In this document: positions 1-64,000 of the stretch, one piece after another
How positions within the stretch are numbered: position 1 is the stretch's first letter
Layout: every line of letters starts with the position of its first letter
From: Candidatus Hydrogenedentota bacterium
Lineage (GTDB): Bacteria > Hydrogenedentota > Hydrogenedentia > Hydrogenedentales > JAEUWI01
Direction: 5' to 3'
Assembly (NCBI GenBank): GCA_016791475.1
Contig: JAEUWI010000026.1
Coordinates: 1 to 64,000, forward strand
DNA length: 64,000 bases
Notes under the pieces: model-generated
Told to the model about the DNA's origin: nothing
The model's database searches: none
What the model saw: only the letters and a program-made list of their open reading frames with translations
Position numbers and translations under genes: made by a program

Positions 1-78
1 CCCATACGACCCATACGACCCATACGACCCATACGACCCATACGACCCATACGACCCATACGACCCATACGACCCATC
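1..78. repeat. Tandem 9-bp minisatellite (CCCATACGA), left edge
   Basis: The window opens inside a tandem array of the 9-mer CCCATACGA, about eight and a half nearly perfect copies, which runs off the left edge so its full length is unknown. The same unit reappears at 9335-9444. It lies just past the terminator of the minus-strand gene at 145-1899, so it is intergenic in the visible part. Confidence 0.95.
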
Positions 79-89
79 CCCCCGCCCAC

Positions 90-120
90 AAAAAAACCGC
101 GCGGCCCGAAGGCCGCGCGG
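90..120 (-). terminator. Rho-independent terminator of the coiled-coil membrane protein gene
   Basis: On the minus strand a perfect 10-bp GC stem (CCGCGCGGCC, loop TTCG, then its complement) is followed directly by seven T residues. This is a textbook intrinsic terminator with a UUCG tetraloop, 25 nt beyond the stop codon of the gene at 145-1899. Confidence 0.93.
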
Positions 121-144
121 CGGCTGTCTTAAACGCTCAATCCA

Positions 145-1899
145 TTACAGCGAACTGAACACTTTCTGGAAGGCGGTGTCGCCGTCCATGCTCAATTCAC
201 GTTCCGCCAACGCCTGGATTTTTTCTTCGAATCCAGGAATGCGGCTCGTGATCACCTGCTCTTCGAGTTCCTTCTTCGCGGCGGGGGTGAACTCTTCCTT
301 GAAGCCCCAGGCGGGCGATTCGCCCGTGCCGAGGTTCGTGAAGACGCCAATGTTCTGGCCGTCAAAGGTGCGATAGACCACTTCGTGGTTGCCCCGCATC
401 ACGCATTCGGCCCACTTGTGTACGCGGCTGCCGTAGGCGTCCACCACCGGAATCTTGCTGTAGAAGTATTCCTGGGCCTGGGCGATTTCCAGTTCCTTCA
501 GGTAAAGGCCCGTGTAGGCATCCTGAATGGAGGGGGTCACCCACTTGGACTCGCTGATCTGGGTGCGAAGTTTTTCGACTTCGGCCAGGCGGGCGCTACG
601 GTCAAACTTGGTCGGCGTAAGGGGAAGGCCTTCTTTGACCTTGATGTACAAGCGGTCCACCGCATGGGCCAGCGCGTCTTTCGACTGATCGCTGCGCTGG
701 GCGGCTTCCTCCAGCTTGCCAACATGATTCGTCAGGCGATCCACTTCGGAAACCAAACCGCGCTGACGCGCTTCCGTGATGGAGAGCTGGTTGGAAAGAT
801 TCTGATATTCTTCGTCGCGCTTGGCTACTTCCTCGTTCTTCGCAAGGAGGTCGGCGCTAGCGGCGGCGAGCTTATCTTCTTCGGCCTTCAGCGCCGTCTG
901 CACTTCCGTGAGCTTTTCCTGAGCGGCGATGGCGTCGGTCCGCATCTGCTCCAACTGCGCCGGCGTCATCCCTTCCGTACCTACGCCACCTACTGGAACC
1001 GCCTTCTTCAATTCCGCATCCAACCGGTCGGCGCGCGCCTTCTCGGTGGAAGCGAGCTGCTGGGCTGCTTCAAGTTGGGGTTTCAAGGGATTCGGAAGGA
1101 CGGCTACCTTCTCCGCAACAAACGGTCCCGCGACAATCCCGACGATCAGCGCAACCGCAGCCGCCGCGACGAGCGCACCGGCACCGCCCTTGCGTCCACC
1201 GCCGGCCGGTTCGCTGGCACCCATACTGATGCCGCCGCCCATGCCACGCGGGGCACGCATGTCGGTGTCGGGGGAGAAGTCCGGCGCGGGCGTGCCCATG
1301 CCGAAGTCACCGCCGCCGCCGCCGAAGGCGCCCGCGTCAAAGCCGCGATTGTCACGGCCACCCACGGGCTGGCCGAACATGGGCGTTTCCATGGCCTGGG
1401 TCGGCGCGCCGGTGGAGCGTCCACCGCCGAAGCCGGAGCCGCTGCCGCCGCCGAAGGCGCTGTCAAACATGGGTGTGTCCATGTTCGAATCCGGGCCGGG
1501 ACCAATTTCCGGGGTCTCGGGGGAGAAGTCGCTGTCTGCGGCGAGGTCCTGGAATCCAGAGCCGATGGGGCTCAGGCCCTGGCTGGATTTCGTTCCGGCC
1601 GGGGTGTCAATGCCGGGCGTGCCGCTGGAGAAGGTATCGTTGATGGCGCTGTCAAAGCCGAAGGGAGGACGGCGAACATTGCCCCCCGTGGGCTGGGGCG
1701 TTTCCACCTGAATGTCGCTGATGGGGGGGAGGCCCGCCGAATCCGTGGGGCTGCCGCCGGAATCGAAATTACCGAGAGGAGGCAGGCCACCGTCCGAATC
1801 CATACCGCCCGAGTCAAAATCACTGAGCGGGGGCAGGTTACCCAAACCGGAGTCGCCGGGGGTATCCAGATTGTCTTCGTTTCTCTTGTCGTCAGCCAT
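145..1899 (-). CDS. Low-complexity, single-TM, coiled-coil protein of unknown function
   Basis: 584 aa if started at the ATG at 1899, which follows GGAGAAAGG; an upstream in-frame extension lacks a better site. Residues 1-235 are low complexity, rich in Gly, Asp, Pro and Ser, with repeated short units such as LPPLSDFDSGG and TPMF. One hydrophobic segment follows at about residues 240-260 (AGALVAAAAVALIVGIVAGP). A long Ala/Glu/Lys-rich coiled coil covers about 275-415, then a compact C-terminal region. The likely topology is a cytoplasmic disordered N-terminus, one membrane pass and an extracytoplasmic coiled coil. I recognise no catalytic domain. Transcription ends at the terminator at 90-120. 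Confidence 0.85.
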   Translation of the reverse strand: MADDKRNEDNLDTPGDSGLGNLPPLSDFDSGGMDSDGGLPPLGNFDSGGSPTDSAGLPPISDIQVETPQPTGGNVRRPPFGFDSAINDTFSSGTPGIDTPAGTKSSQGLSPIGSGFQDLAADSDFSPETPEIGPGPDSNMDTPMFDSAFGGGSGSGFGGGRSTGAPTQAMETPMFGQPVGGRDNRGFDAGAFGGGGGDFGMGTPAPDFSPDTDMRAPRGMGGGISMGASEPAGGGRKGGAGALVAAAAVALIVGIVAGPFVAEKVAVLPNPLKPQLEAAQQLASTEKARADRLDAELKKAVPVGGVGTEGMTPAQLEQMRTDAIAAQEKLTEVQTALKAEEDKLAAASADLLAKNEEVAKRDEEYQNLSNQLSITEARQRGLVSEVDRLTNHVGKLEEAAQRSDQSKDALAHAVDRLYIKVKEGLPLTPTKFDRSARLAEVEKLRTQISESKWVTPSIQDAYTGLYLKELEIAQAQEYFYSKIPVVDAYGSRVHKWAECVMRGNHEVVYRTFDGQNIGVFTNLGTGESPAWGFKEEFTPAAKKELEEQVITSRIPGFEEKIQALAERELSMDGDTAFQKVFSSL

Positions 1900-2132
1900 G
1901 GAAGCCTTTCTCCGTAACTCGTTTAAACGCAACTTTATTTCGCTGATACTGGTTCAACTGGGCCATTCTAGCATGGGTCCCCCAATGTGTCAAGCAAACT
2001 CCCACCCTGAAAATCAAGTTATTCCGAGGGGCCATCGCAACTAAACTCAGGTCCCATTGCAGGTTATAAATCTATCCACCCGAATCCCTTCGGGGCCCAC
2101 CCAGGTTCTAAAACTGCGATTTCAAATCGAAA

Positions 2133-2552
2133 TCAGTCCGGCATCCGAACGCCAATGGTGAGCAGCAGATTCGCGTAAATCCGTTGTTCTCCCGTCACTA
2201 TCGTAAGGCAGGTGTCGTCGCTTCCCGCTTCCACATAGAATTCGTGCCGCCCCAGCGGCGTCAACTCAAGCCCGGACAGGCGCTGCCGAAATTCTTCGAA
2301 GATCGGGGGCTCGGGGCCCTCTGCGGGCGTCATCACCCCGGCCGCTTCCACGGGAATCGCCGTGAGCAGGGCGTCGAGCACCTGTGTGACCGTAGGCGTT
2401 CCCGGCACAAGATTGAGGTAGACCCGCTCCGAGTTCATGCCGCACTTCGTGCTCGCGGGGTAGTTGCCGTCCGCAATCAGAATGCGCGAACCGTGGCCCG
2501 CCGCGCCGATGGCTTCCAGAATTCCAGGGTGGATCAGGGTGTGTTTCAGCAT
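2133..2552 (-). CDS. RbsD/FucU family sugar mutarotase
   Basis: 139 aa, close to the usual 140-150 aa of this family. The N-terminus MLKHTLIHPGILEAIGAAGHG followed by ILIADGNYPAS matches the FucU/RbsD pattern, in which the His of the GHG turn and the ADxNxP segment form the active site. Family members interconvert anomers of fucose or ribose. FucU and RbsD cannot be separated confidently by eye; the ADGNYPA form favours FucU. The gene ends 30 nt after the next minus-strand gene's stop side begins (stop of that gene is at 2583), so the two could be co-transcribed, but no sugar transporter or kinase is nearby. Confidence 0.85.
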   Translation of the reverse strand: MLKHTLIHPGILEAIGAAGHGSRILIADGNYPASTKCGMNSERVYLNLVPGTPTVTQVLDALLTAIPVEAAGVMTPAEGPEPPIFEEFRQRLSGLELTPLGRHEFYVEAGSDDTCLTIVTGEQRIYANLLLTIGVRMPD

Positions 2553-2582
2553 GGTTCAGTCACTTTCCAAATCGTGATCGCA

Positions 2583-4268
2583 TCAACGCGGGCCGGGCAG
2601 GGGGGCTCCCCGCATCAGGTCACGAAAACCGCCCGCCAGGTTGGGGTCCAGTGCGACCGCCTGCTGCATGAGCTGCGTGGCCTGGGTGTAGTTGCCGAGG
2701 CCAAGGTAGCACTGCCCCAAGCCAAAGGCCGCCTTCGCGCCGTCACTCTTCAGGTTTTCCTGCTGGGTCAGCGGCATCAGGCTGCCGTACCAGGGAAGGG
2801 CGTCGCTATATTTCCCCTGACGCAGCAACATCTCCGCCAGGGAGAGGCGCAGCGGAATTTCATCGGGCAGGAGCACCTCGGGGCGCTCTTTCTGCTTCTC
2901 ATAGAGGCCGATGGCCGCCTCATAGTGGCGCGCCGCCCCGGGGTAGTTCCCCTGCAGGAAATCGTAGGTCACCGCCAGGTTGGAATGGACCCGCAGCGTA
3001 TCGGGGTTTTCCGCCAGCGTCGCGCGGAAAATCGACTCGTTGTCCCGCCAGTCACTGTTGCGTGCGATGGTCTGATTCAGAAACAGCAGCCCCAGCACCA
3101 CCGCAACCGCCACCGGCGCGGTGCGCAGGTTCATCCGCTGGGAGATCAGCACCAGCAGCTCCATCACCGCCCACCAGAAGCCGGCCATGGGCACATACAT
3201 CCAGTGCTCGGCCATGGGCGCGTTCAGCGGGAAAATCCCGGAAATGGGCAGCCACGCCGCCAGGAACCACACCAGGGCCAGCGTGATGCGCCGGTTGCCC
3301 GAGCGGTAGCCCCAGAAGGCCGCTCCGACGCAGGCCGCCAGCAGGATCAGTCCCACACCGGCGGTCCAGCCGGGCACGCCCGCGAGGGTCTGCTCCATAT
3401 GCAGGTTCGCCGGGAGGAACAGGGTCTTCATGTAAAATGCGAATGCCTGGCAAGTTTCCACAAGGCGCGCCAGGAGGCCCGTCGTGTTGCCGCCCCCGCC
3501 CTCGCTGAACTTCAGCACGGTGGCGCGCAACCCGCCATAGGCGCAGAGGAGAATTGCCGCAAGAAACACGGGATAGGCCCGGACCTGCCAGGAGACTGGC
3601 GATGTCTCGGACTGCGGTCGCAAGGCAATCACGATGGCCAGCAATACGGGGTAGATCATCGTGGACTCTTTGGAGCACAGGCCCAGAATGAAAAAGAGAC
3701 CGCTGAATGCGAAAGCAACCATTTGCTTCGTGCCCCGGACTTCCGCCGTCGCGCAAAGCAAAGCCGCAAGGATGAAGGTGGCCGACATCATATCGGCCCG
3801 ACCGCTGATATAGGCCACGGCTTCCGTGTGCATGGGGTGGAGCACGAATAGGACCGCCGCCGCGGCCTGAACCATTCGCGGCGCGCCGAGCCGACCGAGC
3901 AGGAGAAAAAGCAGCACGGCGGCCGCGCAGTGCCAAAGGGTATTGCTCAGGTGGAACAGGAAGGGCTTCACGTCGGGGTAGCCTTTGATCTCCGCCGTGT
4001 CCAGGGTAGGATCATAGGAAAGCAGGAAATCGATCATGAAGCTCACGGAGACCAGGGGGCGATAGAAATTGCCCTCGCCGCGCCCGAAAGCGTGCTGGTC
4101 CTCGCGGAAGAGCTGACCGAGCTTGGCCGGATTCTGCACATTTTCATGGAGCAGCACGGACGAGACGTCGTCCCACACCCAGTCGCCGCTGAAGGTATTG
4201 GCATAGGCCAGAAAGCCCAGCAGCACCAGGGCGACCGAAGCGGTCCAGGTATATTGTCGTTGTGTCAT
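2583..4268 (-). CDS. TMTC-like GT-C membrane protein with C-terminal TPRs
   Basis: 561 aa from the ATG at 4268, chosen because GAGG lies 5 nt upstream; an in-frame ATG at 4283 is weaker. The N-terminal part resembles TMTC/GT-C glycosyltransferases: a first membrane helix, then WVWDDVSSVLLHEN with the acidic pair typical of the first extracytoplasmic loop, FYRPLVSVSFMIDF, and about ten further hydrophobic segments to about residue 400. The C-terminal 150 residues form tetratricopeptide repeats (SNLAVTYDFLQGNYPGAARHY and following). Family members use polyprenyl-linked sugars to glycosylate exported proteins; the actual donor and target are unknown here. Confidence 0.8.
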   Translation of the reverse strand: MTQRQYTWTASVALVLLGFLAYANTFSGDWVWDDVSSVLLHENVQNPAKLGQLFREDQHAFGRGEGNFYRPLVSVSFMIDFLLSYDPTLDTAEIKGYPDVKPFLFHLSNTLWHCAAAVLLFLLLGRLGAPRMVQAAAAVLFVLHPMHTEAVAYISGRADMMSATFILAALLCATAEVRGTKQMVAFAFSGLFFILGLCSKESTMIYPVLLAIVIALRPQSETSPVSWQVRAYPVFLAAILLCAYGGLRATVLKFSEGGGGNTTGLLARLVETCQAFAFYMKTLFLPANLHMEQTLAGVPGWTAGVGLILLAACVGAAFWGYRSGNRRITLALVWFLAAWLPISGIFPLNAPMAEHWMYVPMAGFWWAVMELLVLISQRMNLRTAPVAVAVVLGLLFLNQTIARNSDWRDNESIFRATLAENPDTLRVHSNLAVTYDFLQGNYPGAARHYEAAIGLYEKQKERPEVLLPDEIPLRLSLAEMLLRQGKYSDALPWYGSLMPLTQQENLKSDGAKAAFGLGQCYLGLGNYTQATQLMQQAVALDPNLAGGFRDLMRGAPLPGPR

Positions 4269-4366
4269 TAAAACCTCGTTCATGAGTACGATTTCGGTTC
4301 TTCTCCCCGACCGGGAAGGCGCGGATCGGGTGCCCCACAGCCTAGCCCAGCGGCGGGGGGCCACGC

Positions 4367-4407
4367 AAAAAAAAACCGCCGGAATCCGGGGTGTCGGATT
4401 CCAGCGG
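4367..4407 (-). terminator. Rho-independent terminator of the lipoprotein gene
   Basis: Read on the minus strand, a 13-bp stem with one mismatch (CCGCTGGAATCCG pairing with CGGATTCCGGCGG) is followed by nine T residues. It lies 22 nt after the stop codon of the lipoprotein gene at 4430-5116. Confidence 0.9.
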
Positions 4408-4429
4408 TGGACAGGTTTGCTATCGCGAT

Positions 4430-5116
4430 CTAGCGGTTCTCGGGACCCGGGATCTCCCAGGTCTCGCCCGGCAAACGCATGTACTCCAGTTCGAGACCCG
4501 ACTGAGCACCGATCACCTTCACCAGGCGAAGAATGCTCTTGCCCTCGGCGTCCGGATAGAATTCTTCGCCTTCACGGACACGCACGCTCGTGATCTGGCT
4601 CGTCTTGGGATCCATCACGTCGAGGAAGGCCATCAGGTCGTCCTTGTCGATCGTGGCAAAGCCGGTGCACTTGACCAGCGGGCGCTCCATCATCAGGTCC
4701 GTCTTGCGACGCAGGGGCTGATAGCGCTGGCTTGTCGGATTCAGGGTGGCGTGCAGTTTCAGCAGGCCGTCCAGGGCGTACCACTCTTCCGCGTCTTTCG
4801 CAATCTTGACGTGGTTCGCCACCTGCTCCTCAATCTGGGCGGAGGCGGCCGGCTCGTTGATTTCCTTGGGATTGGAATTCTGCGAGCGCAGCGTGGTGAA
4901 CTGGCTGATGATGGGGTCGGCCGCGCCGTAGGCAAAGCCACTGCCCGCCTGGGCGCCCGCAAAGAGAGGCTGCAGCGCCGCGGAGTATTCACCCACGATC
5001 TCAGATACGGTCTTCGGCGGCACTTCCACCGGCACGGCTTCAGGCGGCGCCTCTTCCTTGGCGCACCCGGCAAGGGCAAGAATCGAAAGCATAGTCAAAC
5101 CGAACAGAGATCGCAT
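4430..5116 (-). CDS. Lipoprotein of unknown function
   Basis: 228 aa from the ATG at 5116, preceded by AAGGAG at 9 nt. The start gives a clear lipoprotein signal: MRSLFGLTMLSILALAGC, with lipobox LAGC and the lipidated Cys at residue 18. After a short Pro/Glu-rich linker (PPEAVPVEVPPK) comes a mature domain with no motif I recognise, ending in a strand-rich segment (EFYPDAEGKSILRLVKV...). The longer frame to 5206 would bury the signal peptide and is rejected. Its own terminator follows, so it is probably a single-gene unit. Confidence 0.85.
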   Translation of the reverse strand: MRSLFGLTMLSILALAGCAKEEAPPEAVPVEVPPKTVSEIVGEYSAALQPLFAGAQAGSGFAYGAADPIISQFTTLRSQNSNPKEINEPAASAQIEEQVANHVKIAKDAEEWYALDGLLKLHATLNPTSQRYQPLRRKTDLMMERPLVKCTGFATIDKDDLMAFLDVMDPKTSQITSVRVREGEEFYPDAEGKSILRLVKVIGAQSGLELEYMRLPGETWEIPGPENR

Positions 5117-5342
5117 GGGGAAGGCTCCTTGGCTGAAAAGAACGTCAACACCGGTATCGTACCACAGCCGTTCGGACGCATACAAACATGTTTCCGTAAA
5201 CAGCATCGATGCCGTGATTCCGCAGGAAATCCGCTCCGGAAGCGGTCCAGAGAGATAATTCGCGACAAGCGGAGTAATTTGGGTATACTACCTTCAAAGG
5301 TAAGAACTTACACGGGGCTTGGAAAACCATAGGAACGCATGA

Positions 5343-6278
5343 ATGAGCCGAATTCTTCTGGTGGACGATGATGTCGATTTGTCTGAATTGATCAAGACAA
5401 AGCTGAATGCGGAGGGCCACGACACCCATGTAATCAACACGGGGGAGGGGGCCTTCGAATTCGCGAAGAAGGTCAAACCCGACATCTCCATCCTCGATAT
5501 CATGCTGCCCGGCGTGACGGGATATCAAATCTGCCGCCGCATGCGCAAAGACCCCGAGCTTTATAAGCACGCCATCCTGGTGCTCACCGCGCTGGGCGAA
5601 GAGCCCGAAATTCTCCACGGCCTGGAGCAGGGCGCCGACGACTACCTCGTCAAGCCCTTCAAACTCGAGCGCCTGATGGACAAGATCGCCTCGCTCACCG
5701 CCCTCACCACCTCCCTGGCCAATCGCAACCGTGTCACCAATCTGCCCGGTACCGACGCCGCCAAGCGGGAGATCAACCACCTCCTCGCCCGAGACACGGC
5801 CCTGGCCGTGGTCTACGTCGACATGATCGGCTACAAGGCCTACTGCGCGTCGCGCGGGGCCGACGGGCAACAGAAAGCCCTGGAATTCATGGGCAAGTTA
5901 CTCGTCAGCCTGACCCGTGACATGGGCTTCTATGAAAGCTTCGTCTCCCACATGGGCGGCGAGCATTTCGTCGTCAGCCTGAAGCTGGAAGACCACGAGC
6001 GCTTCACCAAGCACCTCTGCGACCAGTTTGACAAGCACGTCACCCAGCTCTACACCGCCGACGAAGTCCAGAAGGGCTACATCAAGGCGCTGGACCGCCA
6101 GGGCAACGAAGTGCGCTGCAAGTTGATGGCCCTTTCCGTCGGTGTGGCCCACACCCAGTACCGCTACTTCAAGAGCGCCAAAAAAATGTTTGAGGTGCTC
6201 GCCCAGGTCCGCCAGATGGCCCATCCGAAGGAGGGCTCCAGCATGGTGTTTGTGGATCGGCGACGCAGCGATCGCTGA
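5343..6278 (+). CDS. Response regulator with degenerate GGDEF output domain
   Basis: 311 aa. Residues 1-120 are a receiver domain: acidic pocket VDDDVD, phosphoacceptor Asp in SILDIMLPGVTG (about residue 51), and the conserved Lys in YLVKPFKLERL. Residues 135-305 look like a GGDEF fold (VVYVDMIGYKAY, VSHMGGEHFVVS), but the signature is GGEHF instead of GGDEF or GGEEF and the metal-binding Asp-Phe-Lys segment is altered. It is probably not an active diguanylate cyclase and may act by binding. No histidine kinase lies nearby. The next gene starts 6 nt downstream, suggesting co-transcription. Confidence 0.87.
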   Translation: MSRILLVDDDVDLSELIKTKLNAEGHDTHVINTGEGAFEFAKKVKPDISILDIMLPGVTGYQICRRMRKDPELYKHAILVLTALGEEPEILHGLEQGADDYLVKPFKLERLMDKIASLTALTTSLANRNRVTNLPGTDAAKREINHLLARDTALAVVYVDMIGYKAYCASRGADGQQKALEFMGKLLVSLTRDMGFYESFVSHMGGEHFVVSLKLEDHERFTKHLCDQFDKHVTQLYTADEVQKGYIKALDRQGNEVRCKLMALSVGVAHTQYRYFKSAKKMFEVLAQVRQMAHPKEGSSMVFVDRRRSDR

Positions 6279-6284
6279 CAGCCG

Positions 6285-6761
6285 ATGCGACTCGCCGCCT
6301 TCCTTGCCGCGCTGCTTTTCCTCGCGCTGGTGGCCGTCGTGGCCACGCTAACGTCGCGCGACCCCTCGGGGGCGGAGCTGTCGAGACGTTGCGAGGCAAG
6401 CCAGCCCGCCTGGAACGGCTACCAGGAGGACATCAAAGAGATCGGCGCCCGTCAGGTGGCAAGGTGGCACGGCGGGCCGCTTTCATTGACCGTAAAGCCC
6501 GGTGAAGTGCGCTTGACCATGGCGCTCAAACCACCCTGGGACGCCTGCGAGGCCGCGCTCCCGATCCTGCTCAAAGATCCCGAGGGCCGGGTCGCGCGCA
6601 ACGATGCCGACGAGATAAATGGCCCGAATCGGATCTATATTTTCAACCGCGCAACATCCGCGGGCGAACCCCTGCCGCCCTGGCTGGAAATCCAATACCC
6701 CCACACGAAGCGGCGGCTTTTTCTGGACGCCGATGGCGCCTGGAATGCGCCCGTGGAGTAG
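6285..6761 (+). CDS. Small exported or membrane-anchored hypothetical protein
   Basis: 158 aa, starting 6 nt after the response-regulator stop. The first 23 residues (MRLAAFLAALLFLALVAVVATL) form a signal peptide or N-terminal anchor. The remainder is soluble, with one potential disulphide pair (Cys in RRCEAS and in WDACEAAL). No known domain is recognised. Its position suggests translational coupling with the upstream regulator, but a functional link is only inference. Confidence 0.7.
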   Translation: MRLAAFLAALLFLALVAVVATLTSRDPSGAELSRRCEASQPAWNGYQEDIKEIGARQVARWHGGPLSLTVKPGEVRLTMALKPPWDACEAALPILLKDPEGRVARNDADEINGPNRIYIFNRATSAGEPLPPWLEIQYPHTKRRLFLDADGAWNAPVE

Positions 6762-6957
6762 ACATCGCGGCGTTCGCGGCAGTGTTCTTTTTGCGGGTAT
6801 TTCGATGTCCAATTGCCCGGCGGGGCGCCACGCCGAGGATCAAATACCAGCGTGGATGAAAGTATCAATAAAGGCTCGAACTGAAACCTCTTTCCACATC
6901 CGGCGGGTCGTACGTTGCGACCCCATCGAGCGGCCCCCAATCTCCATCGAGGAAAAC

Positions 6958-7647
6958 ATGTACAAGGCGGAACGCCTATTTCAACTGGTCGTGCTTTTGC
7001 GCCGCTCCCGAGCGGTCACGGCCCGCGAGCTTGCCGCGGAACTTGGCGTTTCCGAGCGGACCATCTACCGCGATGTACAATCCCTCATCCTCTCCGGGGT
7101 GCCCGTGGAGGGAGAGGCCGGCGTAGGCTACGTCCTCCGCCGCGATTTCCAGCTCCCGCCCCTCATGTTTACCAACGAAGAGGCGCAGGCCCTGCTGCTG
7201 GGGGCCCGCATGGTGCAGGCCTGGGGAGACCCCGCCCTGGAGCGGGCCGCGCGGGGCGTGCTGGACAAAGTCCGCGCCGTGGCGGAAAGGCCCCTGCTCG
7301 ATGACCTCGACAGCCAGCTTATGCAGGTGCCCGGCTTTCATATATGCCCGACACTTCGGGAAAAGATGGGACGGGTCCGCGAAGGGATCGGTCTCCAGCG
7401 GAAACTTGAATTCGACTACACCCGGGCCGACGGCCAGTCCGCCCGCCGGCTCGTGCGACCCCTGGGGCTCTTCTTCTGGGGGAGCACCTGGTCCTTTGCC
7501 GCCTGGTGCGAACTGCGTCGCGCCTTCCGGAATTTCCGCGTGGACCGGATGGAGGCGGTGGTGTTGACGGAAGAAATTTTTGCCACTGAACCAGGAAAAA
7601 CCCTGGAAGAATATATACGCGCAATCGAAAAGGAGATTTGCCAATGA
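6958..7647 (+). CDS. YafY-type HTH and WYL domain transcriptional regulator
   Basis: 229 aa from the ATG at 6958 (GAGG 6 nt upstream); longer in-frame extensions back to 6619 overlap another gene and lack homology. Residues 1-60 are a DeoR-like winged helix (RAVTARELAAELGVSERTIYRDV), then VGYVLRRDFQLPPLMFTNEEAQAL typical of the YafY family. The C-terminal WYL domain carries LEFDYTRADGQ, RRLVRPLGLFFWG and a variant core WSFAAWCELR. WYL domains sense small ligands or nucleic acid. The stop overlaps the start of the alkaline phosphatase gene by 4 nt (ATGA), so it may regulate that operon. Confidence 0.9.
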   Translation: MYKAERLFQLVVLLRRSRAVTARELAAELGVSERTIYRDVQSLILSGVPVEGEAGVGYVLRRDFQLPPLMFTNEEAQALLLGARMVQAWGDPALERAARGVLDKVRAVAERPLLDDLDSQLMQVPGFHICPTLREKMGRVREGIGLQRKLEFDYTRADGQSARRLVRPLGLFFWGSTWSFAAWCELRRAFRNFRVDRMEAVVLTEEIFATEPGKTLEEYIRAIEKEICQ

Positions 7648-9002
7648 AAACCAGACTGCTCGGCGCCGTTGCGGGCACGGGACTTGCCCTGTGCGGTATC
7701 GCCCACGCCCAGGACAACACGGGGCCCAAGAACATCATCCTCATGATCGGCGACGGCATGGGTTTCGCTCAGATGGAGGCCGCAAGCCTCTACGCCAGTG
7801 GCGAACTTCACAGCCAGCCTTACTGGAATTACCAGGTCCTGGCCTGCACCACGTATTCCGCGAGCGGCAAGGGCTTCGATCCGGAAAAAGCCGCGGCGGA
7901 CTTTTCCTATGTCCTGAAGGATTCCACCGACTCCGCGGCGGGCGCGACAACGCTGTCCAGCGGCGTGAAGACCGCCAACAAGGCCATTGGCGTCGATGTC
8001 AACGAACAGCCGCTGCGTCATCTCTATGAGGACGCCGAAGCCATGGGGAAGGCCACGGGCGTGCTGACCACGGTCTACATCAGCCATGCAACACCGGCCG
8101 GTTTCACCACCCACCACCCCAGCCGCAACGACGTCGACATTCTGGCCGAGGACATGCTCCGCAACAGTTCGCTGGATGTGCTCATGGGCGCCGGGCATCC
8201 CTGGTTCGATGACAACGGGAAACAGGTGGGCGGACTGGGTGACGACCCCTTCAAGACCGAAGGCGATTACAAGCGCATCGGCGGCGAGACCCTGTGGCGC
8301 GAGGTGGTCGCCGGAACCGCCGGCGGCGACGCCAACGGCGATGGAACCGCGGACCCCTGGACACTGGTGGACTCGTTCGACGAATTCACAGCCCTCAAGG
8401 GGGCCGACGCACCCACCCGCGTGCTCGGCATCGCTCCCGTGTCCACCACGCTGCAGGGTAACCGTGGCACCGATGACGAGAAGAAAGCGGAACTGCCCTA
8501 CGCCACGCCCTCGACGCCCGGCATGCCCGATCTGGCCCTGATGATGGAAGGCGCGCTCAACGTGCTCTCCAAGGACCCCGACGGCTTTTTCATCATGGCC
8601 GAGGGCGGCGCCATCGACTGGGGCGGTCACGGCAATGTCATCGGGCGCCTCATCGAAGAGCAGATGGATTTCGACAAGGCCATCGCGGCCGTCGACGCGT
8701 GGGTGGCCGCCAACAGCAGTTGGGATGAAACCCTGCTCATCATCACGGCCGACCACGAAACGGGGTACCTCAGTGGCCCGGATTCAGGGGAGAAGGTGAC
8801 CCCCCTCGTCAGCAATGGCAAGGGCAAGACACCGGGTTACAAGTTCCACACCGGCGGCCACACCAACCAGGTCGTACCCTGCATCGCCAAGGGCAAGGGT
8901 GCCGAGAAACTCCTCGAAGCCGTCAAAGGCAAAGATGCCCTGCGCGGCCCCTTCATCGACAACACCGATATCCCCAAAACCATTCGCGCCGTCTGGCGCT
9001 GA
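7644..9002 (+). CDS. Secreted alkaline phosphatase (PhoA superfamily)
   Basis: 452 aa; the ATG at 7644 has AAGGAG 9 nt upstream and overlaps the preceding stop by 4 nt. The signal peptide MKTRLLGAVAGTGLALCGIAHA ends in an AHA cleavage site. Family motifs are present: metal site NIILMIGDGMG, nucleophilic Ser in DSAAGATT, ISHATPAGFTTHH, EGGAIDWGGH and ITADHETGYLSG, HTGGHT near the C-terminus. It should hydrolyse phosphomonoesters outside the cytoplasm using zinc and magnesium. The gene ends at a strong hairpin terminator. Confidence 0.93.
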   Translation: MKTRLLGAVAGTGLALCGIAHAQDNTGPKNIILMIGDGMGFAQMEAASLYASGELHSQPYWNYQVLACTTYSASGKGFDPEKAAADFSYVLKDSTDSAAGATTLSSGVKTANKAIGVDVNEQPLRHLYEDAEAMGKATGVLTTVYISHATPAGFTTHHPSRNDVDILAEDMLRNSSLDVLMGAGHPWFDDNGKQVGGLGDDPFKTEGDYKRIGGETLWREVVAGTAGGDANGDGTADPWTLVDSFDEFTALKGADAPTRVLGIAPVSTTLQGNRGTDDEKKAELPYATPSTPGMPDLALMMEGALNVLSKDPDGFFIMAEGGAIDWGGHGNVIGRLIEEQMDFDKAIAAVDAWVAANSSWDETLLIITADHETGYLSGPDSGEKVTPLVSNGKGKTPGYKFHTGGHTNQVVPCIAKGKGAEKLLEAVKGKDALRGPFIDNTDIPKTIRAVWR

Positions 9003-9017
9003 GGAGAGGTCCATCGA

Positions 9018-9054
9018 GAAATCGCCGGAGACTGTGGTCTCCGGCGATTTCTTT
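9018..9054 (+). terminator. Intrinsic terminator after alkaline phosphatase
   Basis: A perfect 15-bp stem (GAAATCGCCGGAGAC / GTCTCCGGCGATTTC) with a TGTG loop is followed by TTTAT. It lies 15 nt after the phosphatase stop and could also serve the converging small gene at 9069-9197. Confidence 0.9.
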
Positions 9055-9068
9055 ATCGGTCGCAAAAA

Positions 9069-9197
9069 TTACTTGTCTTTGCCACCACTGAAGGCGGCGC
9101 TGAGCAGCGTGGTGAACGCGGCCAGCCAGATCTGGAAGAAAATATAGCCGAAAGAATCGCTCGCTTTGGCAACAGAAATGGGACGCAGATGTTTCAT
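9069..9197 (-). CDS. Small hydrophobic protein, 42 aa
   Basis: A 42-codon ORF whose ATG at 9197 is preceded by GGAGG at 8 nt, among the strongest ribosome binding sites in the window. The product MKHLRPISVAKASDSFGYIF continues into a hydrophobic stretch (FFQIWLAAFTTLLSAAFSGG) and a charged KDK end, suggesting one membrane helix or an amphipathic peptide. The frame stays open upstream through the tandem repeats, but that part is repeat translation and not coding. No family is recognised. It converges on the terminator at 9018-9054. Confidence 0.6.
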   Translation of the reverse strand: MKHLRPISVAKASDSFGYIFFQIWLAAFTTLLSAAFSGGKDK

Positions 9198-9255
9198 GGC
9201 GTTATCCTCCTTGATTGATACGCAACCATTAGACGCCCGCGACCGGGGAATATTC

Positions 9256-9334
9256 AATAGTTGATAGTTGATAGTTGATAGTTGATAGTTGATAGTTGAC
9301 AGTTGATAGTTGATAGTTGTTAGTTGATAGTTGA
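9256..9334. repeat. Tandem 7-bp repeat (TTGATAG)
   Basis: About eleven copies of the heptamer TTGATAG with a few substitutions (TTGACAG, TTGTTAG). It directly abuts the 9-bp minisatellite at 9335-9444, between the 42-aa gene and the ceramidase-like gene. No coding function is likely. Confidence 0.95.
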
Positions 9335-9444
9335 CCACACGACCCACACGACCCATACGACCCATACGACCCATACGACCCATATGACCCATATGACCCA
9401 TACGACCCATATGACCCATACGACCCATAAGACCCATAAGACCC
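9335..9444. repeat. Tandem 9-bp minisatellite (CCCATACGA), internal array
   Basis: About twelve copies of the same 9-mer as at 1-78, with variants CCCACACGA, CCCATATGA and CCCATAAGA. It ends about 20 nt before the stop codon of the ceramidase-like gene (9467). Degeneracy is higher than in the left-edge array, suggesting an older or less homogenised copy. Confidence 0.95.
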
Positions 9445-9466
9445 GACGGGACCATTCCGCGCTCTA

Positions 9467-10834
9467 TCAATGCCCCACCAGCTTCCGGATTCCGTCCATC
9501 AGCACAGCCTCGACTTCCGGGCCGCAGTGGGCGGAGTCGACTTCGGTTTCGTAGCCACCCTCGCTGTAGGCACAGGCGGTGCCGATGTAGCCGGGGCCGT
9601 AGTCGGCGTAAGCCGCGACGCACACGAAGTCGCTCGGCGCCATATCCTGCGCGGCCAACTGGTATTCCACAAACAGTTCGCCTGGCAGCATCAGAAGCTG
9701 CACGTCGCCCAGCCGCAAGCGCGTAAGTTCGACAGGCGAATTCGCGTTGGCCCGGTTGAGCCACGCCAGCTTCCAGGCCGCGCCCGCCCGCTCGCCCGGC
9801 GACTTTTCCGTGGCAGCCAACTTGGCCGCTTCCCCCTCGGCCGTGATTTCGCTCCGAGTCGGCAGCACCACCGGCGCTACGGCCCAGTCCAGCGCGCCCT
9901 CCGCCGGCACACGCGTTGCATGTTCCCAGGCCTTCCGCATGCCCGCTTCCAGGCGACCCGCCAGTACCGGGCGATTGTCCCGGGCGCCGTCGTTCCACTT
10001 GCCCGCACCCAGGTTGCCGCCCGCCCCGTTGAAGTGGATGTGGGGCACGCCCGGCAGGGCCGCTTCCCGCGCGGCGCGGGCCATGCCCACGAAGTCCGTC
10101 GAAACCTCGCCTTCGCCATAGTGGCTCTGGGGGTGGGTGGCATACCAGGTCAGCACCGCCAGGGGCTTCTCTTCATTCCAGAAAGAGACGGACTTGCAGA
10201 AAGGGTCAATTGTGCCCACGGGCTCCGCGCGCACCGCGGGATCTTTCGTCGCCGTCCAGCGCACGGCCTTAACCTTGCCATCGGTCCCCATGACCCGCCG
10301 GTTCGATGCGACCTTCTCCACGATGCCTTCGCCCGTGGCAACATGGGTTACCGGCTGGGTGTCGTCCAGAGAAGCCGTGAGGGCTTCGGCAGCCACCGCA
10401 ATCGCCCTGTGAGCATAGGGCACGTCCATCGTGGCGCCGCCGATGCCCTGCGCATCGAGGAGGGCCTCCGCCGAGAAATCACACATGGGGGCATCGTGCT
10501 GATGCAGCACATGGACCGAGACGCGGGAGGGCTCCGTCTTCGCGGCAGCCGCCAGGGCACTGCGCCAGGCCTCGTAGCCGCCGTTGCCAATGCCCACCCA
10601 GTCGACGGCGCAAAGCACGATGGGTTGTTCCCCGTCAGGCAAGAACACGATGCCTCGGGCACTCAAGGGGTCGGTGACGCTTTTCGCTTTGTTCTCCGCA
10701 CTGCCGCAGAGCGGCGCGCCAATCGGCGGTGTGGCGTCGGATTGAAAAGTCGCGATACGGAAAGTGGCGGCGTTTGCATTTACGCCAAAGCCAATAGCGA
10801 GGGCGAGTGAAAGCAGATGGACGACTCGTATCAC
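9467..10834 (-). CDS. Exported neutral/alkaline ceramidase-like protein
   Basis: 455 aa with an N-terminal signal peptide (MIRVVHLLSLALAIGFGVNANA). The start of the mature protein, FRIATFQSDATPPIGAPLCG, and later VHVLHQHDAPMCD, ATHPQSHYGEG and IHFNGAGGNLGAG, fit the neutral/alkaline non-lysosomal ceramidase N-terminal fold, with His and Asp residues suited to zinc binding. In Planctomycetes and related phyla this fold occurs in many exported proteins of unproven substrate, so ceramide hydrolysis is not assured. It is a single gene with short inverted repeats upstream. Confidence 0.8.
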   Translation of the reverse strand: MIRVVHLLSLALAIGFGVNANAATFRIATFQSDATPPIGAPLCGSAENKAKSVTDPLSARGIVFLPDGEQPIVLCAVDWVGIGNGGYEAWRSALAAAAKTEPSRVSVHVLHQHDAPMCDFSAEALLDAQGIGGATMDVPYAHRAIAVAAEALTASLDDTQPVTHVATGEGIVEKVASNRRVMGTDGKVKAVRWTATKDPAVRAEPVGTIDPFCKSVSFWNEEKPLAVLTWYATHPQSHYGEGEVSTDFVGMARAAREAALPGVPHIHFNGAGGNLGAGKWNDGARDNRPVLAGRLEAGMRKAWEHATRVPAEGALDWAVAPVVLPTRSEITAEGEAAKLAATEKSPGERAGAAWKLAWLNRANANSPVELTRLRLGDVQLLMLPGELFVEYQLAAQDMAPSDFVCVAAYADYGPGYIGTACAYSEGGYETEVDSAHCGPEVEAVLMDGIRKLVGH

Positions 10835-10868
10835 GGATTGAATTCCTTCTTCGTGGTCTCAGAGACGG

Positions 10869-10931
10869 CAGGGACAACAGAGACGGCAGAATTGCGAAAA
10901 TCTGATGTCCCTGCGGTCGCTGCTGTCCCTG
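10869..10931. repeat. Imperfect inverted repeat upstream of ceramidase-like gene
   Basis: Two 21-nt arms (10869-10889 and 10911-10931) pair with four mismatches around a 21-nt spacer; the left arm sits in a partial direct repeat of CAGAGACGGCAGGGACA. It lies in the 5' region of the gene at 9467-10834. It may form a leader hairpin or be a decayed mobile repeat. Nothing else is apparent in 10835-11094. Confidence 0.6.
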
Positions 10932-11094
10932 TATAGCTGAGAACGAAAGGTGAACGATATCCGAAGCCTGCCACACATCCCCTGGGACAGGCACGCGCAC
11001 TGGCGAACCCATTTCCCATTGAGTTTAGCGCAATCTATCAAGGTTGCCCGCGCTCGACACTATCGAGTGCGCGTGTCCGTCCCCAAAGACCGGC

Positions 11095-11634
11095 TTACAT
11101 CATCTTCATGTAGCCGGCGATCATCACAATCGCGGCACCCATGGCGAGGGTCACGCCGAGCCAGAGCTTGGAATTCTGCTGGAGCTTCAGCGAAATCGAC
11201 TTGCGACCGGCAAGCATGGAGGCCAGACCGAAGACCGCTATCGCCAGCAGGAACTTGATGCCAAAGAGCATGTGGTAGGTCGGCTGTTCGCGGTGGTCGG
11301 CGATGCCCGCCATGAAGTTGTACAGGCCCGAGAGAATCAGCACGAGACTCAGGATCATGATCCACTTGCGCCAGCGTCCGAGGATACTCGTGCGCAGATT
11401 GGCATGTGTCGCATCGTCCAGCGTCTCCGACGCCGAAGGGATCAGCACGGCGCGCATGTAGAAAGCGCCGCCCATCAGAAAAATCGCGCCGAATATGTGG
11501 AGCCAGCGGCTCAGCAGGGCGACGGCATTGATCGACGTTTCCGCAACGGCCGGATCCTGCGCAAATGCGCCAAGGGGCAGAAGCATGAGGCCCGTAGTGA
11601 AACGGGTGAACAGAGAGGACTTGGAAATCTTCAT
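11095..11634 (-). CDS. Four-helix membrane protein, CopD/YuiD-like
   Basis: 179 aa. A signal-like first segment (LMLLPLGAFAQ) is followed by four membrane helices: LLSRWLHIFGAIFLMGGAFYM, WIMILSLVLILSGLYNFMAG, MLFGIKFLLAIAVFGLASML and LWLGVTLAMGAAIVMIAGYM. The pattern WLHIFGAIFLMGG with conserved His resembles CopD-like and DUF2269-like integral membrane proteins, some of which bind copper or haem. The exact role is unknown. It stands alone, with 153 nt upstream to the next minus-strand gene. Confidence 0.75.
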   Translation of the reverse strand: MKISKSSLFTRFTTGLMLLPLGAFAQDPAVAETSINAVALLSRWLHIFGAIFLMGGAFYMRAVLIPSASETLDDATHANLRTSILGRWRKWIMILSLVLILSGLYNFMAGIADHREQPTYHMLFGIKFLLAIAVFGLASMLAGRKSISLKLQQNSKLWLGVTLAMGAAIVMIAGYMKMM

Positions 11635-11787
11635 GGGAGGTAATTCCTGTATTGGGGCGTGGCCCCGGCTGCAATAGACTCACTGCGTGTAGCATAGCCC
11701 CCGGAGTGGAGGCTCCGCAATAAGTTGGCGTGGGTAGTGCGCACGGATTCTTCGATAAGGCGCTTTCCGAGCGGTCCGATTCTTCCT

Positions 11788-13653
11788 TCAGAGTCCGCGC
11801 TTTCGCGCTACGCGCGCGAGGTTTGCTTTCGCGGATTCGTGCTCCGGGTGCTTTTCCAGGACCTCTCTGAAAAACGCCTCCGCCCTGTCCCAGGCGCCGT
11901 AGCGGCCGCAGAGCACGCCGAGGTTGTTCAGAATCTCCGGCTCGCGGTGCCCGAACGTGGCCGCCGCCTCGACCTCGGCCAGGGCCTCCTGCTCCCGGCC
12001 CGCCGCGAAGTGTTCCTGCGCCTTGGCGAAGGCAACGTCGTATTGAAAAAGCGACAGCGAGTATTCCGCCACGGGCGCTTCCGGCAGCGGATGGCGCCAT
12101 TCCAGTTGCGCCAGCGTCTTTCCCGGCACGGCGGTCTCGCCGGGGCGCAGGGCCTGAACGAGGAGTCCCAGCGGCGCGAAATTCGCATCGAATCCTTTAA
12201 CGGGTACTTGACGGCTCAGAACGATGGGTCGATCCGTATGTTCGAGCAGCCAACCGAGGATTTCCGGTTCATAGCGGCGACGGGGAAGCGCGCCCCAGGT
12301 TGCCGGGTTGGCCTCGGCCAGCCCCGGCACGCTCTCCAGGTCGAAATACCCATACTTCCGCAATAAGGTCACGTCGGGCCGGAGACCCTCCACCACCTGA
12401 AGGTACATCACGGGGAAAGCTTGGTGATCGGCCCCGGGGACGTAGATCGCATCGGCGGGCAGGGTGGCGAGGATATTGCGGGCGTAGTCCTCCGCGTAGG
12501 TGTAGTTCCGCTTGCTCTGGACGCTGTGGAGCCCAAGCGAAAGGAGCAACGTGGCGGCCGCAAGCCCCCCCACGAACGCCCGAAGCCGTGGCCGACTTTC
12601 CGCGCCCCACGCAAGCGCGCAGGCAATCCCGATCGCCGTGATGAGCTCCGCGGGCAGCAGGAAGACCCGCATGACCCAGAGCCACTCCCGGCTCTGCTCG
12701 AAATTCTGCATCCAGGTGATGGACAGCACGGTGGCCAGCGCCGAAAGGCCGAGAAATGCCGCGAGGAAGCGGTTGCGCCGAAAGAGAAGGGCGGCACCCC
12801 AGATTCCCATGAGAGTGCCCAGTCCCAGGAAATCACGCAACCAGAACAGGCCCATGGTGGCCAATTGACCGCTGAAGCGCGACAGGCTCCGGGGATACTG
12901 GTCGATCATGAAAGAGAACTGATCCCGTCGCAGGACCGCCAACCAGCGCGCCAGCGTGTCCGGATTGCCCCAGTTCACGCCCGGATCGTGCCTCGCGGCC
13001 AGCGGGAGATAGGTGTGCACAAGCAGCCCTGCTGCAAAAAAGGCTATGGACCCCGCGTAGACGATTCTGGATCGTCGCATCGCCCTTGGCATCTGATGCC
13101 ACGCAAGCAGCGCCCAGAAAGGCACAAGGAGAATCAGCGTGTTGTGCACGCCAGTGCCGGCGCCCGCCAGAAGTGCATAGGCCCAGAGCGACCCTGGCTT
13201 TTCCTCGCGAAAACCGCGCAGGCCGATCAGCAGGAGCAGGGCCATGAAGAAGGTATTGAGCGTGTAGACCTCCGCAATCATCGCCTGTTCCCAGAAGACG
13301 CGGGAGAAGGCGAAAATCATGGCGGCGGTGAACGAGGCAAGTCGGTGGCGCGTGACGGTGAGCCCGATGAGGACAAGGAGCGAGACCGTGCCTGCCGCAC
13401 AAATGGCGGAGAGGAGATTGACGCGCCAGCCCGCGCTGCCGAAAGGGATCCAGGTGAACCCATGGGCGAGGAGGATCCAGACCGGGTAGCCGGGCGGGTG
13501 GGGGACGCCCAGGGTCCAGGCGGCGCCAATCAACTCGCCGGAGTCTTCGCCGGTGACGGTGGGGGCCAGTGTATAGCCGTACACCAGCAGCGCTATCAGG
13601 CCCGCCGCTATCGCTGCCCCGTAGTCGCTTCGACCCAAAGGGCGCGGCGTCAT
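11788..13653 (-). CDS. DUF2723 GT-C-like membrane protein with TPR tail
   Basis: 621 aa from the ATG at 13653 (GAAAGA upstream); a GTG at 13698 is an alternative. The N-terminal signature YTLAPTVTGEDSGELIGAA followed by TLGVPHPPGYPVW is diagnostic of DUF2723, a family related to protein O-mannosyltransferases. About ten hydrophobic segments reach to about residue 400, then a soluble region and TPR-like repeats near the C-terminus (AVAEYSLSLFQYDVAFAKAQ; ILNNLGVLCGRYGAWDRAEA). It probably transfers sugars from a lipid carrier to exported proteins; it is the second GT-C protein in the window. Confidence 0.85.
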   Translation of the reverse strand: MTPRPLGRSDYGAAIAAGLIALLVYGYTLAPTVTGEDSGELIGAAWTLGVPHPPGYPVWILLAHGFTWIPFGSAGWRVNLLSAICAAGTVSLLVLIGLTVTRHRLASFTAAMIFAFSRVFWEQAMIAEVYTLNTFFMALLLLIGLRGFREEKPGSLWAYALLAGAGTGVHNTLILLVPFWALLAWHQMPRAMRRSRIVYAGSIAFFAAGLLVHTYLPLAARHDPGVNWGNPDTLARWLAVLRRDQFSFMIDQYPRSLSRFSGQLATMGLFWLRDFLGLGTLMGIWGAALLFRRNRFLAAFLGLSALATVLSITWMQNFEQSREWLWVMRVFLLPAELITAIGIACALAWGAESRPRLRAFVGGLAAATLLLSLGLHSVQSKRNYTYAEDYARNILATLPADAIYVPGADHQAFPVMYLQVVEGLRPDVTLLRKYGYFDLESVPGLAEANPATWGALPRRRYEPEILGWLLEHTDRPIVLSRQVPVKGFDANFAPLGLLVQALRPGETAVPGKTLAQLEWRHPLPEAPVAEYSLSLFQYDVAFAKAQEHFAAGREQEALAEVEAAATFGHREPEILNNLGVLCGRYGAWDRAEAFFREVLEKHPEHESAKANLARVARKRGL

Positions 13654-13766
13654 TCTTTCGTGTTGCAGAGTTGGTAACACGCCAGCCGTTCCAATCACGT
13701 ACAGTGTATTCTCATCGGTTTGCCGCTACAGACTCCAGGCATGCGCATGGCCCTCAAGCAATCTCG

Positions 13767-13929
13767 CCCGTCAACGTGGGTTAGGCTTCCAGCCTGACCT
13801 TAAGTTCACCCAATATTGACGCGACGCGTCTTTCTGCTGCTAAACCCTGGTCCGTCAACGAAACGCAAGGCCCGTCAGTGTCCAACGCAGGCTTTGTGTC
13901 AGGCTGGAAGCCCAACCCACGTTAACGGG
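13767..13929. repeat. 163-bp inverted-repeat element A
   Basis: Arms at 13767-13798 and 13898-13929, 32 nt each, are inverted copies with two mismatches (core GGCTTCCAGCCTGAC). The interior of 99 nt has no ORF. The element fills most of the 329-nt gap between the DUF2723 gene and plsY. It may be a MITE-like non-autonomous element or a long hairpin; no flanking target duplication is obvious. Confidence 0.85.
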
Positions 13930-13982
13930 TTTTCCAATTCTCGATTGGCTCCACAATTTTCCGAACCGGACCGGGCCGGTCT

Positions 13983-14576
13983 TCAGACGCGGTTTTCCTC
14001 ACCCTTGAGTATCCGTTGGACGTTGGCCCGGTGCTTGACGATGATGAGCAGCGCCACGAGCAACACGACAATCCGGATCACGTTCGACGTGTCGACGAAC
14101 CACACCGAGATGGCCAGGGAAATCGAAGCGAAGATGGATCCGAGACTTACGTAGCGCGTTGCGGCCACGATTCCCGCAAAGATTGCAACGGCGAGCACGG
14201 TGGGCCAGGTGACCAGGCCCAGAAAGACCCCGGCGCTCGTGGCTACGCCCTTGCCGCCGCGAAACTTGAGAAAAAGTGAAAAGGAATGGCCCAGGATCGC
14301 GGCGACGCCACAGAGCAGCGGAAGGTGAATGCTTTCCGGGTGTAACTTCGCAAAGAAAATGACCGGGAAGAGCCCCTTCAGCACATCCCCCGTGAGGGCC
14401 GCGGCCCCGAGGGGCTTGCCCAGCACGCGCATTGTATTCGTCGCACCGATGTTCTTGCTGCCCGCCTCGCGGATGTCCACCTTGCGAATCCAGAGCCCAA
14501 GCCACAAGCCGGTAGGGATAGAGCCGAGCACATAGCTCAGCAGCAGCGCGCCAATCGCCATGGGATCCAGGCTCAT
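13983..14576 (-). CDS. plsY: Acyl-phosphate:glycerol-3-phosphate acyltransferase
   Basis: 197 aa, the usual PlsY length. PlsY makes lysophosphatidic acid from acyl-phosphate and glycerol-3-phosphate in the inner membrane. The three conserved motifs are visible: GSIPTGLWLG near the N-terminus, GSKNIGATNTMRVLGK, and GHSFSLFLKFRGGKGVAT, within about five membrane helices. The gene overlaps the end of der by 4 nt and follows pgsA-der, so the operon joins two membrane-lipid enzymes with a ribosome-assembly GTPase. Confidence 0.95.
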   Translation of the reverse strand: MSLDPMAIGALLLSYVLGSIPTGLWLGLWIRKVDIREAGSKNIGATNTMRVLGKPLGAAALTGDVLKGLFPVIFFAKLHPESIHLPLLCGVAAILGHSFSLFLKFRGGKGVATSAGVFLGLVTWPTVLAVAIFAGIVAATRYVSLGSIFASISLAISVWFVDTSNVIRIVVLLVALLIIVKHRANVQRILKGEENRV

Positions 14577-15979
14577 TCCCGTGATTTTCCTTCGCGGAGC
14601 TCCAGCGTGATGGGCACGCCTTCAAAACCGAATTTCTCGCGTAACTGGTTTTCCAGGAAACGCATGTAGCTGAAGTGGAAGAGGCGCACCTGATTCACAA
14701 AGAGGATCACCATGGTCGGCTTGATGCTGACCTGCGTCGCGTAGAGAATCTTTGCGTGCTTGCCCTTCTGTGACGGCGGCTTGTGCTGTACTTTGATCTC
14801 TTCGATGAACTTGTTCATGTCCGCAGTCGAGATGCGTTTGCGCGTCTGTTCGTAGACCCGGTCGATATATTCAAACACGGTAAAGAGGCGCTGGCGCGTG
14901 ACGTTGGAAATGGTCACGTTGGGCACATAATGAATCTGGGCCATCTTGAGGTCCAGCTCTTCCACGATGGACTTCTGGCGCCGCGCCTTGTCTTCCACGA
15001 GGTCCCATTTGGTCCACACGAGGACCATGGCCGTGCCGTTTTCGCGGGCGTAGCCGATGATGCGCTTGTCTTGCTCGGACATGCCCTCGGTCGCGTCAAT
15101 CATGACCAGGCAGATATCCGCGCGGCGCACGGCGCGCAGGGAGCGGGCTACACTGTAGTGCTCGACTTTGGCCGTAATGCCGGCCTTCTTCCGCAGACCC
15201 GCTGTGTCGATGAGGACATAGTCCTTATCATTCCACGTAAAGTCGATGTCGATGGCATCGCGCGTCGTGCCCGGTTTGTCGTCCACAATGCTGCGGTTCT
15301 CATTCAAGATCGCATTGACGAAGGAAGACTTGCCCACATTGGGCTTGCCTACGATGGCTACCTTGATGCGGGGGTCCTTCTCGTTGAAGCTCTCGTCGTC
15401 GGCGGCTTCCAGGAGTTCGCCATCTTCGTCCTCCGCGCCCTCTTCGGGAACCGCAATGGGCTCCGGCACGGGGAGGTGCTCCACGATGGCGTCGCGCAGG
15501 GCATCGATGCCCAGACCATGGCCGGAGGAAATGGGGAAGGGTTCGCCGAGGCCAAGCTCGTAGAAATCGTAGCGGTGGGCCTCCGTCATGGCGTCGTTGT
15601 CGAGCTTGTTAACGGCCAGAAGCACGGGCTTGCTGTACTTGAACAGCCGGTCACGCACTTCGCGATCCACGCGGGTGAGGGCGTGCTGACCGTCCACTAC
15701 AAAGACAATGACACGCGCTTCGTTCAGCGCGGCGTCCACCTGCTCCTGCATCTGCCGGGAGACATTGTCATCCGGGTGTTCGATGATACCGCCCGTATCT
15801 ACCAGGCGGAAGCGGTAGTCCTGCCATTTCGCGTTGCCGAAAAATCGGTCCCGCGTAATGCCTTCCTGATCATGCACGATGGCCCGGGACTTGCCCAGGA
15901 TGCGGTTGAACAGGGTGGACTTGCCCACGTTGGGCCGTCCACATATCGCCACCAGGGGCAGTTTCTTCAGTTTAGCCAT
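14573..15979 (-). CDS. der: Ribosome biogenesis GTPase Der (EngA)
   Basis: 468 aa with two tandem GTPase domains and a C-terminal KH-like domain, as in all Der proteins; needed for 50S subunit maturation. Domain 1: GRPNVGKST, DTGG, NKLD. Domain 2: GKPNVGKSS, DTAG, and TKWD where NKWD is usual, a single-base change (ACC for AAC) in the guanine-specificity motif. An acidic linker (EEGAEDEDGELLEAADDES) joins the domains. It overlaps pgsA by 8 nt upstream and plsY by 4 nt downstream, indicating translational coupling. Confidence 0.97.
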   Translation of the reverse strand: MAKLKKLPLVAICGRPNVGKSTLFNRILGKSRAIVHDQEGITRDRFFGNAKWQDYRFRLVDTGGIIEHPDDNVSRQMQEQVDAALNEARVIVFVVDGQHALTRVDREVRDRLFKYSKPVLLAVNKLDNDAMTEAHRYDFYELGLGEPFPISSGHGLGIDALRDAIVEHLPVPEPIAVPEEGAEDEDGELLEAADDESFNEKDPRIKVAIVGKPNVGKSSFVNAILNENRSIVDDKPGTTRDAIDIDFTWNDKDYVLIDTAGLRKKAGITAKVEHYSVARSLRAVRRADICLVMIDATEGMSEQDKRIIGYARENGTAMVLVWTKWDLVEDKARRQKSIVEELDLKMAQIHYVPNVTISNVTRQRLFTVFEYIDRVYEQTRKRISTADMNKFIEEIKVQHKPPSQKGKHAKILYATQVSIKPTMVILFVNQVRLFHFSYMRFLENQLREKFGFEGVPITLELREGKSRE

Positions 15980-16532
15980 GGGAATGTTCTCCGCCGGCCT
16001 TAAGCTGATGTATGCCGTCGTGGATGTATTGCGCGCAGGAAGCCAGGGTCAGCAGCGTCGCGGCCCACAGGAGCCACGGCAGGAAAGGCACGCCCAACAG
16101 CGCGAAAAAGAGGGTGCCATTTAGAAATAACGTACTCACTTTACCAATTGTTCTCACATGAATGGTCACGGGCCCGACATACGAGTTGAGCAGCAGGGCA
16201 CCCACGACCACAATAATATCCCGAATCATGATGGGGATGGGAAACCAGAGGGGAACACCCGGCTCGAACGACGCATTGGCCGCCAGAAACACAAAACCCA
16301 GATTGATGAGGAGTTTGTCCGCCAGCGGGTCCAGGCGCATGCCGAAGCGGGTACGCTGATTAAAGCGTCGTGCCACCCAGCCGTCCAACATATCCGTCAG
16401 TGCGGCGGCCCCATAGATTGCGAGGGCGGCGGGACGCGCCCAGAGGTGGGCGGGGGAATACGAGTACACCACCGCGCAAAACACAGGAATCAGGACCAGC
16501 CGGACCAATGTAATGCGGTTTGCAAGGGTCAC
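15972..16532 (-). CDS. pgsA: CDP-diacylglycerol-glycerol-3-phosphate 3-phosphatidyltransferase
   Basis: 186 aa membrane enzyme for the committed step of phosphatidylglycerol synthesis. The CDP-alcohol phosphotransferase motif is complete: DMLDGWVARR, eight residues later G, then D and D (GMRLDPLADK). The N-terminus ANRITLVRLVLIPVF is typical of PgsA. Four to five further helices follow. It is the first gene of the pgsA-der-plsY unit and lies 51 nt downstream of the response-regulator stop. Confidence 0.93.
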   Translation of the reverse strand: MTLANRITLVRLVLIPVFCAVVYSYSPAHLWARPAALAIYGAAALTDMLDGWVARRFNQRTRFGMRLDPLADKLLINLGFVFLAANASFEPGVPLWFPIPIMIRDIIVVVGALLLNSYVGPVTIHVRTIGKVSTLFLNGTLFFALLGVPFLPWLLWAATLLTLASCAQYIHDGIHQLKAGGEHSHG

Positions 16533-16584
16533 CGTATCTACTTCACATCGTTCGCGGAACCGGACTTAACTCCCGGTCCCCTGA

Positions 16585-17001
16585 TCATACGCCTTTTGGC
16601 GGGATCGCTTCAACTGCGACCTCCTCGGCGGGGTGGGGGAGATGGCGCCGGATCTGGGCGATCAGTTCCTGGGGGAAGAAAGGCTTGGTTATCAATTCCA
16701 CCGCACCGGCCTTCAGGCTGTGCGCCCGGGCGTCCGGCGTGTGGGCGGACGAAAGGCATACCACGGGGATGTTTCGCGTCTGCGGATTCGATTTGATCTG
16801 CTGGCAGACCTCATAACCGCTCATCATGGGCATCATCAGATCGAGGAGCACCAGATCGGGCTTCTCGGTGCTGATCAAATCCAGCGCCCCGATACCGTCA
16901 AATGCCTTTACCACTTCAAATCCATCGCTGGTCAGGGTACGCTCTATCAGGGAAACCACATCGGGTTCGTCATCCACGATTAGAATTTTTGGATCAGCCA
17001 C
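16585..17001 (-). CDS. Single-domain response regulator
   Basis: 138 aa, essentially only a receiver domain. The acidic pocket (IVDDEPD), phosphoacceptor Asp in LVLLDLMMPMMSG (about residue 52), Ser in VCLSSAHT and Lys in LITKPFFPQEL are all present. There is no output domain; the C-terminal tail (PHPAEEVAVEAIPPKGV) is short. It starts 1 nt after the stop of the PilZ gene, so the two are very probably co-expressed and may act together in motility or surface behaviour. Confidence 0.9.
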   Translation of the reverse strand: MADPKILIVDDEPDVVSLIERTLTSDGFEVVKAFDGIGALDLISTEKPDLVLLDLMMPMMSGYEVCQQIKSNPQTRNIPVVCLSSAHTPDARAHSLKAGAVELITKPFFPQELIAQIRRHLPHPAEEVAVEAIPPKGV

Positions 17002-17002
17002 G

Positions 17003-17494
17003 TTACCTCCCGGTGCGTCCGTCGTTGCGCCGCATCGCGGTAAACATACGGTTTGCAGTTCCTAGATTGAAGTTGGGCCGCGCGACGCGCACGGGCCGCA
17101 CGGTTCCCGCCTTCTTGATTTTCGCCACTTCCAGCACGGTGCCGTGGTCCACGAAACCATCCGGACTTTCGAGAACCCGAACGACATTGATGGTCAATGG
17201 TTGTGATAGGGGCACCTGAAAATTCTCGTCCCGCATTAATTGCACCGTCAGCCGGGAACCCTCCTCAAAAGCCGACAACATCCGGATGCGCATGCCACGT
17301 GGGTTGAGATCCAGAACAACCCCTTCAAAGGGCGATTCCGGGGATTCGGGAACCCACACCAGGCAGGGCCGACAGACTTCCGTCCTGCTTGCGCGTCGGC
17401 GCCCCCGTTGCATGGAGCGATTGTCGGGGGAGATTACCATACCCGCATCGGCATCGCGTTCGTTCAGGGGAAACTTTGGACGGTTCGACAACAT
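17003..17494 (-). CDS. PilZ-like c-di-GMP-binding domain protein
   Basis: 163 aa from the ATG at 17494, which has GGAG at 5 nt; the TTG at 17548 has no such site. Residues about 30-120 match PilZ: an arginine-rich N-terminal motif (RGRRRASRTEV) and the later DLNPRGMRIRM, a variant of the (D/N)xSxxG loop. PilZ domains bind cyclic di-GMP. The C-terminal 45 residues are basic and unrecognised. It is directly followed by a receiver-only response regulator, and diguanylate-cyclase-type proteins occur elsewhere in the window. Confidence 0.75.
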   Translation of the reverse strand: MLSNRPKFPLNERDADAGMVISPDNRSMQRGRRRASRTEVCRPCLVWVPESPESPFEGVVLDLNPRGMRIRMLSAFEEGSRLTVQLMRDENFQVPLSQPLTINVVRVLESPDGFVDHGTVLEVAKIKKAGTVRPVRVARPNFNLGTANRMFTAMRRNDGRTGR

Positions 17495-17722
17495 GACTAC
17501 TCCGTTGGAATCCGCAATATAGTTTACGGACTCGCTAAGACTTAGCAAAGTAAGAATACCGCAATCAGAACGAAATGTCCAGAAGGCCGTTATGACTTCG
17601 TCATATTTCTACGCTGACTGTACCATAGAGTACGGGGTTGTGTGACGCGGGCGCAAGCACCCCCTGACAGGTGGTCCCGGCCTCAACGCGCTTAGAGGGC
17701 CCGAACACGGGGAGTTAGGGCG

Positions 17723-18442
17723 TCAGGCGGCTGCGCCGTCTTCCGACTTGCGGCTCATCTGACGGATCGCCCAGATAACCGCCAGCGCATAAAGGCCGCA
17801 AGCGGCAAGCAGGGGATAGACCAGCGCCGGAAAGGCTTCCATAAGGCCTTCGGCAAGATAGGATTGAAGCCAGCACAACGGAGCCATGCCGAGGGCCGTG
17901 CCCAATACCACCTTCCACACCGGCATGGGAGTTAGCCCCGCTGCATAGGAAACCAGGTCCGAAGAGGTAAAGGGATTGACCCGCAGGAAGAAGACCACCC
18001 AAACCCCCCGTTTCTCCAGCAGCGGCGTCAACTTTTCCAGATTCCGGCGGATACCCGCCCCAAAGAGTTGCTCGCCAATCAGGCGCATGACCTGACAGGC
18101 GATGGCCGCGCCCAGCAGGTTGCTCGCCAGCGAGTAGAGACCACCCAGAAAGCCCCCGAAGATCACCCCGCCGGGGGCGTATAGCATCAGACCGGGCAGG
18201 GGTGCCACCACGACCTCGGCCGTAACGAAGAGGATGTAAGCCAGGGGTGCCCAGGGTCCCCAGGACAGAAAGAAGTCTCGCAGGACCTCAATCTTCGCGT
18301 CGGCCGATAGATGGGATGCCAGCAGGGCAGCCATGAGTCCACCCCGAAAGTACGACCAAGCCGTCGCCGACAGGATGGCGAAAAGGCCGGTGAAGGCCAG
18401 AAGATTGGGGAGGCGGGAGGTGCCACCGGACTCGGTTTTCAT
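17723..18442 (-). CDS. TVP38/TMEM64 (VTT/DedA-like) membrane protein
   Basis: 239 aa with five to six hydrophobic segments. The VTT signature is visible: a long loop with APLPGLMLYAPGGVIFGGFLGGL (re-entrant Pro/Gly-rich helix), and the second half FFLRVNPFTSSDLVSYAAGL. Family members are proposed lipid scramblases. The start at 18442 is the first ATG; the preceding sequence contains no clear SD. Neighbours do not suggest a specific substrate. The 228-nt stretch upstream of the PilZ gene (17495-17722) holds no gene that I can see. Confidence 0.87.
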   Translation of the reverse strand: MKTESGGTSRLPNLLAFTGLFAILSATAWSYFRGGLMAALLASHLSADAKIEVLRDFFLSWGPWAPLAYILFVTAEVVVAPLPGLMLYAPGGVIFGGFLGGLYSLASNLLGAAIACQVMRLIGEQLFGAGIRRNLEKLTPLLEKRGVWVVFFLRVNPFTSSDLVSYAAGLTPMPVWKVVLGTALGMAPLCWLQSYLAEGLMEAFPALVYPLLAACGLYALAVIWAIRQMSRKSEDGAAA

Positions 18443-18636
18443 GTTTAGTTCGCCTGTTCTACCTTTAACTGGTGACGCGGATGCCGCAGGGACGGCGTGG
18501 ACCGCCCGGCCGATAAAGGCGATTCGCCCGCCTGCGTTGAAACGGCCCGATATTCATTTCCTTCAGGCATCCCCTGGTTCGATTCTCCATTGGACCGTGG
18601 ATCGTGGCCGGTGCGGAGATGAACCGGACCGCCCCG

Positions 18637-18786
18637 CTAGTTCGCCGCCCGGTCAGCCGCATTCTCAATGGCCTGGCCACCCTGCTTAAGGTCCTGGCCG
18701 GCACCCTTAACCGTGTTGCATCCGGCAATGCCACCCGCTACGGCTACCACGGTGAGAATCAGAATCGTCTGCTTTGCAATACGCAT
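18637..18786 (-). CDS. Entericidin-like small lipoprotein
   Basis: 49 aa; ATG at 18786 with AAGGA about 9 nt upstream. The signal peptide MRIAKQTILILTVVAVAGG ends in lipobox IAGC. The mature peptide CNTVKGAGQDLKQGGQAIE plus NAADRAAN closely matches the EcnA/EcnB family, in which CNTxxGxGxDxxxxGxxI is diagnostic. Entericidins are small envelope lipoproteins linked to stress and, in enterics, to a toxin/antidote pair; only one member is present here, so a toxin role is not implied. It is too short for most gene finders. Confidence 0.88.
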   Translation of the reverse strand: MRIAKQTILILTVVAVAGGIAGCNTVKGAGQDLKQGGQAIENAADRAAN

Positions 18787-18911
18787 GTAATCGTTCCTTT
18801 TTCTGTTGGGTCCGGTCTGGTATTCCGAGGTGCCATGCCCGGCCCGTATCCGTCAAAACCGGATTATAGCACGTGATATCAGGGCTATTTCACACTCGAC
18901 ATCAACATTAG

Positions 18912-19370
18912 CTACACGTAGGCAGCCAGTTCCAGCAGGACCCCATCCGGATCCAGGAAATAGCACAGCGACTTGTGGCCGTCGTCGTGTTCCACCACTC
19001 CGCCCGGCACCTGCACGGGTGGCCCGAAGAAGTGAACTCCCGCAGCTTCCAGACGGCCCCGCATTGCCTCCATATCCTCGATTTGGAAGGCGATATGTCG
19101 GAGGCCATGGGTGTTGGGCCTGGAATGGGCCGGGAAATCCTCGCCCCGGGGCGCGTGGTATTGAATCAACTCGATTCGGGGGCCCCCGCCCAGCGGCTGA
19201 ACGAAGGCCACATCAGCCTCGACCCCCTTCAGCCCCACGATGGCTTCGATCCAGTCCCCGGTCAGCCGCGCGCGCCGCGTTTCCTTCAGTCCGAGAAGTT
19301 CGGTGTAGAAGCGGATCGATCGCTCCAGATCGGTAACGACGATATTTATATGATCAACATGCTTAACCAT
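18912..19370 (-). CDS. VOC superfamily (glyoxalase/dioxygenase-like) protein
   Basis: 152 aa from the ATG at 19370. Two beta-alpha-beta-beta-beta modules are visible. The first begins VKHVDHINIVVTDLERSIRF with a metal-ligand His; the second has GLRHIAFQIEDMEAM and ends in KSLCYFLDPDGVLLELAAYV with the C-terminal Glu. Family members use divalent metal for isomerase, epimerase or ring-cleavage reactions; substrate cannot be told from sequence. It is divergent from the DtxR-like gene across a 196-nt intergenic region. Confidence 0.85.
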   Translation of the reverse strand: MVKHVDHINIVVTDLERSIRFYTELLGLKETRRARLTGDWIEAIVGLKGVEADVAFVQPLGGGPRIELIQYHAPRGEDFPAHSRPNTHGLRHIAFQIEDMEAMRGRLEAAGVHFFGPPVQVPGGVVEHDDGHKSLCYFLDPDGVLLELAAYV

Positions 19371-19481
19371 TGACACCCACTCCAAACGTGTGGTAAAGTT
19401 TTGGTACACAGCTTCCTTGTGGCAAGCCGCTTGTCATCGTAGTATACGTAGCTTATCGAAGCCAATGTTTTGCCGTCCACC

Positions 19482-19499
19482 TGATCCAAGGTTGGATCA
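19482..19499. promoter_or_regulatory. 18-bp palindrome, candidate operator of DtxR-like regulator
   Basis: TGATCCAAGGTTGGATCA is a palindrome with perfect 8-bp arms around GG. It lies in the divergent region between the VOC gene and the DtxR-like gene, 68 nt before the latter's start. DtxR/MntR-family dimers bind palindromes of about this size, so autoregulation is plausible. A second inverted repeat, CCTTG-N5-CAAGG at 19541-19555, overlaps the ribosome binding site. Confidence 0.5.
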
Positions 19500-19566
19500 C
19501 CGTGGCAAGCATGGTAGAATACACCCACGATGAAAGTTTACCTTGCTAAACAAGGAGCGTTTCAAC

Positions 19567-20121
19567 ATGGGTAAAGAAATGAATGACGCAAGCCACTGGC
19601 GAGAATTCGAAAACAACCCCCTTTCGCATTCCATGGCCCACTACCTCATGGCTATCGACAGCCTGAGGACGGAATACGGCTATGCCCGGGCGACCGATGT
19701 GGCGGAGACGCTGGAGGTGTCGCGGGGCGCGGCCAGCATGGCGCTCGCGCAATTGAAGAAGCGCGGCTGGGTCGGCGAAGACCACAACCGCTTTCTCCTG
19801 CTGACCGAAGAGGGCGAGCGCATCGCCAACCTCGTCGAGCACAATTACCTGATTCTGTCCAAGTTTTTCGAGCGGGTGCTCGGCGTGAGTAAAGACACGG
19901 CGCTGGGTGATGCCTGCAAGATGGAACATTTGATGAGTATGGAAACGGGCCAGCGCATGCTGTGGCTGATGAAGTATCTGTTGAGTGAAGAAGAGCTTGC
20001 CGTGAAAGTTCGCGAACGCATGTTGTCCTACGACGGCGGATGCGGCCCCCACGGCAAGGAAGCGTGCCCCATCTGCGGCGCCACCGGCGAATGTCTCGTC
20101 GAGACGGGCGTAGTGGGGTGA
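19567..20121 (+). CDS. DtxR/MntR-family metal-dependent regulator
   Basis: 184 aa from the ATG at 19567 (AAGGAG 9 nt upstream). The N-terminal winged helix (YARATDVAETLEVSRGAASM) and the dimerisation domain (GVSKDTALGDACKMEHLMS) carry Cys/Glu/His ligands expected in this family. The C-terminus departs from standard DtxR: GGCGPHGKEACPICGATGEC, a four-Cys segment that could bind iron or zinc or sense redox state. It precedes feoA and feoB in the same direction, so it most likely represses this iron-uptake operon when ferrous iron is plentiful. Confidence 0.9.
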   Translation: MGKEMNDASHWREFENNPLSHSMAHYLMAIDSLRTEYGYARATDVAETLEVSRGAASMALAQLKKRGWVGEDHNRFLLLTEEGERIANLVEHNYLILSKFFERVLGVSKDTALGDACKMEHLMSMETGQRMLWLMKYLLSEEELAVKVRERMLSYDGGCGPHGKEACPICGATGECLVETGVVG

Positions 20122-20230
20122 CCGTCGCGGGCACCGGGTGGCGTGATAGTTTCATGATGGTGTAGCGATGTTACGACAGTACGGTGGCCGGGTCCCCCAG
20201 GGGATCCGGGCCGGGACAGGTGATGGATCC

Positions 20231-20458
20231 ATGCGTACCCTAGATCAATTGAAGCCGAAAGAAACAGGCGTTGTTGCCAACCTGGTGGGTATGGGCAACA
20301 TCCAGCAGCGTCTGCTGGAAATGGGCGTCAGCGACGGCGCCGAAATCGAAGTGCTTCGCTTCGCGCCCCTCGGCGATCCGATGGAAATCTTCGTGCGGGG
20401 CTTTCATTTGACCCTGCGCAAATCGGAAGCAGCGCTGGTCGAACTCGAAAGCCGCTGA
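20231..20458 (+). CDS. feoA: Ferrous iron transport accessory protein FeoA
   Basis: 75 aa SH3-like protein from the ATG at 20231 (AGGTGAT upstream). It has the canonical pattern: TLDQLKPKETGVVANLVG, then RLLEMGVSDGAEIEVLRFAPLG and FVRGFHLTLRKSEAALVEL. FeoA supports FeoB-mediated ferrous iron uptake at the cytoplasmic face. Its stop overlaps the start of feoB by one base (TGATG), indicating translational coupling. Confidence 0.93.
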   Translation: MRTLDQLKPKETGVVANLVGMGNIQQRLLEMGVSDGAEIEVLRFAPLGDPMEIFVRGFHLTLRKSEAALVELESR

Positions 20459-22656
20459 TGGCCAAGACCTTTGCTCTGGCGGGCAACCCGAACGTGGGAA
20501 AGACCGCCGTCTTCAACGCGCTTACCGGCCTCTCCCAAACCACGGGCAACTACGCGGGCGTAACCGTCAGCCGAACCCACGGCACCATTCACCTCGGGGA
20601 AGTCAAAGTCGATCTGGCCGACCTGCCCGGTACCTACAGCCTCGCCGCCCGATCCCCCGATGAGATCATCGTGGCCGACATCCTGCTGAACCAGCGCAAG
20701 GACGAGGCGCCGGTAGAGGGCATCATCATCGTGGTGGATGCCTCCAATCTCGAGCGCAATCTCTATTTTGTATCTCAGCTTATGGAGTTGAAGAAGCCTT
20801 TCATCGTCGCGCTGAACATGATGGATATTGCGGATCGGCGCGGCTACGCGATCGATCACGAAGCCCTGGGCAAGGCCCTCGGCGCACCCGTGGTGCCCAT
20901 CTGCGCCCACACGAAGCTGGGCATCGACGAACTGCGCAAGGCCGTTCTCCAGCTTCACGCGGGTGACGTGAAGATCTCAAACGCCGGCTGTCGTTTTCCC
21001 GACAGCCAGCGGGAGGCCGTGGCGCGCCTCTCCGAGGTGCTCCGTCGCCACGAGCAAAAGCTGGGACGGGTCGTGCCCGCGCCCGAAGCGGGCCGGATTC
21101 TGATCGATCAGGGCGGCTACGCGGAGCAGCGCATTGCACGCCAGTTGGGACCGGAGTTTGCCGATGAACTTAAGGTTTGCCGGGAAGCCGCCCTCGCCAA
21201 CGGCAGCAACCTCGCAGCCCAGGAGGCGAAAGCCCGCTATGCCTGGGTTAAAGAAATTCTGGCCGTGTCGCTGGAGCGCCCGGCCACGCGTCGCCACAGC
21301 CGCTCGGAGCGAATCGACAACATCCTGACCCACAAAGTCTTCGGCACCCTCTTTTTCCTCGCCATCATGATGGTGGTCTTCCAGTCCATCTACTCCTGGG
21401 CCGGGCCCGTCATGGATGGTGTGGACGGCCTGGTGGGTGCTATTGGCGATTGGGCGGGCGGGCACTTACCCGAGGGCGGCATGCTTCAGAGCATGCTGGT
21501 CGATGGCGTCATCGCGGGCGTTGGCGGCGTGATAATCTTCCTGCCCCAGATCCTGTTGCTCAGTCTCTTCATCTCCGTGCTCGAAGATTGCGGTTACATG
21601 GCGCGCGCCGCCTTCCTCATGGATAAGCTCCTTGGCTGGTGCGGATTGAGCGGACAGTGCTTCATTCCCATGCTGTCCAGCTTCGCCTGCGCCATTCCCG
21701 GCATCATGGCCACGCGCACCATCTCGGATCGTCGCGACCGCTTCACAACAATCCTCGTCGCCCCGCTCATGAGTTGCTCTGCGCGTCTGCCGGTCTACGT
21801 GATCATGATCGGTGCCTTTGTGCCGGACAACAAAGTGCTGGGTGGCCTCTTCAGCCTGCCCGCCCTCACGCTTTTTCTCATGTACGCCCTCGGCGTGGCC
21901 GTGGCCGTACCCATCGCCTGGATCCTGAAGAATTCCATCTTCAAAGGCGAGAAACCGCCTTTCATCCTGGAAATGCCCTCCTACAAAGTGCCCCAGCCCG
22001 GCGTTGTCGCCCTCAAGGTGTACCGCGAAGGCCGAGAGTTCCTCCAGCGCGCGGGTACCCTCATCTTCGCCGTAACCATCGTCGTCTGGGCGCTGGCCTA
22101 TTTCCCCCGGGCGGAAAGTATCGCGGCGACCTACGACGCCCAGCGCGCACAGGCCGAGGCGGCTGGCCTGGAAGCCGAAGCACTTGAACAGCGCCTGATA
22201 GAGATCGACGATCTGGAGTCGGGCGACTACCTCCGCGACAGCTATCTCGGGCGCGTGGGGCATCTGGTCGAGCCCGTGTTTCGCCCCCTCGGCTGGGATT
22301 GGCGCATCGCCACCGCCACCATCGCCAGTTTCCCCGCCCGCGAGATTATCGTGGCCACGCTGGGCACGCTCTTCAATCTGGGTGCGGACGAAACCGAGGA
22401 ATCGGAGGGGCTGCTCGCCACGTTGCGCGGCGCCACCTGGCCCGATGGACGGCCCCTCTTCAACGTCGCGGTGGCCCTTTCCATCATGGTTTTTTTTGCG
22501 CTCTGCGCGCAGTGCGGCGCAACGCTCATCACCATCAAGCGCGAGACGGGGCAATGGCGCTGGCCTTTGCTCACTTTCGCCTACATGACCGTGCTGGCCT
22601 ACGTGGGCGCATTCATCGCCTTCCACGCAGCTACCCTGGCCGGTTTGGGAGCCTAG
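20458..22656 (+). CDS. feoB: Ferrous iron transporter FeoB
   Basis: 732 aa. The N-terminal G domain has GNPNVGKTAVFNALTG (P-loop), switch segment TGNYAGVTVSRTHG, DLPGTYSL and NMMD (G4). A helical guanine-dissociation domain follows to about residue 280. The membrane part contains two Gate domains, with LEDCGYMARAAFLMDKL and the conserved SCSARLPVYVIMIGAFVP, and ends CAQCGATLITIKRETG. This is the main inner-membrane Fe(II) permease. The operon is regulator-feoA-feoB-small Cys-rich protein. Confidence 0.97.
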   Translation: MAKTFALAGNPNVGKTAVFNALTGLSQTTGNYAGVTVSRTHGTIHLGEVKVDLADLPGTYSLAARSPDEIIVADILLNQRKDEAPVEGIIIVVDASNLERNLYFVSQLMELKKPFIVALNMMDIADRRGYAIDHEALGKALGAPVVPICAHTKLGIDELRKAVLQLHAGDVKISNAGCRFPDSQREAVARLSEVLRRHEQKLGRVVPAPEAGRILIDQGGYAEQRIARQLGPEFADELKVCREAALANGSNLAAQEAKARYAWVKEILAVSLERPATRRHSRSERIDNILTHKVFGTLFFLAIMMVVFQSIYSWAGPVMDGVDGLVGAIGDWAGGHLPEGGMLQSMLVDGVIAGVGGVIIFLPQILLLSLFISVLEDCGYMARAAFLMDKLLGWCGLSGQCFIPMLSSFACAIPGIMATRTISDRRDRFTTILVAPLMSCSARLPVYVIMIGAFVPDNKVLGGLFSLPALTLFLMYALGVAVAVPIAWILKNSIFKGEKPPFILEMPSYKVPQPGVVALKVYREGREFLQRAGTLIFAVTIVVWALAYFPRAESIAATYDAQRAQAEAAGLEAEALEQRLIEIDDLESGDYLRDSYLGRVGHLVEPVFRPLGWDWRIATATIASFPAREIIVATLGTLFNLGADETEESEGLLATLRGATWPDGRPLFNVAVALSIMVFFALCAQCGATLITIKRETGQWRWPLLTFAYMTVLAYVGAFIAFHAATLAGLGA

Positions 22657-22660
22657 CACC

Positions 22661-22795
22661 ATGGCCATTGAGTGGGTTGTCGTTGGCGCCTTTCTGCTTT
22701 ACGCGGTCATCTACCTCGGCCGCTACCTCTACCGGATGCTCAAGGGCAAGAAAACCGGGTGCGGTTGCGGTGATGGTGGAGCCTGCAAAAAGTAA
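22661..22795 (+). CDS. FeoB-associated Cys-rich membrane protein
   Basis: 44 aa, starting 4 nt after the feoB stop. One membrane helix (AIEWVVVGAFLLYAVIYLGR) is followed by a basic stretch and a Cys-rich tail, CGCGDGGACKK. Small proteins of this type often end feo operons and are annotated FeoB-associated Cys-rich (FeoC-like) membrane proteins; the cysteines may bind iron. It is short but strongly supported by position and pattern. Confidence 0.87.
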   Translation: MAIEWVVVGAFLLYAVIYLGRYLYRMLKGKKTGCGCGDGGACKK

Positions 22796-22810
22796 GGGTG
22801 CATCGAACTG

Positions 22811-22871
22811 ATCAGACGGATCGGACCGATCGCCCAAATCTGATCAGTCGGATTTGTCCGATCGGTCTGAT
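22811..22871. other. Inverted repeat downstream of the feo operon
   Basis: A 16-nt arm at 22811-22826 (ATCAGACGGATCGGAC) pairs with 22856-22871 with one mismatch; the loop contains a smaller CTGATCAG palindrome. There is no T-run, so it is either a Rho-assisted terminator or an mRNA-stabilising hairpin, or a repeat remnant built of GATC-rich words. Confidence 0.6.
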
Positions 22872-22946
22872 ATTGTGCTGGTCACTTGCAATCTCCCTTC
22901 CCGCTGCCCACAATGAAGGCTCCTTCACGATAACAGGAGTCTACCC

Positions 22947-23642
22947 ATGAAACGTTTACGTTCCGTCGCGCTCCTTGCTTGCGCTCTGTTTCCCGCCCCG
23001 CTTTTTGCTGCCGATGACCCCGCGATCAATCCCGAACACAGCCATGAGCGCATTCCAGCGCAGGTCATGAGCTACCTCGGCATCGACTGGCTTGAGCGCG
23101 ATGATCGTGAAATCGTGGAACAGCCGGATAAGGTCATCGCAGTGATGAAACTGAAATCCGGCGACGTGGTGGCCGATATCGGCTCCGGTTCGGGCTATTT
23201 TACCCGCCGCCTCGCAAAGGCGGTCCTTCCAGACGGCAAGGTCTACGGGGTGGACATTCAGCCGGAGATGAACGCCGCTCTGGAAGAAAACTGCAAGAAG
23301 GAAGGCATCACCAACGTCGAGGTCGTGCTCGGGGAGGAGGCCGACCCCAAGCTTCCACCCGCCAGTATCGACTGGATGCTCCTCGTCGATGTCTACCATG
23401 AGTTCCAACAGCCCAAACCCATGCTCGCAAAAATGCTGGAGGCCCTGAAGCCTGGTGGCCGCGTCGCCCTCGTGGAATACCGGCTCCTGGGCGATACCGC
23501 GGCCCACATCAAACAGGAGCACCGCATGTCGGTCGAGCAGGTAATGGCCGAGTGGGAGCCCGCCGGATTTGTGCTCGAAACGCGCCATGAGTTCCTGCCC
23601 ACGCAGCACCTATTCATTTTTCAGAAACCAGCCGGGAAGTAA
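22947..23642 (+). CDS. Exported SAM-dependent methyltransferase-like protein
   Basis: 231 aa; CAGGAG upstream. An N-terminal signal peptide (MKRLRSVALLACALFPAPLFA) precedes a class I methyltransferase fold: motif I VVADIGSGSGYFTRRLAKAV, motif II VYGVDIQPEM, and post-I segments IDWMLLVDVYHEF and KPGGRVALVEYR. S-adenosylmethionine is cytosolic, so an exported enzyme is puzzling; the same architecture recurs in environmental genomes. Substrate unknown. It is followed 143 nt later by a gene cluster for glycoside metabolism. Confidence 0.82.
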   Translation: MKRLRSVALLACALFPAPLFAADDPAINPEHSHERIPAQVMSYLGIDWLERDDREIVEQPDKVIAVMKLKSGDVVADIGSGSGYFTRRLAKAVLPDGKVYGVDIQPEMNAALEENCKKEGITNVEVVLGEEADPKLPPASIDWMLLVDVYHEFQQPKPMLAKMLEALKPGGRVALVEYRLLGDTAAHIKQEHRMSVEQVMAEWEPAGFVLETRHEFLPTQHLFIFQKPAGK

Positions 23643-23785
23643 GCCGAGGCGCTCCCTGTTGTCCCCGCAGGTATTGCAGGAGTCGATCCCCGTGCGGTTC
23701 CGTTGGGTTTTGTGTTTTCCGGCCGCCGGCACGTACTATAGCTTTCCCTATCGATTGAAGCAATGAACACGGGAGAGCACAATCC

Positions 23786-25081
23786 ATGAAGAAGCCCACT
23801 TCCACCCGCCGCCAGTTCCTGAAACACGCCGCCGCCGCGGGTAGCGCCTTTGCCCTTCCCGCCATCGTACCGTCGACCGCGTTGGGTCTCGACGGTGCCA
23901 CCGCGCCGAGCGAGCGCATCACCATGGGGCTCATCGGCAGCGGGGGGCAGGGCACATCCAACATGGAAGGCTTTCTGGCTTTCAAGGATGTCCAGATGGT
24001 CGCCATTGCCGATGTGGACAAAGCCCACCGCGAAGCAGCCGCCATGCTTGTTAATACGAAGTACGGCACGAAGGACTGCGCCCTCTACAACGATTTCAGG
24101 GAGCTGAATGATCGACCGGATATTGATGCGGTGATAATCGCCACCCCCGATCATTGGCACGCGCTCAATGCTATCGACGCCATCAAGAAGGGAAAAGATA
24201 CCTACGTCCAGAAACCGTTGACTTGGTCGGTTCAAGAAGGCCGGGCGCTGTGCGAAGCGGTGAAGAAGCACAACAGGATTCTCCAGACCGGCAGCCAGCA
24301 GCGCTCCAACGACCGTTTCCGCCAGGCCTGTGAACTCGTGCGCAACGGTCGCATCGGAACCTTGAAGTACATCAACATCGGCATACCGGACAACAACAAG
24401 ACCTGCGACCCCACGTGGTCGCCGGAGCCGGTGCCCGAAGGTTTCGACTACGATTTCTGGCTGGGGCCCGCCCCGGCTGCGGAATACCATCACCAGCGCT
24501 GCCACTACGAGTTTCGCTTTATCCTCGATTACTCCGGTGGCCAGGTGACCAACTTCGGCGCGCACAATCTGGATATCGCCCAATGGGGCCTGGGTATGGA
24601 CGACTCCGGACCCGTCGAGGTGTATGGCAACGGACTTTTTCCCGAGTCTGGTCTGTTCACAACGGCGACGCAGGTGTTCTTCGAATGCGCCTATGCCAAT
24701 GGTGTGCGACTAACCTGCAAGACGGGTAAGTTCGGAATGGCCTTTGAAGGCACTGAGGGCACCATCTACGTGGACCGCAAGCGCATTGAGGCCACACCCC
24801 CGGAAATACTCAACGAGAAGATCGGCGACGGTGAAATCCACCTCTACAAGAGTGAGGACCACTACCGAAACTTCGCGGACTGTGTGAAGTCGCGCAAGGA
24901 CCCCATCTGCACCGCCGAGATTGGTCATCGCTCCGCGACCATCTGCAACATCGGCAATATCGCCATGCGCCTCGGTCGTAAACTGGCGTGGGACCCCGAC
25001 GCCGAGCGTTTCAAGGGTGATGACGAGGCCAATGCAATGCTGGGCAGGACCATGCGCGGCAACTGGACGCTGGACGCGTAA
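23786..25081 (+). CDS. Tat-exported Gfo/Idh/MocA family oxidoreductase
   Basis: 431 aa. The start has a twin-arginine signal, STRRQFLKHAAAAGSAFALP. The Rossmann domain follows (ITMGLIGSGGQGTSNM, MVAIADVD, VIIATPDHWHALNAIDAIKKGKD), with the EKP-type catalytic motif as VQKPLTW. The C-terminal domain includes FGAHNLDIAQWGLGMD. Such exported NAD(P)-bound enzymes oxidise sugars or cyclitols, often at C3. The next gene is a DUF1080 (3-keto-glycoside hydrolase type) protein 17 nt downstream, supporting a role in a 3-keto-sugar route. Confidence 0.92.
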   Translation: MKKPTSTRRQFLKHAAAAGSAFALPAIVPSTALGLDGATAPSERITMGLIGSGGQGTSNMEGFLAFKDVQMVAIADVDKAHREAAAMLVNTKYGTKDCALYNDFRELNDRPDIDAVIIATPDHWHALNAIDAIKKGKDTYVQKPLTWSVQEGRALCEAVKKHNRILQTGSQQRSNDRFRQACELVRNGRIGTLKYINIGIPDNNKTCDPTWSPEPVPEGFDYDFWLGPAPAAEYHHQRCHYEFRFILDYSGGQVTNFGAHNLDIAQWGLGMDDSGPVEVYGNGLFPESGLFTTATQVFFECAYANGVRLTCKTGKFGMAFEGTEGTIYVDRKRIEATPPEILNEKIGDGEIHLYKSEDHYRNFADCVKSRKDPICTAEIGHRSATICNIGNIAMRLGRKLAWDPDAERFKGDDEANAMLGRTMRGNWTLDA

Positions 25082-25098
25082 AGAAAGGAATTCGGACC

Positions 25099-25722
25099 AT
25101 GGCAGAGCCCATCTGGCAGGATCTTTTTGACGGTGCCACCCTCAACGGTTGGACCCAGAAGAATGGCAAAGCAAAATACACCGTGGAAGACGGCGCGGTC
25201 GTGGGTACCACAGTCCTCGGCGAGCCGAACAGTTTTCTCTGCACGGACACGCTCTACGGTGATTTTATTCTGGAATATGAGTTCATCGTCAACCCGAACA
25301 TGAACTCCGGCGTCCAAATTCGCTCCAACAGCTATCCAGAGTACAAGGACGGTCGCGTCCACGGCTATCAGGTCGAAATTGACCCGAAAGAGCGTGCCTG
25401 GACCGCCGGCATCTACGACGAGGCCCGTCGCGGCTGGTTGAACAATCTCGAGAACAATCCAGAAGCCCGCAAAGCCTTCAAGCAGAACGAGTGGAATCAT
25501 GTCCGTGTGGAGTGTCGTGGAACCTCGATCAAGACCTGGCTCAACGGCGTGGCGGCTGCCGATCTCGTGGACGGTATGACGGCCCGGGGTTTCATTGCGC
25601 TGCAGGTGCACAGCACCAAGGAGAGCGAGCCCATGCAGGTGAAGTGGCGGAAGATCCGCTTGCAGGATCTTGACCGTCCCTTCCCGGTGGCAAAGCCGGA
25701 GAAGGATCAGCGGAAGGGATAG
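25099..25722 (+). CDS. DUF1080 (3-keto-disaccharide hydrolase-like) protein
   Basis: 207 aa with AAAGGA upstream and no signal peptide. The concanavalin-like DUF1080 fold is evident: WQDLFDGATLNGWTQKNG, DFILEYEFIVNPNMNSGVQIR, GYQVEID, and EWNHVRVECRGTSIKTWLNG. Family members include hydrolases of 3-keto-glycosides. It pairs with the Tat-exported oxidoreductase upstream; the lack of its own export signal would place it in the cytoplasm unless exported by association. Confidence 0.9.
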   Translation: MAEPIWQDLFDGATLNGWTQKNGKAKYTVEDGAVVGTTVLGEPNSFLCTDTLYGDFILEYEFIVNPNMNSGVQIRSNSYPEYKDGRVHGYQVEIDPKERAWTAGIYDEARRGWLNNLENNPEARKAFKQNEWNHVRVECRGTSIKTWLNGVAAADLVDGMTARGFIALQVHSTKESEPMQVKWRKIRLQDLDRPFPVAKPEKDQRKG

Positions 25723-25776
25723 AGCGCTTCGAGGCAATGTCTATTGGTCTTCGTTTAACCTGTGAGAGGATTTTGA

Positions 25777-27294
25777 ATGCATTCAGCAATTCGCCTGTAC
25801 GCCGCCATGGCGCTTACAGCCATCGGCCCGGCACTCGCCCAGAACGCCATCGACCTCGGCAACCATCGCGAGCTCTTTATCGACGACTATCTCGCAGGTG
25901 AGATGAAGAACGTCCAGCTTCTGGTCCATTCGCCCGTGCCCGAGGAGATAGCCGTTCAGTGTGACAAACCCTGGGAGGGAAACGGCTGCGGTTATTTCAC
26001 CGTCCTCCACGATAAGCAGGAAGCCATCTACCGCATGTACTACCACGCCTGGCAGATCCCGACGGGCATCGAGCCCGGCGGGCCGCTGACCATCGCCTAT
26101 TTCCAAAGCAAAGACGGCATTGCCTGGGAACGGCCCAACCTCGGCCTCGTTGATTTCAACGGCTCGAAAGAAAACAACATTATTTTGGACAAGATGGGGG
26201 ACGGCAAGCCCTGTCACGACTTTTCGCCCTTTATTGACGAGAACCCTGCCGCCGCCCCCGAGGCCCGCTACAAGGCCACAGGGGCCGGGTCCGCCACGGA
26301 CAAAGGCGTCTGGGCCTATCAGTCACCGGACGGGATTCACTGGTCACCCATGGCCGACGGCCCCGTCTTTGACAAGGGGGCCTTCGACTCGCAGAATATC
26401 TCCTTCTGGTCGGTCCGGGAGCAGCAGTATGTCCTGTACTATCGTATCTTTTCCGATGGCGGCTACAAGGGGACGCGTCTGGTCAATCGCGCCGTGTCGA
26501 AGGACTACCTTCACTGGACCGACGAAGGAACCATCAGGTTCCCCGAAGGCGAGGGTCCGAACCCGAAGGCCCAGTTTTATGTAAGCCAGCTAAAGCCCTA
26601 CGAACGCGCACCCCACCTCTACATCGGATTTCCAGCGCGTTACGTGGACAACGGATTGACCCCATCCACGTCGCTGCTGCCCGAATGGGACCTCCGGGAA
26701 AAACGGATGACGGTTTCACCCCGCTACGGCACAGCAGCGACGGATTCCGTGTTCATAACGAGCCGGGACGGCACAAACTTCCGGCAGAGCAACGATGTGT
26801 TCCTGAGGCCGGGGCTCCGGACACGTCACAACTGGTGCTACGGCGACAATTACATCGCCTGGCACGTGGTGGAAACCGAGTCTGTTCGCGATGACTCGCC
26901 CCGCGAGCTTTCGCTTTACGCTACGGAGTCCTACTTCACCGGGCGCGACTCCCGTTTGCGCCGCTATTCCCTGCGCATCGACGGCTTCGCATCCATCCAC
27001 GCCAAGTTGCAGGAAGGCGAATTCACCACCAAACCGATCACCTTCACGGGCAAGGAGCTTTCCCTCAACGCGGCCACAAGCGCCGCCGGGATGGTGAAGG
27101 TGGAGCTTCGCAATCCCGATGGAACGCCAATTCCCGGCTTCACCCTGGAGGAATGCGATCTGATCTATGGCGATTCCCTGGACCGGCGCGTAAGCTGGAA
27201 GGGGAACAAGAGCGTTGAGGCGCTCATCGGCAAGCCCGTCCTCGTTCGGATGGTTATGCGCGAGGCCGATGTCTACTCGATGATTTTCGAGTAA
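25777..27294 (+). CDS. Secreted five-bladed propeller glycosidase-like protein
   Basis: 505 aa with signal peptide MHSAIRLYAAMALTAIGPALA and GAGAGGA upstream. The mature protein begins IDLGNHRELFIDDYLAGEMK and shows propeller blades such as IYRMYYHAW, IAYFQSKDGIAWERPNLG, WAYQSPDGIHWSP and YYRIFSDGGY. This resembles glycoside-hydrolase-like propellers (GH32/43/68 superfamily) common in polysaccharide-degrading Planctomycetes and relatives. The active-site acidic residues were not assigned. It likely belongs to the same transcription unit as the two preceding genes. Confidence 0.78.
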   Translation: MHSAIRLYAAMALTAIGPALAQNAIDLGNHRELFIDDYLAGEMKNVQLLVHSPVPEEIAVQCDKPWEGNGCGYFTVLHDKQEAIYRMYYHAWQIPTGIEPGGPLTIAYFQSKDGIAWERPNLGLVDFNGSKENNIILDKMGDGKPCHDFSPFIDENPAAAPEARYKATGAGSATDKGVWAYQSPDGIHWSPMADGPVFDKGAFDSQNISFWSVREQQYVLYYRIFSDGGYKGTRLVNRAVSKDYLHWTDEGTIRFPEGEGPNPKAQFYVSQLKPYERAPHLYIGFPARYVDNGLTPSTSLLPEWDLREKRMTVSPRYGTAATDSVFITSRDGTNFRQSNDVFLRPGLRTRHNWCYGDNYIAWHVVETESVRDDSPRELSLYATESYFTGRDSRLRRYSLRIDGFASIHAKLQEGEFTTKPITFTGKELSLNAATSAAGMVKVELRNPDGTPIPGFTLEECDLIYGDSLDRRVSWKGNKSVEALIGKPVLVRMVMREADVYSMIFE

Positions 27295-27513
27295 ATGCCG
27301 TTTCATCCCGTTATTGAGTACATTCTTGAGGATCGTTCCGAATTTTACCGGTCTGTCCGTTGCTGCCGACAACCGATTCTCAACTATAAACTCAGGTAGA
27401 ATGCTGGAACTGTTTGTAAATGGTGGCCACTATCGCAAATGAGTTGACCATGTGTCTGTACGATAAGGCCGTGACGTTGAGTTCAGAAGTCTACCAATCC
27501 GCGTAGCGGATGA

Positions 27514-27675
27514 CAGTCAGTAGCCTGGGGCGTCAGCCCCAGGAACAATCGCAATCTCGTGTTGAATCCGCGAAGCGGATGATAGAGTAGAGTCACCTCA
27601 CTCTGCCATCCGCTTCGCGGATTCGATACTCGGATATGCTGCAATCCTGGGGCTGAAGCCCCAGGCTACTGACTG
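27514..27675. repeat. 162-bp nested inverted-repeat element B
   Basis: Outer arms at 27514-27543 and 27646-27675 are inverted copies over 30 nt with one mismatch, each containing a smaller hairpin (CCTGGGG...CCCCAGG). Inner arms at 27564-27581 and 27607-27624 are perfect 18-nt inverted copies (GAATCCGCGAAGCGGATG). A further related word precedes the element at 27496-27513. It occupies the middle of the 515-nt gap 27295-27809; the rest of the gap holds no gene. Confidence 0.9.
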
Positions 27676-27809
27676 CCGCTCCTCCGGAGCTGGAAATTTT
27701 TGCTCACCCAACGTCTATCTCATTATGACTTGCGGCTGCTGATGTTCAAAGTACAAAGTGCGCTGCAACCGGATTAAGCTAAACACCGCTTCCTACAAGG
27801 TGGAGAACC

Positions 27810-28256
27810 ATGAAGAAATTTCTGCTCGGATTTATCGTATGTGCGGTGGCCTTCAAGTCTTTTGACACCCTCGCGCTCTATTCAAACAAAGACGTGACCG
27901 CCACGCCCCTGCTGAAGACCACGAGCACGTGGAACGGCGCCGCCATCGCCTATCCCTCGGGCACCCCCGAAGTGAGCGCGATGATCGTGGAAATCGCCGC
28001 AGGCGGGGAGACCGGCTGGCATCTCCACACCGCCCCATCGGTGGCCATCATTCTCGAAGGCGAAATTGTCGTCGAACTGAAGGACGGAACATCGAAGTAC
28101 TTCAAGAAGGGCGATGCCCTGGCCGAGGTGGTGAACACCCTGCACAACGGCAGGAACAAAGGCACCGTACCAGCGAAGCTGGCGGTGTTCTACGCCGGCG
28201 TCTCCGGACTTGGCCTTACGGTCTCTGAGGAGCCGGCGGCGAAACCGGCGCTCTGA
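27810..28256 (+). CDS. Exported cupin-domain protein
   Basis: 148 aa; GGTGGAG upstream. The N-terminus (MKKFLLGFIVCAVAFKSFDTLA) is a signal peptide or anchor. The cupin barrel follows: motif 1 EIAAGGETGWHLHTAPSVAIILEGE, with metal-binding His residues, and motif 2 FKKGDALAEVVNTLHNGRN. Metal-dependent isomerase, oxygenase or binding roles are all possible. It converges with the next minus-strand gene, 2 nt apart. Confidence 0.85.
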   Translation: MKKFLLGFIVCAVAFKSFDTLALYSNKDVTATPLLKTTSTWNGAAIAYPSGTPEVSAMIVEIAAGGETGWHLHTAPSVAIILEGEIVVELKDGTSKYFKKGDALAEVVNTLHNGRNKGTVPAKLAVFYAGVSGLGLTVSEEPAAKPAL

Positions 28257-28258
28257 TC

Positions 28259-29584
28259 TCAACCGCCGAATGCGAGGCGGTACAGCAGTATCGTCGCGCG
28301 AATGCGTTCGGCCGGGTCATTGCGCTGGGGGATGTAGTCCGAGGCAAACCACACGGACCCCGGTGTGTCGATACTTCCCTGAAGCGGATTGGGCACAAAG
28401 GTGTGGGCCGTGCCGGCGTATCCCCGAAGCGTCGGACTTGTGGCGGGTAACGGCGTCACCGTGTGGGCTCCGCCATTCAGCAGGTCGCCCTCGATGAGGT
28501 CGTAGGTGCCCATCGAAGGATTGTGCAGAAAAGCCGAGCGCCCCGGCGCCAGGGGAATCCACTTGCCGTAGTTGATGCGGCCCTCAGGCACGGGAATCGA
28601 ATGCCGCTGGGTCAACGCATGGGTGGCTGGGGCATACGTCCAGAACTCATGCCGGCAGTCCGCCTTGTCCTTCGGGTACTTGTTGTAATACAGCGTCAGT
28701 TCATCCCAGTTTTCTGCGGCGACAGGCCGCAGGTCCAGGCACCAGTAGTTCCCGTCGCTCGTCGCGGGCAGGTCCTCGGTATGGGTCACCTTGCCATCCT
28801 CATCCAACTGGATCAGGCGCGTGAGGCTGCGGTCGGGATTGTCCCACAGTTGCCCCACGAGCACCGTGCCGTTGTCTGTGAGGGCAATCTGGGGATAGAA
28901 GAAGCCCATCGCCTCAGCGTATTTCACAGGTTTCCTGAAGACGAAGTCCGGCCCCTGCTTGTCCGCGAAGAAGATTACCGGCGTATTGAAGGGCACGCTG
29001 CCGTCGGGGCTGATCGCCAGGATGGTGATGGCCGCGCGCTTTCCGTCACGGGACACGCCCGCATTCATCCGCAGGTGAAAGTCCTTGTAGGGCGTGTCGC
29101 GGGGAATGAGTTCCGAACGATCCACGAGCGTGGTGATATCCTCCGGGGTCGCGCTGCGGTAATAGCGGATCTCGCCGGGATGAAAATTCTCTACCCCGAT
29201 GTCGTGACTCATTCCGACAAAGATGTGGATGTAGCCGTCGTCCGAGCGAAGCATGAGGGGCTGGGTCATGCTCTTAACATTCGGCTCCGTGAAGGGAATC
29301 AGCGTAGCGGCGGGGGAGAGCATTGCGCCGGACTTCGGGTGCTGGCCGATGACGCTGCCCCAGGTCTTGCCGTCCGGGTTATAGGTCGTTGCCGACCAGA
29401 ATAGGGCCGATTTTCCCTCAATCAGATAGGAGAAGGTATGGCCGCCCCATTGCTGGTCCACATTCGCATGGACCACGATGGGGCCTTCAACTACGTGGAG
29501 CGACGAAGGCTCCGCGGCGGAGCAAAGTGGAGGGACTGCGAGGCAGAATAAGAGGTTGCCCAGAAATGTCAAGAGCTTTGTCAT
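28259..29584 (-). CDS. Secreted BNR-like beta-propeller protein
   Basis: 441 aa from the ATG at 29584, which gives the signal peptide MTKLLTFLGNLLFCLAVPPL and site CSAAEPS. The mature protein has propeller-like blades: HTFSYLIEGKSALFWSATTY, MTQPLMLRSDDGYIHIFVGM, HLRMNAGVSRDGKRAAI and FFYPQIALTDNGTVLVGQLW. These resemble BNR/sialidase-like repeats, but no Asp-box is perfect and no catalytic residues are assigned. It may bind or cleave carbohydrates outside the cell. Confidence 0.72.
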   Translation of the reverse strand: MTKLLTFLGNLLFCLAVPPLCSAAEPSSLHVVEGPIVVHANVDQQWGGHTFSYLIEGKSALFWSATTYNPDGKTWGSVIGQHPKSGAMLSPAATLIPFTEPNVKSMTQPLMLRSDDGYIHIFVGMSHDIGVENFHPGEIRYYRSATPEDITTLVDRSELIPRDTPYKDFHLRMNAGVSRDGKRAAITILAISPDGSVPFNTPVIFFADKQGPDFVFRKPVKYAEAMGFFYPQIALTDNGTVLVGQLWDNPDRSLTRLIQLDEDGKVTHTEDLPATSDGNYWCLDLRPVAAENWDELTLYYNKYPKDKADCRHEFWTYAPATHALTQRHSIPVPEGRINYGKWIPLAPGRSAFLHNPSMGTYDLIEGDLLNGGAHTVTPLPATSPTLRGYAGTAHTFVPNPLQGSIDTPGSVWFASDYIPQRNDPAERIRATILLYRLAFGG

Positions 29585-29681
29585 TTTAGCGGAATCTCCC
29601 GGGGCGTGGCGCTCCAATTTCTGTGTATATACACTGGCAGGCTCAGCGTGCGCATTATTCAGACGCGTGGGGCGTTACGGA

Positions 29682-30569
29682 CTATTTAACAGTCTGCTGG
29701 ATCCGTTTCTCCTGCCGGTACATTTCCGTCGTCCAGAGAGAGTCGCTCCAGAAATCCTGCACGAGGTAAGCGCCAACGTCTCCATTGACAGCCCAGTGGT
29801 AGTGGCGCACGGGCCTATTTCGGTCATCAAGACCGATGCGAACGCAACGCCCGGAAATCATGTTGTTCTGGGAGGTGTGATAGTAGTATTCCACATTCGA
29901 CTTGTGGGCTTCGGGTATCGAAACAGACAGGAGCGCGTTCACCGTAGCAATAAAGCGATTGGCGGCTGCAGCGAGTGAAGGTTCCACCTCCCATTGGTAC
30001 CTGTAGCGTACGCTTCGAGCCATCATGCACATGGGCTCGGCGTACAGCACAACGGATTCGCGAAGGGCGGCGATGCAAACCGCGTCGCGGCCGCGACAGG
30101 CGAGGCCTACAAGCGAGCAATCGTCTCGGGCCTCGGCTTCTCTTGCAGCGGCCTCGGTCAACGCGCTGAGGGCCCAGGCATTTGGCGGCAGCGACCGAAG
30201 GGCAAAGTACAAGGCGTCGCGGGAAGGGGGCAGCAAATAGGATGGGTCGCCGGGGATGCCGAAGAGCGGTGATTGAGTCACCTCGCGCAGGCGCTGAAAC
30301 TCGACCAAATCCTTGACGCGGTGTCGCTCCGTATCGGGAACGTCCTGCAGTGCCCGGACAAGTTGAAAGTAGCGGGTGAGCTCAGGGCTTTCGCCGTAAT
30401 AGCCTTCAACAGGCCCATCGTGGGGGTGAATTTCGAGACGTCCGGCGACCTTCTCGGCGGCTGCGAGAAGCTTCTCCGCCTCGAATACCTTCATGGCCTC
30501 GCGATACGCGTAATCCAGCCCGAGGAGTAGTTCGCGATTACCGACCTTGCGTTCCACGATGACGTCCAT
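29682..30569 (-). CDS. Hypothetical cytoplasmic protein
   Basis: 295 aa from the ATG at 30569 (GGAG 6 nt upstream). There is no signal peptide or membrane helix. The N-terminal half is helical with many charged residues (REAMKVFEAEKLLAAAEKVA); the middle is Ala-rich (ALSALTEAAAREAEARDD); the C-terminal part is rich in Tyr, Trp and His (SNVEYYYHTSQNNM, RPVRHYHWAVNGDVGAYL). I recognise no family. It lies just upstream, in transcription order, of a propeller gene and downstream of ispF, but the spacing does not prove an operon. Confidence 0.65.
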   Translation of the reverse strand: MDVIVERKVGNRELLLGLDYAYREAMKVFEAEKLLAAAEKVAGRLEIHPHDGPVEGYYGESPELTRYFQLVRALQDVPDTERHRVKDLVEFQRLREVTQSPLFGIPGDPSYLLPPSRDALYFALRSLPPNAWALSALTEAAAREAEARDDCSLVGLACRGRDAVCIAALRESVVLYAEPMCMMARSVRYRYQWEVEPSLAAAANRFIATVNALLSVSIPEAHKSNVEYYYHTSQNNMISGRCVRIGLDDRNRPVRHYHWAVNGDVGAYLVQDFWSDSLWTTEMYRQEKRIQQTVK

Positions 30570-30613
30570 AGAAAGCTCCAAGGGCTGCCGTGGGGGCGGA
30601 CAGCTTATGAAAT

Positions 30614-31096
30614 TCAGAAATTGATTTTACTTTCGATCAGCACCGCGGCATGCACGCTGATGGCTTCCTCGCGCCCTTCTGGGCCTACGTGTTCATTGGT
30701 CTTGGCCTTAACGGAAATCTGGTCCAACCTCAGATCCAGCGTCTCCGCAAGGCGCGCGCGTATTGCGTCAAGATGGGGGTTGAGCTTCGGCTGCTGGGCA
30801 ATGATCGTGCTGTCAATATTCACCACGATCCAGCCCGCCTGGTATAAGAGAGCAGCCGACTCCTCCAGCAGCACCAGGCTGTCCGCCCCTTTGTATTTCG
30901 GGTCCGTATCGGGGAAATGCTGCCCAATATTCCCCAGGGCCGCCGCGCCGAGCAGCGCATCGATGATGGCGTGGGTAAGCACGTCCGCATCCGAGTGCCC
31001 CACGAGTCCCTTGTGGTGGGGGACGGTAACGCCACCCAGGATCAGGGGATAGCCTTCTTCAAGTCGATGCAGGTCGTAGCCCTGGCCTATGCGCAT
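30614..31096 (-). CDS. ispF: 2-C-methyl-D-erythritol 2,4-cyclodiphosphate synthase
   Basis: 160 aa, the standard IspF length. It cyclises CDP-methylerythritol phosphate in the MEP isoprenoid pathway. Zinc ligands lie in [11 protein letters not shown] (Asp and His) and [18 protein letters not shown]; the C-terminal [17 protein letters not shown] matches the nucleotide-binding segment. It overlaps ispD by 10 nt, in the order PIN-TRAM protein, ispD, ispF seen also in Bacillus. dxs of the same pathway is at 60.2-62.1 kb. Confidence 0.96.
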
Positions 31097-31776
31097 TCCA
31101 TGCCCTTTTCAATGAGAGCCTCGGCAATCTGGAGGTCCGTGGGGGTGGTCAGTTTAAAATTCAGCGGCGAGCCGTGAATCAGTTTGACGGCGTGGCCGCA
31201 ACGCCTCACAAGCGTCGCATCGTCCGTAACTTCCATGTTCTCGGTCACGGCCCTTTCATGGGCCGAGCGGATGATTTCGGTTCGGAATACCTGCGGCGTC
31301 TGGCAGGCCCAGAGCTGTCGGCGATCGGGGGTCTCTTTCAGGTAGCCCTCGCCATCTTCGATCAGGATGGTGTCGATGGAAGGAATCGCCACCGTCGCGG
31401 CGCCCATCGCCAGGGCCGCGTCAATCGCCGCGTGAATAGCCTCGGGGGTGATAAAGAGCCGTGCGGCGTCATGAATGACGCAGATCTCGGTATCGGGGTC
31501 CAGCGCGGCGATACCGAGGCGCACCGAGTCCTGACGCGCCTCGCCGCCATCTACCAGTCGGATTTCAGGATAGTCTTCTTCCAGCACGGAGAGAAAAGCC
31601 TCCCGGTGCGAGGCGGGTATGGCTACAATTGCGTTCCGCGCCAGGCCGAGGGCGTCAAAACGCTGGAGCGTGCGGATCAGCAACGGTACCCCCGAAACTG
31701 GAACCAGGGCCTTGGGCATGGATTTCCCCAGGCGCTGGCCCAGACCGCCCGCAGGAATGACGACCTGGACCTTCAC
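31087..31776 (-). CDS. ispD: 2-C-methyl-D-erythritol 4-phosphate cytidylyltransferase
   Basis: 229 aa. It forms CDP-methylerythritol from CTP and MEP. The nucleotidyltransferase start is [20 protein letters not shown], with the conserved Lys of MPK; later segments [23 protein letters not shown] and [11 protein letters not shown] are diagnostic. The Pro in place of the more common Ala in PAGGLG is acceptable. It overlaps ispF by 10 nt and the PIN-TRAM gene by 4 nt, so the three are one operon. Confidence 0.95.
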
Positions 31777-32819
31777 GGTGCGAGGTCGTTATACCGCGTG
31801 AAGATCATGCGACCCGCCGCCGTCTGGAGTACGCTGGTGACCACGACCTGGACCATCTTGCCCATGTGACCGCGCCCGCCATCCACCACGACCATCGTGC
31901 CGTCGTCGAGATAGCCCACGCCCTGGCTGGGCTCTTTGCCTTCCTTGATGATCTTGACTTCCATCTGCTCATCGGGAAGGACCGCCGGCTTCAGCGCATT
32001 CGCGAGATCATTGATGTTGAGCACGGTGACCCCTTCGATCTGGGCCACCTTGTTCAGATTGAAGTCATTGGTGAGGATCTTCGCGGAGTATTTGTGCGCC
32101 AGCCGGACCAGCTTGCTGTCCACGTCCCGGACATCCTGCGGATCGTCGTCGGTGATTTTGACTTCAACCTTTGAGCCGTCCCGCTGAAGTTCCTTCAGAA
32201 TGTCCAGACCACGACGGCCCTTGGCGCGCCGGAGTACGTCGGAGGAGTCCGCGATGTGTTGCAGTTCCAGCAGCACAAAGCGCGGCACCATCAGCGTGCC
32301 CTCGATGAAGCCGCTCTCACAGATATCCGCAATGCGACCATCGATGATGACGCTCGTGTCCACCAATTTAAGCGATATTGCATTCGCTTTTGTGCGCTCC
32401 ACGGCGGAAAGGAGGGACTGGAGGCTGGAGGCCCGGGTCAACCCCAGGTAAATACCCACGTAGCCAAAAATTAACACGAAGGTAACCGTGATGAAAATAC
32501 TGAAGGTCGGATTGGCCTGGGGAACCCAGAAGAGCAGCCAGTTCGCACAGGCATAGCCGAAGACCATGGCGATGATAATGGCCACCATCGCGGGCGCAAG
32601 CTTCTCGTACATGTCCTGGGTGATAAGGCGGAGCAACAACAGCACAAGAAATCCGACGCCGCCGCCCGCCAGACCGCCGAAGATGAACCACGGCAGGGCG
32701 CTGCCCAGCATCTTGCCCGCGTTGGCGACTTCATAGGCCTCGCGGGCATAGGTCGCCCAAATCAGCCCCATAATCAGGCAGGCGAGTACGAAAATGTACC
32801 TGATGATCTTTTCGGACAT
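31773..32819 (-). CDS. PIN-TRAM domain membrane protein (YacL-like)
   Basis: 348 aa. Four membrane helices occupy residues 1-135. A PIN nuclease domain follows with acidic residues in [31 protein letters not shown] and LTNDFNLNK, then a C-terminal TRAM segment ([20 protein letters not shown]). This is the YacL architecture, a membrane-tethered putative RNase, and its position before ispD-ispF is conserved in distant bacteria. It is the first gene of the operon; upstream 32820-32939 is a 120-nt promoter region. Confidence 0.93.
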
Positions 32820-32939
32820 GCTCTAACTCCGTTCGCAATCGATTCGCACTATGCATCCCCAGTGACCCTGAACCGCCATGTCCCGGTAATTGATTGACAA
32901 CATAGTATCATATGCCCCGAGGATTTACTAGAATTCAGT

Positions 32940-33773
32940 TTATTTTTGCGCGTCAATTTCGCCGAGAATCGCCGTAACCAGCCGGGTGATTTTCGGCTCC
33001 ACGGCATTCGCTGTGGCGATTATTTTCTCAATATTCACCGGCTCCAGCGCGTCGGGAAAACACTCATCCGTGATGGCCGAAAAGCCCAGCACCCGAAGAC
33101 CGGCATGGACCGCTACAATGACCTCTGGAACCGTGCTCATGCCCACGGCGTCCGCGCCGATAAGCCGCATGAAGCGGTACTCCGCCCGCGTTTCCAGGCA
33201 GGGGCCACTACAGGCCAGATAAACGCCCCGCTGGGTCTTAATGCCCAATTCGAGCGCTTTGGTTTCCGCCAGTTCGAGCAGAGCGTTTGAATACGGCTCG
33301 CACATGTCCGGGAAACGCGGCCCCAGCGTATCGTCATTCGGTCCGATGAGGGGGTTGTCGCCCAGAAAGTTGATGTGATCCGCGATGAGCATGAGGTCGC
33401 CCGTCCGAAACTGGGGATTCAGGCCACCCGCGGCGTTGGACACGATCAGGGTGTGGATTCCCAGTTCCCGGGCCACGCGAATGGGGAAGGTGACTTCCTG
33501 CAGGGTGTAGCCCTCGTAGAAGTGGAATCGTCCCGACAAGGCCACCACCGGCACACCCGCCAGCATCCCCATCACCAGTTCGCCCGCATGGGTGTCCACC
33601 GTGGAGGTGGGAAAGTGGGGGATGGACTCATAGGGTATCCGGTGGGCCTGCTCGACCTGATCGGCCAGGCTGCCCAGGCCCGTGCCGAGCACGATGCCCA
33701 CCCGGGGCTGGTTTGGCGCGACGGAACGAACGTAGGCGGCGGCTTCCCTGACTTTTTCACCCAGTTGGATCAT
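32940..33773 (-). CDS. Purine nucleoside phosphorylase (class II trimeric type)
   Basis: 277 aa, the size of trimeric PNPs. It cleaves inosine, guanosine and deoxy forms with phosphate to free base and ribose-1-phosphate. Signatures: VGIVLGTGLGSLADQV (phosphate loop), HFPTSTVDTHAG, LSGRFHFYEGY, SNAAGGLNPQF, CSGPCLETRAEYRFMR and AVGMSTVPEVIVAVHAGL. The Glu and Asn of the base pocket (ETRAEY; AITDE in place of the usual TN) suggest some deviation in substrate range. It complements the de novo purine genes at 40.8-49.6 kb. Confidence 0.93.
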   Translation of the reverse strand: MIQLGEKVREAAAYVRSVAPNQPRVGIVLGTGLGSLADQVEQAHRIPYESIPHFPTSTVDTHAGELVMGMLAGVPVVALSGRFHFYEGYTLQEVTFPIRVARELGIHTLIVSNAAGGLNPQFRTGDLMLIADHINFLGDNPLIGPNDDTLGPRFPDMCEPYSNALLELAETKALELGIKTQRGVYLACSGPCLETRAEYRFMRLIGADAVGMSTVPEVIVAVHAGLRVLGFSAITDECFPDALEPVNIEKIIATANAVEPKITRLVTAILGEIDAQK

Positions 33774-33866
33774 ACCTTCTCATACTCCATCAAAGCGTTG
33801 GTTATCGGTACCTTGCCAAGGTCATGAAATGGGTGGGCACGCCGGTTGAGATTCATGGAGATGTCC

Positions 33867-34169
33867 TCAAGGCACACCGCGCCCAAGGGCTTTATTTGCA
33901 TGCGCAACGGTGATGTCCTGCACGAGTAGAGACTTGTCCCGCCCATGTTCACCGCCCTTGATCAGGATCTGCTGCCGACGCACGTGGAGAATGTCGGCCA
34001 GAAATCGGACGAGGCTGTCGTTGGCCGCGCCCTCAACCGGGGGAGCCGTCAGCGCAATCCGGAGCCGGCCACCCTGTTCGCCCAGGATGGCGTTTCGCGA
34101 CGATTTGGGTTGGACCTTAACGCGAAGCAACACGCCATCGGCACGGGCTTCCACGGGGCCAGCCTCCAC
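33867..34169 (-). CDS. DUF167 / YggU family protein
   Basis: 100 aa if started at the GTG at 34169, just past the accA stop, with GGGAG 6 nt upstream; a GTG at 34184 would overlap accA by 14 nt and lacks an SD. The family core is clear: LLRVKVQPKSSRNAILGEQGGRLRIALTA is followed by PPVEGAANDSLVRFLADIL and the ILIKGGEHGRDKSLLV end. Function is unknown across the family. Translational coupling to accA is likely. Confidence 0.85.
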   Translation of the reverse strand: MEAGPVEARADGVLLRVKVQPKSSRNAILGEQGGRLRIALTAPPVEGAANDSLVRFLADILHVRRQQILIKGGEHGRDKSLLVQDITVAHANKALGRGVP

Positions 34170-34170
34170 G

Positions 34171-35232
34171 CTACTCTCCCGCACTCACGGCTTCGGCGGG
34201 CACCTCGGGGAGGAGCTGCACCGCCTCGGTGGCCGGGGCAACCGCCGGCTTGACGGGTTCCACATGCTCCAGCCACTGGCCCAGTTGCTGGAATCGCGCC
34301 TGACGCCGGTCCAGGGTCCATGCGCCCTGATCCACGTCCCGCAGAAACGCTTCGATTTCCCCGGTGACCGAAGCGGCCGCGCCATCCAGATCGCGATGGG
34401 CCCCGCCATTAGGTTCCTTGAGAATACTGTCGACAACGCCGAGGGATTTCAGGTCCGAAGCGGAGACGCGCAGGGCCGAGGCCGCAAGCTCCTTCTTCTC
34501 CACATCGCGCCAGAGGATTTCCGCGCAGCGCTCCGGCGGACAGATGACATATACCGCATTTTCAAACATGGCAATCCGGTCGCCCACCGCAATGGCAAGG
34601 GCGCCGCCGCTGCCGCCTTCGCTCAGGATTATCGAAAGGATCGGTGTGTTGATCCGGAAGGCTTCCAGCAGATTGAAGGCGATGGCAAAGCCCTGACCGT
34701 GCTGCTCGGCGTCGATGCCGGGATGGGCCGCAGGCGTGTCCACAAAGGTGACCACCGGGTATCCCAAACGCTCGGCCATGCGGTAAATGCGCAGCGCCTT
34801 GCGGTAGCCTTCGGGGTGGGCCATGCCGAAATTGCACTTGACCTTCTCGTCGGTATCCACGCCCTTCTGCTGGCCGGCCACGAAAACAGTCCGTCCCTGA
34901 AAGCGGGCGATACCACAGACCATCGCCGGGTCATCGCCCAGAGCCTTGTCTCCGTGAAGCTCCACGAAATCTTCAAAGACACGCTCCACAAAAGAGCGCA
35001 TCCGGGGTCGCTGGGGATGCCGGGCAAGCTGCACCCGTTCCCAGGGGGAAATGTTGGCAAATATCGCGTTGCGCTGCGACTCGCGCTGGACCTTCAGCGC
35101 CTCTCGGGCTTCCTCGGTCTCGGCCTTGGCGATCTGCTCCTCAATATCGAAAAGGGGTTGTTCGAAGGGGAGGATAACCTCGGTGGATTTCTTAGCTCGT
35201 TTTATCTGCACGTTAGTGGTGATCCCATGCAA
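34171..35232 (-). CDS. accA: Acetyl-CoA carboxylase carboxyltransferase subunit alpha
   Basis: 353 aa. AccA pairs with AccD to move the carboxyl group from biotin to acetyl-CoA, the first step of fatty-acid synthesis. Hallmarks: LPFEQPLFDIEEQIAKAE near the start, RHPQRPRM, FVELHGDKALGDDPAMVCG, KVKCNFGMAHPEGYRKA, FVDTPAAHPGIDAEQHGQ and SEGGSGGALAIAVGD. No ATG opens this frame: the start must be the TTG at 35232, which follows an in-frame stop, or the GTG at 35211; both lack a strong SD. accD is not in the window. Confidence 0.93.
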   Translation of the reverse strand: MHGITTNVQIKRAKKSTEVILPFEQPLFDIEEQIAKAETEEAREALKVQRESQRNAIFANISPWERVQLARHPQRPRMRSFVERVFEDFVELHGDKALGDDPAMVCGIARFQGRTVFVAGQQKGVDTDEKVKCNFGMAHPEGYRKALRIYRMAERLGYPVVTFVDTPAAHPGIDAEQHGQGFAIAFNLLEAFRINTPILSIILSEGGSGGALAIAVGDRIAMFENAVYVICPPERCAEILWRDVEKKELAASALRVSASDLKSLGVVDSILKEPNGGAHRDLDGAAASVTGEIEAFLRDVDQGAWTLDRRQARFQQLGQWLEHVEPVKPAVAPATEAVQLLPEVPAEAVSAGE

Positions 35233-35394
35233 TCATAAAGCCCTGCGCATCGAGTTCCTGCGCGCGACGGGCCCTGCCTCTACTCTAACTCCGTATACCC
35301 GGGAGTGCTCGCGGGAAAAACACCGCCATTGTATCACGCGCCAACCCGCAATGCAGCATGCGAAGCGTCCGAAAAGTCCGGAGCGTCTAAAGGC

Positions 35395-35426
35395 AAAACC
35401 TCGGACGGGGGCGTTCCCATCCGAGG
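35395..35426 (-). terminator. Probable terminator of the 45-aa Cys/His protein gene
   Basis: On the minus strand CCTCGGA pairs with TCCGAGG around a 14-nt loop and is followed by TTTTG. It lies 27 nt after the stop codon of the small gene at 35453-35590 and before accA. Confidence 0.7.
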
Positions 35427-35452
35427 TTCAAAGGGCGGACTGATGTGTCGAC

Positions 35453-35590
35453 TTATACCGTCTCGAGTACTTCGCCGAAATATTCGTAGTAACACTCGGC
35501 ATGCCAATACTCACCTTCAAGGTCTACGGCCTCACCAAATTCGAAATCGACATCTTCAATGTGCTCATTGCACAATGTGCACTGTTTCAT
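35453..35590 (-). CDS. Small Cys/His-rich putative zinc-binding protein, 45 aa
   Basis: The ATG at 35590 has a near-perfect SD (GAGGTGAT, 7 nt away). The product starts MKQCTLCNEHIEDVDFEFGE and ends VLETV. It has a CxxC pair at residues 4 and 7, His at 10, and a later HAEC (His 30, Cys 33), the ligand spacing of a single LIM-like or treble-clef zinc finger. It is very acidic. No known family is assigned. A long AT-rich region with A/T runs lies upstream and a hairpin terminator downstream, so it is a well-delimited transcription unit. Confidence 0.8.
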   Translation of the reverse strand: MKQCTLCNEHIEDVDFEFGEAVDLEGEYWHAECYYEYFGEVLETV

Positions 35591-35876
35591 AACTGCTATC
35601 ACCTCGCTTTCGTTACGTTGTACTGCACCCTTCTTGATGCATACTTGCGAGGCTTATACCACTAAAGTTTCAATAAGTCAAGAAAAAAAATTAAAAAACC
35701 CATTTTTTTGAAAATTTAGGGGAAACAAAAAAAGTTTACCTTTCGTTATATCTTCACAAGCTATTGAATTAAAATGACTTGCAGTGTGCCTAAAAAATGG
35801 CGCTTCCGCGAAGCGTTGTGAAGAAACGGTGGAAAAAATCTGCAAAAACATGGCCCCATCCTACCCGTATATCCCG
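35591..35876. promoter_or_regulatory. AT-rich intergenic region upstream of the small zinc-finger gene
   Basis: A stretch of long A and T runs (35675-35760) that stands out from the GC-rich surroundings. It presumably holds the promoter of the minus-strand small gene at 35453-35590. No ORF of convincing codon use is present on either strand. Confidence 0.5.
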
Positions 35877-35900
35877 CAAAACGGGGCCTGAACGACCCCG
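35877..35900 (-). terminator. Terminator of the EEP-family gene
   Basis: On the minus strand CGGGG pairs with CCCCG around a short loop and is followed by TTTTGC, just past the stop codon at 35903. The stem is short, so termination may be partial. Confidence 0.6.
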
Positions 35901-35902
35901 CG

Positions 35903-36802
35903 TTAAGCCTTCGGCGGAAGCAGAATTCGGGCGATGACCGGCATGTGATCGGACGGGAAATGGCCCCCCTCCTGGACCGCGTCAATCTCGCAGGTGACCG
36001 CGGTTACCCCAGGCGTGGCGAATATCCAGTCGATGCGCCGAAAATCGGCCGCCTCCGGATCCTTAAAGCCATTCCACGTGTTGGCCTCGCCCTTGCGTTC
36101 CCTTGCACTCTCCCAGAGATCTACGAGACCTCCGTCGATGAGGGCCTTCCAGGGGGCGCTGCTTCCGCCCGCCGCATTGAAATCCCCCGTCAGGATCACC
36201 ACTTCGCCGGGGTGGAGTGAAGCGATACGGGCCGTTATCAGCCGCGCGCTCTCAAGGCGGGCCTGGGCGCCGCGGTGATCGAGATGGGTGTTGTAGTAGT
36301 AGAATTGCCGCCCCGTAGGCCGATGGTGAAATTTTACCCACGTCGCGATTCGGGGAAGACTGGAGTCCCAGGATTTGGTTCCCGGTGTTCCCGGCGAGTC
36401 CGAGAGCCAGAAATGTCCGCTTTCCAGGGGCAGCAGGAGGGCCTTCTGATAAAGTACCGCGGTCATCTCGCCGCCGCCGTCTTCTTCGCGGCCCAGCCCA
36501 ATCCAGGCGTAGCCGGGGAGGTGGGTCGCCAGGTACTCCGCCTGGAAATCCAGGCATTCCTGCGTTCCCAGAATCGCGGGGGCGTGCTTAGCGATCGTTG
36601 CGACGAGGAAGTCCTTGCGAAGTTCCCAGGCGTCCGGCCCGTCATTTGCCGTGCCGAAGCGCACATTATAGGACATCACGGTGAGTGGCTCGGGGGTCGC
36701 GGATTCGGGCGCGGCCAGGGCCGTGCCCAGCGCAATGAAGAAGGTGACAAGCATCATGACCGCGATCTCCGCAGGGGTGGGATTGGATTCGGAAGGGCTC
36801 AT
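35903..36802 (-). CDS. Exported endonuclease/exonuclease/phosphatase family protein
   Basis: 299 aa; an internal Met-Met at residue 16 may be the true start, giving the signal peptide MMLVTFFIALGTALAA. The EEP fold follows: LTVMSYNVRFGTANDGPDAW (Asn ligand), ILGTQECLDFQ (catalytic Glu), YNTHLDHRGAQAR, VILTGDFNAAGGSSAPW (Asp and Asn) and the final SDHMPVIARI (Asp-His pair). All metal and catalytic positions are present. Members cleave phosphodiesters in nucleic acids, lipids or inositol phosphates; export suggests a nutrient-scavenging role. Confidence 0.88.
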   Translation of the reverse strand: MSPSESNPTPAEIAVMMLVTFFIALGTALAAPESATPEPLTVMSYNVRFGTANDGPDAWELRKDFLVATIAKHAPAILGTQECLDFQAEYLATHLPGYAWIGLGREEDGGGEMTAVLYQKALLLPLESGHFWLSDSPGTPGTKSWDSSLPRIATWVKFHHRPTGRQFYYYNTHLDHRGAQARLESARLITARIASLHPGEVVILTGDFNAAGGSSAPWKALIDGGLVDLWESARERKGEANTWNGFKDPEAADFRRIDWIFATPGVTAVTCEIDAVQEGGHFPSDHMPVIARILLPPKA

Positions 36803-36858
36803 GCTGGCAGAATGCAGCGGCGCAGTTCAAACCGGGGGCACCGTAGCGAAGGATTTTC

Positions 36859-37425
36859 ATGAGCGATCCCACCCCACGTCCCATCCACCTCGTCGCCGTC
36901 TCCGGGAGCGTCCGCAAAGACGGCTATACCCGCCAGTTCCTTGACCTGCTCATCGCGTTGCTCGAGCGCCATCCGGGGGTGACGGTGGACTGCATCGACC
37001 CGGGCGAGTTCGAGCTGGCCTTTCCCGGCGAGCCGGCGGCCCGCGAACTGGAGAAACTACTTGTGGCGCGTGTCGCACCGGCCGACGGCATCCTCCTCTC
37101 CACGCCCGAGTATCACGGGAGCTACAGCAGCGTGCTCAAGGTGCTCATCGACAACATGGGCTATCCCTCCGTCATGGCCGGGAAGCCCGTCTCTCTGCTG
37201 GGCATTGCCACGGGGCGTCTGGGCGCGATCAAGGCGCTGGAGCACCTGCGAAGCGTCTGCTCCCATATCGGCGCCATCGTCCTGCCCTATCCGGTTTCCG
37301 TGGCGGAGGCCCACAACAAGATCGATCCGTCCGGCAGATGTACCGACGCGGATTTGACGGAGTTGATGGAGAATTGCGCGAGCCAGTTGGTGGCCTATAC
37401 GCGCAACCACCCCGCGCTGCGCTAG
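36859..37425 (+). CDS. NADPH-dependent FMN reductase-like flavoprotein
   Basis: 188 aa flavodoxin-like protein; AAGGA upstream. The FMN loop is VAVSGSVRKDGYTRQFLDLL and the second site is LLSTPEYHGSYSSVLKVLIDN, the classic STPEYHGSY motif of the NADPH-dependent FMN reductase family. GIATGRLGAIKALEHLRSV follows. It likely reduces FMN, quinones or chromate-like acceptors. Its TAG stop codon forms the first bases of the inverted-repeat element downstream. Confidence 0.9.
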   Translation: MSDPTPRPIHLVAVSGSVRKDGYTRQFLDLLIALLERHPGVTVDCIDPGEFELAFPGEPAARELEKLLVARVAPADGILLSTPEYHGSYSSVLKVLIDNMGYPSVMAGKPVSLLGIATGRLGAIKALEHLRSVCSHIGAIVLPYPVSVAEAHNKIDPSGRCTDADLTELMENCASQLVAYTRNHPALR

Positions 37426-37598
37426 CGGCCCGTTGCAAGAGTCGCGCGAAGGCGAGAACGAGGATTCTTGCCCGAAGTCAAGGCGTGAAGCCGCCGGAAA
37501 TACGAGTACTTTCAAGGTTTCGCATCGCAGAATTCGGGTAAGAAGACCGTTCGCAGCCCGCGTTCGAGTTTTGCAACGGGCTGCTAGCGGCCCGTTGC
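37423..37598. repeat. 164-bp inverted-repeat element C
   Basis: Arms TAGCGGCCCGTTGCAA (37423-37438) and its inverse (37571-37586, one mismatch) bound a 164-bp element that begins at the FMN-reductase stop. A third copy of the 14-nt core (37585-37598) follows at once in direct orientation and reaches the stop of the next gene. The interior has no ORF. The right-hand pair can form a compact terminator-like hairpin. Confidence 0.85.
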
Positions 37599-37984
37599 TA
37601 CTGCGGCAAGTTCTCGGCGACCTTCTCGATCAATCGTTTGTCCACGAAGCCCGCTTTGATGAAGGAACCGTCCTCGTTTTCCCAGTAGTGCCAGGCGGTG
37701 AGGGAGGGCTGGACGTATTCCGATTTTCCTTCGTCGTAGGTGGATTCCTGGCGCGTGGACTCGGCGCCCAGGATCTCCGAAACCTGACCGTAGGTCATGT
37801 CGTAGCGGATGGCGTCGAACTGGCTCTGGGTGAAAACGGGCCGTGCGGGCGCTTCAACGGCGGCGGGCGGCGGCGGTGGCGGAGGGGGAGGCGAGCAGCC
37901 CGCCATCACGATTGCGATCATTAGAACCGCCATGGCGGCTGACCGGGAGGAATTGTGCTGCCACAAACGCCACTTCACGTTCAT
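37598..37984 (-). CDS. BamE/BLIP-like small lipoprotein
   Basis: 128 aa. A positively charged N-terminus and hydrophobic segment (AAMAVLMIAIVMAGC) end in a lipobox, with nine consecutive Pro after the Cys. The mature domain, FDAIRYDMTYGQVSEILGAE, TAWHYWENEDGSFIKAGF and VDKRLIEKV, resembles the BamE/SmpA and BLIP-like fold in which a short helix pair packs on a small sheet. Function is uncertain. It overlaps the upstream GAF-GGDEF gene by 4 nt, implying coupled translation. Confidence 0.78.
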   Translation of the reverse strand: MNVKWRLWQHNSSRSAAMAVLMIAIVMAGCSPPPPPPPPPAAVEAPARPVFTQSQFDAIRYDMTYGQVSEILGAESTRQESTYDEGKSEYVQPSLTAWHYWENEDGSFIKAGFVDKRLIEKVAENLPQ

Positions 37985-39030
37985 ACTCCGTCCAGTTCGA
38001 CCCGGTTTCGCCCCAACTCTTTGGCGCGGTAGAGGGCCCGATCGGCAGCCTCCACGAGGGCCGCGGGCGACTTAATGGCCCGATGATGCTGGGCGACCCC
38101 GATGCTGGAGGTCACCGACAATGCCTGTTCTCCCGTTCCCAGAAACACATGCTGGCGGACGGTGGCGCAGAGTTTATTCGCCAGAAGCGCCGCTTCATTC
38201 AGGGGCGTCTCCGGCAATACGATCACCATCTCCTCGCCGCCGTAGCGGCAGCAGATGTCGGATTCGCGCGTGTTGGCCTCCAGCAGCCGGGCGAACTGCT
38301 GCAGAACCATGTCGCCGGTCTGGTGGCCGTGGGTATCGTTAAACTTCTTGAAGTGGTCGATATCAAAAAGCATGATGGAAAAGGTGCGGTTATAGCGGGC
38401 CGCCGCGGCGAATTCCTCCTCCAGGCGCAGGTCGAAATAGCGCCGGACAAACAGCCCCGTCAGCCCGTCGGTGACCGCCAGGGCGTAGAGTTTCGCATTG
38501 TGAATGGCAATGGCGATCTGCGAGCCCAACTGGCGCAACAGCGCCTGGTCGTCTTCGTGGAAGGGCTCCCCATCCTCGGGATCCTCCAGCATCAGCAGCC
38601 CCATCGCTTCGTTCTTGGCCACCAGCGGGATCAGGGCGGTGGCGTGATTGCCATCCCACTCCAGCGTTACCATGCGACTGGCCAGCACCTTGCCCAGCCG
38701 GGTCCCTTTCACCGAAAGGGTATCTTCCGCAAGACGTTCGCGGTTGATGAGGTCCCGGCCGTACTTGGCCACCAGCGGCTGAAGATGGCGACCATCCTTG
38801 GTGAGCTCATACAGCGTAAGACGACTGACGTCCAGGGCGCCCTGGACTACGTGCGCAATGATGGGGAGGGCCTCGTGGAGTTCGAGCGTTTCGGTGATCG
38901 CCAGTGATATCTCACGAAGGGTGGACAGATGATCCACCTGACGAACCAACTGCATGTTGCGGCGGTAGAGGGCGTCAAAATCTCCACCCAGTTCTGATCG
39001 GCCTGAGGTCAACGGCATGCTCCTCTTCAT
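37981..39030 (-). CDS. GAF-domain diguanylate cyclase
   Basis: 349 aa from the ATG at 39030; ATG at 39018 (GAGG close by) and GTG at 39048 are alternatives. Residues 40-185 form a GAF sensor domain (ALPIIAHVVQGALDVSRLTL...ALIPLVAKNEAMGLLMLED). A complete GGDEF domain follows with FDIDHFKKFNDTHGHQTGD and RYGGEEMVIVLPET. GGEEM keeps the catalytic Glu, so this is the one probable active cyclic di-GMP synthase in the window. There is no RxxD inhibitory site upstream of the GGEEM. It overlaps the lipoprotein gene by 4 nt. Confidence 0.9.
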   Translation of the reverse strand: MKRSMPLTSGRSELGGDFDALYRRNMQLVRQVDHLSTLREISLAITETLELHEALPIIAHVVQGALDVSRLTLYELTKDGRHLQPLVAKYGRDLINRERLAEDTLSVKGTRLGKVLASRMVTLEWDGNHATALIPLVAKNEAMGLLMLEDPEDGEPFHEDDQALLRQLGSQIAIAIHNAKLYALAVTDGLTGLFVRRYFDLRLEEEFAAAARYNRTFSIMLFDIDHFKKFNDTHGHQTGDMVLQQFARLLEANTRESDICCRYGGEEMVIVLPETPLNEAALLANKLCATVRQHVFLGTGEQALSVTSSIGVAQHHRAIKSPAALVEAADRALYRAKELGRNRVELDGV

Positions 39031-39097
39031 ACCGGGGCATGATAGCACGACCTATGGGCAAAATGTAGCGTTCCGGTCCGTTTCCGCAAATGCGACA

Positions 39098-39123
39098 GAG
39101 CCCCAATCCGGGGATCGGGGCTC
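39098..39123 (-). terminator. Hairpin after the double-glycine peptide genes
   Basis: GAGCCCC (39098-39104) pairs with GGGGCTC (39117-39123), with an inner CCCC/GGGG extension. No T-run follows on the minus strand, so termination efficiency is uncertain, but it separates the peptide genes from the cyclase gene. Confidence 0.5.
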
Positions 39124-39157
39124 GTCGGCAATCTATATGAACTGGGGAATTGCTCCC

Positions 39158-39343
39158 TCAGGAGTCCGAGAAGTTGTGCGTAGCCAGGCCAAGTTGCTTA
39201 AGGTTGTTGCTGCACGTAGTGCGGGCAGCCGCCTCGCGAACCTTCTGAACCGCCGGCAGCAACAGGCCACCACGAATATGGTTCAATTCCTCTCCGGAAA
39301 GCATCACATCGGAATCCAAATCATTAAACTCTATATGGGACAT
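39158..39343 (-). CDS. Double-glycine leader peptide 1 with DUF1559-like core
   Basis: 61 aa from the ATG at 39343 (GGGAG 6 nt upstream). Residues 1-26 end in [12 protein letters not shown], an exact fit to the double-glycine leader consensus LSxxELxxIxGG recognised by C39 peptidase transporters. Residues 8-19 ([12 protein letters not shown]) also fit an EF-hand loop. After GG comes [18 protein letters not shown] and then [17 protein letters not shown], which matches the region following the prepilin helix of DUF1559 proteins. The upstream paralog shares the leader and LLLPAVQKV. No C39 transporter or modification enzyme is in the window. Function unknown. Confidence 0.78.
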
Positions 39344-39427
39344 CTTCGTCTCCCTTCTCGGCTTGCGCGTGGAACGCGCCCGAACCGGTTGAAGTTCCAT
39401 TCAACAACGCGGGTCAGAGCCCGTGAC

Positions 39428-39616
39428 TCAGACGGAGCCGTCGCCCAGCGTGCGCACGGAGCCATCGCCGAGAATCTTGTGGGCGCTGTCCAGCACGTTC
39501 ACCTTCTGGACCTTCTGTACGGCGGGCAGGAGCAGCGCGCCGCCCTTGACGTGCTTCAATTCTTCCTCGGTTACCACGCGGTCTTCATTCAGGTCATTGA
39601 TTTTGATTGTAGCCAT
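39428..39616 (-). CDS. Double-glycine leader peptide 2
   Basis: 62 aa from the ATG at 39616 (GGAGG 8 nt upstream). The leader aligns to peptide 1 without gaps: both have NDL at 7-9, D at 12, EEL or EEEL at 18-20, His 22 and Gly-Gly at 25-26 (VTEEELKHVKGG here). LLLPAVQKV follows at 28-36, then the sequences diverge; this one ends in two copies of LGDGSV. The loop DLNEDRVVTEEE again fits an EF-hand pattern. Peptide 1 begins 84 nt downstream, so both are probably one transcript. Confidence 0.78.
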   Translation of the reverse strand: MATIKINDLNEDRVVTEEELKHVKGGALLLPAVQKVQKVNVLDSAHKILGDGSVRTLGDGSV

Positions 39617-39751
39617 GTTCGATTCCTCCATTCCCTGCATCGGGATTGATTTCTTTCCTCAGGCGTCCGCCGTCCCGCTGTTGTCTGGACGTCTCGAACG
39701 CAACTGGAATGCTTAGAGCATAGCCCGTGCCAAGTGTGTATCTTGCTTCTC

Positions 39752-39774
39752 AAGTCATTTAAAGCAAATGACTT
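39752..39774. promoter_or_regulatory. AT-rich 9-bp-arm palindrome upstream of the peptide genes
   Basis: AAGTCATTT (39752-39760) and AAATGACTT (39766-39774) are perfect inverted copies around 5 nt, 136 nt upstream of peptide 2. The surroundings 39617-39902 contain no gene. It could be an operator for the peptide operon or a terminator for the converging side; the flanking AT content favours a promoter region. Confidence 0.45.
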
Positions 39775-39902
39775 ATAACCACGTCCAGGCCCGGAAAAGT
39801 CTCTTGGTTCAGTTTTCTTGACGTCTCGATTCATCGTAATCGATCACCATGGTATCGAAACGATGCCAATCCTGTTGGGACGCCACAGATCCAAAGCGCA
39901 TT

Positions 39903-40601
39903 CTACTGCGGCGACTTCCCCGCCGCCGAAAGGGGCACGAGAATTTCGTTTCGGCGCATGAAGGGCGGCGTCCAGGGCGGATCGTACTGGGCAAGCGCCG
40001 GTACTCCCTCGGAGGCCTGCTTGTCGCGCGAAAGATTCTCCAGTAGCCGGGCTTTCATCCGCGCGGCCTTTTCACCGTCCACCCATCCGGAGAAGCGGCT
40101 GGCCGCATAACGGCGTGCCGGTACTTCCACCAGGCGCACATCGGGATCTTTGGGTTTGGGAATGGTGGCCAGGGTGTATTCCGCCGGCATGACGAACGTG
40201 ACTTTGCGTCGGTCATCGCCTTCGACCTCCTCCAGAACGGGGGCCGTCATGGCGATCGGAGAAGAGGTGGCGCTTTCTTCGAGGACGGGCGCCGTCATGG
40301 CGATGGGCTGGGCGTCGCCCGTGCCCGACGGGGCCGTGTTGTCGCCGAAGATGAATCCGGCGAGTTTCCGGAATCCCCGGTTGAGCGACGCCTCGAAATC
40401 ACCCTCCACGATCACCTCCGCGACAAGTTGCGGCGCATATTCCCGGATCTCGTAGCCGTCGTGCTCGGACAGGACGGTATAGGCGGGCGTCGCGACGCCG
40501 GATGTTGACGCTATGCCCACGGCAATCCAGGCTCCCAGAGGAAGGATGAGGAGGGTAAACAGTACAAGAACGGCAATCGTAATCTTGGTTCGACGTTTCA
40601 T
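39903..40601 (-). CDS. SOUL haem-binding family protein, membrane anchored
   Basis: 232 aa from the ATG at 40601. An N-terminal membrane anchor (ITIAVLVLFTLLILPLGAWIAVG) precedes a SOUL domain: YTVLSEHDGYEIREYAPQLVAEV, GFRKLAGFIFGDN, and KVTFVMPAEYTLATIPKP. The signature PIAMTAPVLEE occurs twice, 16 residues apart, whereas most members have it once, suggesting an internal duplication. SOUL proteins bind haem or related tetrapyrroles. It stands alone; upstream sequence leads divergently to the purH-like gene. Confidence 0.9.
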   Translation of the reverse strand: MKRRTKITIAVLVLFTLLILPLGAWIAVGIASTSGVATPAYTVLSEHDGYEIREYAPQLVAEVIVEGDFEASLNRGFRKLAGFIFGDNTAPSGTGDAQPIAMTAPVLEESATSSPIAMTAPVLEEVEGDDRRKVTFVMPAEYTLATIPKPKDPDVRLVEVPARRYAASRFSGWVDGEKAARMKARLLENLSRDKQASEGVPALAQYDPPWTPPFMRRNEILVPLSAAGKSPQ

Positions 40602-40797
40602 TCCGCGTTCTCCAGTAAGGATCTTTCCGATTGACCGATGGAGAAACCGGGAAACGCGGCGCATCGCTGGTTCCCGCCTTTCGGAAAGTCCCGAAATAAT
40701 TCGACATTATGGCGTAATTGCCGTATCATTTGCTTCCCTTTTTTATTGTATTCCAAAACACGGGTGACGCGGTGTCCGCGCTCCTGGAGGAAATGGC

Positions 40798-41403
40798 ATG
40801 CCCAAGGTACGACGGGCCATCTTAAGCTGCTTCGACAAGACGGGCATAATCGAGCTCGCGGAACTCCTGCGCGGCATGGGCGTCGAGCTGATCAGCACTT
40901 CGGGCACGCTGACGGTGCTGCGCGAAGCGGGAATCGAGGCGGCCAGCATCGAGGAGTACACGGGCGTTCCCGAAATGATGGGGGGGCGCGTGAAATCGCT
41001 CCATTCCAAGGTTCACGCGGGCCTGCTCGGCCTGCGGGACAACAAGCTGCACTGCGAGCAGATGCAGGCCTACGACATGCACTGGGTCGATATGCTGGTG
41101 GTGAATATCCGGCCCATGGCGGACATCATCGCCCAGCCCGGCGCCACCACGGAGGACGTTCTCGATCAGACGGATATCGGCGGCATCGCCATGATCCGTT
41201 CGGCCGCGAAGAATTTTCGCTTCGTGACCTGCGTTGTGAACCCCGAGCGTTACGCGTCCGTCATGCACGAACTCCGGGCCATGGAGGGTGAGGTGCCCTT
41301 CACCAGCCGCTACCGTCTCGCCCAGGAGGCCTTCGCCCTTACTGCGGAATACGACAAGGAAATCGCGGCCTATCTGGCCAGCAATGTTCCGCCGGAAGCG
41401 TAG
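40798..41403 (+). CDS. Stand-alone IMP cyclohydrolase (PurH N-terminal domain)
   Basis: 201 aa; GGAGG upstream. The whole protein corresponds to the MGS-like IMP cyclohydrolase half of PurH: ILSCFDKTGIIELAELLRGM, ISTSGTLTVLREAGI, MMGGRVKSLHSKVHAGLL and TDIGGIAMIRSAAKNF. The AICAR formyltransferase half (about 320 residues) is absent, with a proper stop and 69 nt to purD. It closes the ring of FAICAR to IMP, the last step of purine synthesis; formylation must come from a separate gene (a stand-alone AICARFT or PurP) elsewhere. Confidence 0.92.
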   Translation: MPKVRRAILSCFDKTGIIELAELLRGMGVELISTSGTLTVLREAGIEAASIEEYTGVPEMMGGRVKSLHSKVHAGLLGLRDNKLHCEQMQAYDMHWVDMLVVNIRPMADIIAQPGATTEDVLDQTDIGGIAMIRSAAKNFRFVTCVVNPERYASVMHELRAMEGEVPFTSRYRLAQEAFALTAEYDKEIAAYLASNVPPEA

Positions 41404-41472
41404 CTCCATAATCCAGTTTCTGATTTCCTGGCCGCGCAGGTGCGGCCATGTCTTTTTGAAGAGGAAGTACCC

Positions 41473-42756
41473 ATGAACATTCTTATTCTCGGCAGCGGCG
41501 GTCGCGAACACGCCATGGCCTGGAAGGCCGCCCAGAGCAACCGGGTCGAACACGTTTATTGCGCACCGGGAAACCCCGGCATGGCGGCCCTGCCCAAAGG
41601 GTCTTGTGTGAACGTGGGGCAGGAGGATATCCCTGCCCTGAAGGCCCTCATCGCCGAAAAGTCCATTGCCATGGTCCTCGTCGGTCCCGAAGCGCCCCTC
41701 GCCGCTGGTGTGGTGGACGGACTGGCCGATTCGGGAGCCCTGGTCTTTGGCCCCTGTCAGGCCGCCGCACGCCTGGAAGCGAGCAAGACCTTCGCCAAAG
41801 AATTCATGGAACGCCACAACATTCCCACGGCCGCCTATCGCGCCTTCACCGATGCCGCCGCGGCCCGGGCTTATGTGGATGAAATCGGCGTGCCGCTGGT
41901 CGTAAAAGCCGACGGGCTCGCCGCGGGCAAGGGGGTGACCGTGGCCTTTGCGCGGGAGGAAGCCCTGCGCGCCATCGACGAGGCGATGGTGGGCCATGTT
42001 TTCGGTGCGGCGGGCAATCAGATCATCATCGAAGCCTTTCTGGAGGGCGAAGAAGCCTCTATCCTCGCCTTCTGCGACGGGAAGACCGTAATCCCCATGG
42101 CGTCAAGCCAGGACCACAAGGCCGCCTATGACGGCGACCAGGGACCGAACACGGGCGGTATGGGCGCGTACTCGCCCGCACCCGTGGTGACGCCCGCGAT
42201 GATGGAGGAAATCCAGCGCAGCGTGCTCCAGCCCTGCGTGGACGGCATGGCCTCGGACGGATCACCCTACATAGGCGTCCTCTACGCCGGCCTGATGATC
42301 ACGAAGGATGGACCGAAGGTGGTGGAGTTCAACTGCCGATTCGGCGACCCGGAAACCCAGGTCGTGCTGCCCCGCCTCACGACGGATCTGGTCGATGTGG
42401 CCGAGGCCTGCTGTCTTGGGAAGCTTCATGAGATTGACCTGGCCTACACCCCACATCCTTGCGCGGCGGTGGTGCTGGCCAGCGGCGGCTACCCGGGCGA
42501 CTACGCGAAGGGGATGCCGATCGCTGGAATTGAGGCGGCGGACGGGATTGAGGGCGTCACGGTATTCCACGCGGGCACCCGGGATGTTGATGGTCAACTC
42601 GTGACCCAGGGGGGGCGTGTGCTTGCCGTGAGCGCGCTGGGTGAAACGTTGCAGGCGGCCCTGGATCATGCCTACGCGGGCGTGAAGCAGATTGTCTTTG
42701 AGGGCATGCAATATCGCACGGATATCGGCCAGAAAGCCTTCAGGCACTTGAAGTAA
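41473..42756 (+). CDS. purD: Phosphoribosylamine-glycine ligase
   Basis: 427 aa ATP-grasp enzyme from the ATG at 41473 (GAGG upstream). It makes glycinamide ribonucleotide. The start is MNILILGSGGREHAMAWKAA; VVKADGLAAGKGVTVAF is the ATP loop, EEASILAFCDGKTVIPM and SQDHKAAYDGDQGPNTGGMGAYSP are diagnostic, and VEFNCRFGDPETQVVLP carries the metal ligands. It follows the IMP cyclohydrolase gene, and purC and purF lie 4-7 kb downstream in the same direction. Confidence 0.97.
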   Translation: MNILILGSGGREHAMAWKAAQSNRVEHVYCAPGNPGMAALPKGSCVNVGQEDIPALKALIAEKSIAMVLVGPEAPLAAGVVDGLADSGALVFGPCQAAARLEASKTFAKEFMERHNIPTAAYRAFTDAAAARAYVDEIGVPLVVKADGLAAGKGVTVAFAREEALRAIDEAMVGHVFGAAGNQIIIEAFLEGEEASILAFCDGKTVIPMASSQDHKAAYDGDQGPNTGGMGAYSPAPVVTPAMMEEIQRSVLQPCVDGMASDGSPYIGVLYAGLMITKDGPKVVEFNCRFGDPETQVVLPRLTTDLVDVAEACCLGKLHEIDLAYTPHPCAAVVLASGGYPGDYAKGMPIAGIEAADGIEGVTVFHAGTRDVDGQLVTQGGRVLAVSALGETLQAALDHAYAGVKQIVFEGMQYRTDIGQKAFRHLK

Positions 42757-42780
42757 TTTGCCGACGCCTTTGTGTCGCGC

Positions 42781-43719
42781 CTAGAAGCTCGACTCGGATT
42801 TGTCCGTCAAGTCTTTGGCAAACAGCCGCTTGCCCTCGCAGCTTTTAGCCTTGAATAGCCCCTGCATGGCTTCGCCCAGAATGTGATCGGCGCCGATGGC
42901 GCTGCCATTGCGGCAGGACACCACACCGAAGCGCAGGTGCGCCAGCGTGGGGCAGCAGGGGTCGTTGAAGGTGATGGTGCTGATCTCGTCGTAGATCTTC
43001 TTCGCATACCGAATCGCTTCGTCCAGCAGCGCATGGGGGAGAACAGCGGCAAACATGGCGCCGTCGTAGCGCGCCAGGATGTCATAGTTGCGCGAGGCGT
43101 TGCGCATGGCCATGGCGATCTCCACCAGGACGTCGTCCAGACTGGCCGTGCCGTTTTCGCCTTCCAGAGGCTTCATCTCGTCCACGTCGAGAACAACGCA
43201 TGAAACGGGATAGTCGTAGCGATGGGCTTTTTCGACTTCTTCCTGAAGGCGCTCCAGGAGGAAGCGGCTGTTTCGCAATCCGGTCAGGTGATCGGTGTAG
43301 GCGGTGTCGATGAGGTCGCCTGCCGAAGTAAGTTCATCGCGAGATTGCTGAGTTCTCATTATTGCCTCGATCCGTATCATTATTATGGGCAGATTGTAAG
43401 GCTTGGCGATGTAATCAACCGCACCCAGCTCATACCCGTGAACTACATTTTCCGCCTCGCTGTGGGCGGTAATGAACACAACGGGAATGTCCTTCGTGCG
43501 CTCATCCAACTTTAACTGGCGGCAAACTTCGTAGCCGTCGATGTCCGGCAGACCCACGTCAAGCAGCAACACATCCACCGGGTGGGTACGGCAGATCTCC
43601 AACGCTTCCTGCCCCGTTCGCGCGGACAATGCTTCGTAGTTGTTCAAGCGTAAGCCGGTGCAGAGCAACGCGTTCTCATCGTCGCAATCATCGGTTACAC
43701 AAACACGAAAGTGATGCAC
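42781..43719 (-). CDS. Response regulator with inactive GGDEF-like domain
   Basis: 312 aa. The receiver domain has VTDDCDDE (acidic pocket), LLLDVGLPDIDGYEV (phosphoacceptor Asp about residue 54) and DYIAKPYNLPI. The C-terminal part starts like a GGDEF domain (DTAYTDHLTGLRNSRFLLERL, VVLDVDEMKPLEGENG), but the catalytic signature is RYDGAMFAAVL, with both Gly-Asp-Glu positions lost. It is likely an enzymatically dead cyclase used for binding. It converges on purD. Two such degenerate regulators occur in the window. Confidence 0.87.
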   Translation of the reverse strand: MHHFRVCVTDDCDDENALLCTGLRLNNYEALSARTGQEALEICRTHPVDVLLLDVGLPDIDGYEVCRQLKLDERTKDIPVVFITAHSEAENVVHGYELGAVDYIAKPYNLPIIMIRIEAIMRTQQSRDELTSAGDLIDTAYTDHLTGLRNSRFLLERLQEEVEKAHRYDYPVSCVVLDVDEMKPLEGENGTASLDDVLVEIAMAMRNASRNYDILARYDGAMFAAVLPHALLDEAIRYAKKIYDEISTITFNDPCCPTLAHLRFGVVSCRNGSAIGADHILGEAMQGLFKAKSCEGKRLFAKDLTDKSESSF

Positions 43720-43840
43720 TTGTTACCCCTGACTTGGTCTGACTTCCCGTTAACCAGTCCAACTCTAATTCGCCCGAAGTTTACCCTATTTGTAACATTT
43801 TAGCAAACATCCAGTGAAATGCGCAGCTTTGGTACTTGCC

Positions 43841-43879
43841 CCCCGCACGCGGCCTGACTTACAATAACCGCGTGCGGGG
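43841..43879. promoter_or_regulatory. Perfect 12-bp inverted repeat in the divergent region before exbD
   Basis: CCCCGCACGCGG (43841-43852) pairs with CCGCGTGCGGGG (43868-43879) around 15 nt. It lies between the divergent response-regulator and exbD genes, 51 nt before the exbD start, so it may be an operator or a leader hairpin. No T-run follows. Confidence 0.55.
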
Positions 43880-43929
43880 CGCCTGTGCGCCATTGCGCGC
43901 TAACTCCAAGCCCCTATGGAAGTTCCGCC

Positions 43930-44397
43930 ATGAACCAGGCTTTCGGCCGGGCCAATCGGCCCCGACGCCCCAGCATCAATCTCGCATCCCTGATCGACGT
44001 TATGTTCCTCCTCCTCATCTTCTTCATGGTGTCATCGGTGTTCCGTAATAGTGCGGGTATCGACATCACCCTGCCAAGCGCCGCCACCTCGGCCGAGCAG
44101 CAGGAGGCCCCCTACGAGATCTTTATCCAGGATTCCGGCGCCATCACCTTTCGCGACACGCCTGGTATCAACCTCGAAACCCTGGAAAGTGAAATGAAAG
44201 CCCTCCTCGCGAAGGAGCCCGACGCCCGGCTCGCCCTCAGCGCCGATGAAAATTCCGACTACAAGAGCTTCATCGCCGTCATCGATCTGGCACGACGCGT
44301 CGGTGGCGAGAAACTCATCATACGAACGCAACTTGAAGGGGGGGAAGGCGGGAAGGAAACGAAAGGTACGGCCGCCGGGCCGGTCAGGAATCCATAG
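43930..44397 (+). CDS. ExbD/TolR family energy-transduction protein
   Basis: 155 aa from the ATG at 43930. The N-terminal basic stretch (NRPRRPSINLASLIDVMF) leads into the single membrane helix LLLIFFMVSSVF with the conserved proton-path Asp in LIDVMFLLLIFFM. The periplasmic domain follows (AALSAD-like segment LALSADENSDYKSFIAVIDL). It couples the proton gradient to TonB or Tol complexes with an ExbB/TolQ partner, which is not adjacent. The 3' end overlaps the converging TPR gene by 14 nt. Confidence 0.9.
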   Translation: MNQAFGRANRPRRPSINLASLIDVMFLLLIFFMVSSVFRNSAGIDITLPSAATSAEQQEAPYEIFIQDSGAITFRDTPGINLETLESEMKALLAKEPDARLALSADENSDYKSFIAVIDLARRVGGEKLIIRTQLEGGEGGKETKGTAAGPVRNP

Positions 44398-45484
44398 ATT
44401 CGAGCGATATCCGGATCTTGCTGTCACGCGGTCGGGGAGCGACGGGGGGCGTCTCGGGGGCAAGCGACTCCAGCGATTCGATTCCCAGCTTCTGAATCGT
44501 GGAATCGCGTTTCACCGTTTCAGCCGGTTTGGCGGGGCCATGCCCGTTGGCGCCCGAGCGGTCGTCGGCGGTGGCGCGGTCCACGGCGGCGAGCTGCTCA
44601 AGCGGCTCCAACCCTATGCCGCTGGGGCGGCGCGGTCGCTCCCGGGGTGTTTCAGGCGGGGCCACTTCCGCGGCGCCGGCCGTTTCAAGGGTTACCAGCT
44701 CGATAGCCTGCCGCGTTTCCGGTATCGCCTCGTCGACGGCCACCAGCGCCAGCGGATTCTCATCCAGGGCCTCCAGGAGGGAGGAAAGCTTGAATCCTTC
44801 CCGATGGGCCCGACGTTCCAGACGCTCCACTACGATCTCCCGGTCGGGGGAATCGGGATAATCCTGGATGAAGAGGGCCAATTGCTCGTCCGCCAGTTCC
44901 GGGCGGGCAAGTTTCCCGTCGTACAGCGCGCAGAGGTGGTTTACCGCGAGGAGGGCTTCGTCGGCGCGCGAGGCGCGTTTGCGGGCGCGAAGATACCAGA
45001 CGACCGCCTCTTCGGGCTGCTCCAGGATTTCCTGAACCCGTCCGGTACGGCTGAGAACCTCGAAATTGCGCGGATAAATGCGGGCGAGCACCAGATACTC
45101 CTGAAGTGCGCCCTCATAATCTTCTTCCCGTTCCAAGGCGTCAACGGGACCAAAGCGAGGCTGGTAGGCCGCCGTTTCCCCTCGTGGCGAAACCATATCG
45201 ACTACAATCCGGGAAGCCAGGGAGATCAGAACGTGCGCATACAGGGCGAAAGTGGAGACACTCAGTCCCAGAATGGCCGCGAGGTAGAGCAGCATCTGGC
45301 CGTCCAGGAAATAACGGAGAATCGTAACCTCGATCCAGAGAAAAATGGCGAGCGCCCCCGCCGTGATGACTTCCAGGGCCAGGGAGTTTTCTTCGTAATA
45401 CTGAAAGCGCCTTCTAAGGAGATAGATCGCCCATCCAAAAAAGGGGACTAACAGGGCAATGCCAACTATCTGAGAAAGAACCAA
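44384..45484 (-). CDS. Membrane protein with TPR-like repeats
   Basis: 366 aa. Two to three membrane helices at the N-terminus (VGIALLVPFFGWAIYLL; TAGALAIFLWIEVTILRYF; LLYLAAILGLSVSTFALYAHV) precede TPR-like repeats (EREEDYEGALQEYLVLARIY; EQPEEAVVWYLRARKRA) and a Pro/Arg-rich disordered C-terminus. The 14-nt convergent overlap with exbD is at the 3' ends. It could be a scaffold for an envelope complex; no enzymatic motif is seen. Confidence 0.8.
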   Translation of the reverse strand: MVLSQIVGIALLVPFFGWAIYLLRRRFQYYEENSLALEVITAGALAIFLWIEVTILRYFLDGQMLLYLAAILGLSVSTFALYAHVLISLASRIVVDMVSPRGETAAYQPRFGPVDALEREEDYEGALQEYLVLARIYPRNFEVLSRTGRVQEILEQPEEAVVWYLRARKRASRADEALLAVNHLCALYDGKLARPELADEQLALFIQDYPDSPDREIVVERLERRAHREGFKLSSLLEALDENPLALVAVDEAIPETRQAIELVTLETAGAAEVAPPETPRERPRRPSGIGLEPLEQLAAVDRATADDRSGANGHGPAKPAETVKRDSTIQKLGIESLESLAPETPPVAPRPRDSKIRISLESMDS

Positions 45485-45718
45485 GGTCCAATAATATCCT
45501 TGTCCGTAAGTCTACAGTCCGTTTCATCCGCCCGTGGGGCGGACGCGGGGCCATAGCCCGACACTATGTCGCCGGACGGAAACCGTTTCACCGCCAGCGT
45601 ATATAAACGATAACCTGAGCAAGGTGAAAAAGTCCAGCTATCCGCGATTTATTCCCACGGATTACCCGAATTTGAGCATTGAATCCCCCTCGGAAGTCCC
45701 CTGAAATCCCCCGAAAAA

Positions 45719-45748
45719 TTGACTTCCGCACCGGCTTCCGGCTATGAT
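45719..45748 (+). promoter_or_regulatory. Sigma-70-like promoter upstream of the GH4 gene
   Basis: TTGACT (45719-45724), 18-nt spacer, TATGAT (45743-45748): a good match to the primary-sigma consensus, 106 nt before the GH4 start codon. The 369-nt gap 45485-45853 otherwise contains no gene; short GTTGTCGGTGATACC-type words in the leader show no clear riboswitch. Confidence 0.6.
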
Positions 45749-45853
45749 CCCGGCGTTGTCGGTGATACCGAGGCTGGCTGCCACGACAACGCACATTTCC
45801 TGGTCCGATTTCCTAGACGTCCGCGTAATCAAACCCTCTCGAAAGTGCTCCCC

Positions 45854-47137
45854 ATGAAGTTTACCATTATAGGTGGCGGCAGTTCATACACCCCCGAACT
45901 CCTCGACGGCCTCTTTTCCCGCCTCGAATCCATCCCCGTGAAAGAAGTCTGGATGATGGATCTGGACGCGGATCGCCTCAAGATCAACGCCGATTTCGCC
46001 CGCCGCATGGCCGCCAAGCACGGCAACCCCTTCTCGGTCCATGAAACGACCAACATGCGCGACGCGGTCGCGGGCGCCAAATACGTCATCACCCAGATCC
46101 GCGTCGGCCAGATGCAGGCCCGAATCGAGGATGAGCGTCTGGGCCTGCGCCACAACATCATCGGCCAGGAAACCACCGGCGTCGGCGGCTTCGCCTGCGC
46201 CATCCGGACCATCCCGCGCATTCTCGACGTGGCCCACGCCATGGAAGAACTCGCGCCCGAAGGCTACCTCCTCAACTTCACCAACCCCGCCGGTATCGTG
46301 ACCGAGGCCGTGCTCAAGCACAGCAAGATCAAGAGCGTCGGCCTGTGCAACGTGCCCATCGGCATGATCATGGAAACCATCAAGTATTTCGGTGGCGAAG
46401 TCTCCGACATCGAGCTGGACTACGTGGGACTCAACCACCTGAGCTGGGTCCGCCAGTTCAAGCGCAAAGGCGAAGACATCACGGCCGGCGTGCTGGAGAA
46501 GTTCTTCGAAAACGCCCGCTCGGAGTGGGAACATGAAATCACGCGGAACAACATGATCGGCGCCATGTCCAGCTTGAACATGTTCTGCAACTACTACCTC
46601 CAGTATTTCTATTCCACCGACACGGTGCTGGAAACGATCAAGTCCAAGCCGAAAACCCGCGGCGAGGATGTGCTCGAAATCGAGGCGGCCCTCTTCAAGA
46701 AGTACGCCGACCCGAGCTTGAACGAGAAGCCCGAGGAACTCGGCAAGCGCGGTGGCGCCCACTACTCCACGGCGGCCTTTTATCTCATCGACGGCATCGA
46801 AAACGATCGTCAGAACCGCCAGATCGTGTGCTGCCGCAACAATGGTGCCATTCCCACCTTCGACGATGACGTATCCGTCGAAGTGAGCGCCATCATCGGC
46901 AAGGACGGCGCCAAAGCCATTCCCCAGGCCGCGCCGGTTCCTTCCATCCGGGGCCTCATGCAGCACGTGAAGGCCTATGAAACCATGACGGTCCAGGCGG
47001 CGGTCACCGGTGATCGGGAGGCCGCCTTCCAGGCCCTTCTGCTCAACCCCCTGACCCCGAATGCTTCGGGCTGCCGCGCGCTGCTGGATGACCTACTCGA
47101 AGTCAACAAGCCCCATTTGCAGGGTACTTTCTTTTAA
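45854..47137 (+). CDS. Glycoside hydrolase family 4 enzyme (6-phospho-glycosidase or alpha-glycosidase)
   Basis: 427 aa from the ATG at 45854. GH4 enzymes need NAD and a divalent metal and cleave via redox chemistry at C3. The NAD loop is KFTIIGGGSSYTPELLDGL; TGVGGFACAIRTIPRI, GYLLNFTNPAGIVTEAVL, SVGLCNVPIGM (metal Cys) and VGLNHLSWVR (metal His) are present. The GGGSSYTPEL start favours the 6-phospho-beta-glucosidase subgroup, although no PTS gene is nearby. purC starts 23 nt later. Confidence 0.9.
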   Translation: MKFTIIGGGSSYTPELLDGLFSRLESIPVKEVWMMDLDADRLKINADFARRMAAKHGNPFSVHETTNMRDAVAGAKYVITQIRVGQMQARIEDERLGLRHNIIGQETTGVGGFACAIRTIPRILDVAHAMEELAPEGYLLNFTNPAGIVTEAVLKHSKIKSVGLCNVPIGMIMETIKYFGGEVSDIELDYVGLNHLSWVRQFKRKGEDITAGVLEKFFENARSEWEHEITRNNMIGAMSSLNMFCNYYLQYFYSTDTVLETIKSKPKTRGEDVLEIEAALFKKYADPSLNEKPEELGKRGGAHYSTAAFYLIDGIENDRQNRQIVCCRNNGAIPTFDDDVSVEVSAIIGKDGAKAIPQAAPVPSIRGLMQHVKAYETMTVQAAVTGDREAAFQALLLNPLTPNASGCRALLDDLLEVNKPHLQGTFF

Positions 47138-47160
47138 TCACACGATTTCGGAGACCATGA

Positions 47161-48051
47161 ATGAGCCACGCCGTTTGCGAGACCTCGCTGCCCGGCCGGG
47201 AGCCTGACTCCCGGGGAAAAGTGCGAGACCTGTACGACCTGGGTGATTCCCTGCTGCTGGTCGCCACCGACCGTATTTCCGCCTTCGACTGGGTCAATCC
47301 CGTGGGTATTCCCGATAAGGGCAAGATCCTCACCCAGATTTCCCTGTTCTGGTTTGAGCAGATGGATGGCATCGTTAAGAACCACCTCATCTCGGCGGAC
47401 CTCAAGGATTTCCCGGCCGAGTTTCAGGCGCATCCGGAAATGTTTGCCGGGCGCTCGATGTTAGTGAAGAAGTGCGCGATGTTTCCGGTCGAATTCGTCA
47501 TTCGCGGTTACCTGGCCGGCAGCGGCCTCAGCGAGTATCAGAAAAAGGGTACGGTCTGCGATATTGCCCTGCCCGCCGGGCTGGTCGAGTCGAGCAAGCT
47601 GGAAAAGCCCCTCTACACCCCCGCGACCAAAGAATCCGATGGTCACGACATTAACATCAGTCCCGAGCGGGCCGGTGAAATCATCGGTGCCGATTGGAAT
47701 GCCAAGGCCTCCGAAGCCGCCCTCCGGGTCTATGAGCGCGGTCGGGACGTGGCCGCGGAGCGCGGGATCATCCTGTGCGACACCAAGTTTGAATTCGGCG
47801 TGCTCGACGGCGAGTTGATTCTGGCGGACGAAGTGCTGACGCCCGACTCCTCCCGCTTCTGGCCCGCGGCCACCTACAAGGCTGGCGTGAGCCAACCCAG
47901 TTTTGACAAGCAGTTTGTGCGCGACTACCTGTCTTCGACGGGATGGGACAAGAACTCTCCGCAGCCGCCCCTTCCGGACGAGGTGGTAGCGAAGACCCGC
48001 GAGAAATACTTCGAAGCCTACACCTTGTTGACCGGCAAGAAGGACCTCTAA
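47161..48051 (+). CDS. purC: Phosphoribosylaminoimidazole-succinocarboxamide synthase
   Basis: 296 aa from the ATG at 47161 (GGAG 8 nt upstream), the longer form of SAICAR synthase. It joins CAIR and aspartate with ATP. Signatures: SRGKVRDLYDLGDSLLLVATDRISAFD, FVIRGYLAGSGLSEYQ, TPATKESDGHDINI and LCDTKFEFGVLDGELILADEVLTPDSSRFW, the family signature. It lies between the GH4 gene and purF, 4 nt from the latter, so purC-purF are co-transcribed. Confidence 0.97.
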   Translation: MSHAVCETSLPGREPDSRGKVRDLYDLGDSLLLVATDRISAFDWVNPVGIPDKGKILTQISLFWFEQMDGIVKNHLISADLKDFPAEFQAHPEMFAGRSMLVKKCAMFPVEFVIRGYLAGSGLSEYQKKGTVCDIALPAGLVESSKLEKPLYTPATKESDGHDINISPERAGEIIGADWNAKASEAALRVYERGRDVAAERGIILCDTKFEFGVLDGELILADEVLTPDSSRFWPAATYKAGVSQPSFDKQFVRDYLSSTGWDKNSPQPPLPDEVVAKTREKYFEAYTLLTGKKDL

Positions 48052-48055
48052 ATCC

Positions 48056-49558
48056 ATGGATTCCGCGCAGCTCGCTGCCCTCATCGACAATCCCCCGCCG
48101 CAGTATCAGCCCCGCCCCTTTGGCTGGGATGATGACGACCAGGTCCGCGATGAGTGCGGCGTGTTCGGTGTCTATGGCCACGCCGAAGCGGCGCGCCTGA
48201 TCTACCTCGGCCTGTACTCGCTGCAGCACCGCGGGCAGGAGGGCGCCGGCATCGTCTGCGCGAAAGACGGTATCCTCACCGCGCACCGCGGCGTCGGCCT
48301 CGTGGCCGACGTCTTCAAGCCCCACAAGCTGGCCCGGGTGAAGGGCAACCAGGGCATCGGCCACGTCCGCTACTCCACGTTCGGGAGCAACAACCTCCGC
48401 AACGTCCAGCCCCTCGTGGTGGACTATGCCAGGGGCTCCATGGCCGTGGGGCACAACGGGAATCTGGTGAACGCCGGCTACCTCCGCGAGACCCTCGAAG
48501 AGGGGGGCGCCATCTTCCAGTCCACTACGGACAGCGAAGTGATCATCCATCAGATCTCGCGATCCAAAGGCGAGACCTTCACCGACTGTGTCATCGATGC
48601 CCTCAAGGAGGTCCTCGGCGCCTACTCCGTGCTCGTCATGAACGGCGACGAAATCGTCGCCGCGCGGGATCCCCACGGATTCCGTCCCCTCTGGCTCGGC
48701 CGCCTCGACGGCGCCTACATCATCGCCAGCGAGACCTGCGCACTGGACATTATCGACGCCGAGCGCATCCGCGAGATCGAGCCGGGCGAAGTGGTTACCA
48801 TCAACCGCCACGGGGTTCACAGCCAGTTTCCCTTTGAGCCCACGGTTAGGAAACAGTGTATCTTCGAGTACATCTACGTTTCCCGGCCCGACAGCGATAT
48901 CTTTGGCGCCAGCGTCGATGAAGTGCGCAAGAACATGGGCCGCGAGCTGGCCAAAGCGGCGCCTGTGGAAGCCGACGTCGTCATGGCCGTGCCCGATTCT
49001 TCCAACCCCGCCGCCCTCGGCTATTCCCACGAATCGGGCATTCCCTTCGACATGGGCATCATCCGCAATCACTACGTGGGCCGCACTTTCATCGAGCCCG
49101 AGCAGGGTATCCGCGATTTCGGCGTCCGCATCAAGCTGAATCCGGCCCGCAGCGCCATCGAGGGCAAACGTATCGTCCTCGTGGACGACAGCATCGTGCG
49201 GGGCACCACCGCGAAGAAGATCATCAAGATGCTTCGCAACCACGGCGCGAAAGAAATCCACTTCCGCATTTCCTCGCCCGCCATTATCAATTCCTGCCAC
49301 TACGGCATCGACACGCCCAATGCCGGACGCCTCATCGCCCACAACATGACCGTTGATGAGATACGCGAGTTCCTCGGCGTGGATTCCCTGGCTTACCTGC
49401 CCATAGACGCCCTCGTCGCCGCCACCGGTACCCCCAAAGAACACTTCTGCCTCGGATGCTTCAACAACCAGTATCCAACCCTCGTACCCACCGACTTCCA
49501 GTTCCGCCTGCCGCTCCACCGCCACGTGGATCACAGCACGGAGCTGCTCGGACAGTAG
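48056..49558 (+). CDS. purF: Amidophosphoribosyltransferase (Fe-S, propeptide type)
   Basis: 500 aa; first committed enzyme of purine synthesis, PRPP plus glutamine to phosphoribosylamine. The catalytic Cys is at residue 34 in DECGVFGVYGHAEAARLI, so the N-terminal 33 residues are a propeptide to be cut off. LQHRGQEGAGIV, FGSNNLRNVQPL and GHNGNLVN mark the glutaminase; VLVDDSIVRGTTAKKI is the PRPP site. Cysteines in KQCIFEYIY, INSCHYGID and FCLGCF match the four [4Fe-4S] ligands of the Bacillus-type enzyme, implying oxygen-sensitive turnover. Confidence 0.97.
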   Translation: MDSAQLAALIDNPPPQYQPRPFGWDDDDQVRDECGVFGVYGHAEAARLIYLGLYSLQHRGQEGAGIVCAKDGILTAHRGVGLVADVFKPHKLARVKGNQGIGHVRYSTFGSNNLRNVQPLVVDYARGSMAVGHNGNLVNAGYLRETLEEGGAIFQSTTDSEVIIHQISRSKGETFTDCVIDALKEVLGAYSVLVMNGDEIVAARDPHGFRPLWLGRLDGAYIIASETCALDIIDAERIREIEPGEVVTINRHGVHSQFPFEPTVRKQCIFEYIYVSRPDSDIFGASVDEVRKNMGRELAKAAPVEADVVMAVPDSSNPAALGYSHESGIPFDMGIIRNHYVGRTFIEPEQGIRDFGVRIKLNPARSAIEGKRIVLVDDSIVRGTTAKKIIKMLRNHGAKEIHFRISSPAIINSCHYGIDTPNAGRLIAHNMTVDEIREFLGVDSLAYLPIDALVAATGTPKEHFCLGCFNNQYPTLVPTDFQFRLPLHRHVDHSTELLGQ

Positions 49559-49560
49559 GG

Positions 49561-49690
49561 ACTGCCTCGCCCCACGACAACGTAGGGACAGCGTCGCCCC
49601 AGGACACCGAGCCGAGAGGCTCACGCCGCGCCAACGGGCAGCATTGTACCGAGCACAGTGTATGCCAACCGGCGAGGCTGTCCTGTGGTG
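49561..49690. repeat. Short imperfect direct and inverted repeats after purF
   Basis: Two adjacent imperfect direct copies of a 26-27-nt unit (49559-49585 and 49586-49611, each GGGACnGCnTCGCCCCA...GACA) are followed at about 49671-49684 by an inverted copy of the GACAGCnTCGCC core. It is intergenic between converging purF and an esterase gene; the inverted pair may serve as a two-way terminator. Confidence 0.5.
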
Positions 49691-49734
49691 TGCGAGGGCA
49701 GACGTGAAGCCTCATGAGTGGATGTCTCCATCAT

Positions 49735-50634
49735 TCACCCCCCGGGCTTCAGATGCCCATCGAAAAACGCGATCATTCGCTCCAGCATCTCCGGCTTGCG
49801 CGCATCGCCCATGCCGTGCTTCCCGCCAGGCACTACGATTAACTCGCACGCCGCCCCGGCCTCCTTCATCTTCGCCGCGAACTCCGTGGACTGCACCAGC
49901 TCCACCCGGCGATCCGCGTCGCCGTGGATCACGAGCATGGGGGGGACGCCGGCGCGCACGTAGGTAACGGGCGAGGCCCACTTCGCCTCGTCGGCCTTCT
50001 GCTCGGCGGTGCCACCCAGAAAGCGCGTAACCGCCTCATCATTGGCCAAGCCCAGGGTGAACGACAACGGCTTCGTCAGGTCCATCGGCGGACAAATCGG
50101 CACCGCCGCCTGAACCGCGCTGGAAAACTCCAGCAATCCGCCCGCGCCGTCAAAGCGCGTCTCCTGGCCGCAGACCGCCAGCATGGCCGAAAGATGTCCG
50201 CCCGCCGAACCGCCCAGGGCGCCAATGTGCGCCGGGTCCACGCGATACTTCGCCGCATTCGCCCGCAGCCAGCGCACCGCCAGGCGGCAATCCTCCACCG
50301 CCGCGGGAAACAAGGCCTCGTCCGACAATCGATACGCGATGGAGAGCGCCACATAACCCTGTTCCGCGAAAGCATGCATGAGCCGCAAGGTGCTGTCCCC
50401 ATCCTTCCCGCCGGTGTACCAGCCGCCGCCGTGAATATGAATGATCGCCGGTCGGGCCGCAGCCGAAGCATCGGCGGGGTAGAGGATATCCAGCACTTGC
50501 TTCGGCGACTGCGTGCCGTAGGCCACGTCCTTGTCGAAGGTATAGCCGGAAAGATCGAGGGGTGGGAGGTCCTCCGCCCGTGCAAAGAGACAAGTCAGGG
50601 CGACCAGGGCCCACAGTGCCACGCATTGCTTCAT
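49735..50634 (-). CDS. Exported alpha/beta-hydrolase (esterase/lipase, HSL-like)
   Basis: 299 aa with signal peptide MKQCVALWALVALTCLFARA. The oxyanion loop is IIHIHGGGWYTGG and the nucleophile elbow GGSAGGH, both typical of the hormone-sensitive-lipase-like/BD-FAE carboxylesterases. The Asp and His of the triad are in LVIHGDADRRVEL and PGGKHGMGD. Such enzymes often deacetylate plant polysaccharides in these phyla. It is a single gene. Confidence 0.92.
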   Translation of the reverse strand: MKQCVALWALVALTCLFARAEDLPPLDLSGYTFDKDVAYGTQSPKQVLDILYPADASAAARPAIIHIHGGGWYTGGKDGDSTLRLMHAFAEQGYVALSIAYRLSDEALFPAAVEDCRLAVRWLRANAAKYRVDPAHIGALGGSAGGHLSAMLAVCGQETRFDGAGGLLEFSSAVQAAVPICPPMDLTKPLSFTLGLANDEAVTRFLGGTAEQKADEAKWASPVTYVRAGVPPMLVIHGDADRRVELVQSTEFAAKMKEAGAACELIVVPGGKHGMGDARKPEMLERMIAFFDGHLKPGG

Positions 50635-50947
50635 ACCGTTCCGCTCCTACATTCGTTTCACCGCTGCAATGCCATGAGAATACTCCAGTCCGAGGACTCG
50701 GAACCAGCTCCCGGGCGTGTACCTTGCCCGACTTGGGCGCGCTCCCCTAGAATGTCCCCTGGAGAGAGAAGGGGAACCGGGGGAATGGGCGTGTCGCGTG
50801 CCGCAAAGCGGGACACCCGCCCATTCAAGTTTCCGTGGCCACATACGGGCCATAAAATCAGTGAACCCATTCTGGTGATACGTCACTGAACTTCTCTATG
50901 GATGGAAAAGGTGGCGTGTTGCCGCCCGACCAAACAAGAGGGAACCA
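50635..50947. other. Intergenic region without a recognisable gene
   Basis: A 313-nt divergent region between the esterase and the SUMF-like lipoprotein. It holds Pu-rich stretches and no ORF with an SD or plausible codon use. It must contain promoters for both genes, but I could not place one with confidence. Confidence 0.4.
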
Positions 50948-52180
50948 ATGACTGATTTATCCAGAATATACGCGCGATTCTTGTGCATGACGGCACTGCT
51001 CCTGCCCCTGGCGGGCTGTCCCCTGATCACCGGAGGGCAGAACCCGCCGGAGCTGGACTCCTTCCAGATCAACGGCGGTGCGGCAAGCACCTTGGAGCGG
51101 GAAGTGACGCTCGACAATGTGTCCCACGAAAATCCCACCCACTTCCTCGCATCGGAGTCCCCGGACTTCGCCGATGCCGATTGGTGGGTCTACTCGGAGG
51201 CGCCCGCTTTCACCCTTTCCGAAGGCGACGGTGCAAAGCGCGTATACTTCAAGCTCAAGAATTACAAAGGCGAGTCCTCCGTCCTTTCCGACGAAATCTA
51301 CCTCGGTGATTTGCCGGCCGAAGGCGAGGGAGAGGGTGAAGGCGAAGGCGAAGGCGAAGGCGAAGGTGAAGGTGAAGGCGAAGGCGAAGGTGAAGGTGAA
51401 GGTGAAGGTGAAGGTGAAGGTGAAGGTGAAGGCGAAGGCGAAGGTGAACTGCTTGAAGAACTCGTGGAGTTGCCCGGTGGCCTCGATCTCTCCATGGTAT
51501 TGCTGCCGGCAGGGAATTTCTATATGGGCGCCTTCTTCCTGGAACCCGGAGGTTTCAGCGTCGAGACGCCCCAGCATCTCGTTACGCTTAGTCAGCCCTT
51601 CTGGATCGGCAAATTTGAAATTACCCAAGCCCAATGGCTGGCCGTCATGGGCGAGAACCCCGCCTATTTTCAGGGCGAAGCCTACGGCGACACGACCAAC
51701 CATCCCGTCGAGCAGATCTCGTGGGACGAGGCCCAGGACTTCTGCACCCAATTGAGCACCCTCACCGGCGATGTCTACCGCCTGCCCACCGAAGCCGAAT
51801 GGGAATACGCCTGCCGGGCCGGCAGCGCCACCCGCTACTTCTGGGGCAACGACTATGACCCGATCCTGATTGCCGACCAGGCCTGGTACCTCGGAAACAG
51901 CGGCGAAACCACCCACCCCGTCGGCCTCTTTCCGCCCAACGCCTGGGGCCTCTACGACACCAGCGGCAACGTGTGGGAATGGACCGCCGACTGGCTCTCC
52001 AACTACAGCGCCGCCGCCGTCACCGACCCCACCGGCCCCGAGACCGGATCCTTCCGCATCCAGCGCGGCGGTTCCTTCTACAACGAAGACTACTTCCTCC
52101 GCTCCGCCCTGCGCAGCTACGGCGTGCCCGAAGCGGGCGGCTGGTCCAACGGCCTCCGCGTGGTCCGGGAGGCAAACTGA
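50948..52180 (+). CDS. SUMF1/FGE-fold lipoprotein with (EG)n linker
   Basis: 410 aa; AGAGGGA upstream. The signal MTDLSRIYARFLCMTALLLP ends in lipobox LAGC (Cys 24). Residues 25-124 form a strand-rich domain, then residues 125-167 are almost pure Glu-Gly repeats, then a formylglycine-generating-enzyme fold: MVLLPAGNFYMG, FEITQAQWLAVMG, YRLPTEAEWEYACRAGS, NAWGLYDTSGNVWEWTADW and FRIQRGGSF. The Cys pair needed by true FGE is missing from the C-terminal LRSALRSYG...LRVVREAN region, so it is probably a binding protein and does not activate sulfatases. Confidence 0.88.
   Translation: MTDLSRIYARFLCMTALLLPLAGCPLITGGQNPPELDSFQINGGAASTLEREVTLDNVSHENPTHFLASESPDFADADWWVYSEAPAFTLSEGDGAKRVYFKLKNYKGESSVLSDEIYLGDLPAEGEGEGEGEGEGEGEGEGEGEGEGEGEGEGEGEGEGEGEGEGELLEELVELPGGLDLSMVLLPAGNFYMGAFFLEPGGFSVETPQHLVTLSQPFWIGKFEITQAQWLAVMGENPAYFQGEAYGDTTNHPVEQISWDEAQDFCTQLSTLTGDVYRLPTEAEWEYACRAGSATRYFWGNDYDPILIADQAWYLGNSGETTHPVGLFPPNAWGLYDTSGNVWEWTADWLSNYSAAAVTDPTGPETGSFRIQRGGSFYNEDYFLRSALRSYGVPEAGGWSNGLRVVREAN
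51320..51448 (+). repeat. (GAAGGY)n tandem repeat encoding poly-(Glu-Gly)
   Basis: About twenty-one 6-bp units GAAGGC or GAAGGT (a few GAGGGx) in frame within the SUMF-like gene. Alternation of the third base between C and T is irregular, so unit gain or loss by slippage is likely. Changes in unit number would keep the reading frame, altering only linker length. Confidence 0.95.
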
Positions 52181-52306
52181 ACAGGGCCCTGCGCGCCAAC
52201 CCCGGGCCCCGGCCCATTGGAGCGCAGCGGGTGATGGGTGCTATGCTTTGGGCGCGCCGAGGGGCGCGCCCAACCTCACCCATAGCCACACCCTTTCGGA
52301 AGTGCC

Positions 52307-53755
52307 ATGTTCGAACAGACCTTTAGAAATATCGACGACATCCTCCGCCGCGAAGGCGGGGGCGTGCTGAAATACACCGAGCAATCCTCCTGGATCCTCT
52401 TCCTGAAATACCTGGACACCTTGGAGCAGGAAAAGGCCATGGAGGCGGCGCTGGAGGGGAAGAAGTACACCTTCATCCTCGACGAGCCCTACCGCTGGGC
52501 GCACTGGGCCGTGCCGAAGGACGGCGAAGGCAAGCCCGACCACAACAAGGCCCTCATCGGCGACGATCTTCGCGATTTTGTGAACCAGAGGCTCATTCCC
52601 TATCTCCAGGGCTTCAAGCAGCGCGCCAGCGGCCCCAACACCATCGAATACAAGATCGGCGAGATCTTCAGCGAAACGAAAAACGAGATCAACAGCGGCT
52701 ACAACCTCCGCGAGATCCTCGAACTGGTGGACGAGCTCCGCTTCCAGTCCCAGGCCGAAAAGCACGAGCTGAGCTACCTCTACGAGGAGAAAATCGGCAA
52801 CATGGGCAACGCCGGGCGCGACGGCGGCTCCTACTACACCCCGCGCCCCCTCATCCGCGCCATCGTCCAGGTGGTCGCGCCCAAAATCGGCGAACGGATC
52901 TACGACGGCGCCGTGGGCTCCGCCGGCTTCCTCTGCGAGGCCTTCGAATACCTCCGCGCCTCGAAAAAGCTCAGCACCAGCGATCTGAAGAAGCTCCAGA
53001 GCAACACCTTCTTCGGCAAGGAAAAGGACAAGCTCGCCTACGTTATCGCCATCATGAACATGATCCTCCACGGCATCGAAGCGCCCAACATCCTCCACGT
53101 GAACACCCTCACGGAGAACAGCGCCGACATCCAGGAGAAAGACCGCTTCGACGTCATCCTCGCCAATCCGCCCTTCGGCGGCAAAGAGCGCAAGGAAGTC
53201 CAGCAGAACTTTCCCATCCGCACCAGCGAGACCGCCTTCCTCTTCCTCCAGCACTTCATCAAGATGCTGAAGGCCGGGGGCCGCGCGGGCGTCGTCATCA
53301 AAAACACCTTCCTCTCCAACACCGACAACGCCTCCGTCAGCCTCCGCAAGGAACTCCTCCAGAGCTGCAACCTCCACACCATCCTCGACTGCCCCGGCGG
53401 CACCTTCCAGGGGGCCGGCGTGAAAACCGTCGTCCTCTTCTTCGAAAAAGGCGCGCCCACGCGGAAGATCTGGTACTACCAGCTCGACCCCGGCCGTAAC
53501 CTCGGCAAGACCAACCCCCTCAACGACGACGACCTCGCCGAGTTCGTGGAACTGCAGAAGACCAAAGCCGACTCGGACAAAAGCTGGAGCATTGACGCCG
53601 CCACCATCGACCAGGGCACCTTCGACTTATCGGTGAAAAACCCCAACGGCGGCGAAGTTGTCGCCCACCGCACCCCGCAGGATATCCTCGACGAAATCGC
53701 TGCGCTGGACGCGGAAAGCGCCGAGGTCCTGGCCACGATTCGGGGGCTGCTGTGA
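52307..53755 (+). CDS. hsdM: Type I restriction-modification DNA methyltransferase subunit
   Basis: 482 aa; GGAAG upstream. The N-terminal HsdM helical domain (TFRNIDDILRREGGGVLKYT, YKIGEIFSETKNEINSGYNL) is followed by N6-adenine methyltransferase motifs: DGGSYYTPRPLI, motif I DGAVGSAGF at 200-208, and motif IV NPPF at 287-290. Motif I starts DG where DP is usual. The subunit methylates adenine at sites chosen by HsdS. It overlaps hsdS by 4 nt (GTGA). Confidence 0.95.
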   Translation: MFEQTFRNIDDILRREGGGVLKYTEQSSWILFLKYLDTLEQEKAMEAALEGKKYTFILDEPYRWAHWAVPKDGEGKPDHNKALIGDDLRDFVNQRLIPYLQGFKQRASGPNTIEYKIGEIFSETKNEINSGYNLREILELVDELRFQSQAEKHELSYLYEEKIGNMGNAGRDGGSYYTPRPLIRAIVQVVAPKIGERIYDGAVGSAGFLCEAFEYLRASKKLSTSDLKKLQSNTFFGKEKDKLAYVIAIMNMILHGIEAPNILHVNTLTENSADIQEKDRFDVILANPPFGGKERKEVQQNFPIRTSETAFLFLQHFIKMLKAGGRAGVVIKNTFLSNTDNASVSLRKELLQSCNLHTILDCPGGTFQGAGVKTVVLFFEKGAPTRKIWYYQLDPGRNLGKTNPLNDDDLAEFVELQKTKADSDKSWSIDAATIDQGTFDLSVKNPNGGEVVAHRTPQDILDEIAALDAESAEVLATIRGLL

Positions 53756-54927
53756 AGCCGGGGTGGGAGGTGAAGAAGCTGGGGGACGTTTGTCGAACCG
53801 GGGCTGGCGGAACGCCATCGAAATTGAACAAGGAATACTACGAGAATGGGACAATTCCGTGGCTCATGAGTGGTGAGATTGCCCAAGGTGACATCCGGCA
53901 ATCGACTCAGTTCATTAGTGAGTTGGGGCTAAAGAACTCGTCCGCAAAGGTATTTCCATGCAATACGGTACTGGTCGCAATGTACGGAGCTACCGCTGGG
54001 CAGGTCGGCATTCTTCGTATGGAGGCAGCAACGAACCAGGCTGTCTGCGGAATACTACCAAACGCGGAATTCGTTCCGGAGTTTGTTTATTTCTTCATGC
54101 TATCCCAGAAAGAGGGGCTTGTAAGTCAAGCGACTGGAAACGCACAGCCGAATATTTCACAGGAGAAGATTCGCAACACCCGCATCCCCGTCCCCCCGCT
54201 CGCCGAACAGCAGCGGATCGTTGCCTTCCTCGACGAAGCCTTTGCGGGCATCGCCACCGCCCGGGCCAACGCCGAAAAGAACCTCCAGAACGCCCGCGCC
54301 CTCTTCGAAAGCCACATCAACGCTGTCTTCACCCAGCGCGGCGAGGGGTGGGTGGAGAAGCGACTGGGGGAAATTTGCGCAATCACGTCAAATCTTGTCG
54401 ATCCAAAAGATGAAGCGTACTTAGACCAATTGCATGTTGGGGCTGGGAATATCCAGTCCAAGACTGGTGCCCTCCTGGATCTCAAAAGTGCCCGAATGGA
54501 GGGGTTGATATCAGGCAAGTTCCCCTTTGATCCGTCCATGGTTCTCTACAGCAAGATCAGGCCATATCTGATGAAGGTCGCGCGCCCGAGTTTCAGTGGT
54601 GTGTGTAGCGCGGATATGTATCCGCTAACCCCTGTTGAGGCTGTGGTGACCCGCGATTACCTCTTCCATCTTTTGCTGAGCAAGCCGTTCACGGATTACG
54701 CAATCGAAGGTTCGGCGCGTGCCGGCATGCCAAAGGTGAACCGCGATCACCTCTTTGAGTATCGCGTGTGGATTCCAAACCTCGAAGCACAACAAGCGAT
54801 TGCTCTAGAGCTTGACCAACTTCACGTGGAAGCCCAACGCCTCGAATCCATCTACCGGCGCAAGATCGCCGCGCTGGACGAGATGAAGAAGTCGCTGCTT
54901 CACGAAGCGTTTTCAATCGACCGTTGA
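53752..54927 (+). CDS. hsdS: Type I restriction-modification specificity subunit
   Basis: 391 aa; the GTG start overlaps hsdM by 4 nt. Two half-repeats each have a variable target-recognition domain and conserved helix: WEVKKLGDVC ... RNTRIPVPPLAEQQRIVAFL ... NARALFESHINAVF, then WVEKRLGEIC ... HLFEYRVWIPNLEAQQAIAL ... KIAALDEMKKSLLHEAF. The recognition domains have lower GC than the conserved parts, as expected for segments exchanged by recombination. The last 50 bases (54870-54919) recur at 55481-55512 and 56352-56400. Confidence 0.95.
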   Translation: MKPGWEVKKLGDVCRTGAGGTPSKLNKEYYENGTIPWLMSGEIAQGDIRQSTQFISELGLKNSSAKVFPCNTVLVAMYGATAGQVGILRMEAATNQAVCGILPNAEFVPEFVYFFMLSQKEGLVSQATGNAQPNISQEKIRNTRIPVPPLAEQQRIVAFLDEAFAGIATARANAEKNLQNARALFESHINAVFTQRGEGWVEKRLGEICAITSNLVDPKDEAYLDQLHVGAGNIQSKTGALLDLKSARMEGLISGKFPFDPSMVLYSKIRPYLMKVARPSFSGVCSADMYPLTPVEAVVTRDYLFHLLLSKPFTDYAIEGSARAGMPKVNRDHLFEYRVWIPNLEAQQAIALELDQLHVEAQRLESIYRRKIAALDEMKKSLLHEAFSIDR

Positions 54928-55022
54928 CCATGTGTTGCTGGAATTCTACTGTGACTATTTGCTTGTCTCAGCGAATAAAACTCACCAGACGACTGTATAC
55001 TTGGAAGGAGGCAATCGAACAG

Positions 55023-55466
55023 ATGGACCTTTTGCAAAACACATTCGCAACATTGTTTGTCTCCGCATTGGGTGGTGGATTCGCGTTGTTGGGGAACTAT
55101 CTCATAGTCAGACGACAAGACCGCGATGGGCGGGCGCGATCAGTCCTGTCAACTCAAGTCGAAGTACATCAGCAGGCATATGCGCATTGGTTTCGGCTAC
55201 GACATCTGGACAGTCCTGGTGAGGACCGGCTGGTCATCGTTAATGACGCGCTGGACTGGTGGTCCAGGCACTGCCTTTATCTACCGCCTGCGCTTCAGGA
55301 TTCCTTTTACTCTACCGTCATCGCGGCGCGTCAGCACGCCGATACGGAAGGAGATCGGCGTAACGTGTTCTGGGATGAACTGAAGATTCTGGGAGTCTCG
55401 ATTGAAGCCAGTGTGCGGGAGCTTGGCATTCATTTGGACACACGGTCCATTGCGTCGATCCGATAG
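55023..55466 (+). CDS. Small membrane-anchored accessory protein of the type I locus
   Basis: 147 aa from the ATG at 55023 (GGAGG 11 nt upstream). An N-terminal membrane helix (TLFVSALGGGFALLGNYLIV) is followed by a soluble helical domain (RQDRDGRARSVLSTQVEVHQ...SVRELGIHLDTRS). I recognise no family. Base composition is lower in GC than hsdM or hsdR, suggesting recent acquisition. It lies between hsdS and a copy of the hsdS 3' end. A membrane-tethered effector or regulator is possible but unproven. Confidence 0.6.
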   Translation: MDLLQNTFATLFVSALGGGFALLGNYLIVRRQDRDGRARSVLSTQVEVHQQAYAHWFRLRHLDSPGEDRLVIVNDALDWWSRHCLYLPPALQDSFYSTVIAARQHADTEGDRRNVFWDELKILGVSIEASVRELGIHLDTRSIASIR

Positions 55467-55480
55467 AAAGCAGTAGTTCG

Positions 55481-55545
55481 CCGCGCTGGACGGACTGAAG
55501 AAGTCGCTGCTGCAATTGACATTGGACAATGGATAATTGACAATG
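55481..55545 (+). repeat. hsdS 3'-end copy B plus short dispersed repeat
   Basis: 55481-55512 repeats the end of hsdS (GCGCTGGACGGACTGAAGAA and following), which in that frame reads AALDGLKKSLLQL. It is followed by CAATTGACATTGGACAATGG-type repeat sequence and an in-frame stop. It marks the boundary between two accessory genes. Confidence 0.85.
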
Positions 55546-55568
55546 AATAGCGACGAGGAGGCCGGGCG

Positions 55569-56093
55569 ATGACCGCGAAGAAAAGCTACAGCATTGACGA
55601 TCCCCTCTTTGGCTTCGACGAGGACTTTGAGGTCGGCGCGAATAAGGTGTTGATGCTTGGGGAGTCCGACATCTCCACACACGGAGGCATGGCCCTGGCC
55701 TACAAGAATGCGGCGGATATACTGGTGCAGAAAGCGCTGGACCGTGACGAAACCTCCTGGGAAATCGCCGCACCGATCATGTACCTGTACCGGCACAGCC
55801 TGGAGTTGTCCTTGAAATGGGCGACCCAGTCGAACGCAAAGTGCCATGACCTGGAAGGCATGATACAACAGGCCAACGAGCGTGCGAAGCAGCAGACTGG
55901 GAAAGCACTTCATCCTGCAGTCATCGAGCGGATGCAGGAGTTTTCGGAATTTGATAAAAAGGGCTTTGCCTTCCGGTATGCCGACGCGGGTGAGGATGCA
56001 CACTGGATTGGAGTCACCGTTAAACTCCTGCACCTTCGCAAGGTCATGGAACGGATAACGGCGGATTTGGTCGAGCTGGGCCGGCAACGTTGA
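55569..56093 (+). CDS. HEPN-like small protein
   Basis: 174 aa; GAGGAGG 8 nt upstream. All-helical, with a central segment IAAPIMYLYRHSLELSLKWA then CHDLEGMIQQANERAK that resembles HEPN-type domains, in which an Arg-His pair (YRHSLEL) and a HDL motif recur. HEPN proteins are often ribonucleases in toxin-antitoxin or abortive infection systems, yet the canonical RxxxxH motif is not certain here. It lies in the restriction locus between two hsdS tail copies, consistent with a defence role. Confidence 0.6.
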   Translation: MTAKKSYSIDDPLFGFDEDFEVGANKVLMLGESDISTHGGMALAYKNAADILVQKALDRDETSWEIAAPIMYLYRHSLELSLKWATQSNAKCHDLEGMIQQANERAKQQTGKALHPAVIERMQEFSEFDKKGFAFRYADAGEDAHWIGVTVKLLHLRKVMERITADLVELGRQR

Positions 56094-56118
56094 ATCGAGT
56101 GAAGTCACGCCGCGCGCC

Positions 56119-56333
56119 GCATTCCGGCCCGAAGGGCCAGCGCAGTTCAAAAGCCCAGGGCAACGCCCCGGGAAAAAGGATGCCCCCTGCTTTTTGAGCC
56201 CTGCAGGGGCGGCACAGTTCAATCTCGAGCTACAACTGCGCCGCCCTTACAGGGCTGAATACAGATTGGGTTGGTGTTCCCAGGGCGTTGCCCTGGGCTG
56301 GAAACTGCAGTGCCCCTTCGGGGCGAAACATGC
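56119..56333. repeat. Nested inverted-repeat element D
   Basis: Left side 56119-56172 and right side 56279-56333 are imperfect inverted copies; the best core, AGCCCAGGGCAACGCC (56152-56167), is perfect against 56283-56298. A second, inner pair (GCCCTGCAGGGGCGG / CCGCCCTTACAGGGC) lies inside. It occupies much of the 410-nt gap between the HEPN-like gene and the Fic gene, next to hsdS-tail copy C. It resembles element B in organisation but differs in sequence and length (about 215 bp). Confidence 0.8.
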
Positions 56334-56339
56334 GCAGCC

Positions 56340-56464
56340 AGCGCAAGAGCGCGGCGCTGGACGAACTGAAGAAGTCGCTGCTTCACGAAGCGTTTTCAAT
56401 GGACAATGGACAATTGACAATGGAGAACGGAAGAGTTCTTTTCGGGGGTGAACTTAAGGTATGA
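56340..56464 (+). pseudogene. Remnant of an hsdS 3' end (copy C)
   Basis: 56352-56400 differs from the real hsdS tail at only a few positions and reads SAALDELKKSLLHEAFS in frame. It then enters the short dispersed repeat (56396-56424, reading MDNGQLTMENG) and stops at 56462-56464. Only about 20 hsdS codons remain and no upstream part exists. It looks like the fused end of a lost or recombined hsdS allele. Confidence 0.8.
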
Positions 56465-56503
56465 CTTTAGTATACTTCCGATGGCAGTCCCATATAGGAA
56501 AAA

Positions 56504-57634
56504 ATGAGCGCCATGGCTCCAGTTCAATATCATTTGGGGGAGTTTCCCCCGCACTCTCTTGACTGGCCGCGCCTGATCCCGTTGATTGGCCCGGCCAGCG
56601 CGGGGTTGGCGCGCTACGATGGATTGTTGACCGCCATTCCCAACGCACAGATTCTGCTTTCTCCGCTTACGACGCAAGAAGCGGTACTATCGTCGAGGAT
56701 TGAAGGGACGCAAGTTACTATCGGTGAAGTGCTTGAAATTGAGGCGGACGGCCAGTCCGAAACCATCACTCAACCTAAGCGGGACGACGCCGAAGAAGTT
56801 CTGAACTACCGCAAAGCGATGCGTGCCTGTGTGGCGGAGTTGGAGCGTCGCCCGCTCTCCCAGCAAATTCTGCGCGCGGCCCACAGCCTGCTGATGCAGG
56901 GTGTTCGGGGCCGAGACCAGACCCCTGGAAGTTACCGGACGGAGCAAAACTGGATAGGCCCCAAGGGGTGTTTGGAGCAAGAGGCCAGTTTCGTGCCGGT
57001 TTCTCCGGCCCACTTACAACAGGGTATGGACGCATGGGAGCACTATCTCGGAAATACTTCCGAACTCGATGCACTGGTTCAACTGGCGATAGTTCACGTT
57101 GAGTTCGAGGCGCTTCACCCGTTTAAGGATGGAAATGGGCGATTGGGTAGGATGATGATTCCGTTGTTTATGTTCCAGCGAAAGCTACTGTCCAGTCCCG
57201 ACTTTTATATGAGCGGCTATCTCGAAGCCAATCGTGAAGAGTATCAGCAACGTCTTCGCGCCGTTTCGCGCGATGGTGACTGGACCGGGTGGTGTGCTTT
57301 TTTTCTACAGGGAATAGCGAAACAAGCGGCCGAGAACGAACGGCGGGCGCGATCTATTCTAGCCCTCTACGACCGGGTTAAGACCGAGGTAGCCGATGTA
57401 ACACATTCCCAACATTCGATACGCGCCTTGGATTTCATCTTTCAAAATCCCATTTTTACATCACGGCATTTTATTAACTACTCAAGTGTTCCAAAACCGA
57501 CTGCCGCGCGAATTCTGACTGTATTGCGCGATGAGAGCATTCTGCTAACAGTGCGAAAAGGTCGTGGTAGGCGTCCTGGTGTTTTTGCTTTTCGAGAGCT
57601 TCTGAATATTGCCGAGGGCAAAGAGGTATTTTGA
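56504..57634 (+). CDS. Fic family AMP-transferase-type protein with winged helix
   Basis: 376 aa; AGGA 5 nt before the ATG at 56504. The catalytic loop HPFKDGNGRLGR (205-216) is a perfect HxFx(D/E)GNGRxxR. An N-terminal inhibitory helix motif, SSRIEG (63-68), fits (S/T)xxxE(G/N), so it is the class II self-inhibited type. The C-terminal 90 residues look like a winged helix (HFINYSSVPKPTAARILTVLRDESILLTV). It would AMPylate a protein target when relieved; the wHTH may bind the palindrome just downstream of the gene. Confidence 0.93.
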   Translation: MSAMAPVQYHLGEFPPHSLDWPRLIPLIGPASAGLARYDGLLTAIPNAQILLSPLTTQEAVLSSRIEGTQVTIGEVLEIEADGQSETITQPKRDDAEEVLNYRKAMRACVAELERRPLSQQILRAAHSLLMQGVRGRDQTPGSYRTEQNWIGPKGCLEQEASFVPVSPAHLQQGMDAWEHYLGNTSELDALVQLAIVHVEFEALHPFKDGNGRLGRMMIPLFMFQRKLLSSPDFYMSGYLEANREEYQQRLRAVSRDGDWTGWCAFFLQGIAKQAAENERRARSILALYDRVKTEVADVTHSQHSIRALDFIFQNPIFTSRHFINYSSVPKPTAARILTVLRDESILLTVRKGRGRRPGVFAFRELLNIAEGKEVF

Positions 57635-57660
57635 GTCTCATCCATGCGATACAAGCTCCC

Positions 57661-57694
57661 TTGTGTCTCATATTTTAAAAAAAATGAGACACAA
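57661..57694. promoter_or_regulatory. 11-bp-arm palindrome between fic and hsdR
   Basis: TTGTGTCTCAT (57661-57671) and ATGAGACACAA (57684-57694) are perfect inverted repeats around 12 A/T bases. Partial copies of the half-site lie at 57632-57641 (TGAGTCTCAT) and 57714-57724 (GTGAGACAAAA). All fall in the 95-nt gap before the hsdR start. No T-run follows, so an operator is more likely than a terminator. Confidence 0.65.
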
Positions 57695-57729
57695 TCCTGC
57701 TTGTCACTAATCTGTGAGACAAAACATTC

Positions 57730-60096
57730 ATGAACGAATCGGAAACCCGCGCGGAACACATTGACCCGGCCCTGGCAGCGGCGGGCTGGGGTGTGGTGCC
57801 GGGGAGCCGCATCCGCCGTGAGTACCACATCACCCACGGGCGCATCGAGGGTCCGGGCCGTCGCGGAAAGGCCCTGACCGCCGACTATGTGCTGGAATAC
57901 CGCAACACGAAACTGGCGGTGCTGGAGGCGAAGGCGTGGGGCAAGGCCCTGACGGAGGGCGTGGCCCAGGCGAAGGATTACGGCGGCAAGCTGGCGCTGC
58001 GCTTTGCCTATGCGAGCAATGGCCAGGGGCTCTATGAAATCGATCTGGAGTCGGGCGACGAGGGCGCGGTGTCCGCCTGGCCCACGCCGGAGGAACTCTG
58101 GAACCGCACTTTTGCCCACGCCAACGCGTGGCGCGATCGCTTCGCGGAAATCCCCTTTGAAGACAAAGGTGGATCCCACCCGAGCCGCTACTATCAGGAC
58201 ATCGCCATCGAGCGGGTGCTGGAGGCCGTGGCGAATGGGGAGGAGCGAATCCTCCTGACGCTGGCCACGGGCACGGGAAAAACTTTCATCGCCTTCCAGA
58301 TCGCGTGGAAGCTCTTCCACGCGCGCTGGAGTCTTTCTTCAATGGACAATGGACAATTGACAATGGACAACGAAAAAGCCCCATTGCGTCGTCCACGAAT
58401 TCTCTTTTTAGCAGACCGCAATATATTGGCGAATCAGGCGTTTAATGCGTTTTCCGCATTCCCCGAGGATGCGCTGGTAAGAATCGCGCCGGAGGCCATT
58501 CGGAAGAAGGGGCGGGTTCCGAAGAACGGGAGCATCTTCTTTACCATCTTCCAGACCTTCATGAGCGGTCCGCCGAAGGAGGGACACCCTTCGCCGTATT
58601 TTGGCGATTACCCGCCGGACTTCTTCGACTTCATCATCATCGACGAGTGCCACCGGGGCGGTGCGAACGATGAGAGCACGTGGCGGGACATTCTTGAGTA
58701 CTTCGAACCGGCGGTGCAGCTCGGTCTGACGGCAACGCCCAAGCGCCAGGGCAATACCGATACCTACCGTTATTTCGGCGATCCGGTCTATATCTATTCG
58801 CTGAAGGAAGGCATCAACGACGGCTTTCTCACGCCGTTCAAGGTGAAGCAAATCGCCACGACGCTGGACGAGTATGTCTACACGCCCGACGACACCTTGA
58901 TCGAAGGCGAGATCGAGGCGGGCAAGCGCTACGAAGAGCCGGACTTCAACCGTATCATCGAGATCATGGAGCGGGAGAAGAAGCGCGTGCAGATCTTCCT
59001 GGACCAGGCCAACCCGCGCGAAAAAACCATCATCTTCTGCGCCACCCAGGAGCACGCCCTGGCCGTGCGCGACCTCGTCAACCAGATGAAGTCGGTCTCC
59101 GACCCCAACTACTGCCAGCGGGTCACGGCGAACGACGGGGCGCTCGGCGAACAGCACCTGCGGGATTTCCAGGACAACGAGAAGACCATCCCCACGATCC
59201 TGACCACCTCACAGAAGCTTTCCACGGGCGTGGATGCGCGGAACATCCGCAATATCGTACTGATGCGGCCCGTGCGCTCCATGATCGAGTTCAAGCAGAT
59301 CATCGGGCGCGGCACACGGCTCTACGACGGCAAGGATTACTTCACGATCTACGACTTCGTGAAGGCCCACCACCATTTCATGGATCCCGAGTGGGACGGC
59401 GAGCCCCTGGAGCCGGAGGCCGACTCGGCCCGACCGCGTCCGCCCCGTGTTGCCGAGGATTCTGAAAATAGGGGTGAGGACGGCGAGGACAAGGCACCGA
59501 GAAAGCCCATCAAGGTGAAACTGGCCGATGGCAAGGCCCGCAGCATCCAGCACATGATGAGTACCACTTTCTGGCACCCCGACGGCACGCCCATGTCCGC
59601 CCAGCAGTTCATGGAGGCACTCTACGGCAAGCTGCCGGACTTCTTCAAAGACGAGGCGGAGTTGCGGACGCTGTGGAGCGATCCGGCGACGCGAAAGAAA
59701 CTGTTGGAGGCCCTGGCGGAAAAGGGCTTTGGCCGCGAGCAGTTGGACGAGATGCAGCGTATTATTGATGCCGAAAACAGCGATCTCTTCGACGTATTGG
59801 CCCACGTGGCCTATGCGCTGCCGCCCGAGAGCCGCGAAGTGCGGGCTACTCGTGCGCGGCACATTATCCGAGACCAGTTCGGCTCAAAGCAGCAGAAATT
59901 CCTCGATTTCGTGCTGCACCACTATGTGAGCGATGGCGTGGACGAACTGGATCAGGAAAAACTGGCCCCGCTGCTGCGACTCAAGTACCACAACTCCATT
60001 CCGGACGCCGTCGCAGATCTGGGCCAGCCCGACGACATCGGTCGGACCTTCGCCGGATTTCAGAAGTATCTCTACCAGGGGCAGGGGATGATGTAG
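57730..60096 (+). CDS. hsdR: Type I restriction endonuclease subunit R
   Basis: 788 aa, the short EcoR124-unlike (type IB/ID-like) form. The nuclease domain carries D52 and ExK at 67-69 (LEAKAWG). The SF2 helicase motor has Walker A ATGTGKT (179-185), DECH in FIIIDECHRGG and motif III LTATPKR. It translocates DNA and cuts unmethylated sites with HsdM and HsdS. Residues 204-215 (MDNGQLTMDNE region) are an in-frame insertion coded by a short dispersed repeat, in a variable loop after the Walker A helix. No SD is visible at the ATG. Confidence 0.94.
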   Translation: MNESETRAEHIDPALAAAGWGVVPGSRIRREYHITHGRIEGPGRRGKALTADYVLEYRNTKLAVLEAKAWGKALTEGVAQAKDYGGKLALRFAYASNGQGLYEIDLESGDEGAVSAWPTPEELWNRTFAHANAWRDRFAEIPFEDKGGSHPSRYYQDIAIERVLEAVANGEERILLTLATGTGKTFIAFQIAWKLFHARWSLSSMDNGQLTMDNEKAPLRRPRILFLADRNILANQAFNAFSAFPEDALVRIAPEAIRKKGRVPKNGSIFFTIFQTFMSGPPKEGHPSPYFGDYPPDFFDFIIIDECHRGGANDESTWRDILEYFEPAVQLGLTATPKRQGNTDTYRYFGDPVYIYSLKEGINDGFLTPFKVKQIATTLDEYVYTPDDTLIEGEIEAGKRYEEPDFNRIIEIMEREKKRVQIFLDQANPREKTIIFCATQEHALAVRDLVNQMKSVSDPNYCQRVTANDGALGEQHLRDFQDNEKTIPTILTTSQKLSTGVDARNIRNIVLMRPVRSMIEFKQIIGRGTRLYDGKDYFTIYDFVKAHHHFMDPEWDGEPLEPEADSARPRPPRVAEDSENRGEDGEDKAPRKPIKVKLADGKARSIQHMMSTTFWHPDGTPMSAQQFMEALYGKLPDFFKDEAELRTLWSDPATRKKLLEALAEKGFGREQLDEMQRIIDAENSDLFDVLAHVAYALPPESREVRATRARHIIRDQFGSKQQKFLDFVLHHYVSDGVDELDQEKLAPLLRLKYHNSIPDAVADLGQPDDIGRTFAGFQKYLYQGQGMM
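58339..58367 (+). repeat. Dispersed 29-bp repeat inside hsdR
   Basis: These 29 bases are identical to 56396-56424 in hsdS-tail copy C; a variant lies at 55513-55545. Here the repeat is read in frame as part of hsdR (codons 204-213) and adds MDNGQLTMDN without breaking the protein. Confidence 0.9.
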
Positions 60097-60149
60097 GGCC
60101 AGCCATGGCGTGCTGATGTGGGGAATCAACATTGAGACTTCTAGAGCCC

Positions 60150-60179
60150 CTGTCATTCCCGCATTCGCGGGAATGACAG
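60150..60179. terminator. Perfect 13-bp hairpin between hsdR and dxs
   Basis: CTGTCATTCCCGC and its exact complement flank a 4-nt loop (ATTC). It lies between the converging hsdR and dxs genes, 54 nt past the hsdR stop, so it may terminate both; no T-run is present. The word CATTCCCGCnnnnCGCGGGAATG is also a common dispersed repeat in bacterial genomes. Confidence 0.6.
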
Positions 60180-60238
60180 AAGGTCGGAAATCTGTTTCAG
60201 TGGGCGAGCCTGGCGTTAAATCGATCGCTTCAAGCGTG

Positions 60239-62140
60239 TCAGTTCACCGGATTGGCCGCGTGTTCTTTCAGCACCGCCATGGCCTCTTTGTACAGCCCCT
60301 CGGCGTGGAGGTTGTGGGCGGCTAGCTGCTCGGCGCGGGTGGCTTGCTCGCTGAAGATGTCGGGAATCCCCATGCGGTGAATCTGGAGCTCGTGGAGCTT
60401 GCCTGTATTGGCGAAGTACTCCATCACGGCGGAGCCGAAGCCGCCGTCGAGGGTGTTTTCTTCCACGGTGATGATTGGCCGGTCCAGGAGGCTGTCGAGC
60501 AGCGCCGTGTCCAGCGGCTTCACGAAGCGGGCATCGGCCACGCCGACGGAGTAGCCCTCGGCGGCGAGGCGTTCGGCGGCGTCGAGGCAGGCCTGGGCGC
60601 AGGGGCCGATCACGAGGAAGGTGGCGTCTGTCCCTTCGCGCAGGATTTCGCCCTGTGTGATATCCCGTCCCTCTTCGGCGCCGATATTTGGGGCCTTGCC
60701 CCGGGCGTAGCGAATGGCCACGGCGCCATCCTGTTGGAGCGCCCACTTGACCATGAGCTTCGTGTCCAGCGCATCGCGCGGTGCGAGGACTTGAAGATCG
60801 GGCACGCAGCGCAGGAACGACAGGTCGAAGGTGCCGTTCTGCGTGGGGCTGTCTTCGCCCACGAGGCCGGCGCGGTCCAGTGCAAAGACGACGGGCAGTT
60901 TTTGAATGCACACGTCGTGGATGAGCTGGTCGTAGCCGCGCTGGAGGAAGGTGGAGTAGATGGCGGCGACGGGACGGAGGCCCCTGGCGGCCATACCGGC
61001 GGCCATGGTGACGGCGTGCTGCTCGCAAATGCCTACATCGAAAAATCGGTCGGGGTAGACCTCTTCAAACTTGGAGAGGCCCGTGCCCGTGGGCATGGCG
61101 GCGGTGATGCCGACCACGCGGCTGTCCGCGGCGCCCGCTTCCAGCATGGCTTCCACGAAGGCATCGGTAAAGGTTACGGCGTGGCCACCGTTTTCGCCCA
61201 CGGCGGGCAGGGGCTCGCCCTCTTCTTCGGCGGGCTTGATGGCGAGGGGGGAGACGCCGTGGTACTTGAGGGGATCTTCCTCGGCCGCCTTGAGTCCCTT
61301 GCCTTTTTCCGTGCGGCAGTGGAGCAGGATCGGGCCGCGCATCTTCTTGATGCTGGAGAGGCATTCGATGAGCAGGGGCAGATCGTGGCCGTCCACCGGG
61401 CCAATGTAATTGACGCCCAGCTCCTGAAAGAGCGCCCCTTTGGTGATGTAGTTCTTGACCGACTTCTCGATGTCCTGGATCGCCCGGGTCATGCGATTGC
61501 CGATGATTTTCTTCACAAAGCTGCCGGCGTCTTCCTTGGCGCGCTTGTAGGGCTCCGCCATGATCATCCGGTTGAAGTACTGATTCAGCGCGCTGGCGTT
61601 GGGGGAGATGGACATCTCGTTGTCATTGAGGATGACGAGCATGTCGAGGCCCAGGTGTCCCGCGTGGCTCAGGCCCTCAAAGGCCATGCCGCCCGTGATG
61701 GCGCCATCCCCGATGAGGGCGACGACCTGATAGTCTTCCTTAAGCTGGTCGCGGGCAATGGCCATGCCCACCGCGGCGGAAATGGACGTGGAGGAGTGGC
61801 CGGTGCCGAAGCAGTCGTAGTCGCTTTCGCAGATCTTGGGGTAGCCGCTGATCCCGTCCTTCTTGCGGATGGAGTCAAAAACCTCGCGGCGGCCCGTGAG
61901 CAGCTTGTGGGGGTAGCACTGGTGGCCCACATCCCAGATGAGCTGGTCATGACCCACGTTATAGACGTAGTGGAGTGCAAGGGTCAGCTCGACCACGCCC
62001 AGCGGGGCGGAGAGGTGGCCGCCATTGTGGTTGACCACCTCCAGTACCCGCTCCCGCAGCTCGCTGGCCAGGGTCTCCAACTGGTTGAGGGAGAGGGATT
62101 TAAGATCGGCGGGGGAATTTATCGTATCCAGCAGTGCCAT
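60239..62140 (-). CDS. dxs: 1-deoxy-D-xylulose-5-phosphate synthase
   Basis: 633 aa from the ATG at 62140; ATGs at 62164 and 62182 are in frame but add non-conserved residues. It makes DXP from pyruvate and glyceraldehyde-3-phosphate with thiamine diphosphate, the first step of the MEP pathway. Motifs: GGHLSAPLGVVELTLALHYV, GHQCYPHKLLTGR, ThDP site GDGAITGGMAFEGLSHAG ... NDNEMSISPN, and the transketolase-like VGICEQHAVTMAAGMA. ispD and ispF are 30 kb away. Confidence 0.97.
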   Translation of the reverse strand: MALLDTINSPADLKSLSLNQLETLASELRERVLEVVNHNGGHLSAPLGVVELTLALHYVYNVGHDQLIWDVGHQCYPHKLLTGRREVFDSIRKKDGISGYPKICESDYDCFGTGHSSTSISAAVGMAIARDQLKEDYQVVALIGDGAITGGMAFEGLSHAGHLGLDMLVILNDNEMSISPNASALNQYFNRMIMAEPYKRAKEDAGSFVKKIIGNRMTRAIQDIEKSVKNYITKGALFQELGVNYIGPVDGHDLPLLIECLSSIKKMRGPILLHCRTEKGKGLKAAEEDPLKYHGVSPLAIKPAEEEGEPLPAVGENGGHAVTFTDAFVEAMLEAGAADSRVVGITAAMPTGTGLSKFEEVYPDRFFDVGICEQHAVTMAAGMAARGLRPVAAIYSTFLQRGYDQLIHDVCIQKLPVVFALDRAGLVGEDSPTQNGTFDLSFLRCVPDLQVLAPRDALDTKLMVKWALQQDGAVAIRYARGKAPNIGAEEGRDITQGEILREGTDATFLVIGPCAQACLDAAERLAAEGYSVGVADARFVKPLDTALLDSLLDRPIITVEENTLDGGFGSAVMEYFANTGKLHELQIHRMGIPDIFSEQATRAEQLAAHNLHAEGLYKEAMAVLKEHAANPVN

Positions 62141-62478
62141 AGTCGAGTCAGTCACACCATCCATTCGGGGGCCACATAGCATCTTTATACATAAAAGTAC
62201 TTAAAGGTTTCAAAACAGGTCGGCGCGCCGCATGCCATGAAGGCAATTTTCGCGGGGCTGCGCCTGTCTGCTTGTAAACCCGGAGTATAGCACAGGCCGT
62301 CTTTGCGGAGCCACGCGCGGAAAGACTACGCATCCTGGGGGCGCATCTGCTAGAATCCCCTCTTCGCGCGCATTTTCACCATACCCGTGACCGCGCGTGA
62401 ATCTGGAGCAACTTTGAATCCGCCGCCCGCCCGCCGCCGCGTGCCCGGCGACGCCCCTACCCTGCGGAGCTGGCCCCC
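62141..62478. other. Intergenic region between dxs and mgtE
   Basis: A 338-nt divergent region. It must hold promoters for both genes; no clear -35/-10 pair, riboswitch (such as M-box) or ORF with SD was found by eye. Minor AT-rich words near 62180-62215 are the best promoter position for dxs. Confidence 0.4.
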
Positions 62479-63876
62479 ATGGAAGACACCGAGACCCTGG
62501 AAAGCTGGGAGCGTATTGAAGCGCTCGCGGCCACACAGGACCGGGCCGCGCTCGACGCCTATCTGGAAGTCCTCACCCCCGGTGAAGTCGCCCGGGCCTT
62601 TTCCCGTCTGGAAGATGAGGCCCTCCGCTCCGTCCTGGTGTTGCTAAGCCCCGAAACGGCGGCGGACCTGATAGAGGAACTCTCCGACACCCAGGGCTCC
62701 GACCTGATGGAAGCGCTTCCGGTGGAAGAGGCCGCGGCCATCGTCGACGAGATGGAGAGTCACCACCGCGCCGATATCCTCGGGGAGATGTCCGAAGACG
62801 ACGCCGAGGCCATCCTGCAGGCGATGGATCCGGAGGAGGCGAAGGACGCCCGGAAACTCCTGGAATACCATGAGAGCGAAGCGGGCGGCATCATGGCCAC
62901 AGAGTTTGTCTCCTATCCCCAGGATACCTCGGTCGCCGAAGTGCTCAATGATTTCCGCGCCAACGCCGAGCGCTACAGCGACTACGGCGTGCAGTACGCC
63001 TACGTAAACAGCGAGAACGGCACGCTTATCGGTGTCGTGCGCCTGCGCGATCTGGTGCTGGCCCCGGCCTGGAAGACCCTGCAGCAGATCATGATCGCGA
63101 ATCCGCTCTATCTCCAGTCCGATGCCCCCCTGCAGGAAGTCGCCCAGTTTTTCGATCGCTATCCCTTCTACAGCGTCCCCGTGACCGATCCCGACCTGAA
63201 AATGGTGGGGGTGATCTGGCGGGCGGATGCGGAAGAGGCCGTGGGCGAGGGCCACGAGAAGAGCCTCATGCGCTTCGGCGGTATTATCGGCGGTGAAGAA
63301 TTGCGGAGCATGCCCGCGGGCGAGCGCGTGTCCCGCCGGATCATGTGGCTCGGTGTGAATCTGCCTCTCAGCATGATCGCCGCATTTACGCTCCCCATCT
63401 TCGAGAAGACCATTCTGGGCTTTCCCGCCGTGCTCTTTTTCATTCCCATCATCGGAAATCTTTGCGGGTGCTCGGGCAATCAGGCGGTGGCCGTGAGTAT
63501 CCGCGAATTGACGCTGGGCCTGATTCAGCCCCAGGACTTCTGGCGCGTATTGCGCAAGGAATTTGAAGTGGGCCTGATCAACGGCGCCGTGCTGGGCACC
63601 ACCATCGCCCTCGTCGCCCTGGGCCTGGACTACGTGCGGGGTTCCCACGCTCCCCTGGTGGCCCTCTTCGTGGGCGTCGCCTTCTTTGTGAACACCATCA
63701 ACGCCGTGTGCCTCGGCGGCATCGTCCCCTTGGCCTTGCGGAAGCTGAAACTCGATCCCGCCCTCGGCGCGCCCCCGGTACTCACGACCCTCACCGATCT
63801 TTGCGGCTTCTTCATCCTCCTGGCCCTCACCACGCTCGCCCTCCATCACGGCCTGCTGGAAGTGCCGGCGCCATGA
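62479..63876 (+). CDS. mgtE: MgtE family magnesium transporter
   Basis: 465 aa. The N-domain is a superhelix of short repeats (LLSPETAADLIEELSDTQGS, EMSEDDAEAILQAMDPEEAK). A tandem CBS domain pair covers about 140-270 (ESEAGGIMATEFVSYPQDTS, FYSVPVTDPDLKMVGVIWR). The C-terminal membrane part has five helices, with FIPIIGNLCGCSGNQAVAVSI, FEVGLINGAVLGTTIALVAL and FFVNTINAVCLGGIVPLAL, close to the MgtE pore signature. The stop overlaps the next start by 4 nt (ATGA). Confidence 0.94.
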   Translation: MEDTETLESWERIEALAATQDRAALDAYLEVLTPGEVARAFSRLEDEALRSVLVLLSPETAADLIEELSDTQGSDLMEALPVEEAAAIVDEMESHHRADILGEMSEDDAEAILQAMDPEEAKDARKLLEYHESEAGGIMATEFVSYPQDTSVAEVLNDFRANAERYSDYGVQYAYVNSENGTLIGVVRLRDLVLAPAWKTLQQIMIANPLYLQSDAPLQEVAQFFDRYPFYSVPVTDPDLKMVGVIWRADAEEAVGEGHEKSLMRFGGIIGGEELRSMPAGERVSRRIMWLGVNLPLSMIAAFTLPIFEKTILGFPAVLFFIPIIGNLCGCSGNQAVAVSIRELTLGLIQPQDFWRVLRKEFEVGLINGAVLGTTIALVALGLDYVRGSHAPLVALFVGVAFFVNTINAVCLGGIVPLALRKLKLDPALGAPPVLTTLTDLCGFFILLALTTLALHHGLLEVPAP

Positions 63877-64000
63877 CGGGGGCGGCATCCGGGGAGGGCC
63901 TGTCCGCCGCCGCGCGGTTGCTGGAGCGGGAACGGCGCATCGCAACCATAGAATCCGGGCAGGGGCTGCTGCTGGAATCCAGCGCCCCCGGTGAATGCCT
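63873..64000 (+). CDS. Partial ORF cut by the window end
   Basis: The ATG at 63873 overlaps the mgtE stop by 4 nt, a sign of a real coupled gene. The 42 visible codons read MTGAASGEGLSAAARLLERE, then a basic stretch and SGQGLLLESSAPGEC. They are too short to identify. Ala/Glu/Arg content suits a helical N-terminus; ATPase, helicase or regulator are all possible. Confidence 0.6.
   Translation, partial: MTGAASGEGLSAAARLLERERRIATIESGQGLLLESSAPGEC

Follow-up and report, generated by a model that had tools for sequence, protein, structure and literature searches.

C proteins of type II RM systems are small HTH activator-repressors with symmetric operators, and their gene lies within the RM operon. 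Type I RM operons have been linked to a repeated operator through RptR, a small dedicated repressor that acts on the site TAGCTA at the promoter of a whole type I RM defence island, as outlined in the accessible text of PMC12255303. Among Fic proteins, CccR of Yersinia pseudotuberculosis represses through its HTH domain on palindromes, according to the accessible sections of PMC9755527, while DNA binding by SoFic, an anti-phage Fic protein (PMC12249575, in excerpt), is called undemonstrated in the excerpt of PMC10628234. Here we describe an array of half-sites that follows a Fic gene inside a type I RM operon, and compare it with these systems.

The array and the genes around it

The window (the whole stretch of DNA analysed, 64,000 nucleotides of a Candidatus Hydrogenedentota contig) contains the operon hsdM-hsdS-fic-array-hsdR (Table 1), in which HsdR, HsdM and HsdS are all present, as in an EcoAI-type type I RM system. 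The 3' end of hsdS occurs in three copies (54874-54897, 55486-55509 and 56357-56380), which flank two ORFs between hsdS and fic (54924-55466 and 55569-56093); these have no match in Pfam or PADLOC, and resemble a cargo insertion accompanied by duplicated hsdS ends. An ORF at 50948-52180 carries a long alternating Glu-Gly run in its first half.

The initial annotation had described a palindrome with perfect 11-bp arms and a partial half-site on each side, all lying within a 95-nt gap between fic and hsdR. The arms TTGTGTCTCAT and ATGAGACACAA (h3 and h4) do match perfectly over 11 bp across a 12-nt spacer, and the flanking half-sites were recovered as h1 and h6, each 30 nt outward of the P2 arms. 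The gap from the fic stop (57634) to the hsdR start (57730) is indeed 95 nt long, but the left outer half-site begins inside the fic stop codon, which is overlapped by P1 (TTTTGA-GTCTCAT). With two further, weaker half-sites (h2 and h5), the palindrome is the central part of a 94-bp array with dyad symmetry (57631-57724), which has a layout of 24-6-34-6-24, i.e. three palindromes separated by 6-bp gaps and composed of six half-sites of the form TTGtgkcTCAy, ending 5 nt before the hsdR ATG. The core pattern TGTCTCAT-N4..20-ATGAGACA has a single match in the 7.7-Mb genome of this organism, and the reversed control has none. In the window alone, the 11-mer with at most 2 mismatches shows no excess (11 found, 8.9 expected); the case for the array is comparative. 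No array lies before fic within the window, consensus matching gave no promoter in the window's fic-hsdR gap, and the gap is too small for a small antitoxin gene. The site also survived a check of the proposal that its only function is termination: the sequence next to P2, TCCTGCTT, contains no U-tract, so that the G+C-rich stem plus U-run of an intrinsic terminator is absent, and the one terminator-like match is at chance level (1 found, 0.8 expected).

Table 1. Coordinates of the operon genes, Fic domains and array elements in the window
Feature	Coordinates	Strand	Description
hsdM	52307..53755	+	type I methyltransferase
hsdS	53752..54927	+	type I specificity subunit
fic	56504..57634	+	376 aa; Fic_N + Fic domain + C-terminal winged helix
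C-terminal winged-helix domain of Fic	57401..57631	+	residues 300-376, from AF2 models
Predicted recognition helix of Fic	57494..57532	+	residues 331-343; residue 335 is codon 57506-57508
P1	57631..57654		24 bp; h1 57631-57641 (+), h2 57644-57654 (-), 2-nt spacer
P2	57661..57694		34 bp; h3 57661-57671 (+), h4 57684-57694 (-), AT-rich 12-nt spacer
P3	57701..57724		24 bp; h5 57701-57711 (+, weak), h6 57714-57724 (-)
hsdR	57730..60096	+	EcoAI/FtnUII-type type I restriction subunit (NF046051, 817.9 bits); putative controlled gene

Two motifs of the Fic protein are intact, HPFKDGNGRLGR (residues 205-216) and S63xxxE67G68, which we take to be the Fic motif and a class-II-type inhibitory motif, respectively, and their key residues are invariant across 49 aligned sequences. 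The AF2 model (pLDDT 92.5) bears out the winged-helix-like C-terminal region proposed earlier, with helices at 305-314, 320-326 and 331-343 and strands at 348-351 and 360-362, the two-strand wing coming after the predicted helix 331-343. The solved folds nearest to the whole model are those of SoFic, 3zcn and 3eqx. For the C-terminal domain alone, the nearest folds are MarR-type regulators, including the DNA complexes 7el3 and 8zde, with weak matches (E ~0.008).

Conservation of the array beside fic

Relatives of this fic were taken as the best 80 of 95 from one genome-collection scan, and most of these 80 carry the same array immediately 3' of the fic stop codon. Arrays were scored with a model of six half-sites in the orientation + - + - + -, with gaps of 2, 6, 12-13, 6 and 2. 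A first, ungapped model gave arrays in 38/81 loci (window included), increasing to 68/81 with variable spacers, all of which score above every one of 586 control segments. The control-segment threshold had been set by apparent true second arrays among the control segments (with scores equal to those of L064, L075 and L078), and a score cut-off of 22 was therefore used instead. At this cut-off, the array adjoins fic in 74 of these best 80 of the 95 relatives, across many phyla, with 72 arrays after fic (including L040, assigned upon inspection by hand, where a misplaced fic stop had made a directly adjoining array seem distant) and two only before it. Elsewhere in the 860,374 bases of the loci nothing scored 22 or more (the best being 4.2), and reversed sequence gave matches at this score in 0/80 loci. 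The initial annotation had stated that an operator would be refuted if the palindrome were not conserved where fic-hsdR synteny is kept, a check that the site withstood.

The six loci without an array at this cut-off are L005, in which P1 and P2 are nevertheless visible, L055 (score 20.3), L061, L074, in which P2 is nevertheless visible, L079, in which the fic match stops at residue 323, and L080, with a Fic of 41% identity. Spacing is near-rigid in 57 of 68 arrays, with gaps of (2,6,12,6,2) in 34 and (2,6,13,6,2) in 23. Three loci (L022, L069 and L073) have tandem arrays, with a repeat period of 70 bp in L022 and L069, corresponding to alternating 24- and 34-bp palindromes. In a Bryobacterales locus (L075, 4522-5838), one fic is preceded by four arrays distributed across 1.3 kb and followed by none. 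No array was obtained for the Hydrogenedentota Fic relatives that are 26-38% identical (L098-L122 without L102, a fragment). A second Fic protein in the window's own genome (G000 contig C8, 122853-123866, L119; 33% identical) likewise has no such array by the six-half-site model. In one genome (G015) the same operon occurs with an HsdM 74% and an HsdR 66-72% identical to those of the window, and an IS200-like transposase ORF that contains a repeated peptide (L204, 2979-4028) lies where fic would be; in this single case of fic loss, degenerate P1 and P2 remnants scoring 5.5 precede hsdR.

Another 42 distinct fic loci (L129, L131-L141 and L143-L172; about 38-66% identity) extend the comparison. 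At a score of at least 9, an array is present in 33 of them (16 after fic, 17 before) and absent by the six-half-site model in the other nine; arrays scoring 9-22 are weak, and many of the 17 upstream arrays fall short of 22, in part owing to the training of the model on arrays that follow fic. Those before fic sit in a more distant Fic clade, and the tree shows six changes of the array-position label, the labels of nine SoFic loci having been given by eye. The arrays before fic stop 22 to 206 nt short of the fic match, and in L154, L159 and L168 the array is located at the fic start codon itself. A standalone fic (L097), 74% identical to that of the window, has an array over a good promoter (TTGAAA-18-GATAAT) before fic, and P1 and P2 again after it. 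Sigma-70-like sites scoring at least 9.5 between the array start and the next start codon were found for 7 of 18 upstream arrays (the 17 plus L097) versus 0 of 38 downstream arrays; these scores reflect a sigma-70-like consensus, and the host genomes may use other promoters.

The half-site core and Fic residue 335

The cores of the half-sites vary between loci (GTCTC, GGATC, GGCTC, GTATC, TAATC and others), with 13 cores among the 29 arrays with agreeing P2 arms, of 44 representative arrays. Within a locus, half-site agreement exceeds that of shuffles for nearly all pairs (0.86 versus 0.41 shuffled for h3-h4, 0.65 versus 0.41 for h1-h4), and is weakest for h1-h2, h2-h5 and h5-h6. The core also follows the identity of residue 335, which lies in the predicted recognition helix and is alanine in the window Fic. 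Positions 5-6 of a P2 half-site are GG in 22/22 loci with K335 and in 7/46 with other residues, and on a tree from which the winged helix was left out, K335 comes first among 573 residue traits drawn from the entire protein. In an enlarged set of 104 loci (duplicates L095, L096, L123-L126, L130 and L142 having been dropped beforehand), GG is found with 27/27 K335 Fics versus 11/77 others, so that 11 Fics without K335 also have a GG core; such locus counts are not independent events. Mutual information over all Fic columns, in a protein alignment excluding L013, L074 and L079 (stops or frame breaks), placed column 335 second of 307 for half-site position 5, 24th for position 6 and 107th for position 7. 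Because this measure is swamped by kinship, a tree-based test was used, giving six independent pairs in the set of 104 loci, with a mean of 5.3 in the same direction and 0 opposite; with so few pairs the sign test has a median p of 0.0625. The evidence for an association between K335 and GG is consistent, not overwhelming.

The first proposal, an operator-like site to which the winged helix of Fic binds, is well supported at the sequence level by the linkage to fic across phyla, by the tracking of residue 335 and by the winged helix seen in the models, and from this evidence we consider it very probable that Fic binds the array. This would offer a specific DNA target for a widespread class of Fic proteins, together with a candidate specificity rule relating residue 335 to half-site positions 5-6.

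Possible control of hsdR, and known systems

The next co-directional gene encodes a restriction or BREX effector after 34 of the 72 downstream arrays (HsdR in 23, PglZ-like proteins in 4, BrxL in 4, ResIII/BPTD_3080-type proteins in 2 and GmrSD in 1), as named by family search for representatives and by similarity for the others. HsdR is located further downstream in L008 and L009, a DNA methylase is next in L034 and its relative in L046, and the remaining downstream neighbours are ordinary or uncharacterised genes. Since the array also follows fic before genes that are unrelated or on the opposite strand (e.g. in L028, L032, L033, L038 and L063), downstream control is not its sole role; the array would belong to fic, with hsdR control as one use of it, a plausible and likely one in the window.

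Three other candidates were rejected. An operator belonging to HsdR itself is unsupported, the array following fic before unrelated genes too; fic-less HsdR loci with at least 1 kb upstream (L087, L089, L090 and L092) score at most 5.5, with an array remnant visible in L092. A methylation sensor, in which the array would be the cognate HsdS target, was set aside by reasoning from HsdS divergence, because the HsdS of L002, L003 and L005 are only 32-34% identical to that of the window and the core is still GTCTC. For looping with a second site before fic, no excess of sites was found.

We propose that Fic is a two-domain switch, in which an AMPylating enzyme is joined to a C-terminal winged helix that would read the half-sites. 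Several Fic subunits would bind the three palindromes together, and bound Fic would form a roadblock to read-through from hsdMS-fic into hsdR, keeping HsdR low relative to HsdMS, while HsdR would rise once Fic leaves the array. As there is no promoter-like site between fic and hsdR, a roadblock fits better than a promoter operator, and this one line of evidence, the absence of sigma-70-like sites, points to it as the most likely mode. Repression or roadblock of hsdR by Fic is somewhat favoured, and the reading as a whole, namely a Fic-bound operator array of six half-sites, a two-domain switch and a roadblock before hsdR, has in our view a good probability of being correct. In the related clade with the array before fic, bound Fic should repress fic itself. 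A link between AMPylation and restriction is offered as a hypothesis, and would give type I RM and BREX-like systems a possible way to tie restriction to a protein-modifying enzyme. Repression would not by itself produce the earlier suggested lag of restriction behind methylation. On entry, a repressor that the operon itself encodes is not yet there and HsdR would be made first; a lag would need an activator or slow release.

Alternatively, the main role of the array could be that of a DNA ligand (a leash or activator) switching the activity of the Fic enzyme, rather than that of a transcription operator; Fic bound to its six sites would stay silent or primed, and AMPylation would be freed once the DNA, or binding to it, is lost. 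We regard this as unlikely. It agrees with the invariant catalytic and inhibitory Fic residues, with the persistence of the array beside fic in every context, including standalone genes without a gene to control, and with the stimulation of AMPylation by DNA binding in the related CbFic2 (PMC10628234, in the text accessible). However, a single array gives each chromosome six half-sites, few for the titration of an enzyme, and the upstream-clade array lies at the fic promoter or start codon, as expected of an operator. A long hairpin in the fic-hsdR transcript, attenuating or protecting it, is improbable. The predicted fold is stable (-32 kcal/mol, z -5.4; 0/200 shuffles as good), the arms co-vary, and the G-U share of P2 non-Watson-Crick cells is 0.28, exceeding 1/6, a share that transitions alone also raise. 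But any DNA dyad folds in this way, P2 has neither a U-tract after it nor terminator-like matches above chance, Rfam gave no match, half-sites drift together across palindromes and not only between paired arms, several upstream-clade arrays precede a promoter-like site and so lie outside the transcript, and the core tracks a Fic residue. Least probable is binding by another regulator, or an array that marks the end of a mobile element carrying fic: fic and array can lie between unrelated genes (e.g. def and fmt in L028, fmt being named from a reading of its start and not by family search) and arrays can be tandem, but a matching site occurs at the other end of fic in only 4/62 loci (above the 95% null), no recombinase is tied to fic and array, and the core tracks residue 335 of Fic itself.

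Building on the proposed Fic-bound roadblock, a broader and rather doubtful extension is that fic and array form a portable control cassette, both lock and weapon, that stands between the genes for modification and those for restriction in defence systems of unrelated kinds, with several HsdR families, PglZ and BrxL of BREX-like loci, and GmrSD as hosts. Bound to a lattice in which 24- and 34-bp palindromes alternate, Fic would block the restriction gene; an infection signal would free Fic, the block would fall, and the freed enzyme would AMPylate its target. If so, one event would arm two defence layers.

Among the Fic, CccR and SoFic papers covered, judged by titles and the beginnings of abstracts and with most subscription papers and preprints outside the scope, none describes an array of operators that follows fic in RM or BREX loci. 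SoFic/EcSofic (PMC12249575, in excerpt) shares its fold and domain order with the window Fic, which scores 359 bits against the PADLOC SoFic model and 159.1 bits, below the cut-off of 550, against the NCBIfam SoFic equivalog NF046030. SoFic-type loci differ in having other repeats (TCGACAT), upstream of fic. In the loci reaching the SoFic cut-off (L173-L181; G600, G532 and others), TCGACAT/ATGTCGA half-sites lie within about 190 nt before fic, and these repeats, often spaced N11 inward and N15 outward, occur in 8/9 loci, the ninth having been read from a wrong start; they are likely an operator array of SoFic itself. CbFic2 of Coxiella resembles the window Fic in its winged helix and has DNA binding linked to enzyme activity; in the accessible text of PMC10628234 its specific site is left to future study, and its biological setting is another one.

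Like RptR, the window array is a repeated operator linked to a type I RM operon, with the difference that here the candidate regulator is an AMPylating enzyme and the array lies inside the operon. Type II C-protein systems share with this locus a controller gene inside the RM operon and symmetric operators, whereas the window Fic is a 376-aa enzyme with no activation indicated, and is not a C-protein controller. CccR is the nearest precedent, with another architecture and place. Both proteins combine a Fic enzyme with a C-terminal DNA-binding domain, the window Fic having a Fic domain with intact motif followed by a C-terminal winged helix, and the inverted-repeat half-site of CccR ends in TCAT, as it does here (PMC9755527, in the sections accessible). 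An upstream operator of its own gene, as in CccR, is absent in the window and present in L097 and the distant clade. According to the same text, the CccR site is a single inverted repeat, AGATAATCAT-N26-ATGATAATCT, upstream of the gene that encodes CccR, whereas the window array comprises six half-sites in three palindromes with spacers of 2, 12 and 2, placed after fic and before hsdR.
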